Source: Exiguobacterium sp. J17977
GTDB lineage: Bacteria; Bacillota; Bacilli; Exiguobacteriales; Exiguobacteriaceae
Reading direction: 5' to 3'
DNA length: 64,000 nucleotides
Assembly (NCBI RefSeq): GCF_018616375.1
Contig: NZ_JAEQBB010000003.1
Location: 186,001-250,000 of the forward strand
Every line of letters begins with the position of its first letter. Position 1 is the first letter of the stretch. Below, in pieces: positions 1 to 64,000 of this stretch. Made by a program: the position numbers and the translations under genes. Below the pieces are notes generated by a model. It saw only the letters and a list, made by a program, of their open reading frames with translations, ran no database searches and was not told where the DNA came from.

Positions 1-1
1 G

Positions 2-1054
2 TACGTGCTCATCGTCCTCGGTGGGAAAGGGGTCCAACTTCGCGAGTCGATCAAGTACTTGCTCGTGAACGTCATCGCCTCGGCGTTGTTCGTCATGGCT
101 GTCGCGTTGCTGTACGGAACGGTCGGCACGCTCAGCTTGGCTGACCTCGCGCAAAAGATTCCGCTCGTCGAGAATCAATCCGTCATCGTCGTCATCGGCG
201 TGCTGTTCGTCATCGTCTTCGGATTGAAAGGGGCACTCGTTCCACTTCACTACTGGCTCCCAGGCTCGTATGTCGTTGCACCGACACCGATTCTCGCCAT
301 GTTCGGCGCACTCTTGACGAAAGTCGGGGTGTACTCGATTTTACGGACGTACACGCTCTTGTTTGACGGCGGGGCGTTCATGCAGAACTTCTTGATCTCC
401 CTCGCGGTGTTGACGATCGTCATCGGGATGATCGGCGCCATCGCATACAACGACGTCAAGTTGATTATCATCTACAACATCATGATCGCGGTCGGCGTCA
501 TTCTATACGGAATCGCGCTCGATACGCAGACATCGCTCGAAGGGGCGCTCTACTACTTGATTCATGACATGTTGATCAAGGCCGCCTTGTTCATGCTCGT
601 CGGGATGATGATTGGCATCACCAAGTCCGGTCAGTTGCGCGACATGGGTGGTTTGATTACCCGCTTCCCGTTGTTCGGCTGGACGTTCTTCATCGCCGCC
701 TTGTCGCTCGCCGGAATCCCGCCGCTCAGCGGATTCTTCGGGAAACTGTTAATCGTTCAAGGTGGTGTCGCCGAGGGCAGCCTGTTCGGACCGCTCCTCA
801 TCTTGCTGTCGAGTTTGTTCGTCCTCTTCTCTGTCATCAAAATCTTCTTGTACGGGTTCTGGGGAGAAGAAAAGCGTGCCTATGACGGCCCGCTCGTGCC
901 GCACATGAAGAAACTCATCGTGCCGACGTTCTTGCTCGTCGCCGTCGCCGTGGCTTACGGGTTCGGTGCCGAGGCGATGCATCCGTTCATTACCCAGGCA
1001 ATTGAACCGCTCGTGCAACCCGAAATCTATATCGATGCCGTGATTAAGGAGTGA
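2..1054 (+). CDS. mrpD: Mrp Na+/H+ antiporter subunit D, 5'-truncated by window edge
   Basis: Large membrane subunit of the multisubunit Mrp (Mnh) cation/proton antiporter, homologous to the proton-pumping subunits of respiratory complex I; exports Na+ in exchange for H+ and supports pH and salt tolerance. The frame is open from base 2, so this is the C-terminal ~350 residues of a protein usually near 490. It is almost entirely hydrophobic helices. Complex I-like signatures are visible: FGLKGALVPLHYWLPGSY, with the conserved Lys and His, and LAGIPPLSGFFGK. mrpE follows after 7 bases, then F and G, which is the canonical order. Identification is secure from both sequence and neighbours; the true start lies outside the window. 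Confidence 0.95.
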   Translation, partial: YVLIVLGGKGVQLRESIKYLLVNVIASALFVMAVALLYGTVGTLSLADLAQKIPLVENQSVIVVIGVLFVIVFGLKGALVPLHYWLPGSYVVAPTPILAMFGALLTKVGVYSILRTYTLLFDGGAFMQNFLISLAVLTIVIGMIGAIAYNDVKLIIIYNIMIAVGVILYGIALDTQTSLEGALYYLIHDMLIKAALFMLVGMMIGITKSGQLRDMGGLITRFPLFGWTFFIAALSLAGIPPLSGFFGKLLIVQGGVAEGSLFGPLLILLSSLFVLFSVIKIFLYGFWGEEKRAYDGPLVPHMKKLIVPTFLLVAVAVAYGFGAEAMHPFITQAIEPLVQPEIYIDAVIKE

Positions 1055-1061
1055 TTTAGAG

Positions 1062-1541
1062 ATGGCTTATCAACTACTCATCAACTTTTTCCTGGCGTTC
1101 ATTTGGATGTTCTTCACGGGTACGTTCACGACGAGCGGATTCATCATCGGCTATTTGCTCGGATTACTCGTCATCTTCATGATGCGTCGCTTCTTCAAGA
1201 ACACGGATTTCTACTTCATCCGCGTCTTGAAACTGTTTAAACTGTTCTTGATTTTCTGCCGGGAGCTCATCCTCGCCAACGTCGAGGTGCTCCGGCTCGT
1301 CCTCAGTCCGAAACTGAAAATTAAACCAGGCATCTTCCGGTACCATACCGAGCTTGATGCCGGTTGGAAGGTCAGTTGGCTGTCGATGCTCATCACGCTG
1401 ACACCAGGGACGCTCGTCGTTCAAGTGTCGGATGACAATAAGACGCTCTATATCCACGCGCTCCATATGCCGGATAAAGAGTCGCTCAGACGAGACATTT
1501 ACGATAACTTTGAGACGAAGATTAAGGAGGCGACCAGCTAA
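1062..1541 (+). CDS. mrpE: Mrp Na+/H+ antiporter subunit E
   Basis: Small membrane subunit of the Mrp antiporter, needed for assembly or activity of the complex rather than ion translocation itself. The protein has 159 residues, the usual length. Two or three N-terminal hydrophobic segments (about residues 5-65) are followed by a soluble tail containing the family motif region LTPGTLVVQVSDD and a lysine/aspartate-rich end. The ATG at 1062 follows GGAGTGATTTAGAG. The stop codon shares one base with the mrpF start, so the two genes are probably translationally coupled. Confidence 0.95.
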   Translation: MAYQLLINFFLAFIWMFFTGTFTTSGFIIGYLLGLLVIFMMRRFFKNTDFYFIRVLKLFKLFLIFCRELILANVEVLRLVLSPKLKIKPGIFRYHTELDAGWKVSWLSMLITLTPGTLVVQVSDDNKTLYIHALHMPDKESLRRDIYDNFETKIKEATS

Positions 1542-1831
1542 TGTTAAATATCATCATTTACGTGGCGCTCGCCATCCTCGTGCTCGCCATGCTTGGCATG
1601 TTGTATCGGGTCATCAAAGGACCGACGACGGCAGACCGTGTCATCGCGCTCGATTCTATTGGGATTGGCTTGATCTCCGTCGTCTCACTGTTGTCGATTC
1701 TGCTCGACACGACGATGTTCTTCGAAGTCATCCTCTTGCTCGGGATTTTAGCCTTTATCGGAACGGTGGCGTTCTCGAAATTCCTCGAGAAGGGAGAGAT
1801 CATCCAACATGACCGCAACAATGATTTATGA
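1541..1831 (+). CDS. mrpF: Mrp Na+/H+ antiporter subunit F
   Basis: Small subunit (96 aa) with three predicted membrane helices at about residues 3-20, 35-55 and 60-80. It carries the family segment RVIKGPTTADRVIALD just after the first helix. An upstream AAGGAGGCGACC Shine-Dalgarno sits inside the end of mrpE. The 3' end overlaps mrpG by 23 bases in another frame. Together with D, E and G this is the tail of an mrpA-G type operon, and subunit F is required for antiport in characterised Bacillus systems. Confidence 0.95.
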   Translation: MLNIIIYVALAILVLAMLGMLYRVIKGPTTADRVIALDSIGIGLISVVSLLSILLDTTMFFEVILLLGILAFIGTVAFSKFLEKGEIIQHDRNNDL

Positions 1832-2168
1832 CATCTTGACCGGTGTCTTCACGATCATCGGGGTATTCTTCACCGTCGTCGCGGCCATCGGTCTCATCCG
1901 GCTACCGGACATCTACTCGCGGGCCCATGCGGCATCGAAGAGCGCGACGCTCGGCGTCATGTTCGTCTTGTTCGCAGCGCTCCTGCATGTCTGGGTCGAC
2001 CAACGCGTCTTTGACGCACGGCTCCTGCTCGGTTTGTTCTTTGTCCTCTTGACGGCTCCGGTCGGTGGGCACTTGATTGCGCGGGCGGCGCACGCCCAAG
2101 GGGTCAAGCTCTGGGACAAATCGCTCCAGGACGCGTTGCAAGAAGATAAGGATAAAGGAATCGAATGA
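1809..2168 (+). CDS. mrpG: Mrp Na+/H+ antiporter subunit G
   Basis: Last subunit of the Mrp complex (119 aa), with three hydrophobic helices at about residues 10-30, 45-62 and 70-90 and the typical central motif IRLPDIYSRAHAASKSATLG. The start chosen is ATG 1809, about ten bases after AAGGGAGAG; in-frame ATG 1821 is a weaker alternative. A strong hairpin follows the stop, consistent with the end of the operon. Confidence 0.93.
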   Translation: MTATMIYDILTGVFTIIGVFFTVVAAIGLIRLPDIYSRAHAASKSATLGVMFVLFAALLHVWVDQRVFDARLLLGLFFVLLTAPVGGHLIARAAHAQGVKLWDKSLQDALQEDKDKGIE

Positions 2169-2173
2169 CGAAA

Positions 2174-2205
2174 GGCTCTTCCACCGACGTGGAAGAGCCT
2201 TTTTT
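2174..2205. terminator. Terminator between mrpG and the convergent oxidoreductase gene
   Basis: Perfect 11-bp stem (2174-2184 with 2189-2199), four-base loop, then six T on the plus strand. It ends mrpG and abuts the stop codon of the minus-strand gene, so it may work in both directions, although the minus-strand T-tract is poorer. Confidence 0.9.
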
Positions 2206-3517
2206 AGATGAGATAGGAGACATCGGACGCGGACGTCGGATACGCGAACTCCAAGTGTTTGACGTGTTGATGGGTCATATTGTTTTGTATAATGAATGAG
2301 AACAAGTTGATCAGTTCCGGCGCGTGTTGCCCGATCAAGTGGGCACCGAGCACATGACCATCCTTGCTAAGCAAGATGCGGGAGAATGCGGTCGTGTCAT
2401 TGATGCGCTCATACGTGAGAAAATGGGACAAGTCGTTGTCTTTACATTCATAGTCGATGCCTTGTGCTCTGGCCTCATCGACTGTCAGCCCGACTTTGGC
2501 GATAGGGGGCGTTGTGAAGACGACCGTCGGGGCCGGACGCTCAGGGAGCGGACGCGTATTGTTCCGGAGCAGGTTGAGCGCGGCGATGCGACCTTCCTGT
2601 CCGGCGAACGGGGTGAGGGCCGGATTGCGACTTTTGGCGACGTCGCCGGCCGCATAGACGTTCGGGTTCGTCGTCTGCAAGTACTCGTTGACCAAGACGC
2701 CGCTGTGGTCGGACTCGATGCCGGCCGCGTCCAAGCGAAGCCGCTCGATGCTTGGAATCCGCCCGGTGGCGTTAAGCACGAGCCCTTCAAGGGTAGAGTC
2801 ATCTGATAACGTCACGACGTCGCCATGGATATTGACCGGTTCGATTCCGTAACGGACATCGATTCCGATGTGAAGCGTCTCATCGACGAGACGCTTGACG
2901 ACTTTGCGGTCGAACGGTTTGAGTGCCCGCGACCGGACGAGGAGCGTCACGTCACACCCGAAACGGCGCAGGATATGGGCGAACTCGAAGGCGATATAGC
3001 CGGCACCGACGATGATGATGTGTCGCGGTAATACCTCGAGGTCGAAGACGTCATCGCTCGTGATCGCGCCGTCTCCACCAGGGATGTCGAGCGGACGCGG
3101 GATTTGACCCGATGCGATCAAGAACTGATGTGCCGAGATTTCATGCCCTTCGATGACAATCGAGTCCTCGTCGATGAAATGAGGCTCTCCTTCGAACAAG
3201 TCGATGCCATGCCCTTTCCAATGATGCATTTTCGTCGTCGGGACGGCGAAACGGTACTCGTCGACGCGACGTTTGAAGGCGTGCCAATCGAGTTTCAGCT
3301 CACCGGTCACACCGAGCGGCTTCATCCGCTCCGCCCGGGCGATCAGGTCGGCTCCTTCCGCGAGCATCTTTTTCGGATCACACCCGCGCTGCGGACATGT
3401 CCCGCCGAACGTCCAATTCTCGACAATCGCAATTTGTTTACCGGCGTCACGTAACACGCTGGCGGCCTGGCTCGCTGCCGAGCCGCTGCCGATGATGATG
3501 ACATCGTACCGTTTCAT
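2204..3517 (-). CDS. FAD-dependent disulfide-reductase family protein (glutathione-reductase-like)
   Basis: Class I pyridine-nucleotide disulfide oxidoreductase fold (437 aa). The N-terminal FAD-binding motif GSGSAASQA is followed by a redox-active CxxxxC pair in GGTCPQRGCDPKK. A second dinucleotide fold (VGAGYIAFEFAHIL) and an FAD-contact motif ATG..YAAGDVA come next, then the dimerisation domain. Oddity: where glutathione and lipoamide reductases have HPT plus a Glu (the catalytic dyad), this protein has YPTSASD, so the usual acid-base His and Glu are absent. The physiological substrate is therefore uncertain. The start is ATG 3517, preceded by GGGAGGG; the frame stays open upstream across uvrC but that extension is not protein-like. 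It is divergent from uvrC. Confidence 0.85.
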   Translation of the reverse strand: MKRYDVIIIGSGSAASQAASVLRDAGKQIAIVENWTFGGTCPQRGCDPKKMLAEGADLIARAERMKPLGVTGELKLDWHAFKRRVDEYRFAVPTTKMHHWKGHGIDLFEGEPHFIDEDSIVIEGHEISAHQFLIASGQIPRPLDIPGGDGAITSDDVFDLEVLPRHIIIVGAGYIAFEFAHILRRFGCDVTLLVRSRALKPFDRKVVKRLVDETLHIGIDVRYGIEPVNIHGDVVTLSDDSTLEGLVLNATGRIPSIERLRLDAAGIESDHSGVLVNEYLQTTNPNVYAAGDVAKSRNPALTPFAGQEGRIAALNLLRNNTRPLPERPAPTVVFTTPPIAKVGLTVDEARAQGIDYECKDNDLSHFLTYERINDTTAFSRILLSKDGHVLGAHLIGQHAPELINLFSFIIQNNMTHQHVKHLEFAYPTSASDVSYLI

Positions 3518-3589
3518 TCCAAAACCCTCCCTCTGAGACTTCATCAATTTTTTCCCGTCTGGAAGGAACCTAAACTGAGGTGATTGAAT

Positions 3590-5374
3590 TTGAGTCATTC
3601 TGACCACATTAAACATAAATTGGCGCTCCTCCCGGACGAACCCGGCTGTTACTTGCATAAGAACGAGTACGGTGAAATCATTTACGTCGGGAAAGCGAAA
3701 AATCTGAAGAACCGGGTCCGATCGTATTTCACAGGGGCGCATGACATTAAGACGATGCGACTCGTGGCCGAGATTCGCGACTTCGAATATATCGTCACGG
3801 CGAGCGAACTCGAGGCGCTCCTGCTCGAAATGACGCTCATCAAAAAGCACGACCCGAAATACAACATCCGTCTCAAAGATGACAAGTCGTACCCGTATAT
3901 CAAAATCACGAACGAGCCGTACCCAAGGCTGCTCACGACGCGGAAACTTAAGAAGGACGGCGGCTACTATTTCGGGCCGTATCCGAACGCCTACGCGGCC
4001 AATGAGACGAAACGGTTGCTCGACAAGCTGTATCCGCTCCGCAAGTGCCAACCGATGCCGCGCAAGCTCTGTCTGTATTACCATATCGGGCAGTGCCTCG
4101 GGCCATGTGAACTCGCTGTCGATACCGATGAACAGAAGGATATCGTCCAAGAGATTCGTCGCTTCTTGAACGGAGAAACGAGCGAGACGCTCGCCAAGCT
4201 CCAGGTCGACATGGGCAAGGCGGCCGAGGATATGCAGTTCGAACGGGCGGCCGAACTACGTGATCAAATCCGGGCCGTCGAATCGATTATGAACAAACAG
4301 AACATGATCACGGCCGACCCGACGGCGCGCGACGTCTTCGGCTATACGCTCGACAGGGGCTGGATGTGCGTCCAAGTGTTCTATATGCGGGGCGGCAAGA
4401 TGATTGAACGCGACGTGTCGCTGTTCCCGCTTCATGGGGAACCGTCCGAGGAACTCGAGAGTTTCATCGTCCAGTTCTATGAGCAGAACGTCGTGCCGAA
4501 AGAAGTGCTCGTACCGGAAATCGTTCGTATCGACTTGTTGAACGAGGCAATCGGGACGAAGGTGATGCAACCGAAGCGGGGGGCGAAACGGCAACTGCTC
4601 GACTTGGCGACGAAAAATGCGAGCATCGCCTTGAACGAGAAGTTCGAGCTGCTCGCGCGGGACGAAGAGCGGACGCTCCTCGCCATGCGTGAGCTCGGTG
4701 AGGCAATCGGTATCCCGAACTTGTCGCGCGTCGACATCATCGACAACGCCAACATTCAAGGGGCGGACGCCGTCTCGGCGCTCGTCGTCTTTGAGGATGG
4801 CAAGCCGCTCAAGAAAGAATACCGGAAATACAAGATTCGTACCGTCCAGGGACCGGACGACTATGAAACGATGCGAGAGGTCGTCCGCCGTCGATTCCGT
4901 CGCCTATTGACGGAAGAAAAACGTCTGCCGGACTTGCTGTTGATTGACGGGGGCATCGGTCAATTGAACGCCGCCCTCGACGTCCTGCAGAATGAGTTCG
5001 GACTCGACTTGCCCGTCGGTTCGTTGAAGAAAGATGACCGTCACCGGACGAGCCAGCTCTTGTTCGGGGAAGGGGGCGGAGTCGTCGAACTCAACTCGCG
5101 TTCGAGCGCGTTCTATCTGCTGCAACGCATGCAAGACGAGGTCCACCGCTTCGCCATCACGTTCCACCGCAGCCTGCGGACGAAAAAGATGACGAAGTCG
5201 GTGCTCGATGACATCCCGGGCGTCGGACCGAAGCGGCGTCAGCAGTTGATCCGTCATTTCGGGTCGATGAAGCAAATCCGTCTCGCCTCGCTCGAACAGT
5301 TAAAAGAAGCGGGTCTGCCTGAGAAGTTGGCCGAGACCGTAATCCAATACGTCCATGAGGAGACCGATGAATGA
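3590..5374 (+). CDS. uvrC: Excinuclease ABC subunit C
   Basis: Dual-incision nuclease of nucleotide excision repair, acting with UvrA and UvrB on bulky DNA lesions. Domains in order: GIY-YIG nuclease ([21 protein letters not shown], residues ~18-50) for the 3' incision, a cysteine cluster near residues 150-165, the UVR motif that contacts UvrB (~residues 200-230), an RNase H-like nuclease with LLLIDGG for the 5' incision, and C-terminal helix-hairpin-helix ([14 protein letters not shown]). About 594 aa, normal length. The start is probably TTG 3590, nine bases after GAGG; TTG 3584 is in frame but too close to it. The stop overlaps the next gene by ATGA. Confidence 0.95.
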
Positions 5375-6177
5375 ACCGAGACGCGTTAGCTGATTTTCCA
5401 GACAAGACAGCACCTTTCATCGAACAGTTTGTTCGTGGACTTCGTGACGTGACGGACGCGATTCGACATGCATACGTGCACGGGTCTGTGACAATGGGAG
5501 GGTTTCATCCGAGGCAGAGTGATGTCGATTTACTGTTCGTGAGCGACCGAGACCTGTCGGATGCGGAACGGCTCGGTTTGATGCGACTGTGCCTGGCGAC
5601 ATCGACGCAGCCGTATCCGCTCGAGTTGACCGTGCTGACGGAACGGGCGTTACACGAATGGGTCCATCCGAGTCCGTTCGAGTTCCATTATAGTGAGCAG
5701 TGGCGTTCTCGGTTGGAGGAAGCAACAATCGATGAGCTACTCCACGAGCAACGTGAGTTGACCGATCCGGATTTGGCCGCCCACCTCAAAGTCATCATGG
5801 AGCGAGGCTGTGTCTTGTATGGGGCTCCGCTACATGAGTTGTTGCTCGGGTTTGAAGATGAACATTACCGAGAAGCAATCAAGGACGACGCGGTGGATTG
5901 CCTGAGCTCGCTTGATAATCATCCCGTGTATAGCGTATTGAACCTCGTGCGGGTGATTGCCTACGAGACGGATGGACGTGTGCTCGCCAAACGAGAAGTG
6001 CTCGAGTGGGCGAAGCGACAACCGATTCCGGCCAATCTCCTGCTTGTCATTCAAAAAGCGGCAGCGGCGTATGCGGGTGCAGACAGTACGTTCTCAAGAA
6101 CGGAGCTCATCGACTTTTATATCTTTGCCAATGAGCGCCTCTTCCCGTATGAAGATATGGATGAGTTGGAGGATTAA
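5371..6177 (+). CDS. AadA/ANT(9)-like nucleotidyltransferase
   Basis: Nucleotidyltransferase of the aminoglycoside adenylyltransferase type (268 aa). The metal- and ATP-binding signature is intact: [19 protein letters not shown], with Gly38-Ser39 and aspartates 51 and 53. The C-terminal helical domain carries the DUF4111-like segment [28 protein letters not shown] cut short here to YSVLNLVRV and KREVLEWA, as in AadA and Aad9. Overlaps the uvrC stop by four bases (ATGA), so it is likely co-translated with it. Whether it modifies spectinomycin, streptomycin or a cellular substrate cannot be told from sequence; similar chromosomal genes in Bacilli are not all resistance genes. Confidence 0.75.
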
Positions 6178-6189
6178 CTCAAAAAGAAA

Positions 6190-6221
6190 GAGCCGATGCG
6201 GTCTGATGATCGCATCGGCTC
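6190..6221. terminator. Bidirectional terminator between nucleotidyltransferase gene and yslB
   Basis: Perfect 11-bp stem (6190-6200 with 6211-6221) and ten-base loop. The minus-strand side is followed by TTTCTTTTT, so it best serves yslB; the plus-strand T-tract is weak. Confidence 0.8.
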
Positions 6222-6225
6222 TTCG

Positions 6226-6627
6226 TCATTCATACGTATCTTTTCGGTCTAGTTGGACGGTGATGTGGACGGCCTTGCGCGCCACCTCGGCGTAGCCTTC
6301 GGCGACACATTGGAAACGACCCGCAATCTGTTCGGCCAAAAACCCAGCTTCGAGCTGGAAGTAGCCCGTTGCCTTTTCTTGGGTCGCGGGTGGGGGTGTA
6401 AGCTCGAACAAGAATTTATTTCCTTTTTCTTTCAGCAACGTCAAATCTCCCCAGCCGGCCTCACTAAAGAAGGCGCTCAGTTCCTCGTTGGGCATGACCG
6501 GGAACTTGCGTGCGACCCGTTTACCCGACCAATAGATGACTTGGGCGTAATCGTCCCCAAGCAAATCCGTCAACACATAATCGCGCAACAGTTCGATCGC
6601 GAAAGTGGGTTGGCTCATCGTTTCCAT
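6226..6627 (-). CDS. yslB: YslB family protein (DUF2507)
   Basis: Conserved Bacilli protein of unknown function, 133 aa, with the family pattern AIELLRDYVLTDLLGDD near the N-terminus and a C-terminal hydrophobic-binding-like fold (GFLAEQIAGRF). In B. subtilis yslB lies between uvrC and sdhC, exactly as here except for the inserted nucleotidyltransferase and the gene's orientation. ATG 6627 is taken as start, with GGAAGAAG upstream; ATG 6618 (MSQPTF) is also possible. Confidence 0.85.
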   Translation of the reverse strand: METMSQPTFAIELLRDYVLTDLLGDDYAQVIYWSGKRVARKFPVMPNEELSAFFSEAGWGDLTLLKEKGNKFLFELTPPPATQEKATGYFQLEAGFLAEQIAGRFQCVAEGYAEVARKAVHITVQLDRKDTYE

Positions 6628-6730
6628 CTTCTTCCATCACTCCAATCTCTCTATACCATTATAACGACGAATCGGCTTTTGGTCACCGGGTATTTTGCAA
6701 AAGAATGTGTCACAAATCGGTCAGGTTGTC

Positions 6731-6759
6731 TTGTCATACAAAATTCACAAGAGTAGAAT
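6731..6759 (+). promoter_or_regulatory. Sigma-A-type promoter of sdhCAB
   Basis: TTGTCA (6731-6736), 17-base spacer, TAGAAT (6754-6759). Transcription should begin near 6766, about 75 bases before sdhC. Confidence 0.7.
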
Positions 6760-6784
6760 AGGAGACAGAAAGCTATATTTACAT

Positions 6785-6800
6785 TTGAAAACGCTTTTAT
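6785..6800 (+). promoter_or_regulatory. cre site (CcpA operator) in the sdh leader
   Basis: TTGAAAACGCTTTTAT fits the catabolite-responsive element consensus WTGNAARCGNWWNCAW at all but one defined position. It lies about 20 bases downstream of the inferred start of transcription, a roadblock position. The succinate dehydrogenase operon is a known type of CcpA target in Bacilli, so glucose repression is the likely role. Confidence 0.65.
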
Positions 6801-6841
6801 TTACAAAACGAGCCAAGGGCTCGTACAAAGGGGGAACTAGA

Positions 6842-7459
6842 ATGGCTTCGCAGCGTGACTATTTCAGTCGTAAAGTCCATTCGCTACTTGGGGTCATCCC
6901 AATCGGCCTGTTTTTGATCGTCCACTTGTCGGTCAACTACTATATCGTCGATGGGGTGGAGTCGTTTAACAAGGCAGCAAAATTCATGGAGAGCTTACCG
7001 TACTTGTACTTCCTTGAAGTCACGGTCATCGCATTGCCGATGATTTTTCACGGCGTGTATGGCGTGTATTATGCGTTCCTCGGTTCGATCAACACGAACC
7101 GTTACTCATACGCCCGTAACTGGATGTACATGCTCCAACGCTTCACGGGCGTCTTCCTCGTCATCTTCATCGCATGGCACGTTTGGGAAACGCGCTTGGC
7201 GAAATTGCGTGGCGTCGAAGTGAATGCGGAGATGATGCAAAACATCGTCGACAATCCGCTCATGCTTATCTTCTACATAGTCGGGATCCTCTCGGCTACG
7301 TTCCACTTCGCGAACGGTCTTTGGTCGTTTGCCATCACGTGGGGGATCACACAGTCGCCTCGTTCACAGCGCTTCATGAGCTACGTCTCAGGCGCGGTCT
7401 TCTTGGCACTATCTTTTGTCGGCATCCGTTCAATCTTGACGTTCGCTGGCATCTTGTAA
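6842..7459 (+). CDS. sdhC: Succinate dehydrogenase cytochrome b558 subunit
   Basis: Membrane anchor of succinate:menaquinone oxidoreductase (complex II), B. subtilis type: a single di-haem cytochrome b of 205 aa with five predicted helices and histidines available for two haems (for example in KVHSLLG, LIVHLSV, MIFHGVYG and AWHVWE). ATG 6842 follows AAAGGGGGAA. It is the first gene of sdhCAB. Electrons from SdhB iron-sulphur centres pass through these haems to menaquinone. Confidence 0.95.
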   Translation: MASQRDYFSRKVHSLLGVIPIGLFLIVHLSVNYYIVDGVESFNKAAKFMESLPYLYFLEVTVIALPMIFHGVYGVYYAFLGSINTNRYSYARNWMYMLQRFTGVFLVIFIAWHVWETRLAKLRGVEVNAEMMQNIVDNPLMLIFYIVGILSATFHFANGLWSFAITWGITQSPRSQRFMSYVSGAVFLALSFVGIRSILTFAGIL

Positions 7460-7474
7460 TAGGGGGAAAAGTAC

Positions 7475-9232
7475 ATGGCAAATCAAAGTTTGATCGTCAT
7501 CGGTGGCGGTCTGGCTGGACTCATGGCGACAATCAAGTCGGCTGAGATGGGTGTTCCGGTAAAACTCTTCTCGCTTGTACCGGTCAAGCGTTCACATTCA
7601 GTTTGTGCACAAGGCGGCATCAACGGTGCCGTCAACACGAAAGGGGAAGGGGATTCTCCTTGGCAACACTTCGATGATACGGTCTATGGGGGCGACTTCC
7701 TCGCCAACCAACCGCCGGTCCAAAAGATGGCGGAAGCGGCACCGAAAATCATCCATATGTTCGACCGGATGGGCGTCATGTTCAACCGGACGCCAGAAGG
7801 TCTTCTCGACTTCCGACGTTTCGGCGGTACGCTCCATCACCGCACAGCTTATGCTGGTGCGACGACAGGGCAACAACTCCTTTACGCGCTAGACGAGCAG
7901 GTCCGTCGCTATGAGGCGCAAGGACTCGTCGAGAAATATGAAGGCTGGGAGTTCCTCCGGGCCATCATCGACGAAGCCGGCGTCTGCCGTGGTGCGGTAT
8001 GTCAGGATTTACGCTCGATGGAAATTAAAGCGTTCCCATCGGATGCGGTCATCCTCGCGACCGGCGGACCAGGTGTCATCTTCGGTAAATCGACGAACTC
8101 GGTCATCAACACCGGCCAAGCGGCTGGAGCGGTCTACCGTCAAGGCGCGGTCTACGCGAACGGCGAGTTCATCCAAATCCACCCGACGGCAATCCCGGGG
8201 GACGACAAGCTTCGTCTCATGAGTGAGTCGGCGCGCGGTGAAGGCGGACGTGTTTGGACATACAAAGACGGCAAGCCATGGTATTTCCTTGAAGAGAAGT
8301 ATCCGGCCTACGGAAACCTCGTGCCGCGTGATATCGCGACGCGTGAGATTTTCGACGTCTGTGTCAACCAGAAGCTCGGCGTCAACGGCGAGAACATGGT
8401 GTATCTCGACTTGTCACATAAAGATTCGAAAGAGCTCGACATCAAACTCGGCGGCATCCTCGAGATTTACGAGAAGTTCGTCGGCGACGACCCGCGGAAA
8501 GTCCCGATGAAAATCTTCCCGGCCGTCCACTATTCGATGGGCGGACTCTGGGTCGATTACGACCAGATGACGAACATCCCAGGGCTGTTCGCTGCCGGGG
8601 AGTGCGATTACTCGATGCACGGTGCCAACCGTCTCGGTGCCAACTCGCTCCTCTCAGCCGTATACGGCGGGATGGAAGCCGGTCCGGCTGCCGTTCACTA
8701 CATGCGCGGTCTCGACCAAGCGACAGAGAGCGTGCCAGAAGCGCTCTTCAACTTCAACGAACGTGAAGAAATCGAGCGGTTCAACGATATCCTCGCGATG
8801 GACGGTACGGAAAATGCGTATCAAATCCACCGTGAGCTCGGTGAACTTATGACCGACAACGTCACGGTCGTTCGTTACAACGACAAACTTGAAGCGACGG
8901 ACCTCAAACTCCGTGAGCTTCGTGAACGTTACAACAACATCTCCGCGACCGATACGGCACGCTGGAGCAACCAAGGGGCCTCGTTCATCCGACAGCTCGA
9001 CCACATGCTCGACCTCGCACGCGTCATCACACTCGGCGCACTGAAACGCGACGAGAGCCGTGGCGCGCATTACAAACCGGACTTCCCGGAGCGTGATGAC
9101 GAGCGCTTCATGAAGACGACGATGGCACGTTACGACAATGGGGAAGTCGATATCTCGTTTGAAGAGATCGACGTTTCGTTAATCCCGCCACGTAAACGGG
9201 ATTACTCGAAGAAAGGGGCGAAGACGAAATGA
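7475..9232 (+). CDS. sdhA: Succinate dehydrogenase flavoprotein subunit
   Basis: Catalytic subunit of complex II, oxidising succinate to fumarate in the TCA cycle with covalently bound FAD. The 585-aa protein shows the FAD dinucleotide motif GGGLAGLMA at the N-terminus, the flavin-attachment region SHSVCAQGGIN, the substrate-binding segment HPTAIPG and the catalytic arginine region SESARGEGGRVW. The C-terminal helical domain is complete. RBS AGGGGGAAA lies 6 bases before ATG 7475. It overlaps sdhB by four bases. Confidence 0.97.
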   Translation: MANQSLIVIGGGLAGLMATIKSAEMGVPVKLFSLVPVKRSHSVCAQGGINGAVNTKGEGDSPWQHFDDTVYGGDFLANQPPVQKMAEAAPKIIHMFDRMGVMFNRTPEGLLDFRRFGGTLHHRTAYAGATTGQQLLYALDEQVRRYEAQGLVEKYEGWEFLRAIIDEAGVCRGAVCQDLRSMEIKAFPSDAVILATGGPGVIFGKSTNSVINTGQAAGAVYRQGAVYANGEFIQIHPTAIPGDDKLRLMSESARGEGGRVWTYKDGKPWYFLEEKYPAYGNLVPRDIATREIFDVCVNQKLGVNGENMVYLDLSHKDSKELDIKLGGILEIYEKFVGDDPRKVPMKIFPAVHYSMGGLWVDYDQMTNIPGLFAAGECDYSMHGANRLGANSLLSAVYGGMEAGPAAVHYMRGLDQATESVPEALFNFNEREEIERFNDILAMDGTENAYQIHRELGELMTDNVTVVRYNDKLEATDLKLRELRERYNNISATDTARWSNQGASFIRQLDHMLDLARVITLGALKRDESRGAHYKPDFPERDDERFMKTTMARYDNGEVDISFEEIDVSLIPPRKRDYSKKGAKTK

Positions 9233-10029
9233 CGACGCCGATGCAAGCAGACCAAAAAGACATTCGTTTTATCATTGAACGCCAGGACGGGCCGGATCAA
9301 CCGACCTACACGGAAGAGTTCACCGTCCCGTACCGTCCAAATATGAACGTCATCTCGGCGTTGATGGAAATCCGCCGGAACCCGGTCAACGCGAACGGGG
9401 ACAAGACGACACCGATCAACTGGGACATGAACTGTCTCGAAGAAGTGTGTGGTGCTTGTTCGATGATTATTAACGGCAAGCCGCGCCAATCGTGTACGGC
9501 GCTCGTCGATAAGCTCGAGCAACCGATCCGTCTGTCACCGATGAAGACGTTCCCGGTCGTCCGTGACCTTCAAGTCGACCGTCAACGCATGTTCGACGCG
9601 TTGAAAAAAGTGAAGGCGTGGGTCCCGATTGACGGGACGTACGACCTCGGACCAGGTCCACGGATGCCAGAGAACAAGCGTCAATGGGCGTATGAATTGT
9701 CGAAATGTATGACGTGCGGTGTCTGCCTCGAGGCATGCCCGAACGTGAATGACAAATCGAACTTCATCGGACCTGCCGCCATTTCGCAAGTCCGTCTCTT
9801 CAACTCGCACCCGACCGGCGCCTTCCATTCGGAAGAACGTTTGGAAGCGCTCATGGAAGACGGTGGCCTCGCACAGTGCGGTAACGCACAAAACTGTGTC
9901 GAAGTTTGTCCGAAAGGCATTCCGCTCACGACGTCAATCGCTGCGATGAACCGTCAGACGACGCTTCACTCGTTCAAATCGTTCTTCGGTAGCGACAAAG
10001 GCCGCACCGGTTCTGCGGTCGAGGCGTAA
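9229..10029 (+). CDS. sdhB: Succinate dehydrogenase iron-sulphur subunit
   Basis: Electron-transfer subunit linking SdhA flavin to the SdhC haems. Three cluster motifs are visible in the 266-aa protein: a plant-type [2Fe-2S] site (NCLEEVCGACSM with a later Cys), then CMTCGVCLEACPN and CGNAQNCVEVCPKG, which together bind the [4Fe-4S] and [3Fe-4S] clusters. The ATGA overlap with sdhA suggests coupled translation. Normal length. Confidence 0.97.
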   Translation: MTTPMQADQKDIRFIIERQDGPDQPTYTEEFTVPYRPNMNVISALMEIRRNPVNANGDKTTPINWDMNCLEEVCGACSMIINGKPRQSCTALVDKLEQPIRLSPMKTFPVVRDLQVDRQRMFDALKKVKAWVPIDGTYDLGPGPRMPENKRQWAYELSKCMTCGVCLEACPNVNDKSNFIGPAAISQVRLFNSHPTGAFHSEERLEALMEDGGLAQCGNAQNCVEVCPKGIPLTTSIAAMNRQTTLHSFKSFFGSDKGRTGSAVEA

Positions 10030-10038
10030 GGGTCACGG

Positions 10039-10479
10039 ATGACGAAGTACTTCCGGGAAGCCGATTGGGAAACACGTGTCAGAGCAGGGGTAGCGCTAGA
10101 CGTCAAAGTCCGATTCTCGGAGTGCGACCCGTATGGCCATATGAATAACACGATTCCGTTCATCTATTTCGAGGATGCGCGAATCGAGTTGCTTGAAGCG
10201 ACTGGATTCTCATTGAGAGATGGGTTCGTCGTCGTGGCGGACGCCCAGTGCGACTATGTCCGCCAAGTGATGCCGCGCCAATCGATCAAGGTGTATGCCA
10301 ATGTCTTGACGGTCGGAAACACTTCATGTGATATTCATTACGGGGCATATGATGGAGACCAACTCATGTTCGCGGGGCGCACGAGCCTCGTGCACTTGTC
10401 GAAATCCGGTCGTCCGACCGAATGGACTCCAGAATATAAAAATCGCTTGCAGAATTTTTGCGAATCCGCTATCATTTGA
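10039..10479 (+). CDS. ysmA: Acyl-CoA thioesterase-like hotdog protein
   Basis: Hotdog-fold thioesterase of the 4-hydroxybenzoyl-CoA/FcbC type, 146 aa. The active-site pattern is present as RFSECDPYGHMNNTIPFIYFED (Asp followed by GHMNN), close to residue 35. In B. subtilis ysmA occupies the same place directly after sdhB, which supports the assignment. Substrate unknown. Ten bases separate it from sdhB, so it probably belongs to the sdh transcript. Fold assignment is firm; the function as acyl-CoA hydrolase is family-based. Confidence 0.8.
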   Translation: MTKYFREADWETRVRAGVALDVKVRFSECDPYGHMNNTIPFIYFEDARIELLEATGFSLRDGFVVVADAQCDYVRQVMPRQSIKVYANVLTVGNTSCDIHYGAYDGDQLMFAGRTSLVHLSKSGRPTEWTPEYKNRLQNFCESAII

Positions 10480-10550
10480 TAATGAGTTCACAAACAATTA
10501 TTTTGCAGGTCCGCCTGTAGAATTGAAATTTGAAGGGAGACTATCACGTC

Positions 10551-10814
10551 ATGGAAAAAACGTTCACAGTCGTTGCAGATTCAGGAATTCACGCTCGTCC
10601 AGCTACACAGTTGGTTAACACAGCTTCTAAGTTCCAATCAGATATCAACCTTGAGTACAACGGTAAAACAGTAAACCTCAAGTCGATCATGGGTGTTCTT
10701 TCACTCGGAATCGCTAAAGATTCTACAATCAAAATCACTGCAGCTGGTGACGATGCAGAAGAAGCGGTTAACACGCTTTCTGACATGCTCACAAGCGAAG
10801 GTCTTGCTCAGTAA
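10551..10814 (+). CDS. ptsH: Phosphocarrier protein HPr
   Basis: HPr of the sugar phosphotransferase system, 87 aa. It has both regulatory sites: the phosphoacceptor histidine in GIHARPAT (His14 here, His15 in usual numbering), which takes phosphate from enzyme I, and the HPr-kinase serine in [11 protein letters not shown] (Ser45 here). HPr-Ser-P is the co-repressor of CcpA in Firmicutes. Unusually it stands alone; no ptsI follows and a terminator closes the gene. RBS AAGGGAGA precedes ATG 10551. A serine lacking in Crh-type paralogues is not the issue here: His is present, so this is HPr and not Crh. Confidence 0.93.
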
Positions 10815-10824
10815 TTGAGCGACG

Positions 10825-10858
10825 GACGAGGCGGCCAATTGGCTACCTCGTCTTTTTT
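10825..10858 (+). terminator. Terminator after ptsH
   Basis: GACGAGG (10825-10831) pairs with CCTCGTC (10846-10852), followed by TTTTTT. Confidence 0.9.
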
Positions 10859-10930
10859 GTTTGTCACGAGACCGTTTCTTTTTCAGAATCGGCTTTTTTG
10901 GTAAGATAGATGGGAATGGAAGTGATGATC

Positions 10931-11737
10931 ATGAAACGAGCGATTGGAGTACTCGATTCAGGAGTTGGCGGCTTGACGGTGGTCAAAGAACTGATGCGCC
11001 AACTACCAAAAGAAGAAATTATCTATATCGGCGACACGGAACGGTGTCCGTATGGCCCGCGCCCGCACGACGAGATTGAAGCCTATACGTGGGAACTGAT
11101 TGAGTTCCTGTTAAGCAAGAATGTGAAGATGATCGTCATCGCCTGCAACACGGCGACAGCGGTCGTCTTGAAAGAAGCGCGCAAACGTCTCAACATCCCG
11201 GTCATCGGTGTCATCGATCCGGGTGCCCGCGCGGCCGTCAAAGGGACGCGCAATAAACATATCGGTGTCATCGGCACGAAGATGACGATCGAGAGCAACT
11301 CGTACGAGACGGCACTTCGGCACGTGGCCGGCGAGATTGATGTGTATTCGCTCGCTTGTCCACCGTTCGTCCCGCTCGTCGAAGCCGGCGAACTCGACGG
11401 GGAACGCGTCCGCACGATCGTCGCCGAGACGATTCGGCCGCTCCAGTCTTCCGAGATGGATACGCTCATCCTCGGCTGCACGCACTATCCGTTGCTCGCT
11501 CCGGTCATTCAAGACGTCGTCGGACCGGACGTCCATTTGATTTCGTCAGGTGACGAGACGGCGCTCGAAGTGGCGGCCATCCTTGATTTCAAAGAGCTCG
11601 AGAACGACCTCGACACGGTCCCGGCGCACCAGTTTTATGCGACGGGGGACGTCGTCATCTTTGACCGGCTCGCGACAGAGTGGCTCGGTCAGCCCGTGAG
11701 AGCGGAGAAAGTAGAGGTGTCCGGTGTCGATGCGTAA
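10931..11737 (+). CDS. racE: Glutamate racemase
   Basis: Converts L- to D-glutamate for peptidoglycan. The two-cysteine active site is visible: IACNTATAV (Cys ~74) and LGCTHYPLL (Cys ~185), with the N-terminal substrate loop DSGVGGLTV and [11 protein letters not shown]. 268 aa, normal. The start chosen is ATG 10931 with GGAAGTGA upstream; in-frame ATG 10925 and an earlier ATG would add two to seven residues. The 3' end overlaps rph by eight bases. The order racE-rph-rdgB-ysnB is conserved in B. subtilis (there with gerM between). Confidence 0.95.
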
Positions 11738-12479
11738 CGAACGAAACCAGGACGAGCTCCGGCCCGTCGAAATCGTTCCTCATGTGAACAAGCATGCGGA
11801 AGGATCGGTCCTCATCTCGATCGGGGACACGAAAGTTATCTGTACGGCGACGGTCGAAGAACGCGTCCCGAACTTTTTGCGCGGCAAGAAACAGGGCTGG
11901 ATTAACGCCGAGTATTCCATGCTTCCGCGTGCGACCGGCAACCGCACCGTACGTGAATCGGTCCGCGGGAAACAGTCGGGCCGGACGATGGAGATTCAGC
12001 GTCTCATTTCCCGCTCGCTCCGTTCGGTCGTCGATTTGGAACGGCTCGGCGAACGGACGATTTGGATTGACTGTGACGTCATCCAAGCGGACGGGGGCAC
12101 GCGCACGGCCTCGATCACTGGCGGTTTCTGTGCCCTCGTCCTCGCGGTCGACGCGCTCATCCGTCAAGGCAAGCTCGACGACACACCGATTAAAGAAGGC
12201 GTCGCCGCCATCTCGGTCGGTCGGACCGATCAACTGCTCCTCGACTTGAACTACGAAGAAGATGCTGCGGCCGAGGTCGATATGAACGTCGTCATGACGG
12301 CGAGCGGACGCTTCGTCGAAGTGCAGGGCACAGGAGAAGAGGCGACGTTCACGTTGCTCGAGATGAACGAGATGCTCCAGATGGCCCAGAGCGGGATCGA
12401 GACGCTGTTCAAAGCGGCCGAAGACGCGCTCGGTGCCTCATGGTGGTATGTCGGGGAACAATTGGAGGAAACAACATGA
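11730..12479 (+). CDS. rph: Ribonuclease PH
   Basis: Phosphorolytic 3'-5' exoribonuclease that trims tRNA 3' ends. The 249-aa protein shows the family core: [43 protein letters not shown] with catalytic acidic residues, and [18 protein letters not shown] 11730 is chosen because the product then begins at the usual family N-terminus ([11 protein letters not shown]); GTG 11724 is in frame. It overlaps racE by 8 and rdgB by 4 bases. Confidence 0.95.
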
Positions 12480-13066
12480 AACTCATCGTCGCAACACGTA
12501 ATAAAGGAAAAGTCGCAGAAATCGAAGGCATGCTCACGCCGCTCGGCTTCGAGGTCGAGTCATTGCTCGACTATCCGGACGCACCGGAGACGGACGAGAC
12601 GGGCACGACGTTCGAAGCGAACGCCGAACTGAAAGCAAAGGAAGCGGCCCGCTACTTTGGTCATGCCGTCCTCGCTGACGACTCGGGGCTTGAAGTCGAC
12701 GCACTCGACGGGGCACCGGGTGTCCATTCGGCCCGCTTCGCCGGACCTGAGAAATCGGACGAGGCGAACAACGCCCTCTTGCTCGAGAAGTTGAACGGGG
12801 CGACCGACCGGACGGCACGCTTTATCTGTGCCCTCTGTCTGGCCAAACCATCAGGAGAGACGTTGACGGTACGCGGTACGATTGAAGGGACGATCGGCTA
12901 CGCGCCGCACGGGGAGAACGGTTTCGGTTATGACCCGCTCTTCATCGTCCCGTCGCTCCATAAGACGGCAGCAGAACTCGAACGCGACGAAAAGGCGGCG
13001 GTCAGTCACCGCGGTCAAGCACTACGAAAGTTAGAGGCAGAAATCATTCCGTTCATGAAAGGGTGA
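12476..13066 (+). CDS. rdgB: XTP/dITP diphosphatase (HAM1/RdgB)
   Basis: House-cleaning pyrophosphatase that removes non-canonical purine nucleotides (ITP, XTP, dITP) from the pool. The 196-aa protein has the nucleotide-binding N-terminus [11 protein letters not shown], the catalytic segment [22 protein letters not shown] (shown in part: [12 protein letters not shown]) and C-terminal GYDPLF..SHRGQAL. ATG 12476 follows GGAGG within the end of rph and overlaps its stop by ATGA. Confidence 0.95.
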
Positions 13067-13071
13067 CCCGT

Positions 13072-13584
13072 ATGCGTTTTCTCGTAGTCAGTGACAGTCA
13101 CGGATTGACCGAAGAACTATCGATCATCTTCAATCGGCACGAACAAGAAATCGACGATGCGTATCATTGTGGCGACTCGCAACTCGCGCTCGTCGACGAG
13201 CACCTGCTCCCGTATCACACGGTGCGCGGCAATTGCGATTTCGGTGGCGACTTGCCGCTCGAGCGAATCGAGGAGACGGCCGAAGGCACGATTCTCATCG
13301 TCCACGGCCATCATCACGACGTGAAGTACGACTTGAACCGGTTGCGTTACCGGGCCGAAGAGGTCGGGGCGAACGTCGTCTTGTTCGGCCACTCGCACGT
13401 CGCCGGTGCGTTGATTGAGGACGGGGTGCTCTACGTGAACCCGGGCTCGATTCGGATGCCGCGCGGACGGAGTGACAAGACGTATGTACTGATGGATCTC
13501 GAGAACGGACAGGCCAACGTCCGCTTTTATCGGTCTGAGGACGGTTCGGCCGTCGAGGATCTCGATGTGAGCGGAAAGCTGTGA
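13072..13584 (+). CDS. ysnB: YsnB/YfcE-type metallophosphoesterase
   Basis: Calcineurin-like phosphoesterase of about 170 aa. Metal-binding motifs in order: SDSHG (residues ~5-9), HCGDSQ, RGNCD, IVHGHHHDV and FGHSHVAG. The substrate in vivo is unknown; YfcE-type relatives hydrolyse phosphodiesters in vitro. It starts at ATG 13072 after AAAGGGTG, six bases after the rdgB stop, and ends the racE-rph-rdgB-ysnB operon. The GTG at 13063 overlapping rdgB is a weaker start. Confidence 0.88.
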   Translation: MRFLVVSDSHGLTEELSIIFNRHEQEIDDAYHCGDSQLALVDEHLLPYHTVRGNCDFGGDLPLERIEETAEGTILIVHGHHHDVKYDLNRLRYRAEEVGANVVLFGHSHVAGALIEDGVLYVNPGSIRMPRGRSDKTYVLMDLENGQANVRFYRSEDGSAVEDLDVSGKL

Positions 13585-13602
13585 CGGAATGAAAAGAAGG
13601 AA

Positions 13603-13631
13603 TTGACAGCAAACCATTTTTCTATTATAGT
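13603..13631 (+). promoter_or_regulatory. Strong promoter of the tRNA-Arg gene
   Basis: TTGACA (13603-13608), 17-base spacer, TATAGT (13626-13631). Transcription would start near 13638, about six bases before the mature tRNA 5' end. Confidence 0.85.
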
Positions 13632-13643
13632 TTTCTTGTCAAT

Positions 13644-14003
13644 GTCCCAATAGCTCAGCTGGATAGAGCAACGCCCTTCAAGACAAATAGGAGCCTTTAT
13701 AGGGAAACAGAAACCTATAGAGTGGACGACACTATATCGGTGAAGCCTTAACAGATCATGCTGATGGTAATACCGAGGAAACTTATTTCCTTTCGGGGAC
13801 AAGATGGTTCGAAGGACTAAAGGTCATCCTTTAGAGGTAGAGCCATTGAAGGAGCAGTTTGCTCGTGAGGTTCCGTAGAGACTACACGTGTCGCACCTGA
13901 AATGGTGAAGATATAGTCCAGACTACAAACAACACACGTTGGTGGCGAAAGCCATGGTGGTAAGCTAAGGCGTCGGTCGGGGGTTCGAATCCCTCTTGGG
14001 ACA
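13644..14003 (+). tRNA. tRNA-Arg(UCU), interrupted by a group I intron
   Basis: Exons 13644-13678 and 13965-14003 join into a 74-nt tRNA with a complete cloverleaf. The acceptor stem GTCCCAA/TTGGGAC is perfect over 7 bp with discriminator A. The D-arm is GCTC/GAGC, the anticodon stem ACGCC/GGCGT, the anticodon loop CTTCTAA (anticodon TCT) and the T-arm GGGGG/CCCTC with loop TTCGAAT. CCA is not encoded. The anticodon reads the AGA/AGG arginine codons. The gene is only functional if the 286-nt insertion in the anticodon loop is spliced out. It has its own promoter and terminator. Confidence 0.95.
13679..13964 (+). other. Group I intron (IC3-like) in the tRNA-Arg(UCU) anticodon loop
   Basis: A 286-nt intron between anticodon nucleotides 34 and 35; the 5' exon ends in U and the intron ends in G, as group I splicing requires. 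Pairings seen: P1 exon CTT 13676-13678 with GAG 13691-13693 (terminal U.G); P2 13698-13703/13714-13719; P3 CGACAC 13727-13732/GTGTCG 13888-13893; P7 GACTA 13880-13884/TAGTC 13914-13918; P8 13894-13897/13904-13907; P9 13943-13954 with a GAAA tetraloop. The core text around P7 (GTAGAGACTA.. and AAGATATAGTCCAG) resembles the cyanobacterial tRNA-Leu and Azoarcus tRNA-Ile introns. There is no homing endonuclease. Splice sites are inferred; the C shared by both junctions leaves a one-base ambiguity. Confidence 0.9.
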
Positions 14004-14017
14004 CTTCCATTTAAAAT

Positions 14018-14051
14018 AGAGATAGCCTCCACGGAGGTTGTCTCTTTTTTC
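14018..14051 (+). terminator. Terminator after tRNA-Arg
   Basis: A 12-13 bp stem (14018-14030 with 14033-14045, two G.T pairs), followed by TTTTTT. Confidence 0.85.
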
Positions 14052-14125
14052 GTTTTTCGGGGTATTGATTGACAACGAATCGATTCCTAACGGAAGATGG
14101 AGATGAATGGAAAGGGTGTGGAGAG

Positions 14126-15031
14126 ATGGCAAAAGAGAAAGCGTACCCGTTTCCTGGGAACTGGTCGCGGCTTCAGAAGATGATTCAAGAAGCGGACACG
14201 GCCGGAGAACGGCAACGGGTCGAACCGATTCTATGGGATTGGTATGAGGCAGTGCCCGGTGATCCCTTTGTTTTCATGGAACTATTCCAATGTCTGATGG
14301 AACGTCCGGAAGAACCGGAGACGCTCGAGAAACTCGAAGAACTCGTCACGACTCAGATGACGGTGGCAGAAGAACCTGCAGCCGGCGGGCTTCAAATCGC
14401 CCAGTATTACATCATGCGTGACCAACCGTTCGAGGCGGCCCATTGGATCAATCGCTATCTCGAATGGCAAGAGAAGACCGATCACGTCAACACGCAAGCG
14501 CATCAAGTGTTGCAAGTGTTGAAGTTGACCGAGTTCCCGGCGGCAATCGCCAAAGTGAAGCGGATCCTGAATCGTGGCGGAATCGGTGAACAAATCGAGA
14601 CACTCGAACACGTCCATTTCAACATCGACGACGTCCTCGACAACGTCTTGAAAGAACTTCTCGTCGCCGACCGTCCGAAATTGATGAAGTTGATCGTGCT
14701 TCAAAAAGCGTTCGACGAGTTGCCGGTCATCGAATGGACCGATCTTGGGACACGGCATCGGTTGACGCGAGACGAGGCGGCCGTGCATACACAAGCGTGG
14801 GAAGCGATGACGAATCAATTGCAGCGGGTCGTATATGGGGACGAAATCGCGACACAACTGCTCATGAACTACATGTATACGCATTACCCGTTCACACCGC
14901 AAGAAGCGTCTGACGTGGAGGCGGCGATCGGACAGGCGAAAACGGCCATCTTGCAACACGAGGAAACGGACGGCCTGGCAGCGGAAATCCTCGAGGCGGA
15001 CATGCGTTTCACCGAGGCGTTTCTAGACTAA
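14126..15031 (+). CDS. ysoA: YsoA-like TPR protein
   Basis: Helical protein of 301 aa, recognised mainly by position: B. subtilis ysoA, a tetratricopeptide-repeat protein, lies directly upstream of tig. The sequence is entirely alpha-helical in character, with TPR-like A/B helix pairs (for example YIMRDQPFEAAHWINRYLEW and a long C-terminal helical region). No catalytic motif is visible. Function unknown. ATG 14126 is chosen, eight bases after AAAGGGTG; the frame is open from a TTG at 14069 but that stretch overlaps a possible promoter. Confidence 0.7.
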   Translation: MAKEKAYPFPGNWSRLQKMIQEADTAGERQRVEPILWDWYEAVPGDPFVFMELFQCLMERPEEPETLEKLEELVTTQMTVAEEPAAGGLQIAQYYIMRDQPFEAAHWINRYLEWQEKTDHVNTQAHQVLQVLKLTEFPAAIAKVKRILNRGGIGEQIETLEHVHFNIDDVLDNVLKELLVADRPKLMKLIVLQKAFDELPVIEWTDLGTRHRLTRDEAAVHTQAWEAMTNQLQRVVYGDEIATQLLMNYMYTHYPFTPQEASDVEAAIGQAKTAILQHEETDGLAAEILEADMRFTEAFLD

Positions 15032-15056
15032 ATCCTTGTGTGCAGTCGCCGGATTT

Positions 15057-15066
15057 ATGCTATAAT
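15057..15066 (+). promoter_or_regulatory. Extended -10 promoter of tig
   Basis: TGC followed by TATAAT (15061-15066), an extended -10 element. A poor -35 (TTGTGT at 15036) is 19 bases upstream. It lies 54 bases before the tig start. Confidence 0.6.
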
Positions 15067-15119
15067 ACGGATTGTTGTACATTCTTGTACGTATAAACGA
15101 ATTGTTGGAGGGACTTAGC

Positions 15120-16412
15120 ATGACAGCAAAATGGGAAAAAACATCAGGTAGCCAAGGCGTACTCACGTACGAAGCACCTGCAGAAGCTTTTGATAAAGCA
15201 GTCGACGCCGCATTCAAAGATGTCGTCAAAACTTTGAACGTGCCTGGCTTCCGTAAAGGGAAATTGCCACGCCCAATGTTCAACAAAATGTACGGAGAAG
15301 AAGCACTCTATCAAGATGCGCTCGATATCCTCTACCGTGACACAGTTCAAGGTGCGGTCGAAGAAGCTGGTTTCGAACCAATCGCTCTCGAAAACATCGA
15401 TGTAGACGGCACGCTCGAAAAAGGCAAACCAGTAACGTTCAAAGTAACGTTCGTCGTTGAGCCAGAAGCTGAGCTTGGCGAATACAAAGGTCTCGAGTAC
15501 GAAGCTGTTGAAACAACAGTCACTGACGAAGAAGTTGCAGCTGAACTTGACGCGCTTCAACAGCAAGGCGCAGAGCTTGCTGTCAAAGAAGGCGCAATCG
15601 AAAACGGCGATACAGCTGTCTTTGATTTCGCAGGTTTCGCTGACGGAGAGCAATTCGAAGGCGGCACAGCTGAAAACTACACGCTCGAAATCGGTTCAGG
15701 CCAATTCATCCCTGGATTCGAAGAGCAAATGGTCGGCTTGACGGCTGGCGAAGAAAAAGACGTTGAAGTAACATTCCCTGAAGAGTACCACGCTGACAAC
15801 TTGGCGGGTAAACCAGCGACATTCAAAGTCAAACTTCACGAAGTCAAAGCGAAGCAAGTTCCTGAGCTCGACGACGAGTTCGCAAAAGACATCGACGAGT
15901 CAGTTTCATCACTTGACGAGTTGAAAGCGAAAATCCGTGAGCGCTTAGAGACTGCGAAGAAACAAGAAGCGGAAGGCACAATGCGCGACCAACTCGTCGA
16001 GCAAGCAACAGCTAACGCAACAATCGACGTACCTGCAGTACTCGTTGACCAAGAAGTAGACCGTATGGTTCAAGAATTCGGCACACGTGTTTCTTCACAA
16101 GGAATCGACCTCGACATGTACTTCCAGCTTACTGGAACGACTGAAGAAGCGATGCGCGAAGAGATGAAAGAGCAAGCTGAAGAGCGCGTTAAAGCTCGTC
16201 TCGTCTTGAAAGCAATCGCTGAGAAAGAAGCGATCGAAGTGTCTGACGAAGATGCTGAGAAAGAACTCGAAGAAATGTCTAAACTTTACAACATCGCACC
16301 GGATCAACTCCGCACGATGCTCGCGCCACAAGGCGGAATCGAGACACTTAAAGGTGACCTCAAATTCCGTAAAGCGATCGACGTTCTCGTTGAAAACGGG
16401 AAAGCGAAGTAA
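15120..16412 (+). CDS. tig: Trigger factor
   Basis: Ribosome-associated chaperone and peptidyl-prolyl isomerase for nascent chains. The 430-aa protein has the ribosome-docking signature GFRKGKLPR at about residue 43, a central FKBP-like PPIase domain (~residues 150-245, for example GFEEQMVGLTAGEEKDVEVTFP shown in part: FEEQMVGLTAGE) and a long helical C-terminal substrate-binding domain. Codon use here is more A/T at third positions than the neighbours, as in other highly expressed genes of the window (ptsH, rplU). ATG 15120 follows GGAGGGAC. It has its own promoter and terminator. Confidence 0.97.
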   Translation: MTAKWEKTSGSQGVLTYEAPAEAFDKAVDAAFKDVVKTLNVPGFRKGKLPRPMFNKMYGEEALYQDALDILYRDTVQGAVEEAGFEPIALENIDVDGTLEKGKPVTFKVTFVVEPEAELGEYKGLEYEAVETTVTDEEVAAELDALQQQGAELAVKEGAIENGDTAVFDFAGFADGEQFEGGTAENYTLEIGSGQFIPGFEEQMVGLTAGEEKDVEVTFPEEYHADNLAGKPATFKVKLHEVKAKQVPELDDEFAKDIDESVSSLDELKAKIRERLETAKKQEAEGTMRDQLVEQATANATIDVPAVLVDQEVDRMVQEFGTRVSSQGIDLDMYFQLTGTTEEAMREEMKEQAEERVKARLVLKAIAEKEAIEVSDEDAEKELEEMSKLYNIAPDQLRTMLAPQGGIETLKGDLKFRKAIDVLVENGKAK

Positions 16413-16423
16413 TCGGATGACAG

Positions 16424-16455
16424 AAGGACGGCTGCTCAGCAGTCGTCCTTTTTTT
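16424..16455 (+). terminator. Terminator after tig
   Basis: AAGGACGGCTG pairs with the following CAGTCGTCCTT, then a run of seven T. Confidence 0.9.
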
Positions 16456-16483
16456 CGTCACGACACTTTGCATGTGTTTATCT

Positions 16484-16512
16484 TTGATGAAGTGATTTGT
16501 TCATGCTACAAT
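16484..16512 (+). promoter_or_regulatory. Sigma-A-type promoter of clpX
   Basis: TTGATG (16484-16489), 17-base spacer, TACAAT (16507-16512). The predicted transcript starts near 16519, immediately before the structured element at 16527. Confidence 0.75.
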
Positions 16513-16526
16513 TATTGCAACGCAGA

Positions 16527-16595
16527 GATGTAAATGTCTTTTCATGGTGCATGCGCACCTGGGAATACAAATAGGCGATTTATCGCACTTACATC
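16527..16595 (+). ncRNA. Structured 5' leader of clpX (candidate three-way junction)
   Basis: A 69-nt element at the very start of the predicted clpX transcript. A 7-bp closing stem GATGTAA (16527-16533)/TTACATC (16589-16595) encloses two hairpins: GGTGC/GCACC (16546-16550/16555-16559, loop ATGC) and GCGA/TCGC (16575-16578/16583-16586, loop TTTA). It is not followed by a T-run, so it is not a terminator. I do not recognise it as a known riboswitch or protein-leader class; it could bind a protein or stabilise the mRNA 5' end. Structure read by eye only. Confidence 0.5.
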
Positions 16596-16622
16596 CATTT
16601 TCATTTAGAAGGGGTGTACCGA

Positions 16623-17891
16623 ATGTTCAAATTTAACGAGGAAAAGGGGCAACTCAAGTGCTCGTTTTGCGGAAAATCGCAAGAACAAGTCCGTAAATTA
16701 GTCGCCGGTCCTGGCGTATACATTTGTGACGAATGTATCGAACTTTGCAATGAAATCGTTGAGGAAGAGCTCGGTGTGGAGGAAGAAGTCGAATTTAAAG
16801 ACATTCCAAAACCACAAGAGATTCGTAACATCCTAGACGACTACGTCATTGGTCAAGACCGCGCCAAACGTGCGCTTTCAGTAGCTGTCTACAACCACTA
16901 TAAACGTATTAACGCCGGTGGCCGTTCGGATGATGTCGAACTTTCGAAGTCGAACATCGTCATGATCGGACCAACTGGTAGCGGTAAGACGCTTCTCGCT
17001 CAGACGATGGCTCGCGTCTTGAACGTCCCGTTCGCAATCGCGGACGCGACGAGCTTGACGGAAGCCGGTTACGTCGGGGAAGACGTCGAGAACATCTTGC
17101 TCAAGTTGATTCAATCGGCTGACTATGATGTCGAGAAGGCTGAAAAAGGGATCATCTATATCGATGAAATCGATAAGATTGCCCGTAAGTCGGAAAACCC
17201 ATCGATCACGCGTGACGTGTCAGGTGAAGGTGTTCAGCAGGCACTTCTTAAAATCTTGGAAGGTACGGTCGCAAGCGTACCGCCGCAAGGTGGACGTAAG
17301 CATCCGCATCAAGAGTTCATCCAAATCGATACGACGAACATCTTGTTCATCGTCGGCGGCGCGTTCGCTGGCATCGAAGCGGTCGTCAAACGCCGCATCG
17401 GGAAGAAAGTCATCGGATTTGGGAACGACCAAGAAAACCGCGAGTTGACGCAAGAAGACTTGCTCGCCCGCGCGCTTCCGGAAGACCTTCAGAAATTCGG
17501 ATTGATTCCGGAATTCATCGGTCGTTTACCGGTCATGGCGACGCTCACGACGCTTGACGAGGAAGCCCTCGTCGAAATCTTGACGAAGCCGAAGAACGCC
17601 CTCGTTCGTCAGTACGAGAAAATGCTCGAACTTGACGATGTCGAACTCTCGTTCACAGACGAGGCGTTGGTTGAAATCGCCAAACTTGCCATCAAACGTA
17701 AGACAGGCGCACGCGGTCTCCGCTCGATTATCGAAGAAATGATGCTCGATGTGATGTTCACTGTCCCATCGCGCGACGATATCGAGAAAGTCATCATCAC
17801 GGATGAAACGATTACGGGTCTTGCCGGTCCGAAATACGTCCTTCGCGATGGTACTGTCGAACAGACAGGCGACAATAAAGAGACAGCATAA
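16623..17891 (+). CDS. clpX: ATP-dependent Clp protease ATP-binding subunit ClpX
   Basis: AAA+ unfoldase that feeds substrates to ClpP. The 422-aa protein has the N-terminal zinc-binding domain (CSFCGKSQ...CDECIELC, residues ~14-40), Walker A GPTGSGKT, Walker [11 protein letters not shown], pore loop GYVGEDVEN, and an IGF-type loop for ClpP docking (KVIGFGND). ATG 16623 is eight bases after AGAAGGGG. Monocistronic by its flanking promoter and terminator, though read-through into lonA is possible. Confidence 0.97.
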
Positions 17892-17904
17892 TTTTGAACG
17901 AAGA

Positions 17905-17945
17905 AGGCTCAAACACTCGGCACATCCGAGTTTTGGGCCTTTTTG
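17905..17945 (+). terminator. Terminator between clpX and lonA
   Basis: AGGCTCAAA.ACTCGG pairs with CCGAGT.TTTGGGCCT around a five-base loop, then TTTTT. It sits only 17 bases upstream of lonA. Confidence 0.85.
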
Positions 17946-17961
17946 CACAGGAGGCGTTGTA

Positions 17962-20262
17962 ATGGAACAATTACCAATCCTTCCTTTGCGTGGAGTCGTG
18001 GTGTATCCGCTCATCGGAGTGACAATCGACGTGGGGCGTCCGCTCTCCCTACGGGCACTCCTTGCCGCAAAGGAACACGAGACAGATTTGATTGTTGTGA
18101 CACAAAAAGAGACGGGGAAAGAATCACCTGAACCGGAAGACTTGTACGCAATCGGGACACGCGTCCATATCGCCAAGATGAGCGAGCTGTCGAACGAGAC
18201 GGTCCGCGTCCGTTTGGTCGGGAAAGAGCGCGTCAAGATCAACTCGATTGAAGAGACGAAGGAAGGCTGGTTCGCAGACGTCGAGCCGCTCGAACTCGTC
18301 GAAGGGGAAGAAGTCGAGCGGACGGCACTCGTGCGCCTATTGAAAGAACAGTTCGGCAAACTCGTCGGGTCCATCAAAGGATTGTCACCGGACGAACGCC
18401 GTCGTTTCGAGATGTATGAGCGGCTCGAGTCGTTGACCGACTATATCGCATCGAAGCTCGACGTCGACGTCGATATCCGCCAAGCGATGCTCGAAGAACC
18501 GGACGCCGTCAAACGCGGCTTGGAGCTGCTCGAGATTATGACGCATGAAGTCGAAATCATCGAGCTCGAGCAAGAGTTGCGTGAACGGACGAAAAAGACG
18601 ATTGAACAGGCACAAAAAGAGTATTATTTGCGCGAACAGATGAAGACGATTCAGCAAGAGCTCGGCGACCAGTCGCAAGAGTCTGAACCGAACCGTCTCC
18701 GTGAGAAACTCGAGGCGCTGGATTTGCCAGAGACGACACGGAAGAACGTCATGCGCGAAGCCGAACGATTGAACGTCGTCCCGGCGACGTCACCTGAGTA
18801 TGCCGTCATCCGCAACTATCTCGACTGGATCGCCTCGCTGCCGTGGGGCATCGAGACGGAAGACAAGCTCGACGTCAAACATGCGGCCGATGTGTTGGAT
18901 GACGACCACTACGGGCTCGAGTCGGTGAAAGACCGGATCCTCGAGTACTTGGCGGTCCGTCAATTGACGAATTCGCTCCGTGGACCGATTCTTTGTCTCG
19001 CCGGACCTCCAGGGGTCGGGAAGACGTCGCTCGCCCGCTCGATCGCGTCGGCGCTCGAACGTCACTTCGTCCGCGTCTCGCTCGGCGGGGTACGTGACGA
19101 GGCCGAGATTCGTGGGCACCGCCGCACGTATATCGGGGCGATGCCAGGCCGCATCATCCGTGGCTTGAAACAGGCCGAGAGCAAAAACCCGGTGTTCTTG
19201 CTCGACGAGATTGACAAAATGGCGTCCGATTTCCGGGGCGACCCGGCGTCGGCCATGCTCGAAGTGCTCGACCCGGAACAGAACGTCTCGTTCTCGGACC
19301 ACTATATCGAGGAACCGTTCGACTTGTCGAACGTGCTCTTCATCGCGACGGCGAACGACGTCTCGCAAATTCCGGCGCCGCTGCTCGATCGGATGGAACT
19401 CATCCAAATCGGCGGCTACACGGAACTCGAGAAAGTCGAAATCGCCAAGCGTCACTTGGTACCGAAACAATATAAAGAGCACGGCTTGAAGAAGAGCCAG
19501 CTCACGATTAAAGAGGACGCGCTGTATGAAGTCGTCCGCCGTTACACGCGTGAGGCCGGTGTCCGGAACTTGGAACGTGTCATCGGTTCGCTTTGTCGGA
19601 AAGCGGCGAAGCAAATCGCCATCGGCGAGAAGAAACGCGTCACCGTCTCGTTAAAGAGCCTCGGCGACTACCTCGGGAAACCGAAGTACCGCTACGGTAA
19701 AGGGGAGACGGAAGACTCGATCGGTGCTGTCACCGGACTCGCCTATACGGCGTTCGGGGGCGACACGCTCACGATCGAAGTCGCGCTCGCTCCTGGTAAA
19801 GGCAAGCTCCAGTTGACGGGGAAACTCGGTGACGTCATGCAAGAGTCGGCGCAGACGGCGTATAGCTACGTCCGTTCGAACGCGGAACGGTTCGGGATTG
19901 ACCCGACGTTTTACGAGCGCCAAGACGTGCATATCCACGTGCCGGAAGGTGCCGTCCCGAAAGACGGTCCGTCGGCGGGGATTACGATCGCGACAGCGCT
20001 CATCTCGGCGTTGACCGGGAAGAAGGTCCGCCGTGACATCGGGATGACCGGGGAAATCACACTCCGCGGCCGCGTCTTGCCAATCGGCGGCTTGAAAGAG
20101 AAAGCGCTCGCCGCACACCGAGCCGGCTTGACGACCATCGTCATTCCGAAAGACAATGAGCGTGACATCGATGACATTCAAGACACCGTCCGTGAGAAAC
20201 TGACGTTCGTCCCGGTCACGACGCTCGATCAAGTATTAGAAGTAGCATTTGGAGGAAATTAA
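17962..20262 (+). CDS. lonA: ATP-dependent Lon protease (LonA)
   Basis: Soluble ATP-dependent serine protease degrading misfolded and regulatory proteins. Domains of the 766-aa protein: N-terminal LON substrate domain ([13 protein letters not shown]), coiled-coil middle, AAA+ module with Walker [10 protein letters not shown] and Walker [12 protein letters not shown], and a C-terminal protease domain with catalytic Ser671 ([10 protein letters not shown]) and Lys714 ([12 protein letters not shown]). ATG 17962 follows CAGGAGG. The sporulation-associated lonB found between clpX and lonA in B. subtilis is absent. It is four bases upstream of engB. Confidence 0.97.
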
Positions 20263-20265
20263 ATA

Positions 20266-20862
20266 ATGAAAATCACTAAAGCAGAATTTGTCACGAGTGC
20301 CGTCGCACCGGACCATTACCCGATTCACGAGTTGCCGGAAGTCGCACTTGCCGGACGTTCGAACGTCGGGAAGTCATCGTTCATCAACAAGATTTGTCAG
20401 CGCAAAGCACTCGCGCGGACGTCTTCGAAGCCAGGGAAGACGCAGACGCTGAACTTCTTCAACATCAACGATGAAATCATGTTCGTCGACGTCCCGGGCT
20501 ACGGCTACGCGAAAGTTTCGAAGACGGAGCGGGAGAAGTGGGGCATCATGATGGAGCAATATTTGACGTCACAGAGCGCGCTTCGCGGCGTCGTCTTGTT
20601 GGTCGATATCCGTCATGAGCCGTCAAGCGACGATGTGACGATGTACAACTTCTTGAAGCATTACGAGATTCCGGTCATCGTCGTGGCCACGAAACTCGAT
20701 AAAATCAAGAAGGCGCAGCGTCAAAAACATGAAGCGGCCGTCAAACGAAAGCTTCAGTTTGAATCGACTGACCGGTTCGTCGCGTTCTCGGCGGAGACGG
20801 CAGAAGGAAAAGACGAGGCGTGGAAAGCAATTTACGATTTATTGACACGCGAAGAAGATTGA
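20266..20862 (+). CDS. engB: Ribosome biogenesis GTPase EngB (YsxC/YihA)
   Basis: Essential GTPase of 50S subunit assembly. The G motifs of the 198-aa protein are intact: G1 [10 protein letters not shown]2 region [10 protein letters not shown]3 DVPGYG, G4 ATKLDK and a G5-like FSAETAEG. It is co-transcribed with lonA (three-base gap, RBS GGAGG at the lonA end), as in many Bacilli. Confidence 0.96.
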
Positions 20863-20865
20863 CCG

Positions 20866-20895
20866 AAGACGAGGGAACCCCCTCGTCTTTTTTGT
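20866..20895 (+). terminator. Terminator after engB
   Basis: AAGACGAGGG/CCCTCGTCTT with a three-base loop and a T-run. Confidence 0.9.
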
Positions 20896-20976
20896 TTTCA
20901 GGGTTACGTGAGCGGGTAAGTATCGTATAATTGTCCTAATTACATAAGACAAGAGAATAGAGAACGAGGTGGAAAG

Positions 20977-22155
20977 ATGCAAATCATGTTTCAGAACAAA
21001 TGGTACCGCTTTTTATTTTGGACGCTGACGATTTTCTTGGTCATCTGGGTCGGGACGGAAATTTCTTTCGTATTCGAACCGATTCAAGTCATTTTGGCGC
21101 TCGTCACGGTACCGCTCATCATTGCCGGACTTTTTTATTATTTCTTAGTAGGGATTGTCGATTTCTTAGAAAAACGGATGGAAGGCAAACGGCCGCTCGC
21201 CGTCGGGATTACGCTCGGCGGACTCGTGCTCGTCTTTACGCTTGTCTTCAGCATCCTTGGACCGGTGCTCGCGGAACAGGTGACGTCGCTCGTCAACGCG
21301 ATGCCGAGCATCGCTAAAGAGTTGCAGGTACAGGCGTTCGCCGTCCGTGACTCGCTCATGCAAAATGAGTTCTTATCACGATTCATTGCCGAGAACGATG
21401 ACATGTTCACTGACTTCACGAACAACGTGACGTCGTATCTCGGAGACGTCTTCGGGAATATCGCCTCGTCATTCGGTCGTCTGGTCGGCTTCATCACGTC
21501 GGCCGTCATCACAATCGTCGTCATCCCGTTCATGCTCTTGTACATGTTGCTTGACGGAAAACGTCTTCCGGACTCGATCGTGAAGTTGTTGCCGTCGAGT
21601 TATGAGACGGAGACACGCAAAATTTTGCATGACATGCACACGACGGTTAAAAACTACGTCCACGCTCAATTGATTGTGGCGTTCTTCGTCGGAATCACGT
21701 CGCTCATCGGGCTATGGATTATCGGCATCGATTACGCGATTCTGCTCGCGCTCTTCATGATGGTGACGAACATCATCCCGTACGTCGGACCGTTCCTCGG
21801 TGCGGCACCGGCCGTTGTTGTCGCCTTCATCCAAGACCCGATTAAAGTGCTCTGGGTCATCGTCGTCATTATCATCGTGCAACAGATCGAATCGAACGTC
21901 ATCTCGCCGCTCATCCAAGGGAAGTCGCTCAAGGTGCACCCGCTGACGATTATCATCGTCTTGCTCGTCGCCGGGAACTTGGCCGGGATTATCGGGATGC
22001 TCATCGCGGTCCCATTCTATGCGGTGGCGAAGGTCGTCGTGAAAAACATCGTCCGCATCTACAAGCTGAGGGAACGGAAACATTACCTCGAAGCGGAGGA
22101 AGAAGAAAAGAAACAAGAGAGTTCAATCATCACCGATCCATCCTCTCTAAAATGA
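20977..22155 (+). CDS. AI-2E family transporter
   Basis: Polytopic membrane protein of 392 aa in the AI-2E (YdiK/PerM/YtvI) family. Two N-terminal helices, a soluble segment (~residues 85-155), then five or six further helices are evident, with the family-typical IIPYVGPFLGAAPA and the helix QQIESNVISPLIQGKSLKVHP (in part: NVISPLIQGKSLKVHP). Members include an Na+(Li+)/H+ antiporter and an autoinducer exporter, so the substrate cannot be assigned. It is not in this place in B. subtilis. ATG 20977 is close to GAGGTGG; a possible promoter is TTACGT-N16-TATAAT (20904-20931). Confidence 0.85.
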   Translation: MQIMFQNKWYRFLFWTLTIFLVIWVGTEISFVFEPIQVILALVTVPLIIAGLFYYFLVGIVDFLEKRMEGKRPLAVGITLGGLVLVFTLVFSILGPVLAEQVTSLVNAMPSIAKELQVQAFAVRDSLMQNEFLSRFIAENDDMFTDFTNNVTSYLGDVFGNIASSFGRLVGFITSAVITIVVIPFMLLYMLLDGKRLPDSIVKLLPSSYETETRKILHDMHTTVKNYVHAQLIVAFFVGITSLIGLWIIGIDYAILLALFMMVTNIIPYVGPFLGAAPAVVVAFIQDPIKVLWVIVVIIIVQQIESNVISPLIQGKSLKVHPLTIIIVLLVAGNLAGIIGMLIAVPFYAVAKVVVKNIVRIYKLRERKHYLEAEEEEKKQESSIITDPSSLK

Positions 22156-22161
22156 GGAATC

Positions 22162-22198
22162 AAGTAGAAATGGTCGCTATGTCCGTTTCTACTTTTTT
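22162..22198 (+). terminator. Terminator after AI-2E transporter gene
   Basis: AAGTAGAAA pairs with TTTCTACTT, followed by further T residues. Confidence 0.85.
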
Positions 22199-22245
22199 AT
22201 GTCACAAAAAGTTCTTATTTTATTTCAGGAAAATCAAACAGAAGA

Positions 22246-22275
22246 TTATAGTTACCAGATAAGAACTGTTATAAT
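22246..22275 (+). promoter_or_regulatory. Probable hemA promoter
   Basis: Extended -10 TGTTATAAT (TATAAT at 22270-22275) with a weak -35 TTATAG at 22246-22251. I looked for a PerR box, known upstream of hemA in B. subtilis, and did not find a convincing one. Confidence 0.55.
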
Positions 22276-22339
22276 GTACGGTAGAGATTGAAATAGAAAA
22301 GACAACCGTCGGTGGATTTTGGATGAGGGGAAGAGATAC

Positions 22340-23683
22340 ATGCATATTGTCGTCGTTGGACTAAATAACAAGACAGCCCCTGTCGCGATTCGGGAGCAGT
22401 TCTCGTTTGGGGAGCAAGAAATCGTGGATGCGATGATTGCACTTCGCGAAGAGAAAAGCATTTTTGAATCGGTTATTTTGTCGACTTGTAACCGGACGGA
22501 GCTATACGTCGTCACAGACCAGCTCCACACAGGACGCTATTATACAAAACGGTTTTTAGCGAACTGGTTCGATTTAGAGATGGACCAATTCACACCATAC
22601 TTGTCGATTCGTGAAGGAGAAGAGGCGATTCGCCACTTGTTCCGCGTCACGTCTGGACTCGATTCGATGATCATCGGGGAAACACAGATTTTAGGGCAAG
22701 TGAAATCGAGCTTCTTCCGCGCCCAAGAGAATGGGACAACGGGAACGGTGTTCAACAAACTGTTCAAGGAAGCCGTGACGCTCGCCAAACGTGCCCATAC
22801 TGACACGCAAATTGGGGAAATGTCGGTATCGGTCAGCGCGGCAGCGGTCACGCTCGCGCAAGAGATGTATTCGTCGCTCGACGACAAACAAGTCATGGTC
22901 GTCGGTGCCGGAGAGACAGGCGAGTTGACGACGCTCAACTTGTTCGAGGCCGGTGCGAAACAGATTGCCGTCTTCAACCGGACTGAAACTAAAGCGAAAG
23001 CTGTCGCCGATAAATTCAAAGGCCGGGCCCACTCGATTCGTGAGCTAGCCTGCGGCTTGCTCGACGCCGATATTTTAATCAGCTCGACCGGTGCGAAAGA
23101 AGCGGTCATCGCCTATGATGACGTCGCCGCAGCACAACTGCTCCGCCGAGAACGTCCACTGTTATTAATCGACATTGCCGTGCCGCGAGATATCGATCCA
23201 GCGGTCCGGGCGCTTCCGGGCGTCCACTTGTTCGATGTGGATGATTTGAACGGCATCGTCAATAAAAACTTGGCGGCCCGTCTCATCGAAGCCGAAAAGA
23301 TTGAAATCAAAATCGATGAGGCGATTCAAGAGTTCCAAGCATGGCTCATCACGCTCGGTGTCGTGCCGATCATGAACGAATTGCGCGCCCGTGCGCTCAA
23401 CATTCAAGAAGAGACGATGGAGAGCCTCGAGCGTAAGCTCGACCATCTGTCGGACCGTGATAAAAAAGTCATCGGCAAGCACATGAAGTCAATCATCAAC
23501 CAGATGCTTCGCGAACCGATTGACTATATTAAAGACGCTGCCGCACAACCGGATGCGAACACACGCATCAATCAGTTCGTGGAGACGTTCGGCCTCGATG
23601 TCGACGTGCCGGACGCCGAACCGGAAACGGAAGAAGCCGAAGCGATGTCAGCGAAAGCACCACTTCGCGCCTTGATGCGCTAA
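22340..23683 (+). CDS. hemA: Glutamyl-tRNA reductase
   Basis: First committed enzyme of C5-pathway tetrapyrrole synthesis: reduces glutamyl-tRNA(Glu) to glutamate-1-semialdehyde. The 447-aa protein has the N-terminal motif GLNNKTAPVAIRE, the catalytic cysteine in LSTCNRTELY, GETQILGQVK and the NADPH-binding motif VVGAGETGEL. The extra acidic C-terminal tail (from about residue 415) is species-variable. ATG 22340 follows GAGGGGAAG. A terminator separates it from hemC, so the haem pathway is two transcription units or an attenuated one here. Confidence 0.97.
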   Translation: MHIVVVGLNNKTAPVAIREQFSFGEQEIVDAMIALREEKSIFESVILSTCNRTELYVVTDQLHTGRYYTKRFLANWFDLEMDQFTPYLSIREGEEAIRHLFRVTSGLDSMIIGETQILGQVKSSFFRAQENGTTGTVFNKLFKEAVTLAKRAHTDTQIGEMSVSVSAAAVTLAQEMYSSLDDKQVMVVGAGETGELTTLNLFEAGAKQIAVFNRTETKAKAVADKFKGRAHSIRELACGLLDADILISSTGAKEAVIAYDDVAAAQLLRRERPLLLIDIAVPRDIDPAVRALPGVHLFDVDDLNGIVNKNLAARLIEAEKIEIKIDEAIQEFQAWLITLGVVPIMNELRARALNIQEETMESLERKLDHLSDRDKKVIGKHMKSIINQMLREPIDYIKDAAAQPDANTRINQFVETFGLDVDVPDAEPETEEAEAMSAKAPLRALMR

Positions 23684-23692
23684 TACAAAACC

Positions 23693-23722
23693 AAAAAGGC
23701 GGCGACTCTCGTCGCCTTTTTT
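23693..23722 (+). terminator. Terminator between hemA and hemC
   Basis: GGCGAC (23701-23706)/GTCGCC (23711-23716) with a TCTC loop, preceded by A-rich and followed by TTTTTT. It lies between hemA and hemC where B. subtilis has hemX. Confidence 0.85.
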
Positions 23723-23741
23723 GATGAAGGGGATACCGATT

Positions 23742-24659
23742 ATGCGTAAAATTATCGTCGGCTCGCGCCGCTCACAACTTGCGATGACACAGACGAAATG
23801 GGTTATCGATCAATTGAAGAAAGCCGGAGCTCAAAACGAGTTCGAAATCAAAGAGATCGTGACGAAAGGGGACCAAATCGTCGACGTGCAACTATCAAAA
23901 GTCGGCGGTAAAGGGTTGTTCGTCAAAGAGATTCAGCAACAGATGATTGCCGGTGACATCGATTTCGCCGTCCACAGCATGAAAGACGTTCCGGCCGAGT
24001 TGCCAGAGGAACTCTACATCAGCTGCATGCCGAAACGTGTCGACGCGCGTGACGTGCTCATCTGCGAGAACGGTTATACGCTCGAGACGCTTCCGGAAGG
24101 TGCCGTCATCGGGACGAGCTCGCTTCGTCGCGGTGCCCAGATGCTCGCAGCGCGCCCGGATTTAGACATCCAATGGATTCGCGGCAACATCGACACGCGT
24201 CTCAAAAAACTCGAGACAGAAAACTTCAACGCCATCTTGCTCGCCAAAGCCGGGCTCGAACGGATGGGGTGGACGGACCGTGTCGACTTCGAAGCGCTTG
24301 ACGCTGACATGATGGTCCCGGCCGTCGGACAAGGTGTGCTCGCCATCGAAAGCCGGAAGGACGACGCTGAAGTGACGGCGATTCTACAATTGCTTCACGA
24401 TGACGTGACGGCGAAAGCCGCAACGGCCGAGCGGACGTTCCTCAAGGCAATCGAAGGCAGCTGCCACGTACCGGTCGGCGGTTATGCGACGGTCGATGGC
24501 GACGACGTGACGCTCACAGGCCTCATCGCCTCGGTCGACGGCAAAGAAGTGCTCCGTGTGACGAAGACGTCGTCAGACGCGGTCGCACTCGGGAAAGACG
24601 TGGCAGACGACCTGCTCGGACGCGGCGGGCGCGAAATTCTCGCCTCGGTCAATGCGTGA
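23742..24659 (+). CDS. hemC: Porphobilinogen deaminase (hydroxymethylbilane synthase)
   Basis: Polymerises four porphobilinogens into hydroxymethylbilane. The 305-aa protein has GSRRSQLAMTQT at the N-terminus, the arginine-rich cofactor site (GTSSLRRGAQ, RGNIDTRL) and the dipyrromethane-anchoring Cys in EGSCHVPVGGY. ATG 23742 is seven bases after GAAGGGG, directly downstream of the terminator. It overlaps hemD by eight bases. Confidence 0.97.
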   Translation: MRKIIVGSRRSQLAMTQTKWVIDQLKKAGAQNEFEIKEIVTKGDQIVDVQLSKVGGKGLFVKEIQQQMIAGDIDFAVHSMKDVPAELPEELYISCMPKRVDARDVLICENGYTLETLPEGAVIGTSSLRRGAQMLAARPDLDIQWIRGNIDTRLKKLETENFNAILLAKAGLERMGWTDRVDFEALDADMMVPAVGQGVLAIESRKDDAEVTAILQLLHDDVTAKAATAERTFLKAIEGSCHVPVGGYATVDGDDVTLTGLIASVDGKEVLRVTKTSSDAVALGKDVADDLLGRGGREILASVNA

Positions 24660-25317
24660 CGTCTGGTACACAGGGACAAAACGACTGACCGCTTCGCAGC
24701 GAGCCCGGCTCACCGCGAGCGGTCTTTCCGTTCATCACGTCCCGCTCATCGAGACGAGATTGACGCACAATCAGATGCCGATTCACCGATTCGATTGGCT
24801 CGTCGTGACGAGCCAGACGGCGGTGCCGGCCCTTCGTGACGTCCCGCGTGACGTCAAAGTCGCGGCCGTCGGAGAGAAAACGAAACAAGCACTCGAGGCC
24901 GTCGGATTCACCGTCGCGCTTATGCCGGAGACGTACACGGGCGAGGCGCTGTTCCGCGACCTTGCGACTGTCGTAAAAGCAGGCGAAGTCGTCCTGTTCG
25001 CCCGGGGCGACTTGGCGAATACGGCGCATATGGCACAACTTGAGAACGTCCACGACTGGGTCGTCTATGAGACGATTGGCCGTGAACTGACAGCGACGGA
25101 AGTCGAGGCGCTCGAAGGAATCGAGGCGCTCCTCGTGCTCAGCCCGTCCGCCGTCCATGCGCTCACGCAGTATCTCGATCATTTCCACGGGACGTGGTAC
25201 GCCATCGGTGAAGTGACCGAGCGCGCCGTCCGGGAAGTGTCGACGTTACCGGTCCGAGTGCCTGAGTGTTATACTATGGATGCATTAATACAGCGTATAG
25301 GGGAGGATTTTTCATGA
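24652..25317 (+). CDS. hemD: Uroporphyrinogen-III synthase
   Basis: Cyclises hydroxymethylbilane with ring-D inversion. HemD sequences are poorly conserved; the assignment of this 221-aa protein rests on its place between hemC and hemB and on family-like stretches ([57 protein letters not shown]). It overlaps hemC by 8 bases and hemB by 4, so the whole hemCDBL set looks translationally coupled. Confidence 0.9.
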
Positions 25318-26294
25318 ACCAGTTTGACCGTCACCGTCGTCTTCGTTCATCGAAGTCGATGCGTGCACTCGTACGTGAAAATCATGTTCGCAAAGAAGAT
25401 TTGATTTACCCGCTCTTCATCATCGAAGGGACGGACATTAAACGCGAGGTCAGCTCGATGCCGGGCGTCTTCAACTTCTCACTTGACCGTCTCGAGGACG
25501 AAATCAACGAAATCGTCGACCTCGGCATTCAATCGGTGCTATTGTTCGGCGTGCCGGAACATAAAGACCCGGAAGGTACGGAAGCGTATCATGACCACGG
25601 CATCGTCCAAGAAGCGATCCGTAAAGTGAAAGAGTGGGCACCACAGCTCACGGTCATCGCCGACACGTGCCTGTGCGAATATACGTCGACAGGCCATTGC
25701 GGCATCGTGAAGAACGGTGACGTCGATAACGACGCGTCGCTACCACTTCACGTCCAGACGGCCATCACGCAAGCGCAAGCAGGCGCTGACATCATCGCGC
25801 CGAGCTCGATGATGGACGGCTTCGTCGCCGCCATCCGTGAAGGACTCGACCAAAACGGGTTCAACCATATCCCGATCATGAGTTACGGCGTCAAGTACGC
25901 ATCGGCGTATTACGGACCGTTCCGTGACGCAGCGCAATCGGCACCTGGTGAAGGCGACCGCAAAGGCTATCAGATGGACCCGGCCAACCGCCGTGAAGCG
26001 TTCCGCGAATCACAATCGGACGTCGAGCAAGGCGCCGATTTCATGATTGTCAAACCAGCGCTCGCGTTCATGGACATCATCCGTGACATGCGCGACTCGC
26101 TCGATATGCCGATTGTGGCGTATAACGTGAGCGGAGAGTACGCCATGGTCAAAGCGGCTGCTTTGAACGACTGGGTCGATGAGCAACGCATCGTCATGGA
26201 GACGATGGTCGGCTTTAAACGGGCCGGTGCGGACCTCATCGTCACGTATTTCGCAAAAGACGTCTGTCGCTATTTGGAAGGAGACTACGCATGA
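25314..26294 (+). CDS. hemB: Delta-aminolevulinic acid dehydratase (porphobilinogen synthase)
   Basis: Condenses two aminolevulinates to porphobilinogen. The 326-aa protein has the zinc-cysteine type metal site ([12 protein letters not shown]), and both Schiff-base lysines in [15 protein letters not shown] and [11 protein letters not shown]. The start is ATG 25314, preceded by GGGGAGG within hemD; the upstream in-frame extension is the hemD end. It overlaps hemL by four bases. Confidence 0.97.
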
Positions 26295-27595
26295 CCTACA
26301 AACAAACACGCTCAGAAGCGGCGTTCGAACAAGCACGTCCGCTCATGCCGGGCGGGGTGAACAGCCCGGTCCGTGCCTATAAATCAGTCGGCATGACGCC
26401 AATCTTCGCTGAACGCGGTGAAGGCTCACGCGTCTACGATATCGATGGCAACGAATATATCGATTACGTCCTCTCATGGGGACCACTCATCCTCGGCCAC
26501 CGTGACCCTGTCGTCACGAAGGCGATTCAAGAGCAAGCCGAGAAAGGCTGGACGTTCGGGACACCGACCGAGCTCGAAACGAAAATGGCCGAGCTCGTCA
26601 TCGAGCGCGTCCCATCGATTGAGATGGTGCGCATGGTCAACTCGGGTACGGAAGCGACGATGGCGGCACTCCGCCTCGCACGCGGCTACACGGGCAAGAC
26701 GAAAATCTTGAAGTTCGAAGGCTGCTACCACGGTCACGGCGACTCGCTTCTCATCAAAGCCGGATCAGGCGTTGCGACGCTCGGTCTCCCGGACTCGCCG
26801 GGCGTGCCGAAAGACTTGGCGAGCCAGACGCTCACGGTGCCGTATAACGATTTGGATGCTCTCCGCATCGCCTTCGAGAAGTTTGGCGACGATATCGCTG
26901 GTGTCATCGTCGAACCGGCGGCTGGTAACATGGGCTTCGTGCCACCGCAACCTGGCTTCCTCGAAGGACTCCGCGAAATCACGGAACAGTACGGCTCGCT
27001 CCTCATCTTTGACGAGGTCATGACCGGATTCCGGGTCGGCTATAACTGTGCCCAAGGCTACTTCGGCGTGACGCCGGACTTGACGTGCCTCGGGAAAGTC
27101 ATCGGCGGCGGCCTTCCGGTCGGTGCCTACGGTGGGAAACGCGAGATTATGGAACAAATCGCGCCGCAAGGACCGATTTATCAGGCTGGGACGCTCTCGG
27201 GTAACCCGCTCGCGATGATTGCCGGTTATACGACGTTGTCGCAACTCAAGCCTGAGCATTATGCCGAGTTCGAACGCAAAGCGGACCGTCTCGCCGAAGG
27301 CTATACGAAAGCGGCCGAGAAGTATAACATCCCGCACGACACGAACCGGGCCGGCTCGATGTTCGGATTCTTCTTCACGAACGAGAAAGTGACGAACTTC
27401 GAGAAGGCGAAGACGGCGAACCTCGACTTGTTCCGCGCTTACTATCAGAAGATGGCGGCGCGCGGCGTGTTCTTGCCACCGTCACAGTTCGAAGGATTGT
27501 TCCTCTCGACCGTGCATACGGACGAAGATATCGACTTGACGCTCGCAGCGGTCGAAGCGACATTCAAAGAGCTGCAACAAGAGTTTTCATTGTAA
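26291..27595 (+). CDS. hemL: Glutamate-1-semialdehyde 2,1-aminomutase
   Basis: PLP enzyme that makes 5-aminolevulinate from glutamate-1-semialdehyde. The 434-aa protein has the fold-type I aminotransferase landmarks: [36 protein letters not shown] and the PLP lysine in [17 protein letters not shown] (in part [13 protein letters not shown]). It completes the hem operon. No terminator follows; the valS promoter begins three bases after its stop. Confidence 0.97.
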
Positions 27596-27597
27596 TC

Positions 27598-27626
27598 TTG
27601 ACGGAACCAGCTTCTGTCGCTACAAT
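27598..27626 (+). promoter_or_regulatory. Sigma-A promoter of the valS T-box transcript
   Basis: TTGACG (27598-27603), 17-base spacer, TACAAT (27621-27626), three bases after the hemL stop. Start of transcription near 27633. Confidence 0.8.
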
Positions 27627-27632
27627 TGTTTA

Positions 27633-27889
27633 ACAGATACGATTAAAAGCTACGATGAGGAATAGTACGCCAACAACATCCTTTTTCAGAGACGCGGCCG
27701 CTTGGTGCAAGGCCGCGAAGGATGGTGCGGAAGTCGCCTCGGAGCTGACCTTTTGAACGAAGTAGGAAGGTCCGGTCCATCGACCGTTATTCGATTTTGA
27801 GGGCGCCACATGTGGCGAACTAAGGTGGTACCGCGGAAGATACGGCTTCTTTCGTCCTTAGCGTTAAGGACGAGAGTAGCCGTTTTTTT
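27633..27889 (+). promoter_or_regulatory. Valine-specific T-box riboswitch
   Basis: Senses uncharged tRNA-Val and controls read-through into valS. Visible parts: a long Stem I region (~27650-27745) with AGTA- and GATGAGGAA-type loop text, a GTC valine specifier triplet at 27733-27735 in GGAAGTCGCC, the T-box AAGGTGGTACCGCGG at 27822-27836, and a terminator stem (CGGCT.. with ..AGCCG, inner CGTCCTTA/TAAGGACG) ending in seven T at 27889. Uncharged tRNA-Val would pair with GTC and the T-box bulge and favour the antiterminator. Specifier assigned by position and by the downstream gene. Confidence 0.93.
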
Positions 27890-27917
27890 GTCCACATTAT
27901 TAGAGGAGGTTGGGCAT

Positions 27918-30569
27918 ATGGCCAACGAGACAAACGAAATCACCATGCCGACGAAGTACGATCCAAGTGCGACGGAAGCGAAATGGTATGACTACTGGTT
28001 AGAGAACGACGTATTCAAAGCAGACGAGGACGATTCAAAACAGCCGTACACGATCGTCATCCCGCCACCGAACGTAACAGGGAAACTTCACCTCGGACAC
28101 GCGTGGGACACGACGCTCCAAGACTTATTGACGCGCCTCAAGCGCATGCAAGGCTATGACGTCCTTTGGCTCCCAGGGATGGACCACGCCGGTATCGCGA
28201 CGCAGGCGAAAGTCGAACAGAAGCTCCGTGAGGACGGCATCATGCGCTACGACCTCGGACGTGAGAAGTTCCTCGAGAAGACGTGGGAATGGAAAGACGA
28301 GTACGCCGACACGATCCGTGCCCAGTGGTCAAAACTTGGTCTCGGTCTCGATTACTCACGTGAGCGCTTCACGCTCGACGAAGGACTCTCGAAAGCGGTC
28401 CAGGAAGTGTTCGTCCGCCTCTATGAGAAAGGCTTGATTTACCGCGGCGAATACATCGTCAACTGGGACCCGGCACAAAAGACGGCCGTCTCGGACATCG
28501 AAGTTATCTACCAAGAAGTTGAGGGTGCGTTTTACCACATGAAGTATCCGCTCGCTGACGGCTCAGGCCACATCGAGATCGCGACGACGCGTCCCGAGAC
28601 GATGCTCGGCGATACGGCCGTTGCCGTCAATCCGAAAGATGAGCGTTATGCGCACCTCGTCGGCAAGACGATCATGCTTCCGGTCATGAACCGCGAGATT
28701 CCAATCGTCGCCGACGACTACGTCGATATGGAGTTCGGTACAGGTTGCGTCAAAATCACACCGTCGCACGACCCGAACGACTTTGAGATTGGGAACCGCC
28801 ACGAGCTCCCTCGCATCCTCGTCATGGACGAAGGCGGCAAGATGAACGAGAACGCCGGCAAGTACGAAGGGCTCGACCGCTTCGAATGCCGCAAGCAACT
28901 CGTCAAAGACCTAGAAGCGGACGGCACGCTCGTCAAAATCGAGCCGCACACGCACTCGGTCGGTCACTCGGAACGTTCAGGCGCGGTCATCGAGCCGTAT
29001 CTTTCGAAACAGTGGTTCGTCGACATGGAGCCGCTCGCGAAAGCAGCGCTCGAAGCACAAGGACATGACGATACGAAAGTCAACTTCGTCCCAGAGCGGT
29101 TCGAAGGCACATACCTCCGTTGGATGGAGAACATCCGCGATTGGTGTATCAGCCGTCAACTCTGGTGGGGCCACCGCATCCCGGCTTGGTACCATAACGA
29201 GACGGGTGAGGTATATGTAGGGAAAGAAGCACCGGCGGACAGTGAGAACTGGCACCAAGATGAAGACGTGCTCGACACATGGTTCTCGTCAGCGCTTTGG
29301 CCGTTCTCGACGATGGGCTGGCCGGACACGGACTCAGCCGACTTCAAACGTTACTTCCCGACGAGCGCGCTCGTCACGGGTTACGACATCATCTTCTTCT
29401 GGGTGTCACGCATGATTTTCCAATCGCTCGAGTTCACTGGGAAGCAGCCGTTCAACGACGTGCTCATCCACGGTCTCATCCGCGACTCGGAAGGCCGCAA
29501 GATGTCGAAGTCGCTCGGTAACGGCGTCGACCCGATGGAAGTCATCGACCAATACGGCGCGGACTCGCTCCGCTGGTTCCTCCTCACAGGATCGACACCA
29601 GGGAACGACCTTCGCTTCTATTGGGAGAAAATCGAGTCGACATGGAACTTCGCGAACAAGATTTGGAACGCGAGCCGTTTCGCCCTCATGAACATGGACG
29701 GCATGAAGTATGAGGACATCGATTTGTCAGGTGAGAAGACGCTCGCTGACAAGTGGATTCTCACACGCTTGAACGACACGATTGACCAAGTGACGCGTCT
29801 CGTCGACAAGTACGAGTTCGGCGAAGCCGGCCGTTACTTGTACAACTTCATCTGGGAAGAGTTCTGTAACTGGTACATCGAGATGGCGAAACTCACGCTC
29901 TACGGTGAGGACGAGGCGGCGAAAGCGACGACACGTTCAGTGCTCGCGTACACGCTCGACTCGATCATGCGTCTCATGCACCCGTTCATGCCGTTCCTCA
30001 CCGAGGAAATTTGGCAGCACTTGCCGCACGAAGGCGACTCGATCGTCCGTGCGAGCTACCCGACACGTCGCGACGAGCTCCACTTCGCGGACTCGGTACC
30101 AGCGTTTGAAGCGGTCATGAACGTCATCCGTTCGGTCCGTAACATCCGTTCGGAAGTGAACGCTCCGATGTCGAAACCGATTCAGCTCTTCATCTCGACG
30201 TCAGATGAGGCGACGCAAGGTTACTTGAGCGCGAACGAAGCAACGATCGGGAAGTTCACGAACGCGACCGAGCTCGAAATCGGACGCGGCTTGACGGCTC
30301 CTGATAAGTCGATGTCGGCGATTATGACGGGTGCGGAACTGTTCATCCCACTCGCTGACCTCATTAACTTTGAAGAAGAGATCGCCCGTCTTGAAAAAGA
30401 AGTGGCGAAGTACGAGAAGGAAGTCGAGCGCGTTCAGAAGAAACTCGGCAACCCAGGCTTCACTGGCAAGGCGCCGGCTCACGTCATCGACGAAGAGAAG
30501 GCGAAAGAGAAAGACTACCTCGACAAACGTGACGCAGTCCGCGCCCGTTTGGAAGAGTTGCGTAAGTAA
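27918..30569 (+). CDS. valS: Valyl-tRNA synthetase
   Basis: Class I aminoacyl-tRNA synthetase charging tRNA-Val, 883 aa. The HIGH motif appears as HLGHAW within [14 protein letters not shown], the KMSKS motif as KMSKSLGNG, with an editing (CP1) domain between ([17 protein letters not shown]), an anticodon-binding domain and a C-terminal coiled coil (~residues 815-880) that binds the tRNA. The start is ATG 27918 after GAGGAGG; the open frame upstream is T-box RNA. folC follows further on, as in B. subtilis (valS-folC), but here 3.5 kb is inserted between them. Confidence 0.98.
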
Positions 30570-30575
30570 GACATC

Positions 30576-30617
30576 AACCTTCTTTGGAGACCTGTTCTCC
30601 GAAGAAGGTTTTTTTGT
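30576..30617 (+). terminator. Terminator after valS
   Basis: AACCTTCTTTGGAGA pairs with TCTCCGAAGAAGGTT, followed by TTTTTTT. Confidence 0.9.
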
Positions 30618-30663
30618 CGTTTGGTGGAATTTAGGAGAGGAGACGATATAAAGGTGACGTGAC

Positions 30664-31437
30664 ATGAGACGAATCGGAATGATGTTAAGTATGGCAGTGA
30701 TGGGATTGAGTGGGTGTGTGGCGGAACGAACTGAGCCGATTGAACCGACGGAATCAGGAGTGACAATAAATGAAAGTGCAGAAGAGACGTCTTCCGAGGA
30801 GATTCCCGTAACGACGGACAAAGAAGTGTTCGGCTCGATGATTGAGGACGTGCCGAAAGGGACCGTTCGACTAGTCGATGCGGTCACGGCCCAATATACG
30901 CTTCAATATACGGATGGCACGTCCGAACGACCTTCGAAAGACGGTGTGATCTATGAAACCGTCATCGATGATCTCGGACTCATTGCCATCAAGTTACCAA
31001 ACCGCGACGATTCGTTCGGCGTATTCAACTATTCACGGGGCGAGGAGTGGGGGTTACACGGGATTCAAAATTTTATGATTCCCGAGACGGCCAAAAAAGT
31101 CCGACACGGGTTGCACTTGCCTGAATCAGAGCTCTTTGTCACCCACTTCGAGATGAATCAGTTAGAGCGACCGGTGGAGATGTGGACGTTGTATGATGAG
31201 ACGCAATGCATCACGATTTTAGTGACCGATGCGTTCAGTGTGGCAGACGGAGAATTGATTGAACGGCGGGACGTGTCAAATGAGCGGTATCGATTGAATC
31301 AACCGGAAGGGAACGGCTTGTTTTATGTAGATCAAGGCAAGCTCATCGTCGTGACGGGCAATGTGTCGGAAGAGGTATTGCTCGACCTATCGGACTCGCT
31401 GCCGGAGGCGTGGTCGGCTGAATTTCCGATAAAGTAA
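30664..31437 (+). CDS. Putative lipoprotein of unknown function
   Basis: 257 aa with a lipoprotein signal peptide: MRRIGMMLSMAVMGLSGC, where LSGC is the lipobox and Cys18 the expected lipid-attachment site. An acidic Ser/Thr/Glu-rich linker (~residues 20-60) leads to a soluble domain that I do not recognise. It should be anchored on the outer face of the membrane. ATG 30664 follows AAAGGTGAC. Lower GC and looser codon use than valS; probably accessory. Confidence 0.75.
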   Translation: MRRIGMMLSMAVMGLSGCVAERTEPIEPTESGVTINESAEETSSEEIPVTTDKEVFGSMIEDVPKGTVRLVDAVTAQYTLQYTDGTSERPSKDGVIYETVIDDLGLIAIKLPNRDDSFGVFNYSRGEEWGLHGIQNFMIPETAKKVRHGLHLPESELFVTHFEMNQLERPVEMWTLYDETQCITILVTDAFSVADGELIERRDVSNERYRLNQPEGNGLFYVDQGKLIVVTGNVSEEVLLDLSDSLPEAWSAEFPIK

Positions 31438-31467
31438 GCAATCATTCATTCAGGAGGAGGGAATATC

Positions 31468-31815
31468 ATGCCATACACTCACGAATTCGGTGTGTTAGAT
31501 TTACAAAACCGTCAATCGTCATATGATATGTATACGCCGGAACGCTTTGACTGTGTCTCGATGGATGGGGAACTAGTAGATGGTTTTATCGATGAGTTGA
31601 ACCAGATGCGTACGTATTTCCACTCCTATGACCGTCCTGGATTTGGATTAAACGAATGCGGGATCACGCTCATTCCACATGAGTCATTGACGCTGTTCTA
31701 TCAAGTGGTCAAACAGGCAATGTACACGCATGAATCAGACGAACTGCATCGACTCATCTCGAAAATCGCTCAAGCCCAAGTCGAACAGAAGGACATGATT
31801 CATTTTGGCCTTTGA
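31468..31815 (+). CDS. Hypothetical 115-aa protein
   Basis: Small soluble acidic protein with no family I can name. It has a good RBS (CAGGAGGAGGG) eight bases before ATG 31468 and a terminator after its stop, so it is likely real. The sequence is mixed alpha/beta and ends in a helix (DELHRLISKIAQAQVEQ). The 30-base gap to the lipoprotein gene suggests co-transcription. Confidence 0.65.
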   Translation: MPYTHEFGVLDLQNRQSSYDMYTPERFDCVSMDGELVDGFIDELNQMRTYFHSYDRPGFGLNECGITLIPHESLTLFYQVVKQAMYTHESDELHRLISKIAQAQVEQKDMIHFGL

Positions 31816-31830
31816 GTCTTCAGACAAGAA

Positions 31831-31870
31831 GAACCCCCCGAGCGTCTTCATCGATGTTCGGGGGTTCGTT
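31831..31870. terminator. Terminator shared by convergent genes
   Basis: GAACCCCC.CGA pairs with TCG.GGGGGTTC-type complement around a long loop. The minus-strand membrane-protein gene ends inside the loop, so the hairpin serves both directions. Confidence 0.7.
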
Positions 31871-32021
31871 TGCGTCCAATGTGGATGATGCCAAATAGAG
31901 CGATGGCAATCAAGGTGTGAAAGATGAGCGGTTGAGGGTGGCCGATGCGGAAAAGATGCATGGCATAGACGACATAAAGGATCATGCCGCATCCTAGTAA
32001 AATTGAATAAAGAACTTTCAT
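31848..32021 (-). CDS. Small membrane protein, 57 aa (fourth gene of selO operon)
   Basis: Two predicted helices (~residues 5-22 and 30-48) and a basic C-terminal tail (GRKRTPEHR). Not recognised. Its ATG (32021) overlaps the stop of the preceding gene in an ATGA quartet, which both fixes the start and argues for translation. A longer frame exists upstream but is the neighbour read in another frame. Confidence 0.6.
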   Translation of the reverse strand: MKVLYSILLGCGMILYVVYAMHLFRIGHPQPLIFHTLIAIALFGIIHIGRKRTPEHR

Positions 32022-32218
32022 ACGTCCTCTTCCTCTGGCTCTGTCCAAAACGGTAATCGTCCGTTCGTCACGAAGTAAGACGACGTGAGCAGGGCGCCGA
32101 TTGCGAGTCCGGTGACTTGCGGATGAATCGACTGACCCGTAAACGACAAATAAAAACTGTAGACGAGATAAGATGTGGACACGACGATGATTGTCATGAG
32201 CAATACGGTCATCTTCAT
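32018..32218 (-). CDS. Small membrane protein, 66 aa (third gene of selO operon)
   Basis: Two hydrophobic segments (~residues 3-25 and 36-52) and an acidic tail (EPEEEDV). No family recognised. ATG 32218 overlaps the upstream gene's stop by four bases and its own stop overlaps the next start by four. Helix topology suggests a hairpin with both ends on one side of the membrane. Confidence 0.6.
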   Translation of the reverse strand: MKMTVLLMTIIVVSTSYLVYSFYLSFTGQSIHPQVTGLAIGALLTSSYFVTNGRLPFWTEPEEEDV

Positions 32219-32481
32219 TTCGATTCATTCCACTCAAGGTTATTCAAGTGTCTCATAAAGGTAGAAAAGGAAACAGCAAAGAAAAAGGCAGGCATGAGCC
32301 AGGCCCAGCCGTCTAAAAAGGGTCCTTGCAATAGCTCGATTGACATCAAACAGGCAAAACCTAACGCGATGAGCGAAGTGAGTAAAAGCATGGTGGACCT
32401 ACTAAAAGTGATGTAATCCACTTTACGTTCGAAAATGAAAAAGGTTCCAAAAAACCATCCCGCGAAAGCGAGATGGTTCAT
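32215..32481 (-). CDS. Membrane protein, 88 aa (second gene of selO operon)
   Basis: Three predicted helices (~residues 3-18, 29-51 and 58-77) and a short charged C-terminus. Not recognised. The start is set at ATG 32481 because it forms an ATGA overlap with the selO stop; ATG 32490 is also in frame and would lie within selO. The tight coupling makes a functional link with SelO or its targets possible but unproven. Confidence 0.6.
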   Translation of the reverse strand: MNHLAFAGWFFGTFFIFERKVDYITFSRSTMLLLTSLIALGFACLMSIELLQGPFLDGWAWLMPAFFFAVSFSTFMRHLNNLEWNESK

Positions 32482-33914
32482 GTGCCACAAAACGTCTGAT
32501 ACGGATACGGTCGTGGCGGTCCTGGTGAAACATAGCGTCCATAGTCGGCTTCGTAATCGTACGGCTTCCGCAATACGTCGAGTAGGGCATGGGCTGGTCC
32601 AAAGTCACCGCGCTCGGCTGCCGTGAGGGCGGCCTCGACATGATGATTGCGCGGAATGACGGCCGGGTTATGCTGACGCATGAGCCGGGTGACGTCCTCA
32701 TCCGGGAGACCTTGCTCTCCGAGGCGTTTTTGCCAAGCGGACAGCCACGCCTTTCCATCATCTTGCTTAGCAAAGGCAAGCGAATTTGTGTCGCCGAGCG
32801 TGAGCGCGCGGAACGTGTTCGTGAAGTCGGCCTCAGACTCCATCATGAGTCGGAGCAACTCGTCCGTCAGTTCATCGTCGCCATCTTTGCGGACGTAGAG
32901 CCCGATTTTATGGGCGAGCCCGGTGAAATACGCCTCTTTATACGTTTCCGTGTAGTCGTTTAACAGTTTGTTGGCAATCTCGACAGCGCCTTCTTGCGTG
33001 TCAGCGAGGAGCGGCAACAACGTCTCGGCCAGACGGGCCAAGTTCCAAGACCCGATATACGGCTGATTCGCATAGGCGTAGCGTCCCTCGCGGTCGATCG
33101 AGCTGAAGACGGTTTTCGGGTGATACGTATCCATGAAGGCACACGGGCCATAGTCGATTCCTTCACCGCTGATGAACGTGTTGTCCGTGTTCATGACACC
33201 GTGGATGAATCCGACGAGTTGCCAATCCGCGATGAGCTTCGCCTGGCGGGTGATGACGCGGCCGAGGAACTGTTCATAACGATTCGGCTGTCCTTCAAGG
33301 TCCGGGTCATGACGACGAATCGCATAGTCGGCGAGCGCGATGACGTCATCAATCGATCCGGCCGCAGAGGCATATTGGAACGTGCCCACGCGTAAGTGGC
33401 TCGACGCGACGCGCGTCAAGATGGCACCATGCTTCGGTCCTTGACGCATGATCGGCTCACCGGTCGTGACGACGGCGAGCGCCCGGTTCGTCGGGATGCC
33501 GAGGGCGTGCATCGCCTCACTGATGAGGAACTCGCGCACCATCGGTCCAACGGCGGCACGTCCATCACCACCACGTGAATACGCGGTCGGACCCGAACCT
33601 TTCAATTGAACATCGAAACGCTTTCCGTTCGGGGCGACATGTTCCCCGAGCACGAGTGCCCGCCCGTCACCGAGCATCGTGAAATGGCCGAACTGGTGGC
33701 CGGCATACGCTTGCGAGAACGACGTGTCGGTCTGGCGATTCCCAGCGAAGAGCGTGACGTCTTGGTGCGCTTCGTCGTCGAGGCCGAGCGTCCCGGCGAG
33801 TGATTCGTTCCAAAGGACGAGCTCGGGCTTGTCGACCGGATGGATTGGCCCCCGGTCGTAAAAGATGTCACGGAGATCGAGGTAGGTCGCCTCGAAATTC
33901 CAATTGGTTGTCAT
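32478..33914 (-). CDS. selO: Protein adenylyltransferase SelO (YdiU family)
   Basis: Pseudokinase-fold enzyme that transfers AMP from ATP to protein Ser, Thr or Tyr residues; linked in E. coli to redox control. The 478-aa protein shows the family core: QLKGSGPTAYSRGGDGRAAVGP (in part GSGPTAYSRGGDGRA), REFLISEAMHALGIPT, HGVMNTDN and the metal-binding DYGPCAFMD. It ends in YQTFCGT, the typical C-terminus, with an ordinary Cys where some eukaryotic forms have selenocysteine. The start is ATG 33914 after AAGGGGG. An extended -10 (TGCTATACT on the minus strand) lies just upstream. Divergent from folC. Confidence 0.93.
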   Translation of the reverse strand: MTTNWNFEATYLDLRDIFYDRGPIHPVDKPELVLWNESLAGTLGLDDEAHQDVTLFAGNRQTDTSFSQAYAGHQFGHFTMLGDGRALVLGEHVAPNGKRFDVQLKGSGPTAYSRGGDGRAAVGPMVREFLISEAMHALGIPTNRALAVVTTGEPIMRQGPKHGAILTRVASSHLRVGTFQYASAAGSIDDVIALADYAIRRHDPDLEGQPNRYEQFLGRVITRQAKLIADWQLVGFIHGVMNTDNTFISGEGIDYGPCAFMDTYHPKTVFSSIDREGRYAYANQPYIGSWNLARLAETLLPLLADTQEGAVEIANKLLNDYTETYKEAYFTGLAHKIGLYVRKDGDDELTDELLRLMMESEADFTNTFRALTLGDTNSLAFAKQDDGKAWLSAWQKRLGEQGLPDEDVTRLMRQHNPAVIPRNHHVEAALTAAERGDFGPAHALLDVLRKPYDYEADYGRYVSPGPPRPYPYQTFCGT

Positions 33915-34022
33915 GGTGATTCCCCCTTCTTCGCCTCGAGTATAGCACAGCCGATTCCGTGCGTAGCGCTTCGCGAATTTTGGTAAGATGAGAGAGAAGT
34001 GTGAAAACGGGAGTGATGGAAG

Positions 34023-35267
34023 ATGGAGACGAGACAAGATGTATTTGATTGGCTGCATGGCCAGCTACGGTTCGGGATTAAGCCGGGCCTGAAACGGATC
34101 GGGTGGATGCTGAACGAGCTACAAGTCAAGGAGTTACCGTCGATTCATGTGGCAGGGACGAACGGGAAAGGGTCGACGGTCGCTTTCTTGCGGGCGATGG
34201 CGATGAAACAGGGCTTGAACGTCGGGTCGTTCATCTCGCCGTATATCATCCAGTTCGAGGAGCGAATCATGTTGAACGGGGAGCCGATTCGTGAAGACGA
34301 CCTCGTCCAAATCGCCAATCGCGTCCGCGACTGTGCCGCCAAGTCGCCGGAGACGTTGACGGAGTTCGAACTGCTGACGGTCATGGCCTGGCTCTATTTC
34401 TATGAGCAACAGCCTGACCTCGTCATTTGGGAAGTCGGGCTCGGCGGCCGCCTCGACTCGACGAACGTGTTGCAGAAGCCGCTCGCGACCATCGTGACAT
34501 CGATTGGGCATGACCATCAAGGTATCCTCGGTGACACGCTCGAAGAGATTGCCCTCGAGAAGTTCGGCATCATGAAGCCGGGCGTGCCGATGTTCCATAG
34601 CTTGACGGAGCAGCGGTTGATTTCCTTGCTCGAACAACAAGGACGAGAGATGGATGCGCCGATACAAGACGTCACGTCACTCGTCACGTCAATTGAGGAT
34701 GGGGCCGACACGGTCGTCACGTATGATGGGATGCCTCCGGTGACATTAGGTTTGACCGGACATCATCAAGCTTACAACGGGGCATGTGCCGTCGCCGTCG
34801 CGCACTATCTTGGCTGGAAGAAAGAAGCGATTCAAGCGGGACTCGAGTCGGCGCAACATCCGGGACGCTATGAACTGATCTCGAGACAGCCTCGCATCGT
34901 GCTCGACGGGGCGCATAACGCAGAAGGCGTCGCCGCGCTCGTCGAGCAATTGAAACTCGAGCGTGACGTGACCGTGCTCGCCGCCATTCTCGCAGACAAG
35001 GACCGCGAGGCGATGGTCGCGTCGCTCCAGACGGTGGCGGACGTCTATGAGACGACGTTCGATTTTCCGCGTACCCGAACGAAAGACAGTCTGATTGCCG
35101 ACGGGGCCCGTTACGTGGACTGGCAGGATTGGTTGGCATCATGGCTCGAAACACCGAAATCCGAGACGCTCGTCGTGACCGGGTCGCTCTACTTCATCAG
35201 TGAGGTCAGAACCTATTTCCAAAGTTTGAAAAAAACCGCTTGTGAACAGGAAGAAAAAGGGGTATGA
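34023..35267 (+). CDS. folC: Folylpolyglutamate synthase / dihydrofolate synthase
   Basis: Mur-ligase-like enzyme adding glutamate to (dihydro)folate. The 414-aa protein has the P-loop HVAGTNGKGST, the adjacent helix SFISPYIIQFEERI, DQGHDHQG-like VTSIGHDHQGILGDT (carbamate and metal region) and the C-terminal LDGAHN motif. ATG 34023 follows GGGAGTGATGGAAG. In B. subtilis it follows valS directly; here the selO block intervenes. Confidence 0.95.
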   Translation: METRQDVFDWLHGQLRFGIKPGLKRIGWMLNELQVKELPSIHVAGTNGKGSTVAFLRAMAMKQGLNVGSFISPYIIQFEERIMLNGEPIREDDLVQIANRVRDCAAKSPETLTEFELLTVMAWLYFYEQQPDLVIWEVGLGGRLDSTNVLQKPLATIVTSIGHDHQGILGDTLEEIALEKFGIMKPGVPMFHSLTEQRLISLLEQQGREMDAPIQDVTSLVTSIEDGADTVVTYDGMPPVTLGLTGHHQAYNGACAVAVAHYLGWKKEAIQAGLESAQHPGRYELISRQPRIVLDGAHNAEGVAALVEQLKLERDVTVLAAILADKDREAMVASLQTVADVYETTFDFPRTRTKDSLIADGARYVDWQDWLASWLETPKSETLVVTGSLYFISEVRTYFQSLKKTACEQEEKGV

Positions 35268-35311
35268 ATTAACTGAAGAAGTGTGATGACAAACCGACTG
35301 GAGGCACAACG

Positions 35312-36835
35312 ATGAAGAGGCAGCTAAGATCCAAGTACGGGTTCCTCATAGTGATAGGGATGGTCTTATTGTTGTTCGCATATACGTCAACGTTTGCGAA
35401 TAATCAAGGAATCGTATTAAAAAATCCTATTAGTGATGAGTTAGAACGAAAAGTTACACCTGATGCGGTATTAGTAGGAGAAAAGGTTAAGTTGGAATAT
35501 CGTTTTGCCTTAAATAACGTTCTTGATTTTGAAAAAGGTCCGAATATCAATTCGTATAAATACGTTGAATGGGCGGTAACCATTAATGAGACGATTCCGG
35601 AAGGTTTCGAGGTAAATAAGGCTGAAGTAGAAAAAAAGGGGCTTGTGTATTCTTCTGCTACACGTTCGTTGACAGGGACGGTTGAGATTATGTGTGGTAA
35701 GAAGAACTTGGGACTAGAATCTTGTAATGAATACAAAAATGAGGCGTTTTACGATTCGTTGACACTTGAGTTGACGGCTACGAAGCCAGGAACGTTTCAA
35801 TTTACGAACGGTCGATTTTCTTATTCGTTAGAGGCAGATCACGCTGGGAACGGTAATGGTTCAGTAAAACATGATCGTTCAATTTCAGATCCAGGTAGCA
35901 AATTGCCTAGCTCAACTGTTACCGTTGAAGCATTGAATATCAAACTTCCATCAGAGTTGAATTTGTATTTGAATGAAACTGGAAACGTGAATGCTGAGAT
36001 ATCGACAGTAAAAGCGAAAATGCCTTCCACTGTAACGCTTAAATGGAGCATTGTGAATCCTGAAGTCGTAAAACAGACAAATGTCGCTAAGCAAAGTTTA
36101 TCAGTTGAGGCGTTAAAAGTCGGAACGACGACGATTCAAGCTGTTTATGTTCATAGCAACGGATATGAATCGAAATCCCAACCGGTGACGGTAAAAGTCA
36201 GATTGCCTGATCTCGCAATTGACTCTACGGACAAAGTGTTATGGGTCTATCAAAATAAGAGTGGGAGCTTAGTGAAACAACAAGCAGTGTTGAACCTCAC
36301 GCAATTAATTGGTGATAACCAAGTCGTCAACAATCCGTTCGATGCCACGTGGGCCGTGAACTCTACTGCACTCAGCATCGTATCGAGTCAAAACTCGACG
36401 GCGACGGTCCAAGCCGAACACGGAAGTACCGGGAACGTATCGGTAATCGCGGCTTTGACGAAATACCCAGGTCAAACAGAAACGTCTTTGATTGAAGTGA
36501 AAGAATACCCACAACGTGTCGCGACACCTAACGTTGTGTTATATATGTCGGACAGTCCTTACGAGTACCCTGTTAAGTTCTGGCCGGAGACGGCGAACGT
36601 GACGGGTTACGGACTCACAGTGTTAGAGGGTAAGGACGTGCTCAAAGCTGAAAATGGCGTATTGACACTCGTGAGGCCAGGAATCGCTAAGGTGGGGCTT
36701 GTAACGCAGGATGTGAGCGCCTCCTTTGAGGCGGGAGAAGGTCCTGAAGTTATCAGCCAGACGTTCTACGTTCAGGTCAAAGAAGGTGCCGATCCGAATC
36801 CAGGTACTGCGGAGCCATCAACTGATTTCTATTAA
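35312..36835 (+). CDS. Secreted protein with Ig-like repeats, next to the pilus cluster
   Basis: 507 aa. A signal peptide is clear (positively charged MKRQLRSK, hydrophobic core ~residues 9-28, likely cleavage after TFA). The N-terminal region contains a conserved-repeat-like segment (ETIPEGFEVNKAEV) with a possible disulfide (two cysteines near residues 127 and 136). The middle and C-terminal parts resemble bacterial Ig-like beta domains (VGTTTIQAVYVHS, PGIAKVGLVTQ). There is no LPXTG or membrane anchor. The first ~900 bases are markedly AT-richer than the flanking genes, suggesting rapid change or transfer. It converges on the minor-pilin operon; a cell-surface or pilus-associated role is inference. 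Confidence 0.65.
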   Translation: MKRQLRSKYGFLIVIGMVLLLFAYTSTFANNQGIVLKNPISDELERKVTPDAVLVGEKVKLEYRFALNNVLDFEKGPNINSYKYVEWAVTINETIPEGFEVNKAEVEKKGLVYSSATRSLTGTVEIMCGKKNLGLESCNEYKNEAFYDSLTLELTATKPGTFQFTNGRFSYSLEADHAGNGNGSVKHDRSISDPGSKLPSSTVTVEALNIKLPSELNLYLNETGNVNAEISTVKAKMPSTVTLKWSIVNPEVVKQTNVAKQSLSVEALKVGTTTIQAVYVHSNGYESKSQPVTVKVRLPDLAIDSTDKVLWVYQNKSGSLVKQQAVLNLTQLIGDNQVVNNPFDATWAVNSTALSIVSSQNSTATVQAEHGSTGNVSVIAALTKYPGQTETSLIEVKEYPQRVATPNVVLYMSDSPYEYPVKFWPETANVTGYGLTVLEGKDVLKAENGVLTLVRPGIAKVGLVTQDVSASFEAGEGPEVISQTFYVQVKEGADPNPGTAEPSTDFY

Positions 36836-36848
36836 TGACGCCACAGAA

Positions 36849-36880
36849 AAGAAGCTACTCACGCGAGTAGCTTCTTTATT
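36849..36880. terminator. Bidirectional terminator at the convergence of two surface-protein genes
   Basis: AAGAAGCTACTC (36849-36860)/GAGTAGCTTCTT (36865-36876), ACGC loop. T-runs occur on both sides. Confidence 0.9.
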
Positions 36881-38561
36881 ATTGCTTCAGTTGTTGGCCG
36901 ACAAACAGTTGCAACTGGTTCGTGACCGGTAGTGTAGTGATTTGTCGGAATACGCCTTCGTTGTATTCCATGACGAGACGAGATTTATCGACTTCAGCAT
37001 AAGCGTCAACATTTCCCGGGGCGAAAGATGCTTGTTTATTTGCCTGTTCCGGCAACGATTTGAATGTGCCGCGGAACGTGTTCACTTCGAGTGGGCCTTT
37101 ACTATATAGACCGCCTTTCATGTTGACGATTGATCCGACAGCATAGAGACGAGTCGGTTCAGTCGAGGCGCTGTACATGAACGCTTGTAGTGTAGAAGAC
37201 GTGTTCTGGAACTCATTGATTCGGTTTAACAAAATTTTCCCTTTGGAGAGGAGTACGAGTGAACTGTCATTGCCCCCCGCGGTCGCCGGCAACAAGTCAG
37301 CCCCATCGATATACGTATCACCGAGCGCATATACCGTTGTATTAAAAGCGACCTTTCCACGAATCGTTAAATCGCCGTTAATGATCAGGGGGCGACTGAT
37401 TGTGATCTCATTCAATGAATCGATGGTTACGTCGCCATCTAATAGAAGCGGGGTTGTCTTGCTAGCGATTGATTTTGAAATGACAATCGAGATACCGTCC
37501 TTGCCCGTATAGTTAGCGATTGCCTCCGGGTGTAGCCTCACGATTTGCATGCCAGTGATGGCATCTAATTTACCTTGATCGATCAAATTAGTTTTCAGCA
37601 ATTCTGGTTTGTTCGAGTTAACGGGGCGATAGATTTGTTCGATGAATGGCTCATTCGTTCGAGTGATATTCGATTTAGCAAAGATTTCATCGGCCGGATT
37701 GGCATTATACGGGATGTCCGCCAAAGAACCCATAAACCGATTCACGTATTGAACGACCGAGTAACCGTAATTGAAATTGGAGAAGCTGCTTTCGACCGGA
37801 CCAATCTCAGGTTCATGGTTCACACCTGGAGTAGTCGAGTTCGTGAAATAGTTCGGAGTTTCACAGCCGTCGCACGTCGCCCCGTTTCCGAGGTCAATGC
37901 GGCCATCGAGATAAAACCGGCTCGAAGCGCTATTGTTCAGCGTGTTGATTTGGTCTTTCAGTTGGTACTTCGCGTCGCGTTCGAGTGCGAGCTCCGTACC
38001 TGCAAACAAGTTCCCTTCAATCTTCGGTGGACCGTTGACCGTCAACGTGTCGTCCGACCCGAGCACATAATAGAGGAATGACGGGAGGGCCGTCACGTAC
38101 ACTTCCTGGCTATACGAGCTTGTTTGCATCGGCTGTTCCGGTTTCGCTTTCGTCGTCCCGGTCGCGGTCAACGTGAGCACCGTCGTGAACGGGGCGTTCG
38201 CCTGGTCCGCTGTCGAGCGGGTAATTGAGTAGCGGATATCGTTATCGCCCGATTGGCGCGTCCCTGCATACAACGTATCTTGTTTAAGTACAGTCTCGAC
38301 TTTCGCCTGGAACAATTGCTCGTTCTCCATATATGGTTGGACGACGTTCGCATCGTGGAGCGGGAACGTCGCTCGGAGGTCGGCGACGAGCACATCGAGC
38401 ACGCCTTTGACGTCGGTGTCGAGCTGTGTCTCGTCGACACGGAGATTCGTCTGCTTGTTCGTGGCCAAGTTGACTTGAATCGCTGCGAGCGAGAGGACGG
38501 CGAGTGCCGCCATCGTCACGAGGACGAGGATGAGGACGTAGCCTCGTTCATCTTGTTTCAT
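36879..38561 (-). CDS. PilX-like type IV pilus protein with large beta-helix-like domain
   Basis: 560 aa. The N-terminus is a class III/PilX-type prepilin-like segment: MKQDERGYVLILVLVTMAALAVLSLAA, i.e. a short charged leader, Gly, then an aromatic and a long hydrophobic stretch (quoted here in parts: DERGYVLIL, LAVLSLAA). The large exported part includes a C-x2-C pair near residue 235 (CDGCETP) and, in the second half, serial short beta strands (DVTIDSLNEI, NGDLTIRGKV, ALGDTYIDG, GGLYSKGPLEV), suggesting a beta-helix like polymer-forming folds. It could be a pilus tip or adhesin. The start is ATG 38561 with AGAGGGAG upstream; the ATG six codons earlier lacks one. Confidence 0.65.
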   Translation of the reverse strand: MKQDERGYVLILVLVTMAALAVLSLAAIQVNLATNKQTNLRVDETQLDTDVKGVLDVLVADLRATFPLHDANVVQPYMENEQLFQAKVETVLKQDTLYAGTRQSGDNDIRYSITRSTADQANAPFTTVLTLTATGTTKAKPEQPMQTSSYSQEVYVTALPSFLYYVLGSDDTLTVNGPPKIEGNLFAGTELALERDAKYQLKDQINTLNNSASSRFYLDGRIDLGNGATCDGCETPNYFTNSTTPGVNHEPEIGPVESSFSNFNYGYSVVQYVNRFMGSLADIPYNANPADEIFAKSNITRTNEPFIEQIYRPVNSNKPELLKTNLIDQGKLDAITGMQIVRLHPEAIANYTGKDGISIVISKSIASKTTPLLLDGDVTIDSLNEITISRPLIINGDLTIRGKVAFNTTVYALGDTYIDGADLLPATAGGNDSSLVLLSKGKILLNRINEFQNTSSTLQAFMYSASTEPTRLYAVGSIVNMKGGLYSKGPLEVNTFRGTFKSLPEQANKQASFAPGNVDAYAEVDKSRLVMEYNEGVFRQITTLPVTNQLQLFVGQQLKQ

Positions 38562-38575
38562 TTGACTCCCTCTTT

Positions 38576-39139
38576 TCATAACGGGATAGTGCTCGTGAAC
38601 GTTTTGACGAGCGTCGTATCTTCACGAGAGGCGAGTGTTACTTGAATTTCAATCAATCCAGAAGTGATATATGCCTCACGTCCGCGTCTCGGGTCGGTCA
38701 CTTCGTCACGGAGGTCAATGTCGACGGCCTGAACGATGACGTTAGGGTTATTCGTCACAAAGCTCGAGGGGTCGAGCTCGAGCACGGCGTCCTCTATATA
38801 ATCACCTTGCCGATACAGGATGCCTTCCGTCGAGATGCGTGGGGTATGGAGACGGTGGAACGAATATGTATCCCCGTTGACGGTCAAGGCGTCGAACTCG
38901 GTCCGGTTGATGTCTTGGAGGACACTCGTGATCAAATAGTCGGCCTCGCTTCGAAGCGAGCTCGTATCGTTCGTCAGACGGAAACCGAGCGAGCCGGACA
39001 AAAAGACGGTGATCACAATGCCGGCGAAGATGGCAGAGATGACGAGCGCGAGCAACAACTCGACGAGCGTGACGCCATCCTCACGGTCACGGAAGCTCTG
39101 GAACGTCCGTCTCAGGGAATTTATCTTGAAGCGTCGCAT
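38576..39139 (-). CDS. PilW-like minor prepilin
   Basis: 187 aa with a type III/IV prepilin signature near residue 22: basic leader ending EDG, then VTLVELLLALVIS, with Glu at position +5 of the mature protein. The leader of about 21 residues is long but similar to that of the major pilin here. The globular part is soluble beta-rich. ATG 39139 follows GGAGTGGTGACGA. It overlaps the upstream prepilin gene by 53 bases and is followed by the PilX-like gene; such V-W-X triplets initiate pilus assembly in other type IV systems. Confidence 0.75.
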   Translation of the reverse strand: MRRFKINSLRRTFQSFRDREDGVTLVELLLALVISAIFAGIVITVFLSGSLGFRLTNDTSSLRSEADYLITSVLQDINRTEFDALTVNGDTYSFHRLHTPRISTEGILYRQGDYIEDAVLELDPSSFVTNNPNVIVQAVDIDLRDEVTDPRRGREAYITSGLIEIQVTLASREDTTLVKTFTSTIPL

Positions 39140-39536
39140 TCGTCACCACTCCTTTCAAGGTAATCGGTTGGAGCAACGTCTCCGAGGCGACGGTAATCTC
39201 GACGTTGACGAGGTCAGCGGCCGGCTCATTGCCCGGAGAGAGGATGGTCACATCGAAGGCGCGCCCGTTGATGGTGACATCACACAAATCACAGACGTTG
39301 GCCGGTGTTTGTTGGAGCGCCGCGATATCGATCGGGTCCCGTGTCTCGGCTGCCCGACGTTTCAACGTATTGAGCGTGTTTTGGGCGACTTGGTTCGCCA
39401 CGGTCCGGTCAAGATCCGAGGAGGTGATTCGCAAGCTTTGGGAGAAGATATTCATGAGCGATAATGCCAGGATTGAGACGACGACGATCGAGACGAGTAC
39501 TTCGACGAGCGTGAAACCTTGTTCGGAACGGTCCAA
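39087..39536 (-). CDS. PilV-like minor prepilin
   Basis: 149 aa from a TTG start at 39536. An ideal AAGGAGGT sits nine bases before this TTG, giving the leader MDRSEQG followed by FTLVEVLVSIVVVS, a textbook prepilin cleavage site (Gly-Phe, Glu at +5). ATG 39563 would add nine residues and lacks a good RBS. A CDLCD motif lies in the soluble domain. First gene of the minus-strand minor-pilin operon, divergent from the main pilus operon. Confidence 0.78.
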   Translation of the reverse strand: MDRSEQGFTLVEVLVSIVVVSILALSLMNIFSQSLRITSSDLDRTVANQVAQNTLNTLKRRAAETRDPIDIAALQQTPANVCDLCDVTINGRAFDVTILSPGNEPAADLVNVEITVASETLLQPITLKGVVTNATLQDKFPETDVPELP

Positions 39537-39580
39537 CGCATTGACCTCCTTTTCAAAATTCATTTAAAGATAGGAAAAAA

Positions 39581-39670
39581 GAGACTTTTCACCTGAAATA
39601 ATTGTTATTTTCTGTACAATGCATATTATACTAAAGTTACAGTGGGAACGGATAGTAATTCAAAAGTCTC
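39581..39670. promoter_or_regulatory. Divergent control region of the two pilus operons
   Basis: Contains a plus-strand promoter TTGTTA (39602-39607)-N16-TATTAT (39624-39629) and a 9-bp inverted repeat, GAGACTTTT (39581-39589) and AAAAGTCTC (39662-39670), about 72 bases apart and flanking the promoter. The arms could be operator half sites or chance. Confidence 0.4.
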
Positions 39671-39699
39671 ATTTGACTTGAAATAGAGGGGGAAATGGA

Positions 39700-40926
39700 A
39701 TGAAGCGATATGGGATGCATTTGTTCATCCTGGCGGGACTCGTGCTGCTCGTGTCATTGCCGACGATTGGGCTCGTGAACTATCTCGACGCCTCGGCGAA
39801 GACGACTGCTACATATAAAGAGACGACCGTGGCCGGTATCGACGTGTCGGGGATGACGAAGCAAGAGGCGGTCGTCCGACTCGATAACGCCATCAAAGAC
39901 TTCAATAACACGCCGTTCACGGTGACGCTCGTCGATGGGACGGCACTCGAGGTCGGCAAGGACGTCGTCTCATTCAACGTCGATGCGACGCTCAAGACGG
40001 CTTCTGAACCAGGTACATATCCGCTCGTCACGACGGTCGACGAAGAGCGATTGACGCCTTACTTAGAGAATCAACCGGTGACGCTATCGATGGTGACACC
40101 ACCGCTCGTCGAAGCGGCATCGAACTTGAACTCGGACGTTGTCCTCGAGATGACGGCGACGGAGAGCGAAGTCGTCGCCTCGATCACGGTGAGTCCGACA
40201 CCAGCGATGCGCTCGGCACTTGAACGAATGAACGGCTTCGAGATGGAGGCGGGGGATATCTTCAGCTTGAAAGCGTTCGGGGAAGATTTTGACGCGCTCA
40301 GCACGCTCGGATCATCGATGTATCAATTGTTCGCGGCGACACCGTTCCAAATCCTCGAACGGGTGCAACATGAGACGCTCCCGTCCGGCATCGAGCTCGG
40401 CTACGACGTCAAAGTCGATGAACGCTCAAACTTCGCCGTCCAGAATACGGAACAGACGCCGTACGCGCTCATCGTGTTGGAAGAAGGGAACGCGATGACC
40501 GTCCAATTACTCGGCAAGATGTTCGTCGGCGCCTATGAATCGCGCGTCGAAGACGTGACGAGCGTCCCGTACCAAAATATCGTCCGCTTCTCGCCATCGC
40601 TCACGGCCGGCAGTTCGTCTGTGACCCAGTCCGGACAGACCGGCGAGTCAGGCAAGCTATACCGTGTCCGCATCACGGATACGGGCGAGTCGCTCGAACT
40701 GCTCGGATTCGATTTTTACGAGCCGATCCCGGAGATTGTGACGAAAAGTTCCGTCCCGCTTCCGCCTCCAGAGCCTGTCGAACCGGTCATCCCAACTTTC
40801 CCAGATGAAACACTGGAAGATGACCCGTTCGATGACGATGTAGAAGATGACGGATTGAATCAGTTTGAAGAACAGCCACCGGTTCATGACACGGATCCGG
40901 TACCAAGTGAGGGGGCAGTCGGATGA
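39700..40926 (+). CDS. Membrane-anchored VanW-like / peptidoglycan-binding protein of pilus operon
   Basis: 408 aa. One N-terminal membrane helix (~residues 7-26) is followed by a PG-binding-like domain of the YoaR/PF12229 kind (GIDVSGMTKQEAVVRLDNAI, partly shown) and a degenerate VanW-like domain (FEMEAGDIFSL, NFAVQNTEQTPYALIV). The C-terminus is a Pro/Asp/Glu-rich tail. The body probably sits outside the membrane against the wall. It overlaps the next gene by four bases and heads the operon leading to pilB, so a role in fixing the pilus machine to the cell wall is a reasonable inference. ATG 39700 follows GAGGGGG. Confidence 0.65.
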   Translation: MKRYGMHLFILAGLVLLVSLPTIGLVNYLDASAKTTATYKETTVAGIDVSGMTKQEAVVRLDNAIKDFNNTPFTVTLVDGTALEVGKDVVSFNVDATLKTASEPGTYPLVTTVDEERLTPYLENQPVTLSMVTPPLVEAASNLNSDVVLEMTATESEVVASITVSPTPAMRSALERMNGFEMEAGDIFSLKAFGEDFDALSTLGSSMYQLFAATPFQILERVQHETLPSGIELGYDVKVDERSNFAVQNTEQTPYALIVLEEGNAMTVQLLGKMFVGAYESRVEDVTSVPYQNIVRFSPSLTAGSSSVTQSGQTGESGKLYRVRITDTGESLELLGFDFYEPIPEIVTKSSVPLPPPEPVEPVIPTFPDETLEDDPFDDDVEDDGLNQFEEQPPVHDTDPVPSEGAVG

Positions 40927-41204
40927 TCGGATATTTGATTTTGATTGCCTTTTGGGTACTCGCCACATTGACTGTGTTCGCCTTGTCGATTCCGTACATT
41001 CGGAAACGCGAGACGAAAGGGGTCATCGTGTTGCTCGTCGCCGTGCTTTCGCTCGGCGTCTATAGCCTGTATGTTGAAGGGCTCGAGCGGACGTGGTGGG
41101 CGTGGGTCCTCCTCGCCCTCGGTTTGGCCGGCGGTGCGGCACTCAGTACGTTCATCGAACAGCGAGACGTCGCACAGGAGGTACCACAGAGGATGGTGAA
41201 GTAA
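40923..41204 (+). CDS. Small membrane protein in pilus operon
   Basis: 93 aa with three hydrophobic segments (~residues 3-22, 33-50 and 58-76) and a polar C-terminus. Not recognised. An ATGA overlap with the VanW-like gene and a two-base gap to pilB tie it to the operon; it may be an accessory of the pilus basal body. Confidence 0.6.
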   Translation: MIGYLILIAFWVLATLTVFALSIPYIRKRETKGVIVLLVAVLSLGVYSLYVEGLERTWWAWVLLALGLAGGAALSTFIEQRDVAQEVPQRMVK

Positions 41205-41205
41205 G

Positions 41206-42864
41206 TTGAGAAGAATGAAAAAACGGCTCGGCGAGATGCTCGTCGAGGCGGGAATCATCACGCAAGCCCAGCTCGATGAAGCGCTCGCACAAAAGCGGAC
41301 CGGGGAAAAGCTCGGGGATGCGCTCATGCGTTTGAACTATTTGACCGAGACCCAACTGATTCAAGTGTTGCACGAACAGTTGAACGTGCCGGTCATCTCA
41401 TTATATTCAGAAGACATCAACGTGACCGTGACGAAACTCGTCCCGAAAGTCATCGCCCAAAAACATGACATCATGCCGATTTCGTTACAAGGGAACACCC
41501 TGTTCATCGCGACGGCGGACCCGCTCGACTTGATTGCCATCGATGACGTCAGGCTCCAGACCGGGATGAACATCGAGGTCGGGATCGCCACGCGCGAACA
41601 GATTCGCAAGACGATTGGTCGCTACTACGAGATGGACGCGTCACTCATCGAGATTTTAAAAGAAGAAGCGCCGGAACTCGAGCGCGAAGAGACGGCGTCG
41701 CGCGACGACGCGCCGGTCATCCGGCTCGTCAATCAGCTCTTCTTGAGCGCGATTGACCAGCGCGCCTCAGATATCCACTTTGACCCGCACGAGAAACAGT
41801 TGTACGTTCGTTTCCGGGTCGATGGTGACCTCCGGACCGAGGCGATTTATCCGAGAAAGATTCAAAGCGTCATGCTGACACGGCTCAAGGTCATGAGTAA
41901 CTTAGACATCACCGAGAGCCGTTTGCCGCAGGACGGACGCATCAAATATACGCTGCGGGGCCGCCCGTACGACTTCCGCGTCTCGACGCTCCCGACGATG
42001 TATGGCGAAAAAATCGTCATCCGGGTGCTCGATTCTTCGGAAGGGTTGACCGATTTGACGAAACTCGACTTCGGCGACCAGAACGAGACGGTGTACCGCG
42101 ACATGTTGAAACGGCCGAACGGGATTATCCTCATCACCGGGCCGACCGGATCAGGGAAGTCGTCGACGCTCTATGCGTCGCTACGCGAACTGAACGATGA
42201 ATCGAAGAACATCATCACGGTCGAAGATCCGGTCGAGTATCAGCTCGACGGGATCAACCAAGTCCAGGTAAACACCAAGGTCGGCTTGACGTTCGCGTCG
42301 GGTCTGCGCTCGATTTTGCGACAAGATCCGAACATCGTCATGGTCGGGGAGATTCGTGACACCGAGACGGCCGAGATTGCCATCCGGGCGTCATTGACCG
42401 GTCACTTGGTGTTGTCGACGTTACATACGAACTCGGCCATCAGCTCGATCACCCGCTTGATTGATATGGGGGTCGAACCGTTCCTCGTCGCCGCCTCGAC
42501 GTCCGGACTTGTCGCTCAGCGGCTCGTCCGTCGCGTCTGTCGGGACTGCGGGCACGAACAGCCGGTGTCGAAACGCGAACAGGAACTGTTTGCTGCTGAA
42601 GGCGTCCCCGTTGAAAGGATCATGCGTGGCAACGGTTGCGCCTCGTGTAACTTCACGGGGTACCGTGGACGGCTCGCCATCCATGAGGTCGTGCCGATTG
42701 ATGAAGGATTACGCCGGTTGATTATGAACCAGGCGACGGAGGCCGAAATGGTCGCTTATGCGAGAGCACAAGGCGTCCGCTTCCTCCTCGCCGATGGACT
42801 TGAGAAAGTCGCACTCGGACTGACGAACACCGAAGAAATATTGAGAACAGTGATAACGGAGTGA
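41206..42864 (+). CDS. pilB: Type IV pilus extension ATPase PilB (MshEN domain)
   Basis: Hexameric ATPase that drives pilus extension. The N-terminal MshEN domain begins RLGEMLVEAGIITQAQL, matching the c-di-GMP-binding pattern RLGxxLVxxGIIxxxxLxxAL; a second, less perfect copy follows (KLGDALMRLNYLTETQL). The ATPase core has Walker A GPTGSGKSS, Asp box (VEDPVEYQL), Walker B (IVMVGEIRD) and a His box (STLHTN). A zinc tetracysteine follows: CRDCG and CASC. 552 aa if TTG 41206 is used (GGATGGTG upstream); ATG 41215 is the alternative and would trim three residues. Confidence 0.93.
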   Translation: MRRMKKRLGEMLVEAGIITQAQLDEALAQKRTGEKLGDALMRLNYLTETQLIQVLHEQLNVPVISLYSEDINVTVTKLVPKVIAQKHDIMPISLQGNTLFIATADPLDLIAIDDVRLQTGMNIEVGIATREQIRKTIGRYYEMDASLIEILKEEAPELEREETASRDDAPVIRLVNQLFLSAIDQRASDIHFDPHEKQLYVRFRVDGDLRTEAIYPRKIQSVMLTRLKVMSNLDITESRLPQDGRIKYTLRGRPYDFRVSTLPTMYGEKIVIRVLDSSEGLTDLTKLDFGDQNETVYRDMLKRPNGIILITGPTGSGKSSTLYASLRELNDESKNIITVEDPVEYQLDGINQVQVNTKVGLTFASGLRSILRQDPNIVMVGEIRDTETAEIAIRASLTGHLVLSTLHTNSAISSITRLIDMGVEPFLVAASTSGLVAQRLVRRVCRDCGHEQPVSKREQELFAAEGVPVERIMRGNGCASCNFTGYRGRLAIHEVVPIDEGLRRLIMNQATEAEMVAYARAQGVRFLLADGLEKVALGLTNTEEILRTVITE

Positions 42865-42868
42865 GCCT

Positions 42869-43903
42869 ATGATCCATCAGTCGATTGAAGTGATTTTAAC
42901 GAAAGCGGTCGAACAACGCGCCTCGGACATCCATTTGACCGCCGGCTCGCCGCCGATTATTCGGGTCGACGGCAGCCTCATCACGATGGGTGACGAGAAA
43001 GTGTTGCCGCTCCATATCGAGAGTTATTTGAAAGAGATCATGACCGAAGAGATGCGGGGCCGGCTCGAGATGCAGCGTGACCTCGACTTCTCGTTCGGGG
43101 TCCCGCGCGTGTCGCGGTTCCGCGTCAACGCCTATTACCAACGGGGCACGGTCGCGATCGCGTTCCGGTCCATTTCCGGGGAAATCCCGACGATGAACGA
43201 GCTCGATTTGCCGCAAGTGTTAAAGCGGTTGATTGAGAAGCCATACGGCCTCATTCTCGTCACAGGACCGACGGGGTCGGGGAAGTCGACGACGCTCGCC
43301 GCGATGATTCATGAGATTAACCGGACGCAGCGCAAGCGCATTATCACGCTCGAAGATCCGATTGAGTATTTGCATTCGCACGATCAGAGCATCGTCGACC
43401 AGCGCGAGATTGGCTCGGACGTCATGAAGTTCGTCGACGGTCTTCGGGCCGCGCTCCGGCAAGACCCGGACGTCATCTTGCTCGGCGAGATGCGTGACCT
43501 CGAGACAATTTCGACGGCGATGACGGCCGCTGAGACGGGGCACCTCGTCATGGCTACGCTCCATACGTCGAGCGCGATGTCGACCGTCAGCCGTGTTATC
43601 GACGCGTTCCCGGCCGAGCAACAGGACCAGATTCGGACCCAGCTCGCCAACGTCCTGCTCGGTGTCGTCAGTCAGCGTCTTTTCCCGCGCGTCGACGTCC
43701 CGAAAGGTCGTGTCGCCGCGATGGAGATTATGATTGGCAATCCGGCCGTCGCCAACTTGATTCGGAACGAGAAGGAGTTCCAACTCCCGACCGTCATCCA
43801 GACGAACCGGCAGAACGGGATGCAGACGATGGACATGGCGATCGAACAGCTCGTCCGTCAAGGAGTCATCAACCCGAACGCCGTACCAAATGAAGAGAGG
43901 TGA
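42869..43903 (+). CDS. pilT: Type IV pilus retraction ATPase PilT
   Basis: Motor for pilus disassembly, giving twitching or DNA uptake. The 344-aa protein has the PilT N-terminus (RASDIHLTAGSPPIIRVDG), Walker A GPTGSGKST, Walker B (VILLGEMRDLET) with the AIRAEDTxL-like region, and the His box (ATLHTSSAMSTVSRVID in part). No MshEN domain. It starts four bases after pilB with its RBS inside the pilB end. Confidence 0.93.
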   Translation: MIHQSIEVILTKAVEQRASDIHLTAGSPPIIRVDGSLITMGDEKVLPLHIESYLKEIMTEEMRGRLEMQRDLDFSFGVPRVSRFRVNAYYQRGTVAIAFRSISGEIPTMNELDLPQVLKRLIEKPYGLILVTGPTGSGKSTTLAAMIHEINRTQRKRIITLEDPIEYLHSHDQSIVDQREIGSDVMKFVDGLRAALRQDPDVILLGEMRDLETISTAMTAAETGHLVMATLHTSSAMSTVSRVIDAFPAEQQDQIRTQLANVLLGVVSQRLFPRVDVPKGRVAAMEIMIGNPAVANLIRNEKEFQLPTVIQTNRQNGMQTMDMAIEQLVRQGVINPNAVPNEER

Positions 43904-43907
43904 CTGA

Positions 43908-45125
43908 ATGGCCATCTTCCAATATGAAGGCAAACTGCTGAACGGAAAGCGTAAGAAAGGGCGAGTCACCGCCGTCTCGCTCCGGGAGGCGAAAGAAAAA
44001 CTTCGCCAAGAATCGATTCTCGTCACCGAGCTCGCTGAACTCGAGTCGACCGGATTGAATAAAGAAGTGAACCTGCTCCCGGAGCGGGTCAAGATTGAAC
44101 ATTTGATTATGTATGTGCGTCAGTTCGCGACGCTCATCCGGGCCGGCGTGCCAATCGTTCGGGCCACATCCATCTTGCGCGTCCAGACCGAATCGAAAGT
44201 GTTGAAGAAGACGCTCAGCCAAGTCGAGGACGATTTACGCGAAGGAATCGCCTTCTCGGAGGCGATCAAGAAACATCCGCGCGTGTTCTCGAACTTTTTT
44301 AGCTCGATGGCACTCGCAGGTGAGGCGAGCGGGAACTTGGAGGAGGCGCTCGACCAAATCGGGCTCCAGCTCCAAAAACAATATGACGTCAAACGGAAAG
44401 TCATCTCGGCGTTGACGTATCCGCTCGTCGTCTCGATTGTCGCCATCGGTGTCGTCGCGTTCCTCATGGTCAACGTCGTCCCGACATTCGCGAGCATCTT
44501 CGGACAGCTCGGCGGGGAACTCCCGCTCATCACGCGTATCGTCGTCGCCGTCTCCGATTTCGTCGCCGCCTATTGGTGGCTCATCTTCGGTGGGGCGCTC
44601 CTCGCCTTGCTCGTCTTCACCTGGATGTTGAAACGCGATAAGGAGCGCTACGTGATTGATGGATTGCTGTTGAAGATGCCGATTTTTGGGCCAATCGTCC
44701 TAAAGTCGCAAATCGCGTTATTGACGCGAAGTTTGGCCGTCTTGCTTCAAGCGGCTGTCCCGATTTTGTCGGCGATTGAAATTACTGAGAAAATCGTTTC
44801 AAACCGGGTCATCCGTAAAGGACTCGGCCAAGCACGGAAGATGATGGCGCAAGGGATTCCACTCCATGAACCGCTCGAACGGAACGATAGCTTTCCGCCG
44901 CTCATGACGCAAATGATTGCGGTTGGCGAGGAGAGCGGGGATTTAGACTCGATGTTGAACGAGGTCGCGGAGTTTTATGAGACCGAGGTCGAGACGACGA
45001 CAGACCGCCTAAAATCGATTATCGAGCCACTGTTGATTGTCGTCTTGGCGAGCATCGTCGGCGTCATCGTCATCGCGATTGTCGTCCCGATGTTCCAAAT
45101 TTATGGCGATATCCAAAATCAGTAG
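43908..45125 (+). CDS. pilC: Type IV pilus inner-membrane platform protein PilC
   Basis: Polytopic platform on which PilB and PilT act. The 405-aa protein has two GspF domains, each a four-to-six-helix cytoplasmic bundle ending in membrane helices (helices ~165-190, 210-230 and 370-395). Family motifs FATLIRAGVPI, MALAGEASGNLEEAL and MIAVGEESGDLDSML mark the two repeats. AGAGAGG/AGAGGTGA precedes ATG 43908. It is the last gene before a 142-base AT-rich interval and the major pilin. Confidence 0.93.
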   Translation: MAIFQYEGKLLNGKRKKGRVTAVSLREAKEKLRQESILVTELAELESTGLNKEVNLLPERVKIEHLIMYVRQFATLIRAGVPIVRATSILRVQTESKVLKKTLSQVEDDLREGIAFSEAIKKHPRVFSNFFSSMALAGEASGNLEEALDQIGLQLQKQYDVKRKVISALTYPLVVSIVAIGVVAFLMVNVVPTFASIFGQLGGELPLITRIVVAVSDFVAAYWWLIFGGALLALLVFTWMLKRDKERYVIDGLLLKMPIFGPIVLKSQIALLTRSLAVLLQAAVPILSAIEITEKIVSNRVIRKGLGQARKMMAQGIPLHEPLERNDSFPPLMTQMIAVGEESGDLDSMLNEVAEFYETEVETTTDRLKSIIEPLLIVVLASIVGVIVIAIVVPMFQIYGDIQNQ

Positions 45126-45267
45126 AAACTTTTTATTTATTTGCAGATTTGTATCTTTTCAATCCTATTTTTTGAATGTATAGTAAAATTGTTCTACTTT
45201 TTATTAGGTCTAAGGTAATGCATGCAGCACACAACACAGCACAACACACAAAAGGGGAGAATGAATC

Positions 45268-45726
45268 ATGTTAGAGAAAATGAAAATGATTTGGCAAGAT
45301 GCCAAACAATTGAAAGATGAGCGCGGACTCACGCTCGTCGAGTTGCTCGTCGTCGTCGTTATCTTGGGGATTATCGCAGCCATCGCCGTTGTCGCGATTG
45401 GTGGAATTATCGAGAACTCACGTAAAGATGCGATGGTTGCCGATGCGAAGCAGATGGTGAGCGCGGCTAAAATTCACACTACATCAAACCCAGGCGATGA
45501 CACTTTAGTATTTACAACTGGTGGAAATGGACTTGAATATGTTGAAGGATTGAAAGATCCATTTGGTGATGGTGGATATGGAACTGCACAAGTTGTTATT
45601 GATGAAACGAGTGGTAAATATACTTATACTGTTCAATTAATTGGCGCTTCAAAAGCGATTGGTGAAGAAGAGCCCTTGGCAGAAGCTTCCGTCAATCGTG
45701 ATGCAGTTAGTGATTTAGCAGATTAA
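45268..45726 (+). CDS. Major type IV prepilin
   Basis: 152 aa. A 20-residue leader ends in KDERG, then LTLVELLVVVVILGIIAAIAV, quoted here as LTLVELLVVVVILG: a canonical class III signal with Glu at +5. The conserved N-terminal half is GC-typical, but from about base 45465 the coding sequence becomes AT-rich with different codon use, and the C-terminal domain (GGNGLEYVEGLKDPFGDGG) is presumably the surface-exposed variable part. Strong RBS AAGGGGAG. The leader region 45126-45267 is AT-rich with TTGAAT-N17-TACTTT as a possible own promoter. Pilin-like ComGC was considered, but length and context favour a pilus subunit. Confidence 0.9.
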   Translation: MLEKMKMIWQDAKQLKDERGLTLVELLVVVVILGIIAAIAVVAIGGIIENSRKDAMVADAKQMVSAAKIHTTSNPGDDTLVFTTGGNGLEYVEGLKDPFGDGGYGTAQVVIDETSGKYTYTVQLIGASKAIGEEEPLAEASVNRDAVSDLAD

Positions 45727-45735
45727 TGAATTTTT

Positions 45736-45774
45736 CCGGCTGGCGCTGGGCACTCGCTCAGCCTAGCCGGTTTT
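45736..45774 (+). terminator. Terminator after major prepilin gene
   Basis: CCGGCT..GCTG.G pairs with C.CAGC..AGCCGG, followed by TTTT. Confidence 0.75.
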
Positions 45775-45815
45775 CTGTTTTTGGCATATACTTACAAGTA
45801 AGGAAGTGACCTCGA

Positions 45816-46568
45816 TTGGTTGAACTCATCGGACTCATTTATAGCCTCGTCCTCGGGGCCGTCATCACGTCATTCACGAACGTCGTCGGGCTCCGCGTGC
45901 CACGCAAACAGTCCATCGTCACGCCGCGCTCGCATTGTCCGTCATGTGGACACGTCCTATCGGCTTGGGAACTGATTCCGGTCTTCGGTTACGTGTTCCT
46001 GCGCGGGAAATGCCGCGGTTGTGGCGGGCGGATCGCGCCGACGTACCCGCTCTTCGAACTGCTCGGAGCGGTCGGTTACGCCTACAGTTTCTGGCTGTAT
46101 GGCTTTAGCCTCACGACGCTTCTCGCCTTCGTCTTCTTATCGACGCTCCTCGCTTTGGCGATGTCGGACTTGTCGACGATGCTCGTGCCGAACGTGATTC
46201 TCATGTTCACGGCACCGGTCCTCCTCTTGCTCGCCTATAGTGCAGGCGTCGTCTGGTGGAGCCCGATTGCTGGAGCGGCGCTCGGCTTTTCCGTCCTCGC
46301 CACCGTTTTTTTCGTCTCCAAGGGGGGACTTGGGGCCGGCGATGTCAAACTATTTACAGTAATCGGGCTCGTCCTCGGGCCGCGCGACGTTCTCGTCGCA
46401 CTCTTTTTATCGAGCCTGATTGGAGCGGTCGTCGGATTGACGCTCATCGGCTTGAAACGGATGGATCGCAAACAACCGATTCCATTCGTGCCGTCGATCG
46501 CACTCGGCACGATGCTGACGTTTTGGTTCAGCGAACGCTTCTTTGATTGGTATTTTGATTTGATGTAG
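45816..46568 (+). CDS. pilD: Prepilin leader peptidase / N-methyltransferase
   Basis: Membrane aspartyl protease that cleaves prepilin leaders and methylates the new N-terminus. The 250-aa protein has two CxxC pairs (CPSCGH and CRGCGG) in the methylase domain and catalytic aspartates in the loops MSDLSTMLVP and the GxGD motif GAGDVKL. Seven or eight membrane helices. Start at TTG 45816, seven bases after AAGGAAGTG. Its chromosomal place, between folC and maf, is that of comC in B. subtilis, so it may also process competence pseudopilins. Confidence 0.93.
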   Translation: MVELIGLIYSLVLGAVITSFTNVVGLRVPRKQSIVTPRSHCPSCGHVLSAWELIPVFGYVFLRGKCRGCGGRIAPTYPLFELLGAVGYAYSFWLYGFSLTTLLAFVFLSTLLALAMSDLSTMLVPNVILMFTAPVLLLLAYSAGVVWWSPIAGAALGFSVLATVFFVSKGGLGAGDVKLFTVIGLVLGPRDVLVALFLSSLIGAVVGLTLIGLKRMDRKQPIPFVPSIALGTMLTFWFSERFFDWYFDLM

Positions 46569-46580
46569 GGGGAAACCAGC

Positions 46581-48224
46581 ATGAGCCGGTCTATAGAGAA
46601 AGGAACGGTCGCGTATTTCTCGTTCGATGCGCTCAGCATCCACGGGGCCGTGATTAAACAGGGCGTGTTCAAACGCAGCGCCTCCGTCCAATTGGCGAAA
46701 GGTGCCTATACGGGAGGACGCATCGAAGACGAGAACGCATTCGGTCTCGCCTTTGATGAACTGTGCCGTAAACTGAAAGTACGAAAAGGGATGGTCTGTG
46801 CCGTCGACATGGCCGAGACCGAAGTGTTGTCCCGCAAAGTCGAGATTCCATCGACGATCCCGAAAGATGAGATCCGCGGCTATCTGTTCATGGAAATCGG
46901 CAGCTCGATCATCTTACCGTTCGACGACGTCGCCTTCGACTATGAGGTGCTCGGCGAGACGGACACGAAGACCGAGGTCATGCTCCACGCCGTCTCGGTC
47001 GATTTGACGAAAGCCATCCGCGCTTACATGAAGAAACGCGGGTTCCAATTGAAGAAAATCGTTCCACGCCCGGTCGCGATCGCGAACGGCGTGAGCCGAC
47101 TCGAGACGCTCGACCCGCTCAAATCGACGCTCCTCTGGCACGTGACACCGTTCGCGCACCAGTTGCTCGTCCTTGAGGAAGGGCAAGTCCGGTTCATCCG
47201 GGCCATCGAGACCGACCTCCCGTATCGCGCCGAGACGACGGACGGAATCATTACGTATACATATAGCGGCTCGAAGGAGACGCTCGCGACGCAGACGGAT
47301 GAGTGGTTGAACGAACTCGCTCGCTTCCTCGACTTCTATCGCTACTCGCTCCGGACGGACGGACGTCCGATTGACGAGTTGCTCGTCTCGGGGACGGTCC
47401 CGAACCTCGATGACCTCGTCCGGACGATTGAAAGCGAGGCGATGGTGCCGGTCAAACGCATCGACGACCCGCTCCCGCTCTCGCACGCGACGCCGTTGTC
47501 GCACCAGATGTTGCCGCTCCTCGGCATGGCGACGCTCGACAAGGAACACGATGCCAACTTCATCAACTCGACCGATGTGACACTCCGGTGGCCGATTATC
47601 GCGAGCTTGCTCGCGCTCTTGATTGGCGGCGGGGCGACCGGGTACTTGTTCTATGAAGTGAACGAGATGAAACAGAACGAGGCGCAGGTTGAGGAACAGT
47701 TGCAGCTCGTCCGCATCTATCAGACCGAGCAAGTGAACTCGAAGGGGCAGCAAGTCCTGTCGCTCGACCAGACGGTGACGGCGCTCTCGGCCGAAGAGAA
47801 ATTGGCCGTGCCAGCACTGCGGGCCTTGACGGAACAATTGCCGCCGACGGGCTACGTGTTGACGTATAACTACGCCGACGGTTCGCTCATGAGCGTGCGC
47901 ACGCAGTTTGAGACGCTCGCCGATTTGAACGTGTTCCAACGCTCGCTGTTGAACGACGTGCGGTTTGAGAACGTCAAACTGCTCGGTGTGACGACCGAGA
48001 CGAAAGCGGAGACGGAACAAGAAGAGACGGACACTGACACGGATTCGACGCTGTCGCCGAGCGTGCTCGACTCGACAGACGAACCGCTCCCGCGCTATAT
48101 CGGCGAATTCACCTTCACGTTCCTCGATGCCGAACCGGAGACGCCGGAAGGGGAGACCCCAGATGGTGAGATCCCGGACGGCGAGACGGAAGAGACGACC
48201 GATGAGGAGGTGGTGAGCGAATGA
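46581..48224 (+). CDS. pilM: PilM-PilN fusion protein
   Basis: 547 aa. Residues ~1-325 look like PilM, the actin-like cytoplasmic ATP-binding protein (VCAVDMAETEVLSRKVEIP, GSSIILPFDDVAFDY). At ~336-356 a single membrane helix (PIIASLLALLIGGGATGYLF) begins a PilN-like part with coiled coil and a compact outer domain (ALRALTEQLPPTGYVL, FQRSLLNDVRFENVKLLGV), followed by an acidic Thr/Glu/Pro-rich tail. In Gram-negatives PilM and PilN are separate and bind through the PilN N-terminal peptide; here they are one chain. There is no frame break. It overlaps pilO by four bases. Confidence 0.82.
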   Translation: MSRSIEKGTVAYFSFDALSIHGAVIKQGVFKRSASVQLAKGAYTGGRIEDENAFGLAFDELCRKLKVRKGMVCAVDMAETEVLSRKVEIPSTIPKDEIRGYLFMEIGSSIILPFDDVAFDYEVLGETDTKTEVMLHAVSVDLTKAIRAYMKKRGFQLKKIVPRPVAIANGVSRLETLDPLKSTLLWHVTPFAHQLLVLEEGQVRFIRAIETDLPYRAETTDGIITYTYSGSKETLATQTDEWLNELARFLDFYRYSLRTDGRPIDELLVSGTVPNLDDLVRTIESEAMVPVKRIDDPLPLSHATPLSHQMLPLLGMATLDKEHDANFINSTDVTLRWPIIASLLALLIGGGATGYLFYEVNEMKQNEAQVEEQLQLVRIYQTEQVNSKGQQVLSLDQTVTALSAEEKLAVPALRALTEQLPPTGYVLTYNYADGSLMSVRTQFETLADLNVFQRSLLNDVRFENVKLLGVTTETKAETEQEETDTDTDSTLSPSVLDSTDEPLPRYIGEFTFTFLDAEPETPEGETPDGEIPDGETEETTDEEVVSE

Positions 48225-48928
48225 AACGCTCGACGATTTATTTGATTTTCACAATCTGTTTGTTTGCGGCCATCGCCGTACCTTCTTATTTCGGTTACCA
48301 GTATTTCATCCACCAAGGCAACGTCAAGTCGCTCGAACGGGAACTTTCGCTCGAACAGACGAAGCTCGAACTGTTGCGCCAAGAAGGCGACGTCGTCGAC
48401 GTCGCCGACTCCCAGCGCCTGCAGACGCGTGTCCCGACCGAGGCGGCGCTCGACACGGTCGTCGAGACGTTGTCGCAGGCGAGTCAACTGTCGGACGTCC
48501 GCGTGACGAGCATCGCCTTCGCTGACGGCATCATCGCCGAATCGGAAGTGCCGGAAGACATCGACGAGCCGGAACCGAACGATGTGAGCGCGACGGCTGA
48601 ACCGGCCGAACCGGTCGAAATCACGCCGGTCAACGCCTCATCGGTCCGCTCGACGGTGTCGCTCCAGGCGGACACGTACGAGTCGCTCGTCTTGTTCCTC
48701 GAGTCGGTCGAGTCGATGAACCGGATTCACATCTTGCGCACGGTCCAGTTCACCGGACCGACGGAGACGGGACCGAACACGACCGAGACGGCCGAGCCGC
48801 TCGACTTCACGGTCGAACTCGACGCGTTCTATCGCCCGGACCTTGATCAACTCGTCGAGGACCGGTACGTACCGGCCCAGACGTTCACACCGAAAGACAT
48901 CCCGGTGTACGACTATACGACACCATGA
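48221..48928 (+). CDS. pilO: PilO-like pilus alignment protein
   Basis: 235 aa: short cytoplasmic start, one membrane helix (~residues 6-24), coiled coil (~residues 33-60), then a soluble extracytoplasmic domain with a ferredoxin-like PilO pattern (ALDTVVETLSQASQLSDVRV and ESLVLFLESVESMNRIHIL in part). An acidic linker (~residues 108-130) is inserted. The ATGA overlap with pilM-N and its position match PilO. The protein sequence is weakly conserved, so assignment rests partly on context. Confidence 0.75.
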   Translation: MKRSTIYLIFTICLFAAIAVPSYFGYQYFIHQGNVKSLERELSLEQTKLELLRQEGDVVDVADSQRLQTRVPTEAALDTVVETLSQASQLSDVRVTSIAFADGIIAESEVPEDIDEPEPNDVSATAEPAEPVEITPVNASSVRSTVSLQADTYESLVLFLESVESMNRIHILRTVQFTGPTETGPNTTETAEPLDFTVELDAFYRPDLDQLVEDRYVPAQTFTPKDIPVYDYTTP

Positions 48929-48934
48929 TTCGAG

Positions 48935-48965
48935 CGTCCCTTCGAAAAGGAGGGACGTTTTTTTG
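48935..48965 (+). terminator. Terminator at the end of the pilus operon
   Basis: CGTCCCTT pairs with AGGGACG, followed by a T-run. Confidence 0.88.
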
Positions 48966-48977
48966 AGGCGTCGCGGA

Positions 48978-49006
48978 TTGTAAACGCCTGCCCGTTTGCC
49001 TACAAT
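48978..49006 (+). promoter_or_regulatory. Promoter of maf-radC
   Basis: TTGTAA (48978-48983), 17-base spacer, TACAAT (49001-49006). The leader then contains a hairpin ACGGG/CCCGT at 49024-49040. Confidence 0.75.
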
Positions 49007-49067
49007 CAACAGTGAAGTGTGATACGGGAAAGAAGCCCGTTACGCACATATGGAAGGAGTCGTTACA

Positions 49068-49655
49068 ATGAAACCAACACAGAAACGTGTCATCCTCGCC
49101 TCGATGTCGCCGCGGCGGACCGAGCTGTTGACCCAGGCCGGGATCACCCATGAGGTCATCCCCTCGAACGTCATCGAAGGGACGAACGGTCGGGAGCACC
49201 CGGACGAGTACGTCGGACGCCTCGCCCGCGAGAAAGCGATGGACGTCGCCCGTGACAACCGTGACGCCGTCGTCATCGGCTCGGATACGGTCGTCGTCTT
49301 AGACGGGACGATTTTAGAGAAGCCGAAAGACCGGGACGACGCGCGGGACATGCTGCAACGCTTATCGGGCGCGACACATGAAGTGCTCACCGGCGTCAGC
49401 ATCATCGGGCCCGAGCGGCAAGACTTGTTCGTCACGACGACGCACGTCACGTTCATCGATATCCCGGACGCATGGCTAGACGGCTATCTCGATTCGACGG
49501 AGCCGTATGACAAGGCCGGGGCCTACGGGATTCAAGGATCGGGCGGTCTGTTCGTCGAACGGCTCGAAGGCGACTTTTATAACGTCGTCGGTCTGCCGAT
49601 TCGTCCGCTCGTCGAGACGCTCGGACGACACGGGGTATCGCCGCGCTTTCTGTGA
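49068..49655 (+). CDS. maf: Maf nucleotide pyrophosphatase
   Basis: Nucleoside-triphosphate pyrophosphatase acting on dTTP/UTP or modified bases, also linked to septum formation in Bacilli. The 195-aa protein has LASMSPRRTELL (the SxR motif), GSDTVVVLDG and the C-terminal EPYDKAGAYGIQG. ATG 49068 follows GGAAGGAGT. The order maf-radC-mreBCD-minCD is conserved in B. subtilis. Confidence 0.95.
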   Translation: MKPTQKRVILASMSPRRTELLTQAGITHEVIPSNVIEGTNGREHPDEYVGRLAREKAMDVARDNRDAVVIGSDTVVVLDGTILEKPKDRDDARDMLQRLSGATHEVLTGVSIIGPERQDLFVTTTHVTFIDIPDAWLDGYLDSTEPYDKAGAYGIQGSGGLFVERLEGDFYNVVGLPIRPLVETLGRHGVSPRFL

Positions 49656-49684
49656 ATGAAGCGAAAGTTGGTGAAGGAATGACC

Positions 49685-50308
49685 ATGGTGCTCGACCGAA
49701 GTGTTGAATCCGCAATCGCCCGGCTGCTCCAAATCGGGGGCAGAGGTGGCGACCCGCACGAGACGGCCCGACGGCTGTCCGACGTATATCCGACGCTCCG
49801 GGCGCTGTCGCAGGCGTCCGTGAGCGACCTCTGTCAAATCGAAGGCATGACGAAGAAGAAAGCCGAGCAGTTGCTCGCGGCGTTCGCGATTGGTCTCCGT
49901 TATGTCGAGGAACCGAAAGTGGAGACGCCGACGATTCGTTCGCCGCAGGACGCCTATGAACTGCTCCGTGATGAGCTCCGGCTGTTGAATCAGGAACATT
50001 TCATCTGCCTGTATTTGAACACGAAGAATCAGCTCATCGCCCGCAAGACGTTGTTCGTCGGTGGTCTCAATTCGTCGATCGTCCATCCGCGCGACGTGTT
50101 TCGCGAGGCGCTTAAACTGTCGGCGGCGTGTTTCATCGCCGTCCATAACCATCCGAGCGGGGACGCGACCCCGAGCCGGGAAGACATCGAGGTGTCGGAG
50201 CGTCTCGTCGAGGCAGGTCATATCGTCGGCATCGCTTGCCTCGATCACGTCATCATCGGGGAGGACCATTACGTCAGTATGAAGCAAAGAGGGTATATGA
50301 ACGGGTGA
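49685..50308 (+). CDS. radC: RadC family JAB-domain protein
   Basis: MPN/JAB-fold protein of unknown function despite its name; a helix-hairpin-helix N-terminal region (LCQIEGMTKKKAEQLL) precedes the JAMM metal site: HNHPSGDATPSREDI plus an upstream Glu. About 207 aa from ATG 49685, with AAGGA seven bases before; ATG 49679 and a GTG at 49652 overlapping maf are alternatives. It is the last conserved gene before the AT-rich island. Confidence 0.92.
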   Translation: MVLDRSVESAIARLLQIGGRGGDPHETARRLSDVYPTLRALSQASVSDLCQIEGMTKKKAEQLLAAFAIGLRYVEEPKVETPTIRSPQDAYELLRDELRLLNQEHFICLYLNTKNQLIARKTLFVGGLNSSIVHPRDVFREALKLSAACFIAVHNHPSGDATPSREDIEVSERLVEAGHIVGIACLDHVIIGEDHYVSMKQRGYMNG

Positions 50309-50315
50309 ACGGTGG

Positions 50316-50343
50316 GCAGGCGCATATGCGTCTGCTTTTTATT
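50316..50343 (+). terminator. Terminator after radC
   Basis: GCAGGCGC/GCGTCTGC with an ATAT loop and TTTTT. Confidence 0.88.
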
Positions 50344-50737
50344 TGTAGATTGATGTAATTATATTTTTTGTTTCTTCTAAAATGAGGTGATTTAGTGATG
50401 CCCTAGGCCTATATAAAATCTTATTTATTCATAATTCTTTTATAGTTGTCTTTATAAATCTTGTCATTCCATTGTTCTAAAAAGAAAAATGGCTTAGCAA
50501 GGCGTCATATACCATATGTTGACTCTTTATGGATTAATATTATTGTGAATCTAAAAAGCATGCGATTGAAGAGGTTGACCCTTATACATACGTGTGCAAG
50601 CAATGCAAAAAAATATATATGGGGCCCTTGTTGGTTATTTAACTTCTAAAAAACTGTTGCGCCATCGATCAATCAAAGTTAAATTACTTTTCGTGTCCGA
50701 TTGTTAGGAAATGAATATTACTTGGGGGGGAATAAGA
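50344..50737. other. AT-rich gap with a possible gene remnant
   Basis: About 390 bases far richer in A/T than the surroundings. No intact gene is convincing. Bases 50538-50642 (plus) stay open and read as a protein tail with CESKKHAIEEVDPYTYVC and KQCKKIYMG, including a CKQC pair, but without a start codon; another frame upstream (~50465-50540) is also open. This could be a decayed small zinc-ribbon gene. The rest shows nothing. Confidence 0.3.
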
Positions 50738-51250
50738 TTGGTAGCAATAAACGTTATGTTTTTTTTAGTCGTGTCATTCTCTATAGCAGTTTTTTTTATG
50801 TTAATTTTAACGATAAAATTAAGTCCGAGAAATGCGAGAAAGCTTGAAATAATTGGGTACGGATTTTTAATCACCTTAAGTACATGGACAATTATCTTAA
50901 ATCTAACTGCTGAAATGAAGGCTGACAGTGATTTATTAAGCTTAAATGAAAAATTACATATTATATGGTCATATGAAGGCGACAAAAACGATTATGTAAA
51001 TAATAATGACATGAATGATTTATCACAAGATTATAAAAGACTTCATGAACAATGGCACGGTTTAGCTTTTGATGATACCCTATTAAAAACGCAGGATGAA
51101 TATGTGAAATATATCAATTATGGGTTATTTTCACTTTCTACCCTATTTATATCGGTGGGTAGACTAAGTGAATTATTTAAGGTGAAACCAGAGGAAACAA
51201 TCGCTAGGAAGTATCCTAAATATAAAAGAAAAAGAGCAAGAACAAAATGA
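50738..51250 (+). CDS. AT-rich orphan membrane protein
   Basis: 170 aa from a TTG at 50738, which lies eight bases after a run of seven G (GGGGGGG) that can serve as RBS; ATG 50711 is in frame but its AGGA is too close. Two membrane helices at the N-terminus (~residues 3-25 and 38-58), a soluble acidic middle with coiled-coil character, a third weaker hydrophobic stretch near residue 130, and a very basic C-terminus (KYPKYKRKRARTK). No family recognised. Codon use is strongly AT-biased, unlike every neighbour, which points to recent acquisition. Confidence 0.55.
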   Translation: MVAINVMFFLVVSFSIAVFFMLILTIKLSPRNARKLEIIGYGFLITLSTWTIILNLTAEMKADSDLLSLNEKLHIIWSYEGDKNDYVNNNDMNDLSQDYKRLHEQWHGLAFDDTLLKTQDEYVKYINYGLFSLSTLFISVGRLSELFKVKPEETIARKYPKYKRKRARTK

Positions 51251-51576
51251 GGTAATATGACTCGTATTACTTTAGGCTGCGGACGAACCAAATTGCATCT
51301 CCAATTCAGTTCATTTTTTTATGTTCAAAGAAACTGTAGCGCTTTGCTAGATATAAAATAATTAAACAAATATCCTTTTTGGCAAGTGTTCCTCCTCTCT
51401 ATTATTAGCTAAAGTGAGATACTATATGATTTTCGATTTGAACTTGCATTGAATTGAATGTGAAGCAGGCAAAACGTCGCCTGCTTTTTTTGCGTTGGAA
51501 GGAGTCATCTGATATGGTGTCGAACCCCGAGAGTATACGTTTACATACGACTGACTGAGAGGGAATGTGATTAGAC
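51251..51576. other. Intergenic region with orphan terminator and possible small RNA
   Basis: 326 bases. GTAATA/TATTAC near 51254-51272 may end the preceding gene. Further on, a promoter-like TTGGCA (51379-51384)-N18-TATTAG (51403-51408) is followed by ~60 bases and a terminator, GCAGGC (51465-51470)/GCCTGC (51479-51484) plus seven T, with no open frame between. This could be a small RNA of about 75 nt or a leftover terminator. Confidence 0.35.
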
Positions 51577-52413
51577 ATGAGTGAGGAAACCATCTATCAG
51601 GAACTTGATTTAAAGCGGATATTGATAGACATAAAGGACGGGACGGTTCGATTGCACGATTTGGACGAGGAACGGGTCCTCCAGTCGATGCTCCATCACA
51701 TCGGCTCGACGGATGCGGAGCTTCGGGACCAGTTGATTTATACGCTGTTTTATCGATTCATCATCGAAGACGAGCAACTGACGGACGAGCAATTGACGGA
51801 CATGTTTCAGACGACGCTCAAATACCACTTGTTCCACGGCATCGGGGAGACGGCATCGGATACCGTCTTCACGCGGGCGTTCTCGACGCTGTTGATCGCC
51901 TTGATTGTGTATCAGGACCGGCAACGAGGCTTTTTATCGGAAGCGGATCTCGACATGTTGAAGGCGAAGCTCCTTGCCTATCTCGATTGTGAAATCGATA
52001 CGAGAGGTTATGTGCCTGGGAAAGGCTGGGCCCATTCAATCGCCCATGTGGCCGATGCCTTCGACGAGCTCGTCCTGCATCCGCACCTTGACGAGACGGA
52101 GTTCAGCGAGATGCTTGAGGCGCTATGGGACAAAGTGTTGATTCCAAGCATATATGTGCATGATGAGGATGAGCGGTTGCTGAATCCCATCTTCGCCTTG
52201 CTCGGGCGCGGGATGGATGAGCACGAAATCATTGTTCTATTAGACGGCTTGCCGGCTCAATTGAGCGTACAAAAGCAGCAACTCGAGCCCGAACTTTATT
52301 GGCACGTCGTCCATAACGTGAAAACGTTTTTGAAGAGCTTTTTCGTGAAATTGGATGACACAAACCGACCGATGCTTCGAACCGCTGTGTTCGAGGCGTT
52401 GAAGCAGATTTGA
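51577..52413 (+). CDS. DUF2785 family protein
   Basis: 278-aa soluble helical protein. The family-typical motif GYVPGKGWAHSIAHVADAFDEL (in part GKGWAHSIAHVADAF) lies near residue 150, with conserved His residues. Function unknown. Codon use is back to the genome norm. ATG 51577 is eleven bases after GAGAGGGAATG. It sits between radC and mreB, which are adjacent in B. subtilis. Confidence 0.8.
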   Translation: MSEETIYQELDLKRILIDIKDGTVRLHDLDEERVLQSMLHHIGSTDAELRDQLIYTLFYRFIIEDEQLTDEQLTDMFQTTLKYHLFHGIGETASDTVFTRAFSTLLIALIVYQDRQRGFLSEADLDMLKAKLLAYLDCEIDTRGYVPGKGWAHSIAHVADAFDELVLHPHLDETEFSEMLEALWDKVLIPSIYVHDEDERLLNPIFALLGRGMDEHEIIVLLDGLPAQLSVQKQQLEPELYWHVVHNVKTFLKSFFVKLDDTNRPMLRTAVFEALKQI

Positions 52414-52434
52414 CGAGAACCCGTAACAATCTAG

Positions 52435-52464
52435 GCAGGCGCTTTCACGCGCTTGCTTTTTGAT
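52435..52464 (+). terminator. Terminator after DUF2785 gene
   Basis: GCAGGCGC (52435-52442)/GCGCTTGC (52449-52456), TTTCAC loop, TTTTT. Confidence 0.85.
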
Positions 52465-52523
52465 TTGCGTTTTTGTCGAAAAGAAGGCACACTAATATAC
52501 GGTGAGACAGGACTGAGATGAAC

Positions 52524-52583
52524 GTTATTGTAAATAACCTGTAATCGAATGAACGTTTTCAAACATGATTTTTCCGTTATAAT
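52524..52583 (+). promoter_or_regulatory. mreB promoter region with palindrome
   Basis: TTTTCA (52556-52561)-N16-TATAAT (52578-52583) is the likely promoter. Upstream lies GTTATT-GTA-AATAAC (52524-52538), a 6-bp inverted repeat, and the 9-mer ATGAACGTT occurs twice (from 52518 and from 52549). These may be operator sites. Confidence 0.5.
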
Positions 52584-52617
52584 AAAAAATAGTGTAACCA
52601 AGAGAGGAGCAGCACGT

Positions 52618-53655
52618 ATGTTTCGTAGTTTTAACCGAGAAATCGGAATCGACCTTGGAACGGCAAATACGCTCGTTTATGTAAAAGGTCAAGGCATCGT
52701 TGTTCGTGAACCGTCGGTAGTGGCGTTCCGTACAGATACAGGTAGAATTGAGGCCGTGGGTAACCAGGCCAAGGATATGATTGGACGTACGCCGGGTAAC
52801 GTCACGGCACGCCGTCCGATGAAAGATGGGGTTATCGCCGATTTCGAAACGACAGCGACGATGATCAAATACTTCATGGAGCAAGCGCAGAAGTCGAAGA
52901 GCGGTTTGTTCTCATCGAAGACGAACGTCATGATTTGTGTGCCAAGCGGCATCACGTCAGTTGAAAAACGTGCCGTGGAAGACGCAGCCAAGCAAGCTGG
53001 CGCGCGTGAAGCGTATACGATTGAAGAGCCGTTCGCGGCAGCAATCGGTGCCGGTCTCCCGGTTTGGGAACCGACAGGCTCGATGGTCGTGGATATCGGT
53101 GGCGGTACGACCGAAGTCGCAGTGATTTCACTCGGCGGCATCGTGACGAGCCAATCGATTCGTGTCGGCGGTGACGAAATGGATGACGCCATTATTCGTT
53201 ACATCAAAAACAAATACAACCTCATGATCGGGGAGCGGACGTCAGAGACGCTCAAGATGGAAGTCGGTTCGGCTCGCATCGATGCTTCGAACGAAGATGA
53301 GAAGATGGAAATCCGTGGTCGCGATCTCGTGACAGGCCTTCCGAAACAAATCGAAGTCTCGGCTTCTGAAGTGTGCGAAGCACTTTCGGATACGGTCGAA
53401 GCGATTCTCGCTGGCGTGAAACAAACGCTTGAGCAGACGCCACCGGAACTTGCGGCTGACGTCATGGATCGCGGCATCGTCCTCACAGGCGGTGGCGCAC
53501 TCCTCAAAAACTTGGATGACGTCATCTCGGACGAGACACATATCCCGACGCTCGTCGCGGATGAGCCGCTCGATTGCGTCGCCATCGGGACAGGAAAATC
53601 TCTTGAAATGATGGACGTCCTCCGTTCAAAATCAGGCATCTCGTCGCGTCGATGA
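52618..53655 (+). CDS. mreB: Rod shape-determining protein MreB
   Basis: Bacterial actin that guides lateral wall synthesis. The 345-aa protein has phosphate-1 motif [15 protein letters not shown], phosphate-2 [18 protein letters not shown] (in part [12 protein letters not shown]) and adenosine motif [16 protein letters not shown] 52618 follows GAGAGGAG; the upstream extension crosses the promoter. First gene of mreBCD-minCD. Confidence 0.97.
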
Positions 53656-53668
53656 GTGGTGACACACG

Positions 53669-54559
53669 ATGAGCCGGTTCGTACGCAATAAAAAGCTCAT
53701 CATCACGCTGATTGGTATCATCTTGTTCGTAGTCATCTTGGGGGTTTCGATTCGAGGACGGTCGGAATCCGCCTGGTACCAGGACGTCACGCGTGATGTG
53801 GTCGGAACGTTCCAACGGGTGTTCACGGTGCCGATCGGCTGGATGGACAGTACCGTGTCCTCGATTTCGAACGTACGCGATATTTATGAAGAGAACCGTC
53901 AATTGAAACAACATTTGACGAAATACGCGGAAGTGTCGGTCGAAGCCGATGACCTGCGCCGTGAGAACGAAGAATTGCGGCAAATGGTCGAGGCGGCCGA
54001 TACGTCGCTCCGTGACTTCGATTTGATTCCCGCCGAAGTAATCGGGCGCACGCCGAACGACTGGCAACGCTATGTGACGATTAACGTCGGGGAAGAGCGC
54101 GGTGTCGAGAAAGGCATGGCCGTCACGGCCGCCGGCGGTATGGTCGGTCGCGTCATTCAAACGAGCGCCTACACGTCGCAAGTGCAACTCCTCTCGGACA
54201 ACAACCGGACCAACAACGTCTCGGCCGTCGTCAAGGACGAGGACGGCAAAGCGACGTACGGGACGATTGACGGCTTCGACAGCGAGACGAACGAGCTCTT
54301 TTTCACGAAGGTCTCAAACAGCGTCAAGTTGAAAGAAGGCGAGATCGTGTCGACGTCAGGTCTCGGTGGCCGTTATCCGGCCGGTCTTGTCGTCGGAACG
54401 GTCGAGTCGATCGAAACGGATGAATATGGCGTGTCTCAAGTCGCCCGCATCAAACCAGAAGCGGACTTCAATGAGTTCTCGCAAATGTTCGTCATCAATC
54501 GAACGCTCGACGAACCGTTCTTGACGGGTCCCGAGGAAGGAGGAGCAGCGGGTGAGTAA
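53669..54559 (+). CDS. mreC: Rod shape-determining protein MreC
   Basis: Membrane-anchored, extracytoplasmic partner of MreB in the elongasome. The 296-aa protein has one N-terminal helix (~residues 10-28), a coiled coil (~residues 65-105) and two beta-barrel domains (YVTINVGEERGVEKGMAV, EIVSTSGLGGRYPAGLVVG in part). The 3' end overlaps mreD by eight bases. Confidence 0.95.
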   Translation: MSRFVRNKKLIITLIGIILFVVILGVSIRGRSESAWYQDVTRDVVGTFQRVFTVPIGWMDSTVSSISNVRDIYEENRQLKQHLTKYAEVSVEADDLRRENEELRQMVEAADTSLRDFDLIPAEVIGRTPNDWQRYVTINVGEERGVEKGMAVTAAGGMVGRVIQTSAYTSQVQLLSDNNRTNNVSAVVKDEDGKATYGTIDGFDSETNELFFTKVSNSVKLKEGEIVSTSGLGGRYPAGLVVGTVESIETDEYGVSQVARIKPEADFNEFSQMFVINRTLDEPFLTGPEEGGAAGE

Positions 54560-55055
54560 CATGAAAGTGTTCATCGCCCTGTTCCTCCTCTTTCTTATTG
54601 AAGGGACATGGGCCGCCATCTTCTCGTGGCACTATGTGACGCCGTTCTTGTATTTGACATTGATCGGCTTGATGTACGTCAGTTTGTATGGTCGCTTCGA
54701 GGCGGCGTTCGGATTCGGACTCGTCTTTGGACTGTTGTATGACATCGTCTACACCGACTTGCTCGGAATTTACTTATTTACTTTTTCACTCATTCCTCTC
54801 TTAGTCAGCTTCGTGTTAAAATATATAGGTGAGAACTTCTTCTCGGTCGTCATCACGTTCACGTTCATGATTCTCGTATTTTCTTTCGGGATCTTTAGCG
54901 TCATGACGGCGGTCGGTGGGACGACCATGACCATTCAAACACTATTAGTTGAACAGATTCCAGGGACGCTCGTCGCCAACGCCGTCGCCATCGCACTGTT
55001 ATACGTGCCGATGACACGATACGTGGCGCCGCGACCTGTAGCGAAAAGAGGGTAG
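54552..55055 (+). CDS. mreD: Rod shape-determining protein MreD
   Basis: Polytopic membrane component of the elongasome; 167 aa with five or six helices, a low-conservation family recognised here by the hydrophobic profile (FGLLYDIVYTDLLGIYLF) and by its place between mreC and minC. Start taken as GTG 54552, five bases after GGAAGGAGGAG; ATG 54561 is also in frame. Confidence 0.9.
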   Translation: MSNMKVFIALFLLFLIEGTWAAIFSWHYVTPFLYLTLIGLMYVSLYGRFEAAFGFGLVFGLLYDIVYTDLLGIYLFTFSLIPLLVSFVLKYIGENFFSVVITFTFMILVFSFGIFSVMTAVGGTTMTIQTLLVEQIPGTLVANAVAIALLYVPMTRYVAPRPVAKRG

Positions 55056-55057
55056 CC

Positions 55058-55729
55058 ATGATGGAGCGTAAACGACATATTACGATTAAAGGACATCGCA
55101 ACGGTATTGCAATCCACTTCAATCCACGGAGTGGCATCGATGAGGTGCTCGGAGAGCTTGAGGCCACGTTACAAGAAATGGAGCCGCCCTCTGGGAAGAT
55201 TGCACTCAAGTTGCACGCGGGTACTCGTTATGTAGACGAGGAGCTGTCACGTCAAATTCGTGAAGTCGTCGCTCGTCATGGCGTTTTTTATATCGAGGAG
55301 CTATCGAGCGAGGTCATGTTGACCGAAGAAGCGAAAGCGACCTACGGCAAAAAGACGTTCCACTACCATAGCGGGACGATTCGAAGCGGGCAAGTGCTCG
55401 ACTTTGATGGCTCGGTGCTCATTATCGGGGACATCAACCCGGGGTCCGAGGTTCGGGCGACGGGAAGTATCTATTGTTTAGGGACGATACGAGGAAATGT
55501 GCGTGCCGGTGTCGAAGGATGGGAGGAAGCGGTCATCACCGCCAGTCTGCTCCATCCGAAGTTTTTAGCGATCGGTGAACACGTGCTCGCGTCGGACGAC
55601 GGCGAAGAGCTTCCGGAGATCGAGATGGGATGCGCATATCAGACGAATCAAGGTATTGAAATGACGCGTCTCCGTCAAGTCATGACTGGGCTGAAAGACG
55701 CATATGCAATGGAATTACAGAGAGGGTGA
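55058..55729 (+). CDS. minC: Septum site-determining protein MinC
   Basis: FtsZ inhibitor of the Min division-site system. The 223-aa protein has an N-terminal FtsZ-binding domain and a C-terminal right-handed beta-helix (VLDFDGSVLIIGDINPGSEVRATGSIYCLGTIRG; key piece GDINPGSEVRATGSI) that binds MinD. It begins two bases after mreD, and minD follows five bases after its stop. Confidence 0.95.
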   Translation: MMERKRHITIKGHRNGIAIHFNPRSGIDEVLGELEATLQEMEPPSGKIALKLHAGTRYVDEELSRQIREVVARHGVFYIEELSSEVMLTEEAKATYGKKTFHYHSGTIRSGQVLDFDGSVLIIGDINPGSEVRATGSIYCLGTIRGNVRAGVEGWEEAVITASLLHPKFLAIGEHVLASDDGEELPEIEMGCAYQTNQGIEMTRLRQVMTGLKDAYAMELQRG

Positions 55730-55734
55730 GTTAG

Positions 55735-56592
55735 ATGGAGCAAGTAGTAGAGCCTGTACATACAGCGAAAGAAGTGAAGAAAGGTCGGGCCATCGTCGTG
55801 ACGTCGGGGAAAGGTGGCGTCGGGAAGACGACCACGACCGCGAACCTCGGGACCGGCCTCGCATTGTCTGGTCACTCGGTCTGTCTCGTCGATACGGATA
55901 TCGGTCTTCGTAACCTCGACATCATCTTGGGACTCGATAACCGCAGTATCTATAACCTCGTCGACGTCATCAACGGCCAATGCAAACTGCATCAGGCGCT
56001 CGTCCGTGACAAGCGGTTCGAAGAGATGTATCTCTTGCCTGCGGCCCAGTCGAAAGACAAGACATCGGTCCAACCGGAGCAAGTGAAAGAAATTATCGAC
56101 CAGTTGAAGACGGAATATGATTTCGTGTTAATCGATTGCCCGGCCGGTATCGAGCAAGGCTTCATGAACGCCATCGCCGGCGCCGATGAGGCCGTCGTCG
56201 TGACGACGCCTGAGAAGGCGGCCGTTCAGGACGCGGACCGCATCATCGGCATGCTCGAGCAAGCGGAACATGTCGCTGCGCCGAAACTGATCGTCAACCG
56301 CGTCAAGAACCACCTCGTCGAATCAGGCGACATGCTCGACATCGATGACATCATGCGTATCTTGTCGATCGACCTGCTCGGCGTCGTCGTCGACGATGAA
56401 GAAGTCATCGCCGCCGCCAACCGTGGGGTACCGGTCACGATGAACCCGGACAACAACGCCGGACAAGCGTACCGCAACATCACGCGCCGCATTCTCGGCG
56501 AGTCGGTGCCGCTCATGTCGATTCAGACCGAACAAAAACCGGTCGGCTTCTGGACGCGGCTCATGATGAAATTTGGAATGAAAAAAGCCTAA
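55735..56592 (+). CDS. minD: Septum site-determining protein MinD
   Basis: Membrane-cycling ATPase that recruits MinC. The 285-aa protein has the deviant Walker A SGKGGVGKTT (Lys31), switch II DCPAGIE and a C-terminal amphipathic membrane-targeting helix (FWTRLMMKFGMKK). From ATG 55735 (AGAGGGTGAG upstream) it has about 15 residues more at the N-terminus than B. subtilis MinD. An in-frame GTG at 55774 would give the canonical length but lacks a good RBS, so the extension is probably real. Confidence 0.95.
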   Translation: MEQVVEPVHTAKEVKKGRAIVVTSGKGGVGKTTTTANLGTGLALSGHSVCLVDTDIGLRNLDIILGLDNRSIYNLVDVINGQCKLHQALVRDKRFEEMYLLPAAQSKDKTSVQPEQVKEIIDQLKTEYDFVLIDCPAGIEQGFMNAIAGADEAVVVTTPEKAAVQDADRIIGMLEQAEHVAAPKLIVNRVKNHLVESGDMLDIDDIMRILSIDLLGVVVDDEEVIAAANRGVPVTMNPDNNAGQAYRNITRRILGESVPLMSIQTEQKPVGFWTRLMMKFGMKKA

Positions 56593-56614
56593 GGCAACGA
56601 AAGTTGCCTTTTTG
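56591..56614 (+). terminator. Terminator between minD and rng
   Basis: GGCAAC/GTTGCC with a GAAA loop and TTTTT. The short stem may allow read-through. Confidence 0.75.
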
Positions 56615-56634
56615 TGTCGAAAGGAGAGACGCAT

Positions 56635-57960
56635 ATGCGATTGATCTATGAACGGACGCCATCCATCGAACGGGCCATGCTCGTCGACGGGGAGCGTCTG
56701 CTCGAAGTCGAGGAACGTTTCATCGACCAATTATCGATCGGAACAATTCTCGAGGCCGCGATCGAACGGATTCACCCGTCGCTTGGCGCCGCTTTTTTGA
56801 CGACCGGCGAAACGACGTTCTTCTTGCCGATTGCCGAGACGTTGAAAGCGCTCGAGGCGTATCCGAACGTGCCGGCGATCGGTCAGGCGGCCGTCGTCGG
56901 CCAGAAGCGACTCGTCCAAGTGACGAAAGAAGGCATCAACGGCAAACATCATAAAGTGACGGAGAACATCCGCTTCGGCGGACGCTATATCGTCTACTTC
57001 CCATATGGACGGCGCCAGCTGTATAGCCGTAAGCTCGACCTCGTCACCCAGGACCGGTTATCAAAAGTGTTCGAGCTCGAGGAGGCGGAAGGGGTGCTGT
57101 TCCGGACCGAGTCGGGGCAAGCGAGTCCGGCCGACCTTCAAGAAGAACTCGATTTGCTCCGGGCGCGTGCTGCGGAAGTCATCACGGCACGCCGGGGACA
57201 AGATGAGTTGTTGTGCGAACAGTTCGTGCGACGCCATGCGGTCGAATCGGTCATGTTGAATGACAAGGAAGCACAGGACCGGTTGACACGGCTCGAGGTC
57301 AACGTCGAACGCTACGTCGGCAAAGGCCGGATTAAAGAAGCGGCTCGGCTCGACGGGGCCATCGAAAAGCTCGGCCAACGGGTCGTCTGGCTCGATGGCG
57401 GTTCGTACGTGTTGATCGAGCAGGTCGAGACGATGACCGTCATCGACGTCAACAGCGGCAAGAACGTCGCCGTCAAAGACAAGGGGCGCGCCGCCGACAC
57501 GATCAATGAGGCCGCGCTCTATACGACGATGGAACAGCTCCGCTTGCGCAATATCGGCGGCATGGTCGTCATCGACTTCCTGAGAGGTTCAAAGGACGGC
57601 CAGGCACGGCTCTTGAAGAAGATGAAAGAGCTCGGAGCTCGCGATCCGCGCCGTGTCGAAGTGTACGGTTTTACGCGGATGGGCTTGTTCGAGCTGTCGC
57701 GGGAACGGACCGGACGATCGATACAAGATCGGATGACGTATAACGGTAGCCCGTCGAAGCTTGCCGTCTTCTCGCAGCTGGAGCGGACGCTGATGGAGCT
57801 CGCGCCTCAAGTCGAGAGCGTCGTCGTGACGCTCCCGAGCAAGTGGCATGACGCGTTCTCGGACGGTTTTGACTGTACGGTCCTCCTCGTCGATGGGGAG
57901 CCAGATGTGGCGTTCTACGGGACGCTCGAGGAATGTCAGAATTTCGTATCTCGTCATTGA
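56635..57960 (+). CDS. rng: Ribonuclease E/G family protein
   Basis: Endoribonuclease of RNA decay and rRNA/tRNA processing. The 441-aa protein has an S1-like N-terminal part (IHPSLGAAFLTTGETTFFLPI in part), a 5'-sensor region, and the catalytic DNase I-like domain with VIDVNSGKN and the second Asp in MVVIDFLRG. The Zn-link Cys pair of RNase E is not evident (only a C-terminal CTVLL and ECQNF Cys), so the dimer contact may differ. B. subtilis has RNase Y and J but no E/G; other Bacilli carry rng just upstream of rplU as here. ATG 56635 follows AAGGAGAG. Confidence 0.92.
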   Translation: MRLIYERTPSIERAMLVDGERLLEVEERFIDQLSIGTILEAAIERIHPSLGAAFLTTGETTFFLPIAETLKALEAYPNVPAIGQAAVVGQKRLVQVTKEGINGKHHKVTENIRFGGRYIVYFPYGRRQLYSRKLDLVTQDRLSKVFELEEAEGVLFRTESGQASPADLQEELDLLRARAAEVITARRGQDELLCEQFVRRHAVESVMLNDKEAQDRLTRLEVNVERYVGKGRIKEAARLDGAIEKLGQRVVWLDGGSYVLIEQVETMTVIDVNSGKNVAVKDKGRAADTINEAALYTTMEQLRLRNIGGMVVIDFLRGSKDGQARLLKKMKELGARDPRRVEVYGFTRMGLFELSRERTGRSIQDRMTYNGSPSKLAVFSQLERTLMELAPQVESVVVTLPSKWHDAFSDGFDCTVLLVDGEPDVAFYGTLEECQNFVSRH

Positions 57961-57986
57961 CAATGTTTGAGCGAGAGTGGTATTAT
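57957..57986 (+). promoter_or_regulatory. Promoter of the rplU operon, overlapping the rng stop
   Basis: TTGACA (57957-57962), 18-base spacer, TATTAT (57981-57986). The -35 contains the rng TGA. Confidence 0.75.
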
Positions 57987-57992
57987 CTATAA

Positions 57993-58086
57993 CGTTAGTT
58001 CGTTTGGAAGCACCCAAATGGCTACAACCGCACAGAACGGGTTTAAATGGTTCCGCCCTGCCCTGGATGGCGAGTCTGAGTTTAAT
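57993..58086 (+). promoter_or_regulatory. Ribosomal protein L21 leader
   Basis: The 5' untranslated region of rplU has the form of the Firmicutes L21 leader: GTTCGTTTGGAAGCACCC near the start, an internal hairpin region and the closing text CCGCCCTGCCC..GGATGGCG, ending just before AAGGAGGTG. By analogy it binds a ribosomal protein (L21 itself is the usual proposal) and represses the operon. Recognised by sequence pattern and position, not by a covariance search. Confidence 0.8.
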
Positions 58087-58102
58087 AAGGAGGTGCACGT
58101 AT

Positions 58103-58411
58103 ATGTACGCAATCATCAAAACTGGTGGTAAGCAAATCAAAGTTGAAGCAGGTCAAGAGATCTACATCGAAAAACTCGATGCTGATGTCGAGGGTACTGT
58201 AGAATTCGGTGAAGTTCTTTTCGTTGGTGGTGACGATGTTAAAGTCGGAGCTCCACTCGTAGAGGGCGCTAAAGTCGTAGCAACTGTCGTTAAACACGGT
58301 CGCGCGAAGAAGATCACTGTCTTCAAAATGAAAGCTAAGAAAAACTACCGTCGTAAGCAAGGTCACCGTCAGCCTTACACGAAAGTTCGCATCGAGAAAA
58401 TCGAAGCGTAA
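58103..58411 (+). CDS. rplU: 50S ribosomal protein L21
   Basis: 102-aa ribosomal protein binding 23S rRNA and L20. Family start [17 protein letters not shown] and end [15 protein letters not shown] are both intact. ATG 58103 follows AAGGAGGTG; the longer open frame covers the leader RNA. Optimised codons, as expected for high expression. Confidence 0.98.
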
Positions 58412-58414
58412 GCT

Positions 58415-58750
58415 ATGATTCGAGTAATGGTCAGACGAGACGAAACGAAGTCGATTCGTTCCGTTGAAGTGACAGGTCACGCCAACTTTGCTGAACCCGG
58501 TTCTGATTTGGTCTGTGCCGGCGTTTCTGCCATCATCTTTGGGGCATATAACGCTGTCGAGGTACTTGCCGGTCAATCGCTTCTTGTAGAAATGGCAGAC
58601 AAAACAGAGGGTGGCTACTTTTATGTCGAGACATATCCTGACGTATCACCGGAGGACATGACTCGCACCCAACTGTTATTAGAAGGGATGCTCGTGCAAC
58701 TAGACACGATCGCCCATAGTTACGGTGATTATATCCAAATTGAACAATAG
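58415..58750 (+). CDS. prp: Ribosomal-processing cysteine protease Prp (YsxB)
   Basis: Cleaves the N-terminal extension of L27, a step needed for 50S function in Firmicutes. The 111-aa protein has the catalytic His22 and Cys34 in GHANFAEPGSDLVCAGVSA. It lies between rplU and rpmA, its substrate gene, with three bases to rplU. Confidence 0.95.
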   Translation: MIRVMVRRDETKSIRSVEVTGHANFAEPGSDLVCAGVSAIIFGAYNAVEVLAGQSLLVEMADKTEGGYFYVETYPDVSPEDMTRTQLLLEGMLVQLDTIAHSYGDYIQIEQ

Positions 58751-58762
58751 GAGGTGGACCTC

Positions 58763-59044
58763 ATGTTACAATTGAACCTTCAGTTCTTCGCATCGAAAAA
58801 GGGAGTAGGATCGACTAAAAACGGTCGTGACTCGATTTCGAAACGCCTCGGCGCTAAACGCGCTGACGGACAGACTGTTTCAGCTGGATCAATCCTCTAC
58901 CGTCAACGCGGTACGAAGATTCACCCAGGTGAAAACGTCGGCCGTGGTGGCGACGACACATTGTTTGCAAAAGTTGACGGCGTAGTACGCTTCGAGCGTC
59001 TTGGTCGCGACAAGAAACAAGTGAGCGTTTACCCAGTTGCGTAA
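58763..59044 (+). CDS. rpmA: 50S ribosomal protein L27 (with cleavable N-terminus)
   Basis: 93-aa protein of the peptidyl-transferase centre. It carries the Firmicutes N-terminal extension [10 protein letters not shown] followed by SKKGVGS; Prp cuts after the FFA so that the mature protein can reach the P site. The start is ATG 58763, eight bases after AGGAGG; the GTG at 58754 is part of that RBS region. A terminator follows. Confidence 0.97.
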
Positions 59045-59058
59045 GTAGAACCACGCAG

Positions 59059-59096
59059 AAGACTCTAGCCACTTATTTGGTTAGAGTCTTTTTTAC
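59059..59096 (+). terminator. Terminator after rpmA
   Basis: AAGACTCTA pairs with TAGAGTCTT around a loop, then TTTTT. Confidence 0.88.
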
Positions 59097-59119
59097 TAGT
59101 TTTACTAGGAGAGGATTGC

Positions 59120-59560
59120 ATGAACCCACAAGCAGCACTGAAACTATTATCGACCGTCCGTCACGAATGGATGAATCGGCTTCAGATGATCTCCTTGTAC
59201 GCGGCGCTCGAGCCTGAAAAACTTGAGGAGCTGTACGAGCGATATCGTCAGCACGCCGACGAGGAGAGTGCGCTCATTCGCTTGGACATGCCGACGACGA
59301 GTCTCGTCCTCATGCAAGCGAACTGGGAAGGGCGGTTGACCTATAAGGTATCGGCCGACCGCGTGTCGCTAGACGACACGCGCGTGGCGGACAAGCTTGT
59401 CCGTCTTCTGTCAGGAACGGATGGACCGATTCATGTGACGTTCACGGATGGACTGATGGTCCGCGTCTTCGGTCACGTACCGGACGACGTGTTCACGTCA
59501 GATGAAGTGTACGAGCAAACAGTAGAATGTTCTACGTTCGTTATAAAGGAGGGGAATTAA
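59120..59560 (+). CDS. spo0B: Spo0B-like phosphotransferase, shortened
   Basis: 146 aa. The N-terminal helical hairpin carries the Spo0B motif with the phosphoacceptor histidine: STVRHEWMNRLQMI (His15). B. subtilis Spo0B is about 190 aa and passes phosphate from Spo0F to Spo0A; here the C-terminal ATPase-like domain is reduced. The position between rpmA and obg is the same as in B. subtilis. No other sporulation gene is seen in the window. It may serve another phosphorelay or be a vestige. The RBS is AGGAGAGG and the stop abuts obg. Confidence 0.8.
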   Translation: MNPQAALKLLSTVRHEWMNRLQMISLYAALEPEKLEELYERYRQHADEESALIRLDMPTTSLVLMQANWEGRLTYKVSADRVSLDDTRVADKLVRLLSGTDGPIHVTFTDGLMVRVFGHVPDDVFTSDEVYEQTVECSTFVIKEGN

Positions 59561-60850
59561 ATGTTTGTCGATCAGGTTAATATTTTTGTAAAAGCTGGAG
59601 ACGGCGGTAAAGGGATGGTTGCGTTCCGCCGCGAGAAGTATGTTCCAGACGGTGGACCAGCAGGAGGAGACGGAGGTCACGGTGGTGACGTCGTCTTCGA
59701 AGTAGAAGAGGGATTGCGTACACTCGTTGATTTCCGATTCTCGAAAAAGTTCATCGCCCATGATGGTGAAAAAGGGATGTCGAAAGGCATGCACGGACGA
59801 AAAGCGAAGCCGCTCGTCGTCAAAGTCCCACCAGGTACGATCGTGTTCGATGCACAAACAGATACGGTCATCGCCGACCTTACCGAGCACGGCCAACGGG
59901 CCACGATCGCCAAAGGTGGACGTGGGGGCCGCGGGAACTGTCGTTTTGCGACGCCATCTAACCCGGCACCAGAGATCGCCGAGAACGGGGAGCCAGGTCA
60001 AGAGCGCGAATTGCGTCTTGAGTTGAAATTGCTCGCTGACGTCGGTCTTGTCGGATTCCCGTCAGTCGGGAAATCGACGCTCTTGTCAGTCGTCTCGTCG
60101 GCACGCCCGAAAATCGGCGCGTACCACTTCACGACGATCACACCGAACCTCGGTGTTGTCAAGACGGCGGACGACCGTGACTTCGTCATGGCCGATCTTC
60201 CGGGACTCATCGAAGGGGCGAGCCAAGGCGTCGGCCTCGGTCACCAATTCTTGCGTCACATCGAGCGGACAAAAGTCATCGTCCACATGATCGATATGAG
60301 CGGCATGGAAGGGCGCGACCCGTTCGAAGACTACACGACGATCAACCGCGAGCTCGAGTCGTACAACTTACGTCTCCTCGAGCGTCCGCAAATCGTCGTC
60401 GCCAACAAGATGGACATGCCGGATGCGCAGGAATTACTTGAGGAGTTCCAGAAGAAAATCGGAGATGACGTCAAAGTCTTCCCGATCTCGGCACTCGCCA
60501 AAGAAGGACTTCGCAACCTGCTCATCGAAGTAGCTAATCTTGTCGACTCGACACCTGAGTTCCCACTCGAAGAGCTCGAAGAGAAGACGGCCACACCACG
60601 TGTCGTTTATCGTTACGAGAAGGAAGAGAAGGGGTATCAGATTCATATTGATGACTACGATCGCTTCGTGATCACGGGGCCTCGTATCGAGAAGCTCTTC
60701 AAGATGACGAACTTCGACCATGATGAGTCGATCAAACGCTTCGCGCGTCAAATGCGTCAAATGGGCGTCGATGACGACCTTCGCAAGTTAGGTGCCGAAG
60801 ACGGCAGCGTCGTCGCCATCTTGGACTTTGAATTCGAATTCGTCGAATAA
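59561..60850 (+). CDS. obg: GTPase Obg
   Basis: Essential GTPase of ribosome assembly and stress control. The 429-aa protein has a glycine-rich OBG domain ([24 protein letters not shown]), G1 [10 protein letters not shown]3 [10 protein letters not shown]4 NKMD, and a C-terminal OCT domain from about residue 345, which is not in all Obg proteins but is usual in Bacilli. It directly follows spo0B with RBS GGAGGGG. Confidence 0.97.
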
Positions 60851-60884
60851 TCTTTTTAATTAGGAAATGGAGTGTGAAGTAAAC

Positions 60885-62153
60885 GTGGACCCTGTGCCCT
60901 CGTCTAGTTTGATTCTTTACGTAGTTTTAGTTATGTTGTCAGCCTTTTTCTCTTCTGCCGAGACCGCGCTCTCGAGCGTGAACCGCGTCCGGATGATTCG
61001 CATGTCGGAAGACGGGGACAAGGGCGCCAAGCGTGTCCTTCATCTCGTCGACCGCTTCGACGATACGCTCTCGACGATTCTCGTCGGGAACAACATCGTC
61101 AACATCGGGGCGGCGACCGTCTCGACGGCCATCGCCACGAGTATTTACTCGGGCGGGACCGGCCTCGTCATCTCGACGTTCGCGACGACCGTCATCATCT
61201 TGATTTTCGGTGAGATTTTACCGAAATCGCTCGCGAAAGAGTTCGCCGAGAAGTATTCGCTTCTCATCAGCGGCATCTTGTTGTTCCTCGTCAAAGTCTT
61301 GAAACCGGTGACGATGATTTTCACTGGCTTGAAGAAGCTCGTACTCCGTATGATCGGGATGAACGACAAAGAACCGTCGGTGACGGAAGAAGAGTTGAAA
61401 GTGCTCGTTGATATGGGAGAAGAAGAAGGGGTGCTCGGCGAGACCGAAGCGGAACTCGTGCATAGCGCCTTCGCCTTTAATGACATCACGGTCGACGATG
61501 TGTTGACGCCGCGGATTGATATCCTCGCCGTCGACATCGACGATACGCTCGAAGAAATCAAAGACACAATCTTTAGCGGTGGACATTCTCGTCTACCGGT
61601 ATATAAAGACTCGATTGACAACGTCATCGGGGTGTTGTCAGAACGTGATTTCCTTCGTTCGATGATGCGGGATGAAGTGACGGACGTCCGTTCGCTCATT
61701 CGTCCGCTCACATACGTATCACCGCAGACAAAGTTGATTGAACTGCTTCCTGTACTCCAGCAAAAACAATCGCACATGGCGATCGTCCTCGACGAGTTCG
61801 GTGGGACGGCCGGCCTGATCACACTCGAAGACATGCTCGAGGAGCTCGTCGGAGACATTTGGGATGAGCACGATGAGTCCATCGTCTATCTCAAACGACT
61901 CCGTGATGGCGTCTACGAGTGTATGGCCGACATGGATGTCGATGAGTTTGCGGATGAGATGGGAATTAAAGAACCTGAAGTAGATGCCAACACGATGGGT
62001 GGTTGGATCGTCGAACTGTTAGGAGACATTCCAGAGAAAGGTGCGCGTGTCACGTATGAGGACATGACGTTCACCGTTCTCCACGTCGAAAAGCGTCGGA
62101 TTCGCAAGTTGCTCGTCGAGACGGGTCAATCCGAATCGGCGGAACAAGCGTAA
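60885..62153 (+). CDS. CNNM/CBS-domain membrane protein (CorC/HlyC family)
   Basis: 422-aa protein with an N-terminal CNNM membrane domain (three or four helices, ETALSSVNRVRMIRMSEDG, IVNIGAATVSTAIAT), a CBS pair (LTPRIDILAVDIDDT, LSERDFLRSMM) and a C-terminal CorC-HlyC domain. Relatives transport Mg2+ or affect its efflux; older names are hemolysin-like. The GTG at 60885 is chosen, ten bases after GGAGTG; ATG 60867 is in frame but has AGGA only two bases away. It is probably read with obg. Confidence 0.85.
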   Translation: MDPVPSSSLILYVVLVMLSAFFSSAETALSSVNRVRMIRMSEDGDKGAKRVLHLVDRFDDTLSTILVGNNIVNIGAATVSTAIATSIYSGGTGLVISTFATTVIILIFGEILPKSLAKEFAEKYSLLISGILLFLVKVLKPVTMIFTGLKKLVLRMIGMNDKEPSVTEEELKVLVDMGEEEGVLGETEAELVHSAFAFNDITVDDVLTPRIDILAVDIDDTLEEIKDTIFSGGHSRLPVYKDSIDNVIGVLSERDFLRSMMRDEVTDVRSLIRPLTYVSPQTKLIELLPVLQQKQSHMAIVLDEFGGTAGLITLEDMLEELVGDIWDEHDESIVYLKRLRDGVYECMADMDVDEFADEMGIKEPEVDANTMGGWIVELLGDIPEKGARVTYEDMTFTVLHVEKRRIRKLLVETGQSESAEQA

Positions 62154-62160
62154 ACGAACA

Positions 62161-62195
62161 AAGGAGGGACCGCCAACCGGCGGTCCCTCCTTTTG
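62161..62195. terminator. Bidirectional terminator between CNNM gene and Nudix gene
   Basis: Perfect 14-bp stem AAGGAGGGACCGCC/GGCGGTCCCTCCTT with an AACC loop, T-rich outward on the plus strand. Confidence 0.9.
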
Positions 62196-62196
62196 T

Positions 62197-62973
62197 TTAT
62201 ACGGTATGATGGCGCTCGACGCGTTCGAGCAGCTCATATGGGCGAACTTTATAGATGGCGTGCGGCATATACGTCGGGTCGATCGCGTCAAGCAGGCGCA
62301 TCTGGAAATGTTCGCGCTTGATATAGTCGCCGACGTTCGAGGCGTCGACTTTGAAGAAGCCGACTTCTTGCGTCTCGCCTTCTTGCGGTTGCAGGTCACC
62401 CGAGACGTAGCGGGCACGGAACGTGACACAGAGCACGCGGGAGGACACGTTTTGATAGATGCCGGTGATCCCGTCGACCTCAATCTCAATCCCGGTCTCT
62501 TCTCTCACTTCGCGATGCACGGCGTCGACGATCGATTCATGTTCCTCGACTTGTCCGCCCGGCATCTCATACGTATCGTTCCGGTGTGTGTTCTGGACGA
62601 GGAGTACCTCGCCGTCGGCGTTCGTGACGTAAGCCGTCACGGAGACGATCGTGCGCGGCGGTGTGTAGTGACCGGTCGGCATCATGAACTCCTCGCTCGA
62701 CTTAATATATAAATCTTTACCGAGACGGGCCCGCTTCTTCATCGCCTCGCGGCGGAGACTGCTCGAGCGGTAATCACGTTCGACTTGTTCGTAATGCTGG
62801 CGGTCACGATATTCCCAGAGGGCCATGACCTCGTCTTTGTCTTCGGTCACCCAACGACCGACGAGACGGGCGCCGTGCGATACCTGAATCGGATACAGGT
62901 ATGTATGAAAAAACTCGGTGAATTCTTCTAAGCGTTCAGGACGGATGGTATACGTTTTTCGACGATGGAACAT
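62197..62973 (-). CDS. NIPSNAP-Nudix fusion hydrolase
   Basis: 258 aa in two domains. Residues ~1-100 resemble NIPSNAP proteins (ferredoxin-like dimeric fold; YTIRPERLEEFTEFFHTYL, LVGRWVTEDKDEVMALWEY). Residues ~108-235 are a Nudix hydrolase with a full Nudix box, G-x5-E-x7-RE-x2-EE-x-G, seen as GQVEEHESIVDAVHREVREETG cut here to GQVEEHES and REVREETGI. The substrate is unknown. The start is ATG 62973 after AAAGGAGGAAT. No frame break joins the two parts, so the fusion looks genuine. Confidence 0.82.
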   Translation of the reverse strand: MFHRRKTYTIRPERLEEFTEFFHTYLYPIQVSHGARLVGRWVTEDKDEVMALWEYRDRQHYEQVERDYRSSSLRREAMKKRARLGKDLYIKSSEEFMMPTGHYTPPRTIVSVTAYVTNADGEVLLVQNTHRNDTYEMPGGQVEEHESIVDAVHREVREETGIEIEVDGITGIYQNVSSRVLCVTFRARYVSGDLQPQEGETQEVGFFKVDASNVGDYIKREHFQMRLLDAIDPTYMPHAIYKVRPYELLERVERHHTV

Positions 62974-63040
62974 GGTAATTCCTCCTTTGAAGGTGGTAAT
63001 CTCTATTCCGAGAAAAAAAACGCTTTCCTCACTGTTCTTA

Positions 63041-63054
63041 ATTCGGTACCGAAT
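63041..63054. promoter_or_regulatory. Perfect 14-bp palindrome upstream of the Nudix gene
   Basis: ATTCGGTACCGAAT, 68 bases upstream of the NIPSNAP-Nudix start. Candidate operator for a dimeric repressor. A partial cre-like stretch (AACGCTTTC) lies at about 63018-63027 between it and the gene. Confidence 0.4.
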
Positions 63055-63072
63055 CTGTTTTTCCCTCTATTC

Positions 63073-63112
63073 AAAAAAGTCAGCTCGAGCGAATCTGCTC
63101 AGGCTGACTTTT
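63073..63112 (-). terminator. Terminator of the dedA-like gene, overlapping its stop
   Basis: AAGTCAGC/GCTGACTT stem; on the minus strand it ends in six T. The stop codon (63101-63099) lies in the loop. Confidence 0.8.
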
Positions 63113-63680
63113 TAAATAGACGCGGATTTGCGCGGATATAGCGGATGAAGGCATACAGTCCGACGCCGATGGCGACATACGGCAAGAACCCGTGGGTGAC
63201 TTCGCCGATGTGACGCCAATTGCTGCCGAGCATCATCCCGAGTTTGACGAACACAAACGACCAGACGCCGAAGACGATAACGGTCACCGTCAAAAACTTC
63301 CGGAATGACAAGCGCATGACGCCGGCGCTGACGGCGAACAGCTGGCGCCAAATGACGCTCAGACAGACGATCCAGGCGCCATATGTCTCGAACCACGTCT
63401 CGGCGCGTTGTTGCTTCGCTTCACTGATCCGAAATGACTTATAGAGCCGAAGGGCGACAGGACGACCGCCATAGCGGCCAATCCAATAGAGAATGACTTG
63501 ACTGAGGACGAACGCCGACCACGCGAGGAGGAAGACGAGCAGGAACGAGACGTCGAGAGAACCAATCAAATGGCCGCCGTAGGCGAGCACGAGCTCGTTC
63601 GGGATGAATTGAATGAAGATGCCGAGCGGGACGCTGAAGACGCCGCAACCGAGCAACAGTTGTTCAAAGAAATGCCACAT
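63099..63680 (-). CDS. DedA family membrane protein
   Basis: 193-aa protein with four or five membrane helices and DedA/SNARE-associated features: a re-entrant N-terminal segment (GVFSVPLGIFIQFIPNELVLAYGG in part FIPNELVLAYGG, with the conserved Glu) and GAWIVCLSVIWRQLFAVSAGVMRLSFRKF (key R and G residues of the F/Y-x-R-x-x-P..G-x..M motif, with Pro replaced). DedA proteins scramble or flip lipids such as undecaprenyl phosphate. The start is ATG 63680 after GGAAAGGAGGGG; the longer frame upstream lacks an RBS. Confidence 0.8.
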   Translation of the reverse strand: MWHFFEQLLLGCGVFSVPLGIFIQFIPNELVLAYGGHLIGSLDVSFLLVFLLAWSAFVLSQVILYWIGRYGGRPVALRLYKSFRISEAKQQRAETWFETYGAWIVCLSVIWRQLFAVSAGVMRLSFRKFLTVTVIVFGVWSFVFVKLGMMLGSNWRHIGEVTHGFLPYVAIGVGLYAFIRYIRANPRLFKKSA

Positions 63681-63760
63681 GACCGTCCCCTCCTTTCCAA
63701 ATTTTGTACGGTCTTTGTTCCATCCATCAGTATAACGGACATGAGCCGAAAGCAAAAGAA

Positions 63761-63786
63761 AAGATGTCACGTATTTGTGACATCTT
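63761..63786 (-). terminator. Terminator of niaR
   Basis: AAGATGTCAC (63761-63770)/GTGACATCTT (63777-63786); on the minus strand followed by TTCTTTT. Confidence 0.85.
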
Positions 63787-64000
63787 AGTCGAGCTCGGAG
63801 ACGAGAACGCCGAGTCGCTCGAGTTCCGAGACGGCGGCATCGATGGCGTCCTCGCTATCGGCCTCGAGCGTGTGGATATGCAAGCCACCCGTCAAATGCG
63901 ACAGCGGGGCGGCCTGATTCGCCTCGATTCGTTCGAGGAAGGCACGGACGTCGCGACGACTCTTCACCATCATCTGACCCGTCAACGAACCGTAAACCGG
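63785..64000 (-). CDS. niaR: Nicotinate-responsive repressor NiaR (3H domain), C-terminal part
   Basis: The last ~71 residues of a 3H-domain protein; the frame runs off the window end. HPVYG-like text appears as PVYGSL at the edge, then MMVKSRRDVRAF, PLSHLTGGLHIHTLEA with the histidines that bind metal in 3H domains, and a short C-terminus. NiaR (YrxA) represses NAD-synthesis and niacin-uptake genes in Bacilli and lies near obg/pheA in B. subtilis, in agreement. The apparent TTG start at 63985 is internal to the domain and not the real start. Confidence 0.85.
   Translation of the reverse strand, partial: PVYGSLTGQMMVKSRRDVRAFLERIEANQAAPLSHLTGGLHIHTLEADSEDAIDAAVSELERLGVLVSELD

Follow-up and report, generated by a model that had tools for sequence, protein, structure and literature searches.

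What interrupts the tRNA-Arg(UCU) gene of Exiguobacterium sp. J17977, can the gene still serve its host, and how did the interruption come to lie there? The gene is found on contig NZ_JAEQBB010000003.1 of assembly GCF_018616375.1. The stretch of DNA analysed here (the window) comprises 64,000 nucleotides of that contig, positions 186,001 to 250,000; coordinates are those of the window unless another contig is named, and all features of the locus are on the forward (+) strand.

An interrupted tRNA gene

Run with introns disallowed, ARAGORN detects no tRNA anywhere in the 64 kb of the window; when they are allowed, it reports a single tRNA-Arg(TCT) at 13644–14004 with an intron of 286 nt. An earlier reading of this DNA, made from its letters (the sequence-only reading), had proposed that a 286-nt insertion splits a tRNA-Arg(UCU) at 13644–14003, with a 5′ exon ending in U and an intron ending in G, and the intron-allowing scan and its junctions bear out each point. 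The 5′ exon (13644–13678; ARAGORN) ends with U33-U34, and the intron (13679–13964; ARAGORN, Rfam RF00028 and covariation) has G as its last base. The 3′ exon (13965–14003; ARAGORN and sequence) begins with C35-U36-A37 and closes with the discriminator base at 14003, CCA not being encoded. The junctions are CCCTT/CAAG and GTAAG/CTAAG: the intron runs from CAAGAC to GGTAAG, the 3′ exon begins CTAAGG, and the insertion breaks the anticodon between U34 and C35. Removal of the intron leaves a cloverleaf with a UCU anticodon, and the joined exons are identical to the intact alleles of two congeneric genomes (G009 and G017).

Just 5′ of the gene lies a promoter-like TTGACA-N17-TATAGT (13603–13631; 11/12 pattern matches), which is only suggestive, one such pattern being found against 0.8 expected in shuffles. 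A terminator-like hairpin with a T tail follows the gene at 14018–14045; it is one of two matches to its pattern in the stretch, where shuffles predict 0.3.

Structure of the intron

A default Rfam scan of the window did not include the intron among its matches. In the covariance-model check proposed by the sequence-only reading, RF00028 matches 13675–13936 (E=2.7e-4), but at 24.7 bits, half the gathering score of 50, which is a curated threshold and not a structural definition. Because the match falls below this threshold, the helices were placed by hand and then tested. An internal guide, GAG (13691–13693), forms a 3-bp P1 with exon CUU (C32–U34), so that the U at the end of the 5′ exon is paired with G. 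This is followed by the P2 hairpin (13694–13724), the 5′ strand of P3 (13727–13732, paired with 13888–13893), P4-P5-P5a (13737–13776), and P6 with its extension, the L6 domain (13777–13874), which in some relatives is the site of an endonuclease frame. Two helices of the P6 extension (13804–13809/13841–13846 and 13817–13823/13828–13834) are predicted by eye from the sequence. P7 (13880–13884/13914–13918) encloses the 3′ strand of P3 together with P8 (13894–13897/13904–13907), giving the P3–P9 core with its P3/P7 pseudoknot, and P9.0/P9 (13922–13926/13957–13961) contains an inner hairpin (13943–13954) with a GAAA loop.

Two sets of sequences were used to examine these pairings. The first alignment comprised five Exiguobacterium introns, two introns of the phage LR756508 (in tRNA-Lys and tRNA-Arg(UCU)) and one intron of a Microcoleus phage (in tRNA-Arg(CCU)). 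In it, 98.3% of 291 cells are paired and 17 of 39 pairs show two-sided changes, whereas sliding the partners by 1–3 columns leaves 25–38% paired. None of 500 shuffles scored as high on four of five measures, and three of 500 reached the observed value on the fifth, the number of pair types. The second set, to which no controls were applied, consists of 49 relatives: 46 from genera known as Bacilli, one 'Mollicutes' metagenome-assembled genome (MAG) and two Bacteroidota MAGs. Here 2456 of 2498 cells are paired and 20 of 51 pairs show two-sided change; the counts of neither set are of independent events, as the first holds five close relatives and the second was not thinned.

All the pairings put forward by the sequence-only reading (P1, P2, P3, P7, P8 and P9) are present, and two-sided changes occur in P2, P3, P8 and P9; the alignments likewise underlie P4-P5-P5a and P6. 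P3 has them in five of six pairs in the first alignment and four of six among the 49 relatives, where P2a is paired in 286 of 293 cells with two-sided change in all six pairs. In P7 they come from the phage tRNA-Arg(UCU) intron of the first alignment, and none is seen among the 49. P1 is paired in 147 of 147 cells and never varies, the GAG guide being identical in 49/49 relatives. The invariance of P1, and of P7 among the 49, is thus consistent with pairing and is not covariation in its favour. Introns of subgroup IC3 resemble the tRNA introns of Azoarcus and Anabaena and have a simple P5 and P9. The architecture of this candidate IC3 intron fits that description, and the phage introns compared with it, in tRNA-Leu(UAA) and tRNA-Arg(CCU), align in part. 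The assignment of the insertion as a group I intron in tRNA-Arg(UCU) is supported by these sequence comparisons, and the intron is very probably a working one.

Distribution within Exiguobacterium

The sequence-only reading had also suggested a comparison of the locus across Exiguobacterium, and this reveals intron-less alleles. All 19 genomes of the genus examined have the tRNA-Arg(UCU) gene; 15 carry the intron, and four (G002, G003, G009 and G017) have an intact gene with an empty site. Fourteen of the 19, the window's own genome included, hold a near full-length intron of 86–100% identity, and in Exiguobacterium sp. s124 (G001) the intron is 632 nt long. Outside L6 the core hardly varies among members of the genus, and the exons are intact. 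Presence and absence are therefore polymorphic at one exact site. In a tree built from 2.8 kb of flanking sequence the empty alleles are dispersed: G002 lies beside G001 (support 75), G009 beside G004 (support 100), G017 beside the window's genome, and G003 is basal to its clade. These four empty alleles reflect either loss of the intron or its failure to invade. In another genus of the Exiguobacteriaceae, blastn matched none of 19 sampled genomes.

Distribution beyond the genus

When 398 genomes sampled from the class were searched with a covariance model (R1), 37 gave a match: the 15 of the genus, 16 others and six weak matches. The 16, out of 379 class genomes outside the genus, carry the intron within tRNA-Arg(UCU), inserted at the identical position (L127–L130 and L132–L143). 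ARAGORN with introns misnamed eight of the 16 loci as tRNA-Ser and one each as tRNA-Glu and tRNA-SeC because the junction was shifted, and the names were corrected from the junctions. The six weak matches (G100, G124, G184, G278, G286 and G351) have no intron-bearing tRNA by ARAGORN and were excluded from the tRNA-Arg(UCU) counts.

A search of named genomes matched 59 stretches, of which 49 hold a complete tRNA-Arg(UCU) with an intron of 209–634 nt. Seven others have no tRNA arm and look like chance matches in protein-coding sequence; of the remaining three, two (L159 and L172) resemble 3′ remnants and one (L167) is truncated where the stretch ends. The 49 contigs comprise 46 filed under 25 genus names (10 of the contigs being Exiguobacterium), including Bacillus, Neobacillus, Priestia, Shimazuella, Melghirimyces, Kroppenstedtia and Domibacillus, along with MAGs labelled Cytophagales, Chitinophagaceae and Mollicutes. 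Upstream on the same strand, 43 of 50 loci (a viral copy counted) have rdgB and/or yfcE, 36 of them both. The seven without either gene include those three MAGs, along with three loci whose upstream sequence is shorter than 250 bases. The element is one that recurs at a single site in many Bacilli, and not an isolated case.

By blastn, 182 plasmid records matched, but in no case did the match extend over 80% of the query; among those listed, 20 in number, coverage was 16–20%, as two tRNA exons would give. In Bacillus sp. REN10 (L130/L131) a weaker second copy of the intron with the 3′ part of the tRNA lies about 11.5 kb from the full gene, and L127 has another such copy at 0.9 kb. The arrangement resembles what a mobile element integrating at the tRNA as its attachment site would leave.

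Endonuclease genes in related introns

No endonuclease is detectable in the window's intron (best E 2.9), as the sequence-only reading had it. Among the 49 related introns, an open frame for a PD-(D/E)XK endonuclease is present in four (L156, L160, L170 and L193), a broken copy in one and remnants in eight. The intron of Exiguobacterium sp. s124 has a 137-aa open reading frame (ORF) in its L6 domain, the only frame run against Pfam; residues 3–135 match PF11645 (E=1.6e-36), so that the PDDEXK_5 domain spans the whole protein. A PD-(D/E)XK endonuclease is also carried by the tRNA-fMet intron of Synechocystis. PDB 2ost, which we take to be the structure of I-Ssp6803I (the record names the chain 'putative endonuclease'), aligns weakly with the s124 protein by direct phmmer, at E=0.15, with D and QVK residues matching. 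The likeness to I-Ssp6803I runs through the s124 protein, by way of PF11645 and this alignment; the window's intron differs in having no such gene.

Related 137-aa proteins, 76 and 75% identical, are encoded in Bacillus sp. FJAT-14578 and Priestia abyssalis. In Paenactinomyces (L160) a 154-aa frame opens from an upstream ATG, with no ATG, GTG or TTG at the aligned start, and the Pullulanibacillus copy has internal stops. Fragments with E<1e-3 were found in eight shorter introns (L171, L204, L196, L178, L195, L207, L154 and L209); these E-values refer to a search among 51 introns made without composition correction, and those of L154 and L209 are soft. Some of the matches partly reflect the ribozyme, the DYREVP end of the protein being also a strand of P6. 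In the alignment, judged by eye, the ends of the ORF overlap two short P6-extension helices that introns lacking the ORF retain. An AlphaFold model of the endonuclease from a four-row alignment had a mean pLDDT of 39.2 and was set aside. Because the window's intron has no endonuclease remnant, its past possession of the gene is inferred from its congener s124. The window's copy and its relatives fit a putative homing intron that has lost its endonuclease.

Proposed splicing, homing and descent

We consider it highly probable that this is a self-splicing intron of a family spread by homing, and that the window's endonuclease-less copy is now probably inherited vertically. Group I introns are spliced by two transesterifications, the mechanism from which the chemistry is drawn here. 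In the folded transcript, P1 would form between exon CUU and the GAG guide of the intron, a guanosine would attack after U34, and the freed 5′ exon would then attack after the terminal G of the intron; joining of the exons would restore the UCU anticodon. The endonuclease encoded in L6 of some relatives probably cuts the intron-less tRNA-Arg(UCU) gene, with repair then copying the intron in. Homing is favoured because an ORF, a single insertion site and empty alleles occur together, and the window's copy, having no endonuclease, probably now persists by vertical descent. Open, decayed and empty alleles in one genus would allow homing, endonuclease loss and dependence on splicing to be tested side by side.

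Alternatively, the intron could be an ancient and purely vertical resident of the Bacilli, like that of cyanobacterial tRNA-Leu, which has been lost often and to which the endonuclease was a later visitor. Across 37 loci, intron distances and host (rdgB) distances are correlated (Spearman 0.36, with none of 999 permutations as high), from which it follows that spread has been partly vertical; the conserved rdgB and/or yfcE neighbourhood and the near-invariant core point the same way. However, the distribution is patchy both in the class outside the genus (16/379) and in the family (0/19), and endonuclease frames or fragments occupy L6 in introns from many genera. Distant hosts with rdgB 53–56% identical can also have introns 94–95% identical, which ribozyme constraint could also explain. 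Purely vertical descent is accordingly an unlikely account, but one that keeps some weight beside homing. The intron tree includes some L6 columns, and its placement of L156 is not trusted.

Possible dependence on splicing

The split gene would be dispensable were it a pseudogene, with AGA/AGG decoding carried out through another tRNA-Arg(UCU), and the sequence-only reading had counted a second intact gene, with this copy as a pseudogene, against its own proposal. A second intact gene does exist in the window's genome, at positions 24477–24550 of contig C27 (L008), so that the objection applies in part. It is divergent, and the 73.5-kb contig on which it lies (L215–L218) encodes a MobL relaxase, a type IV coupling protein, two ParA-like ATPases and a phage-type integrase, a gene content that is plasmid-like and resembles that of a conjugative plasmid. 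The contig also encodes a restriction-endonuclease-like protein. Of 34 tRNAs that Rfam finds in the genome, all read with ARAGORN, only one, this copy on C27, has the anticodon UCU; as the assembly is in 27 contigs, some tRNAs may be missing from this count. The split gene is the only chromosomal tRNA-Arg(UCU) gene found in the window's genome to read AGA/AGG.

Within the genus, a pattern for intact tRNA-Arg(UCU) matches only the four empty-allele genomes and the window's own among the 19; the same pattern, which finds the contig copy, finds none in the other 14 intron-bearing genomes. A looser pattern adds 21 places, spread over ten intron-bearing genomes, but ARAGORN recognises a tRNA at none of them. 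As these patterns find no intact alternative in 14 of 15 carriers, splicing presumably works there and seems indispensable. The claim of the sequence-only reading that AGA/AGG decoding depends on self-splicing is to be amended for the isolate itself, where the copy on the plasmid-like contig means that decoding need not rest wholly on splicing, and splicing may be backed up by it. With the exons intact and the ribozyme core conserved as well, a pseudogene is very improbable, and we reject this explanation in favour of a working intron. Chance or an assembly artefact, which the RF00028 score below the gathering threshold might have suggested, is dismissed, since the insertion recurs at the same base in 15/19 congeneric genomes and the other four have intact empty alleles.

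Relationship to known introns and to phages

Known bacterial tRNA group I introns have, like this one, a small core and a short P1. The available text of two papers (PMC4033280, PMC8450103) lists them for Cyanobacteria and for alpha- and betaproteobacteria; these share the anticodon-loop location with the window's intron but have other tRNAs as hosts, and no Bacilli are named there. The alphaproteobacterial tRNA-Arg(CCU) intron BbgpI is reported to be spliced in vivo and self-spliced in vitro (PMC7717549); it too lies in a tRNA-Arg and was missed by annotation, but in a different isoacceptor and lineage. A tRNA-Arg-TCT with a putative group I intron has been reported from Beggiatoa BOGUAY and Thiomargarita (MacGregor 2013, via PMC4853749), the intron type being undetermined according to the text available. 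The host tRNA is the same as in the window, although the hosts are not Bacilli. It follows that tRNA-Arg(UCU) is not new in bacteria as a host of group I introns. The sequence-only reading named no described case in tRNA-Arg(UCU) of Bacilli, and we found no description of such an intron in Bacilli in the open-licence literature searched, judged mostly by titles and the openings of abstracts. Taken together, these introns make up a new lineage within a known kind, one whose putative homing series is unusually complete.

Twenty-five phage records contain an endonuclease relative, whose surroundings were examined in the closest of them, Synechococcus phage Sf-FR1. An intact tRNA-Arg(UCU) there is followed 68 bases downstream by a free-standing, 53% identical gene, and R1 finds nothing at this place; the position of that gene next to tRNA-Arg(UCU) would make phages a plausible source or carrier. 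The end of this PD-(D/E)XK gene overlaps a tRNA-Val (stretch L214, 1051–1677). The relative in LR756508 is 31.5% identical and lies far from the intron-bearing tRNAs. Searching viral contigs with the endonuclease alignment produced pattern matches in 103 stretches, but tblastn confirmed none of them. Four viral stretches were considered as possible relatives of the intron itself: two (L210 and L211) have a tRNA-Arg(UCU) with a different but related intron, one (L212) has neither that tRNA nor a related intron, and one (L213) merely repeats the Pullulanibacillus intron, so that the set of 49 omits it.

A fuller proposition may be offered tentatively: that this is a homing family of the Bacilli in the anticodon of tRNA-Arg(UCU), for which Exiguobacterium usually has no other gene that could be found, undescribed in the literature searched, with all stages of homing preserved, ORF ends that double as helices, an endonuclease family aimed at tRNA-Arg(UCU), and phages as a plausible source or carrier. 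Taken jointly, these parts stand slightly below an even chance.

Other features

According to a 2014 review (PMC3984707), phage introns seen up to then were all in protein-coding genes. The 484-kb metagenomic phage LR756508.1 (L064) has group I introns in tRNA-Lys(UUU) and tRNA-Arg(UCU), in one tRNA cluster (1959–2227 and 2358–2609 of L064). An intron-bearing tRNA-Arg(CCU) is present in a Microcoleus phage (L065, 1813–2098), and an intron-bearing tRNA-Leu(UAA) in Agrobacterium phage Atu_ph07 (L066, 1751–2112), within a displayed stretch whose annotation names no tRNA. Elsewhere in the window's genome, contig C22 contains an odd tRNA-like gene (L057, 195101–195199), which ARAGORN reads as tRNA-His(atg) with a 27-nt intron and which scores 42.4 bits as an Rfam tRNA. 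The Rfam scan of the window itself also identified a T-box leader at 27643–27862 and a ribosomal protein L21 leader at 58016–58087.
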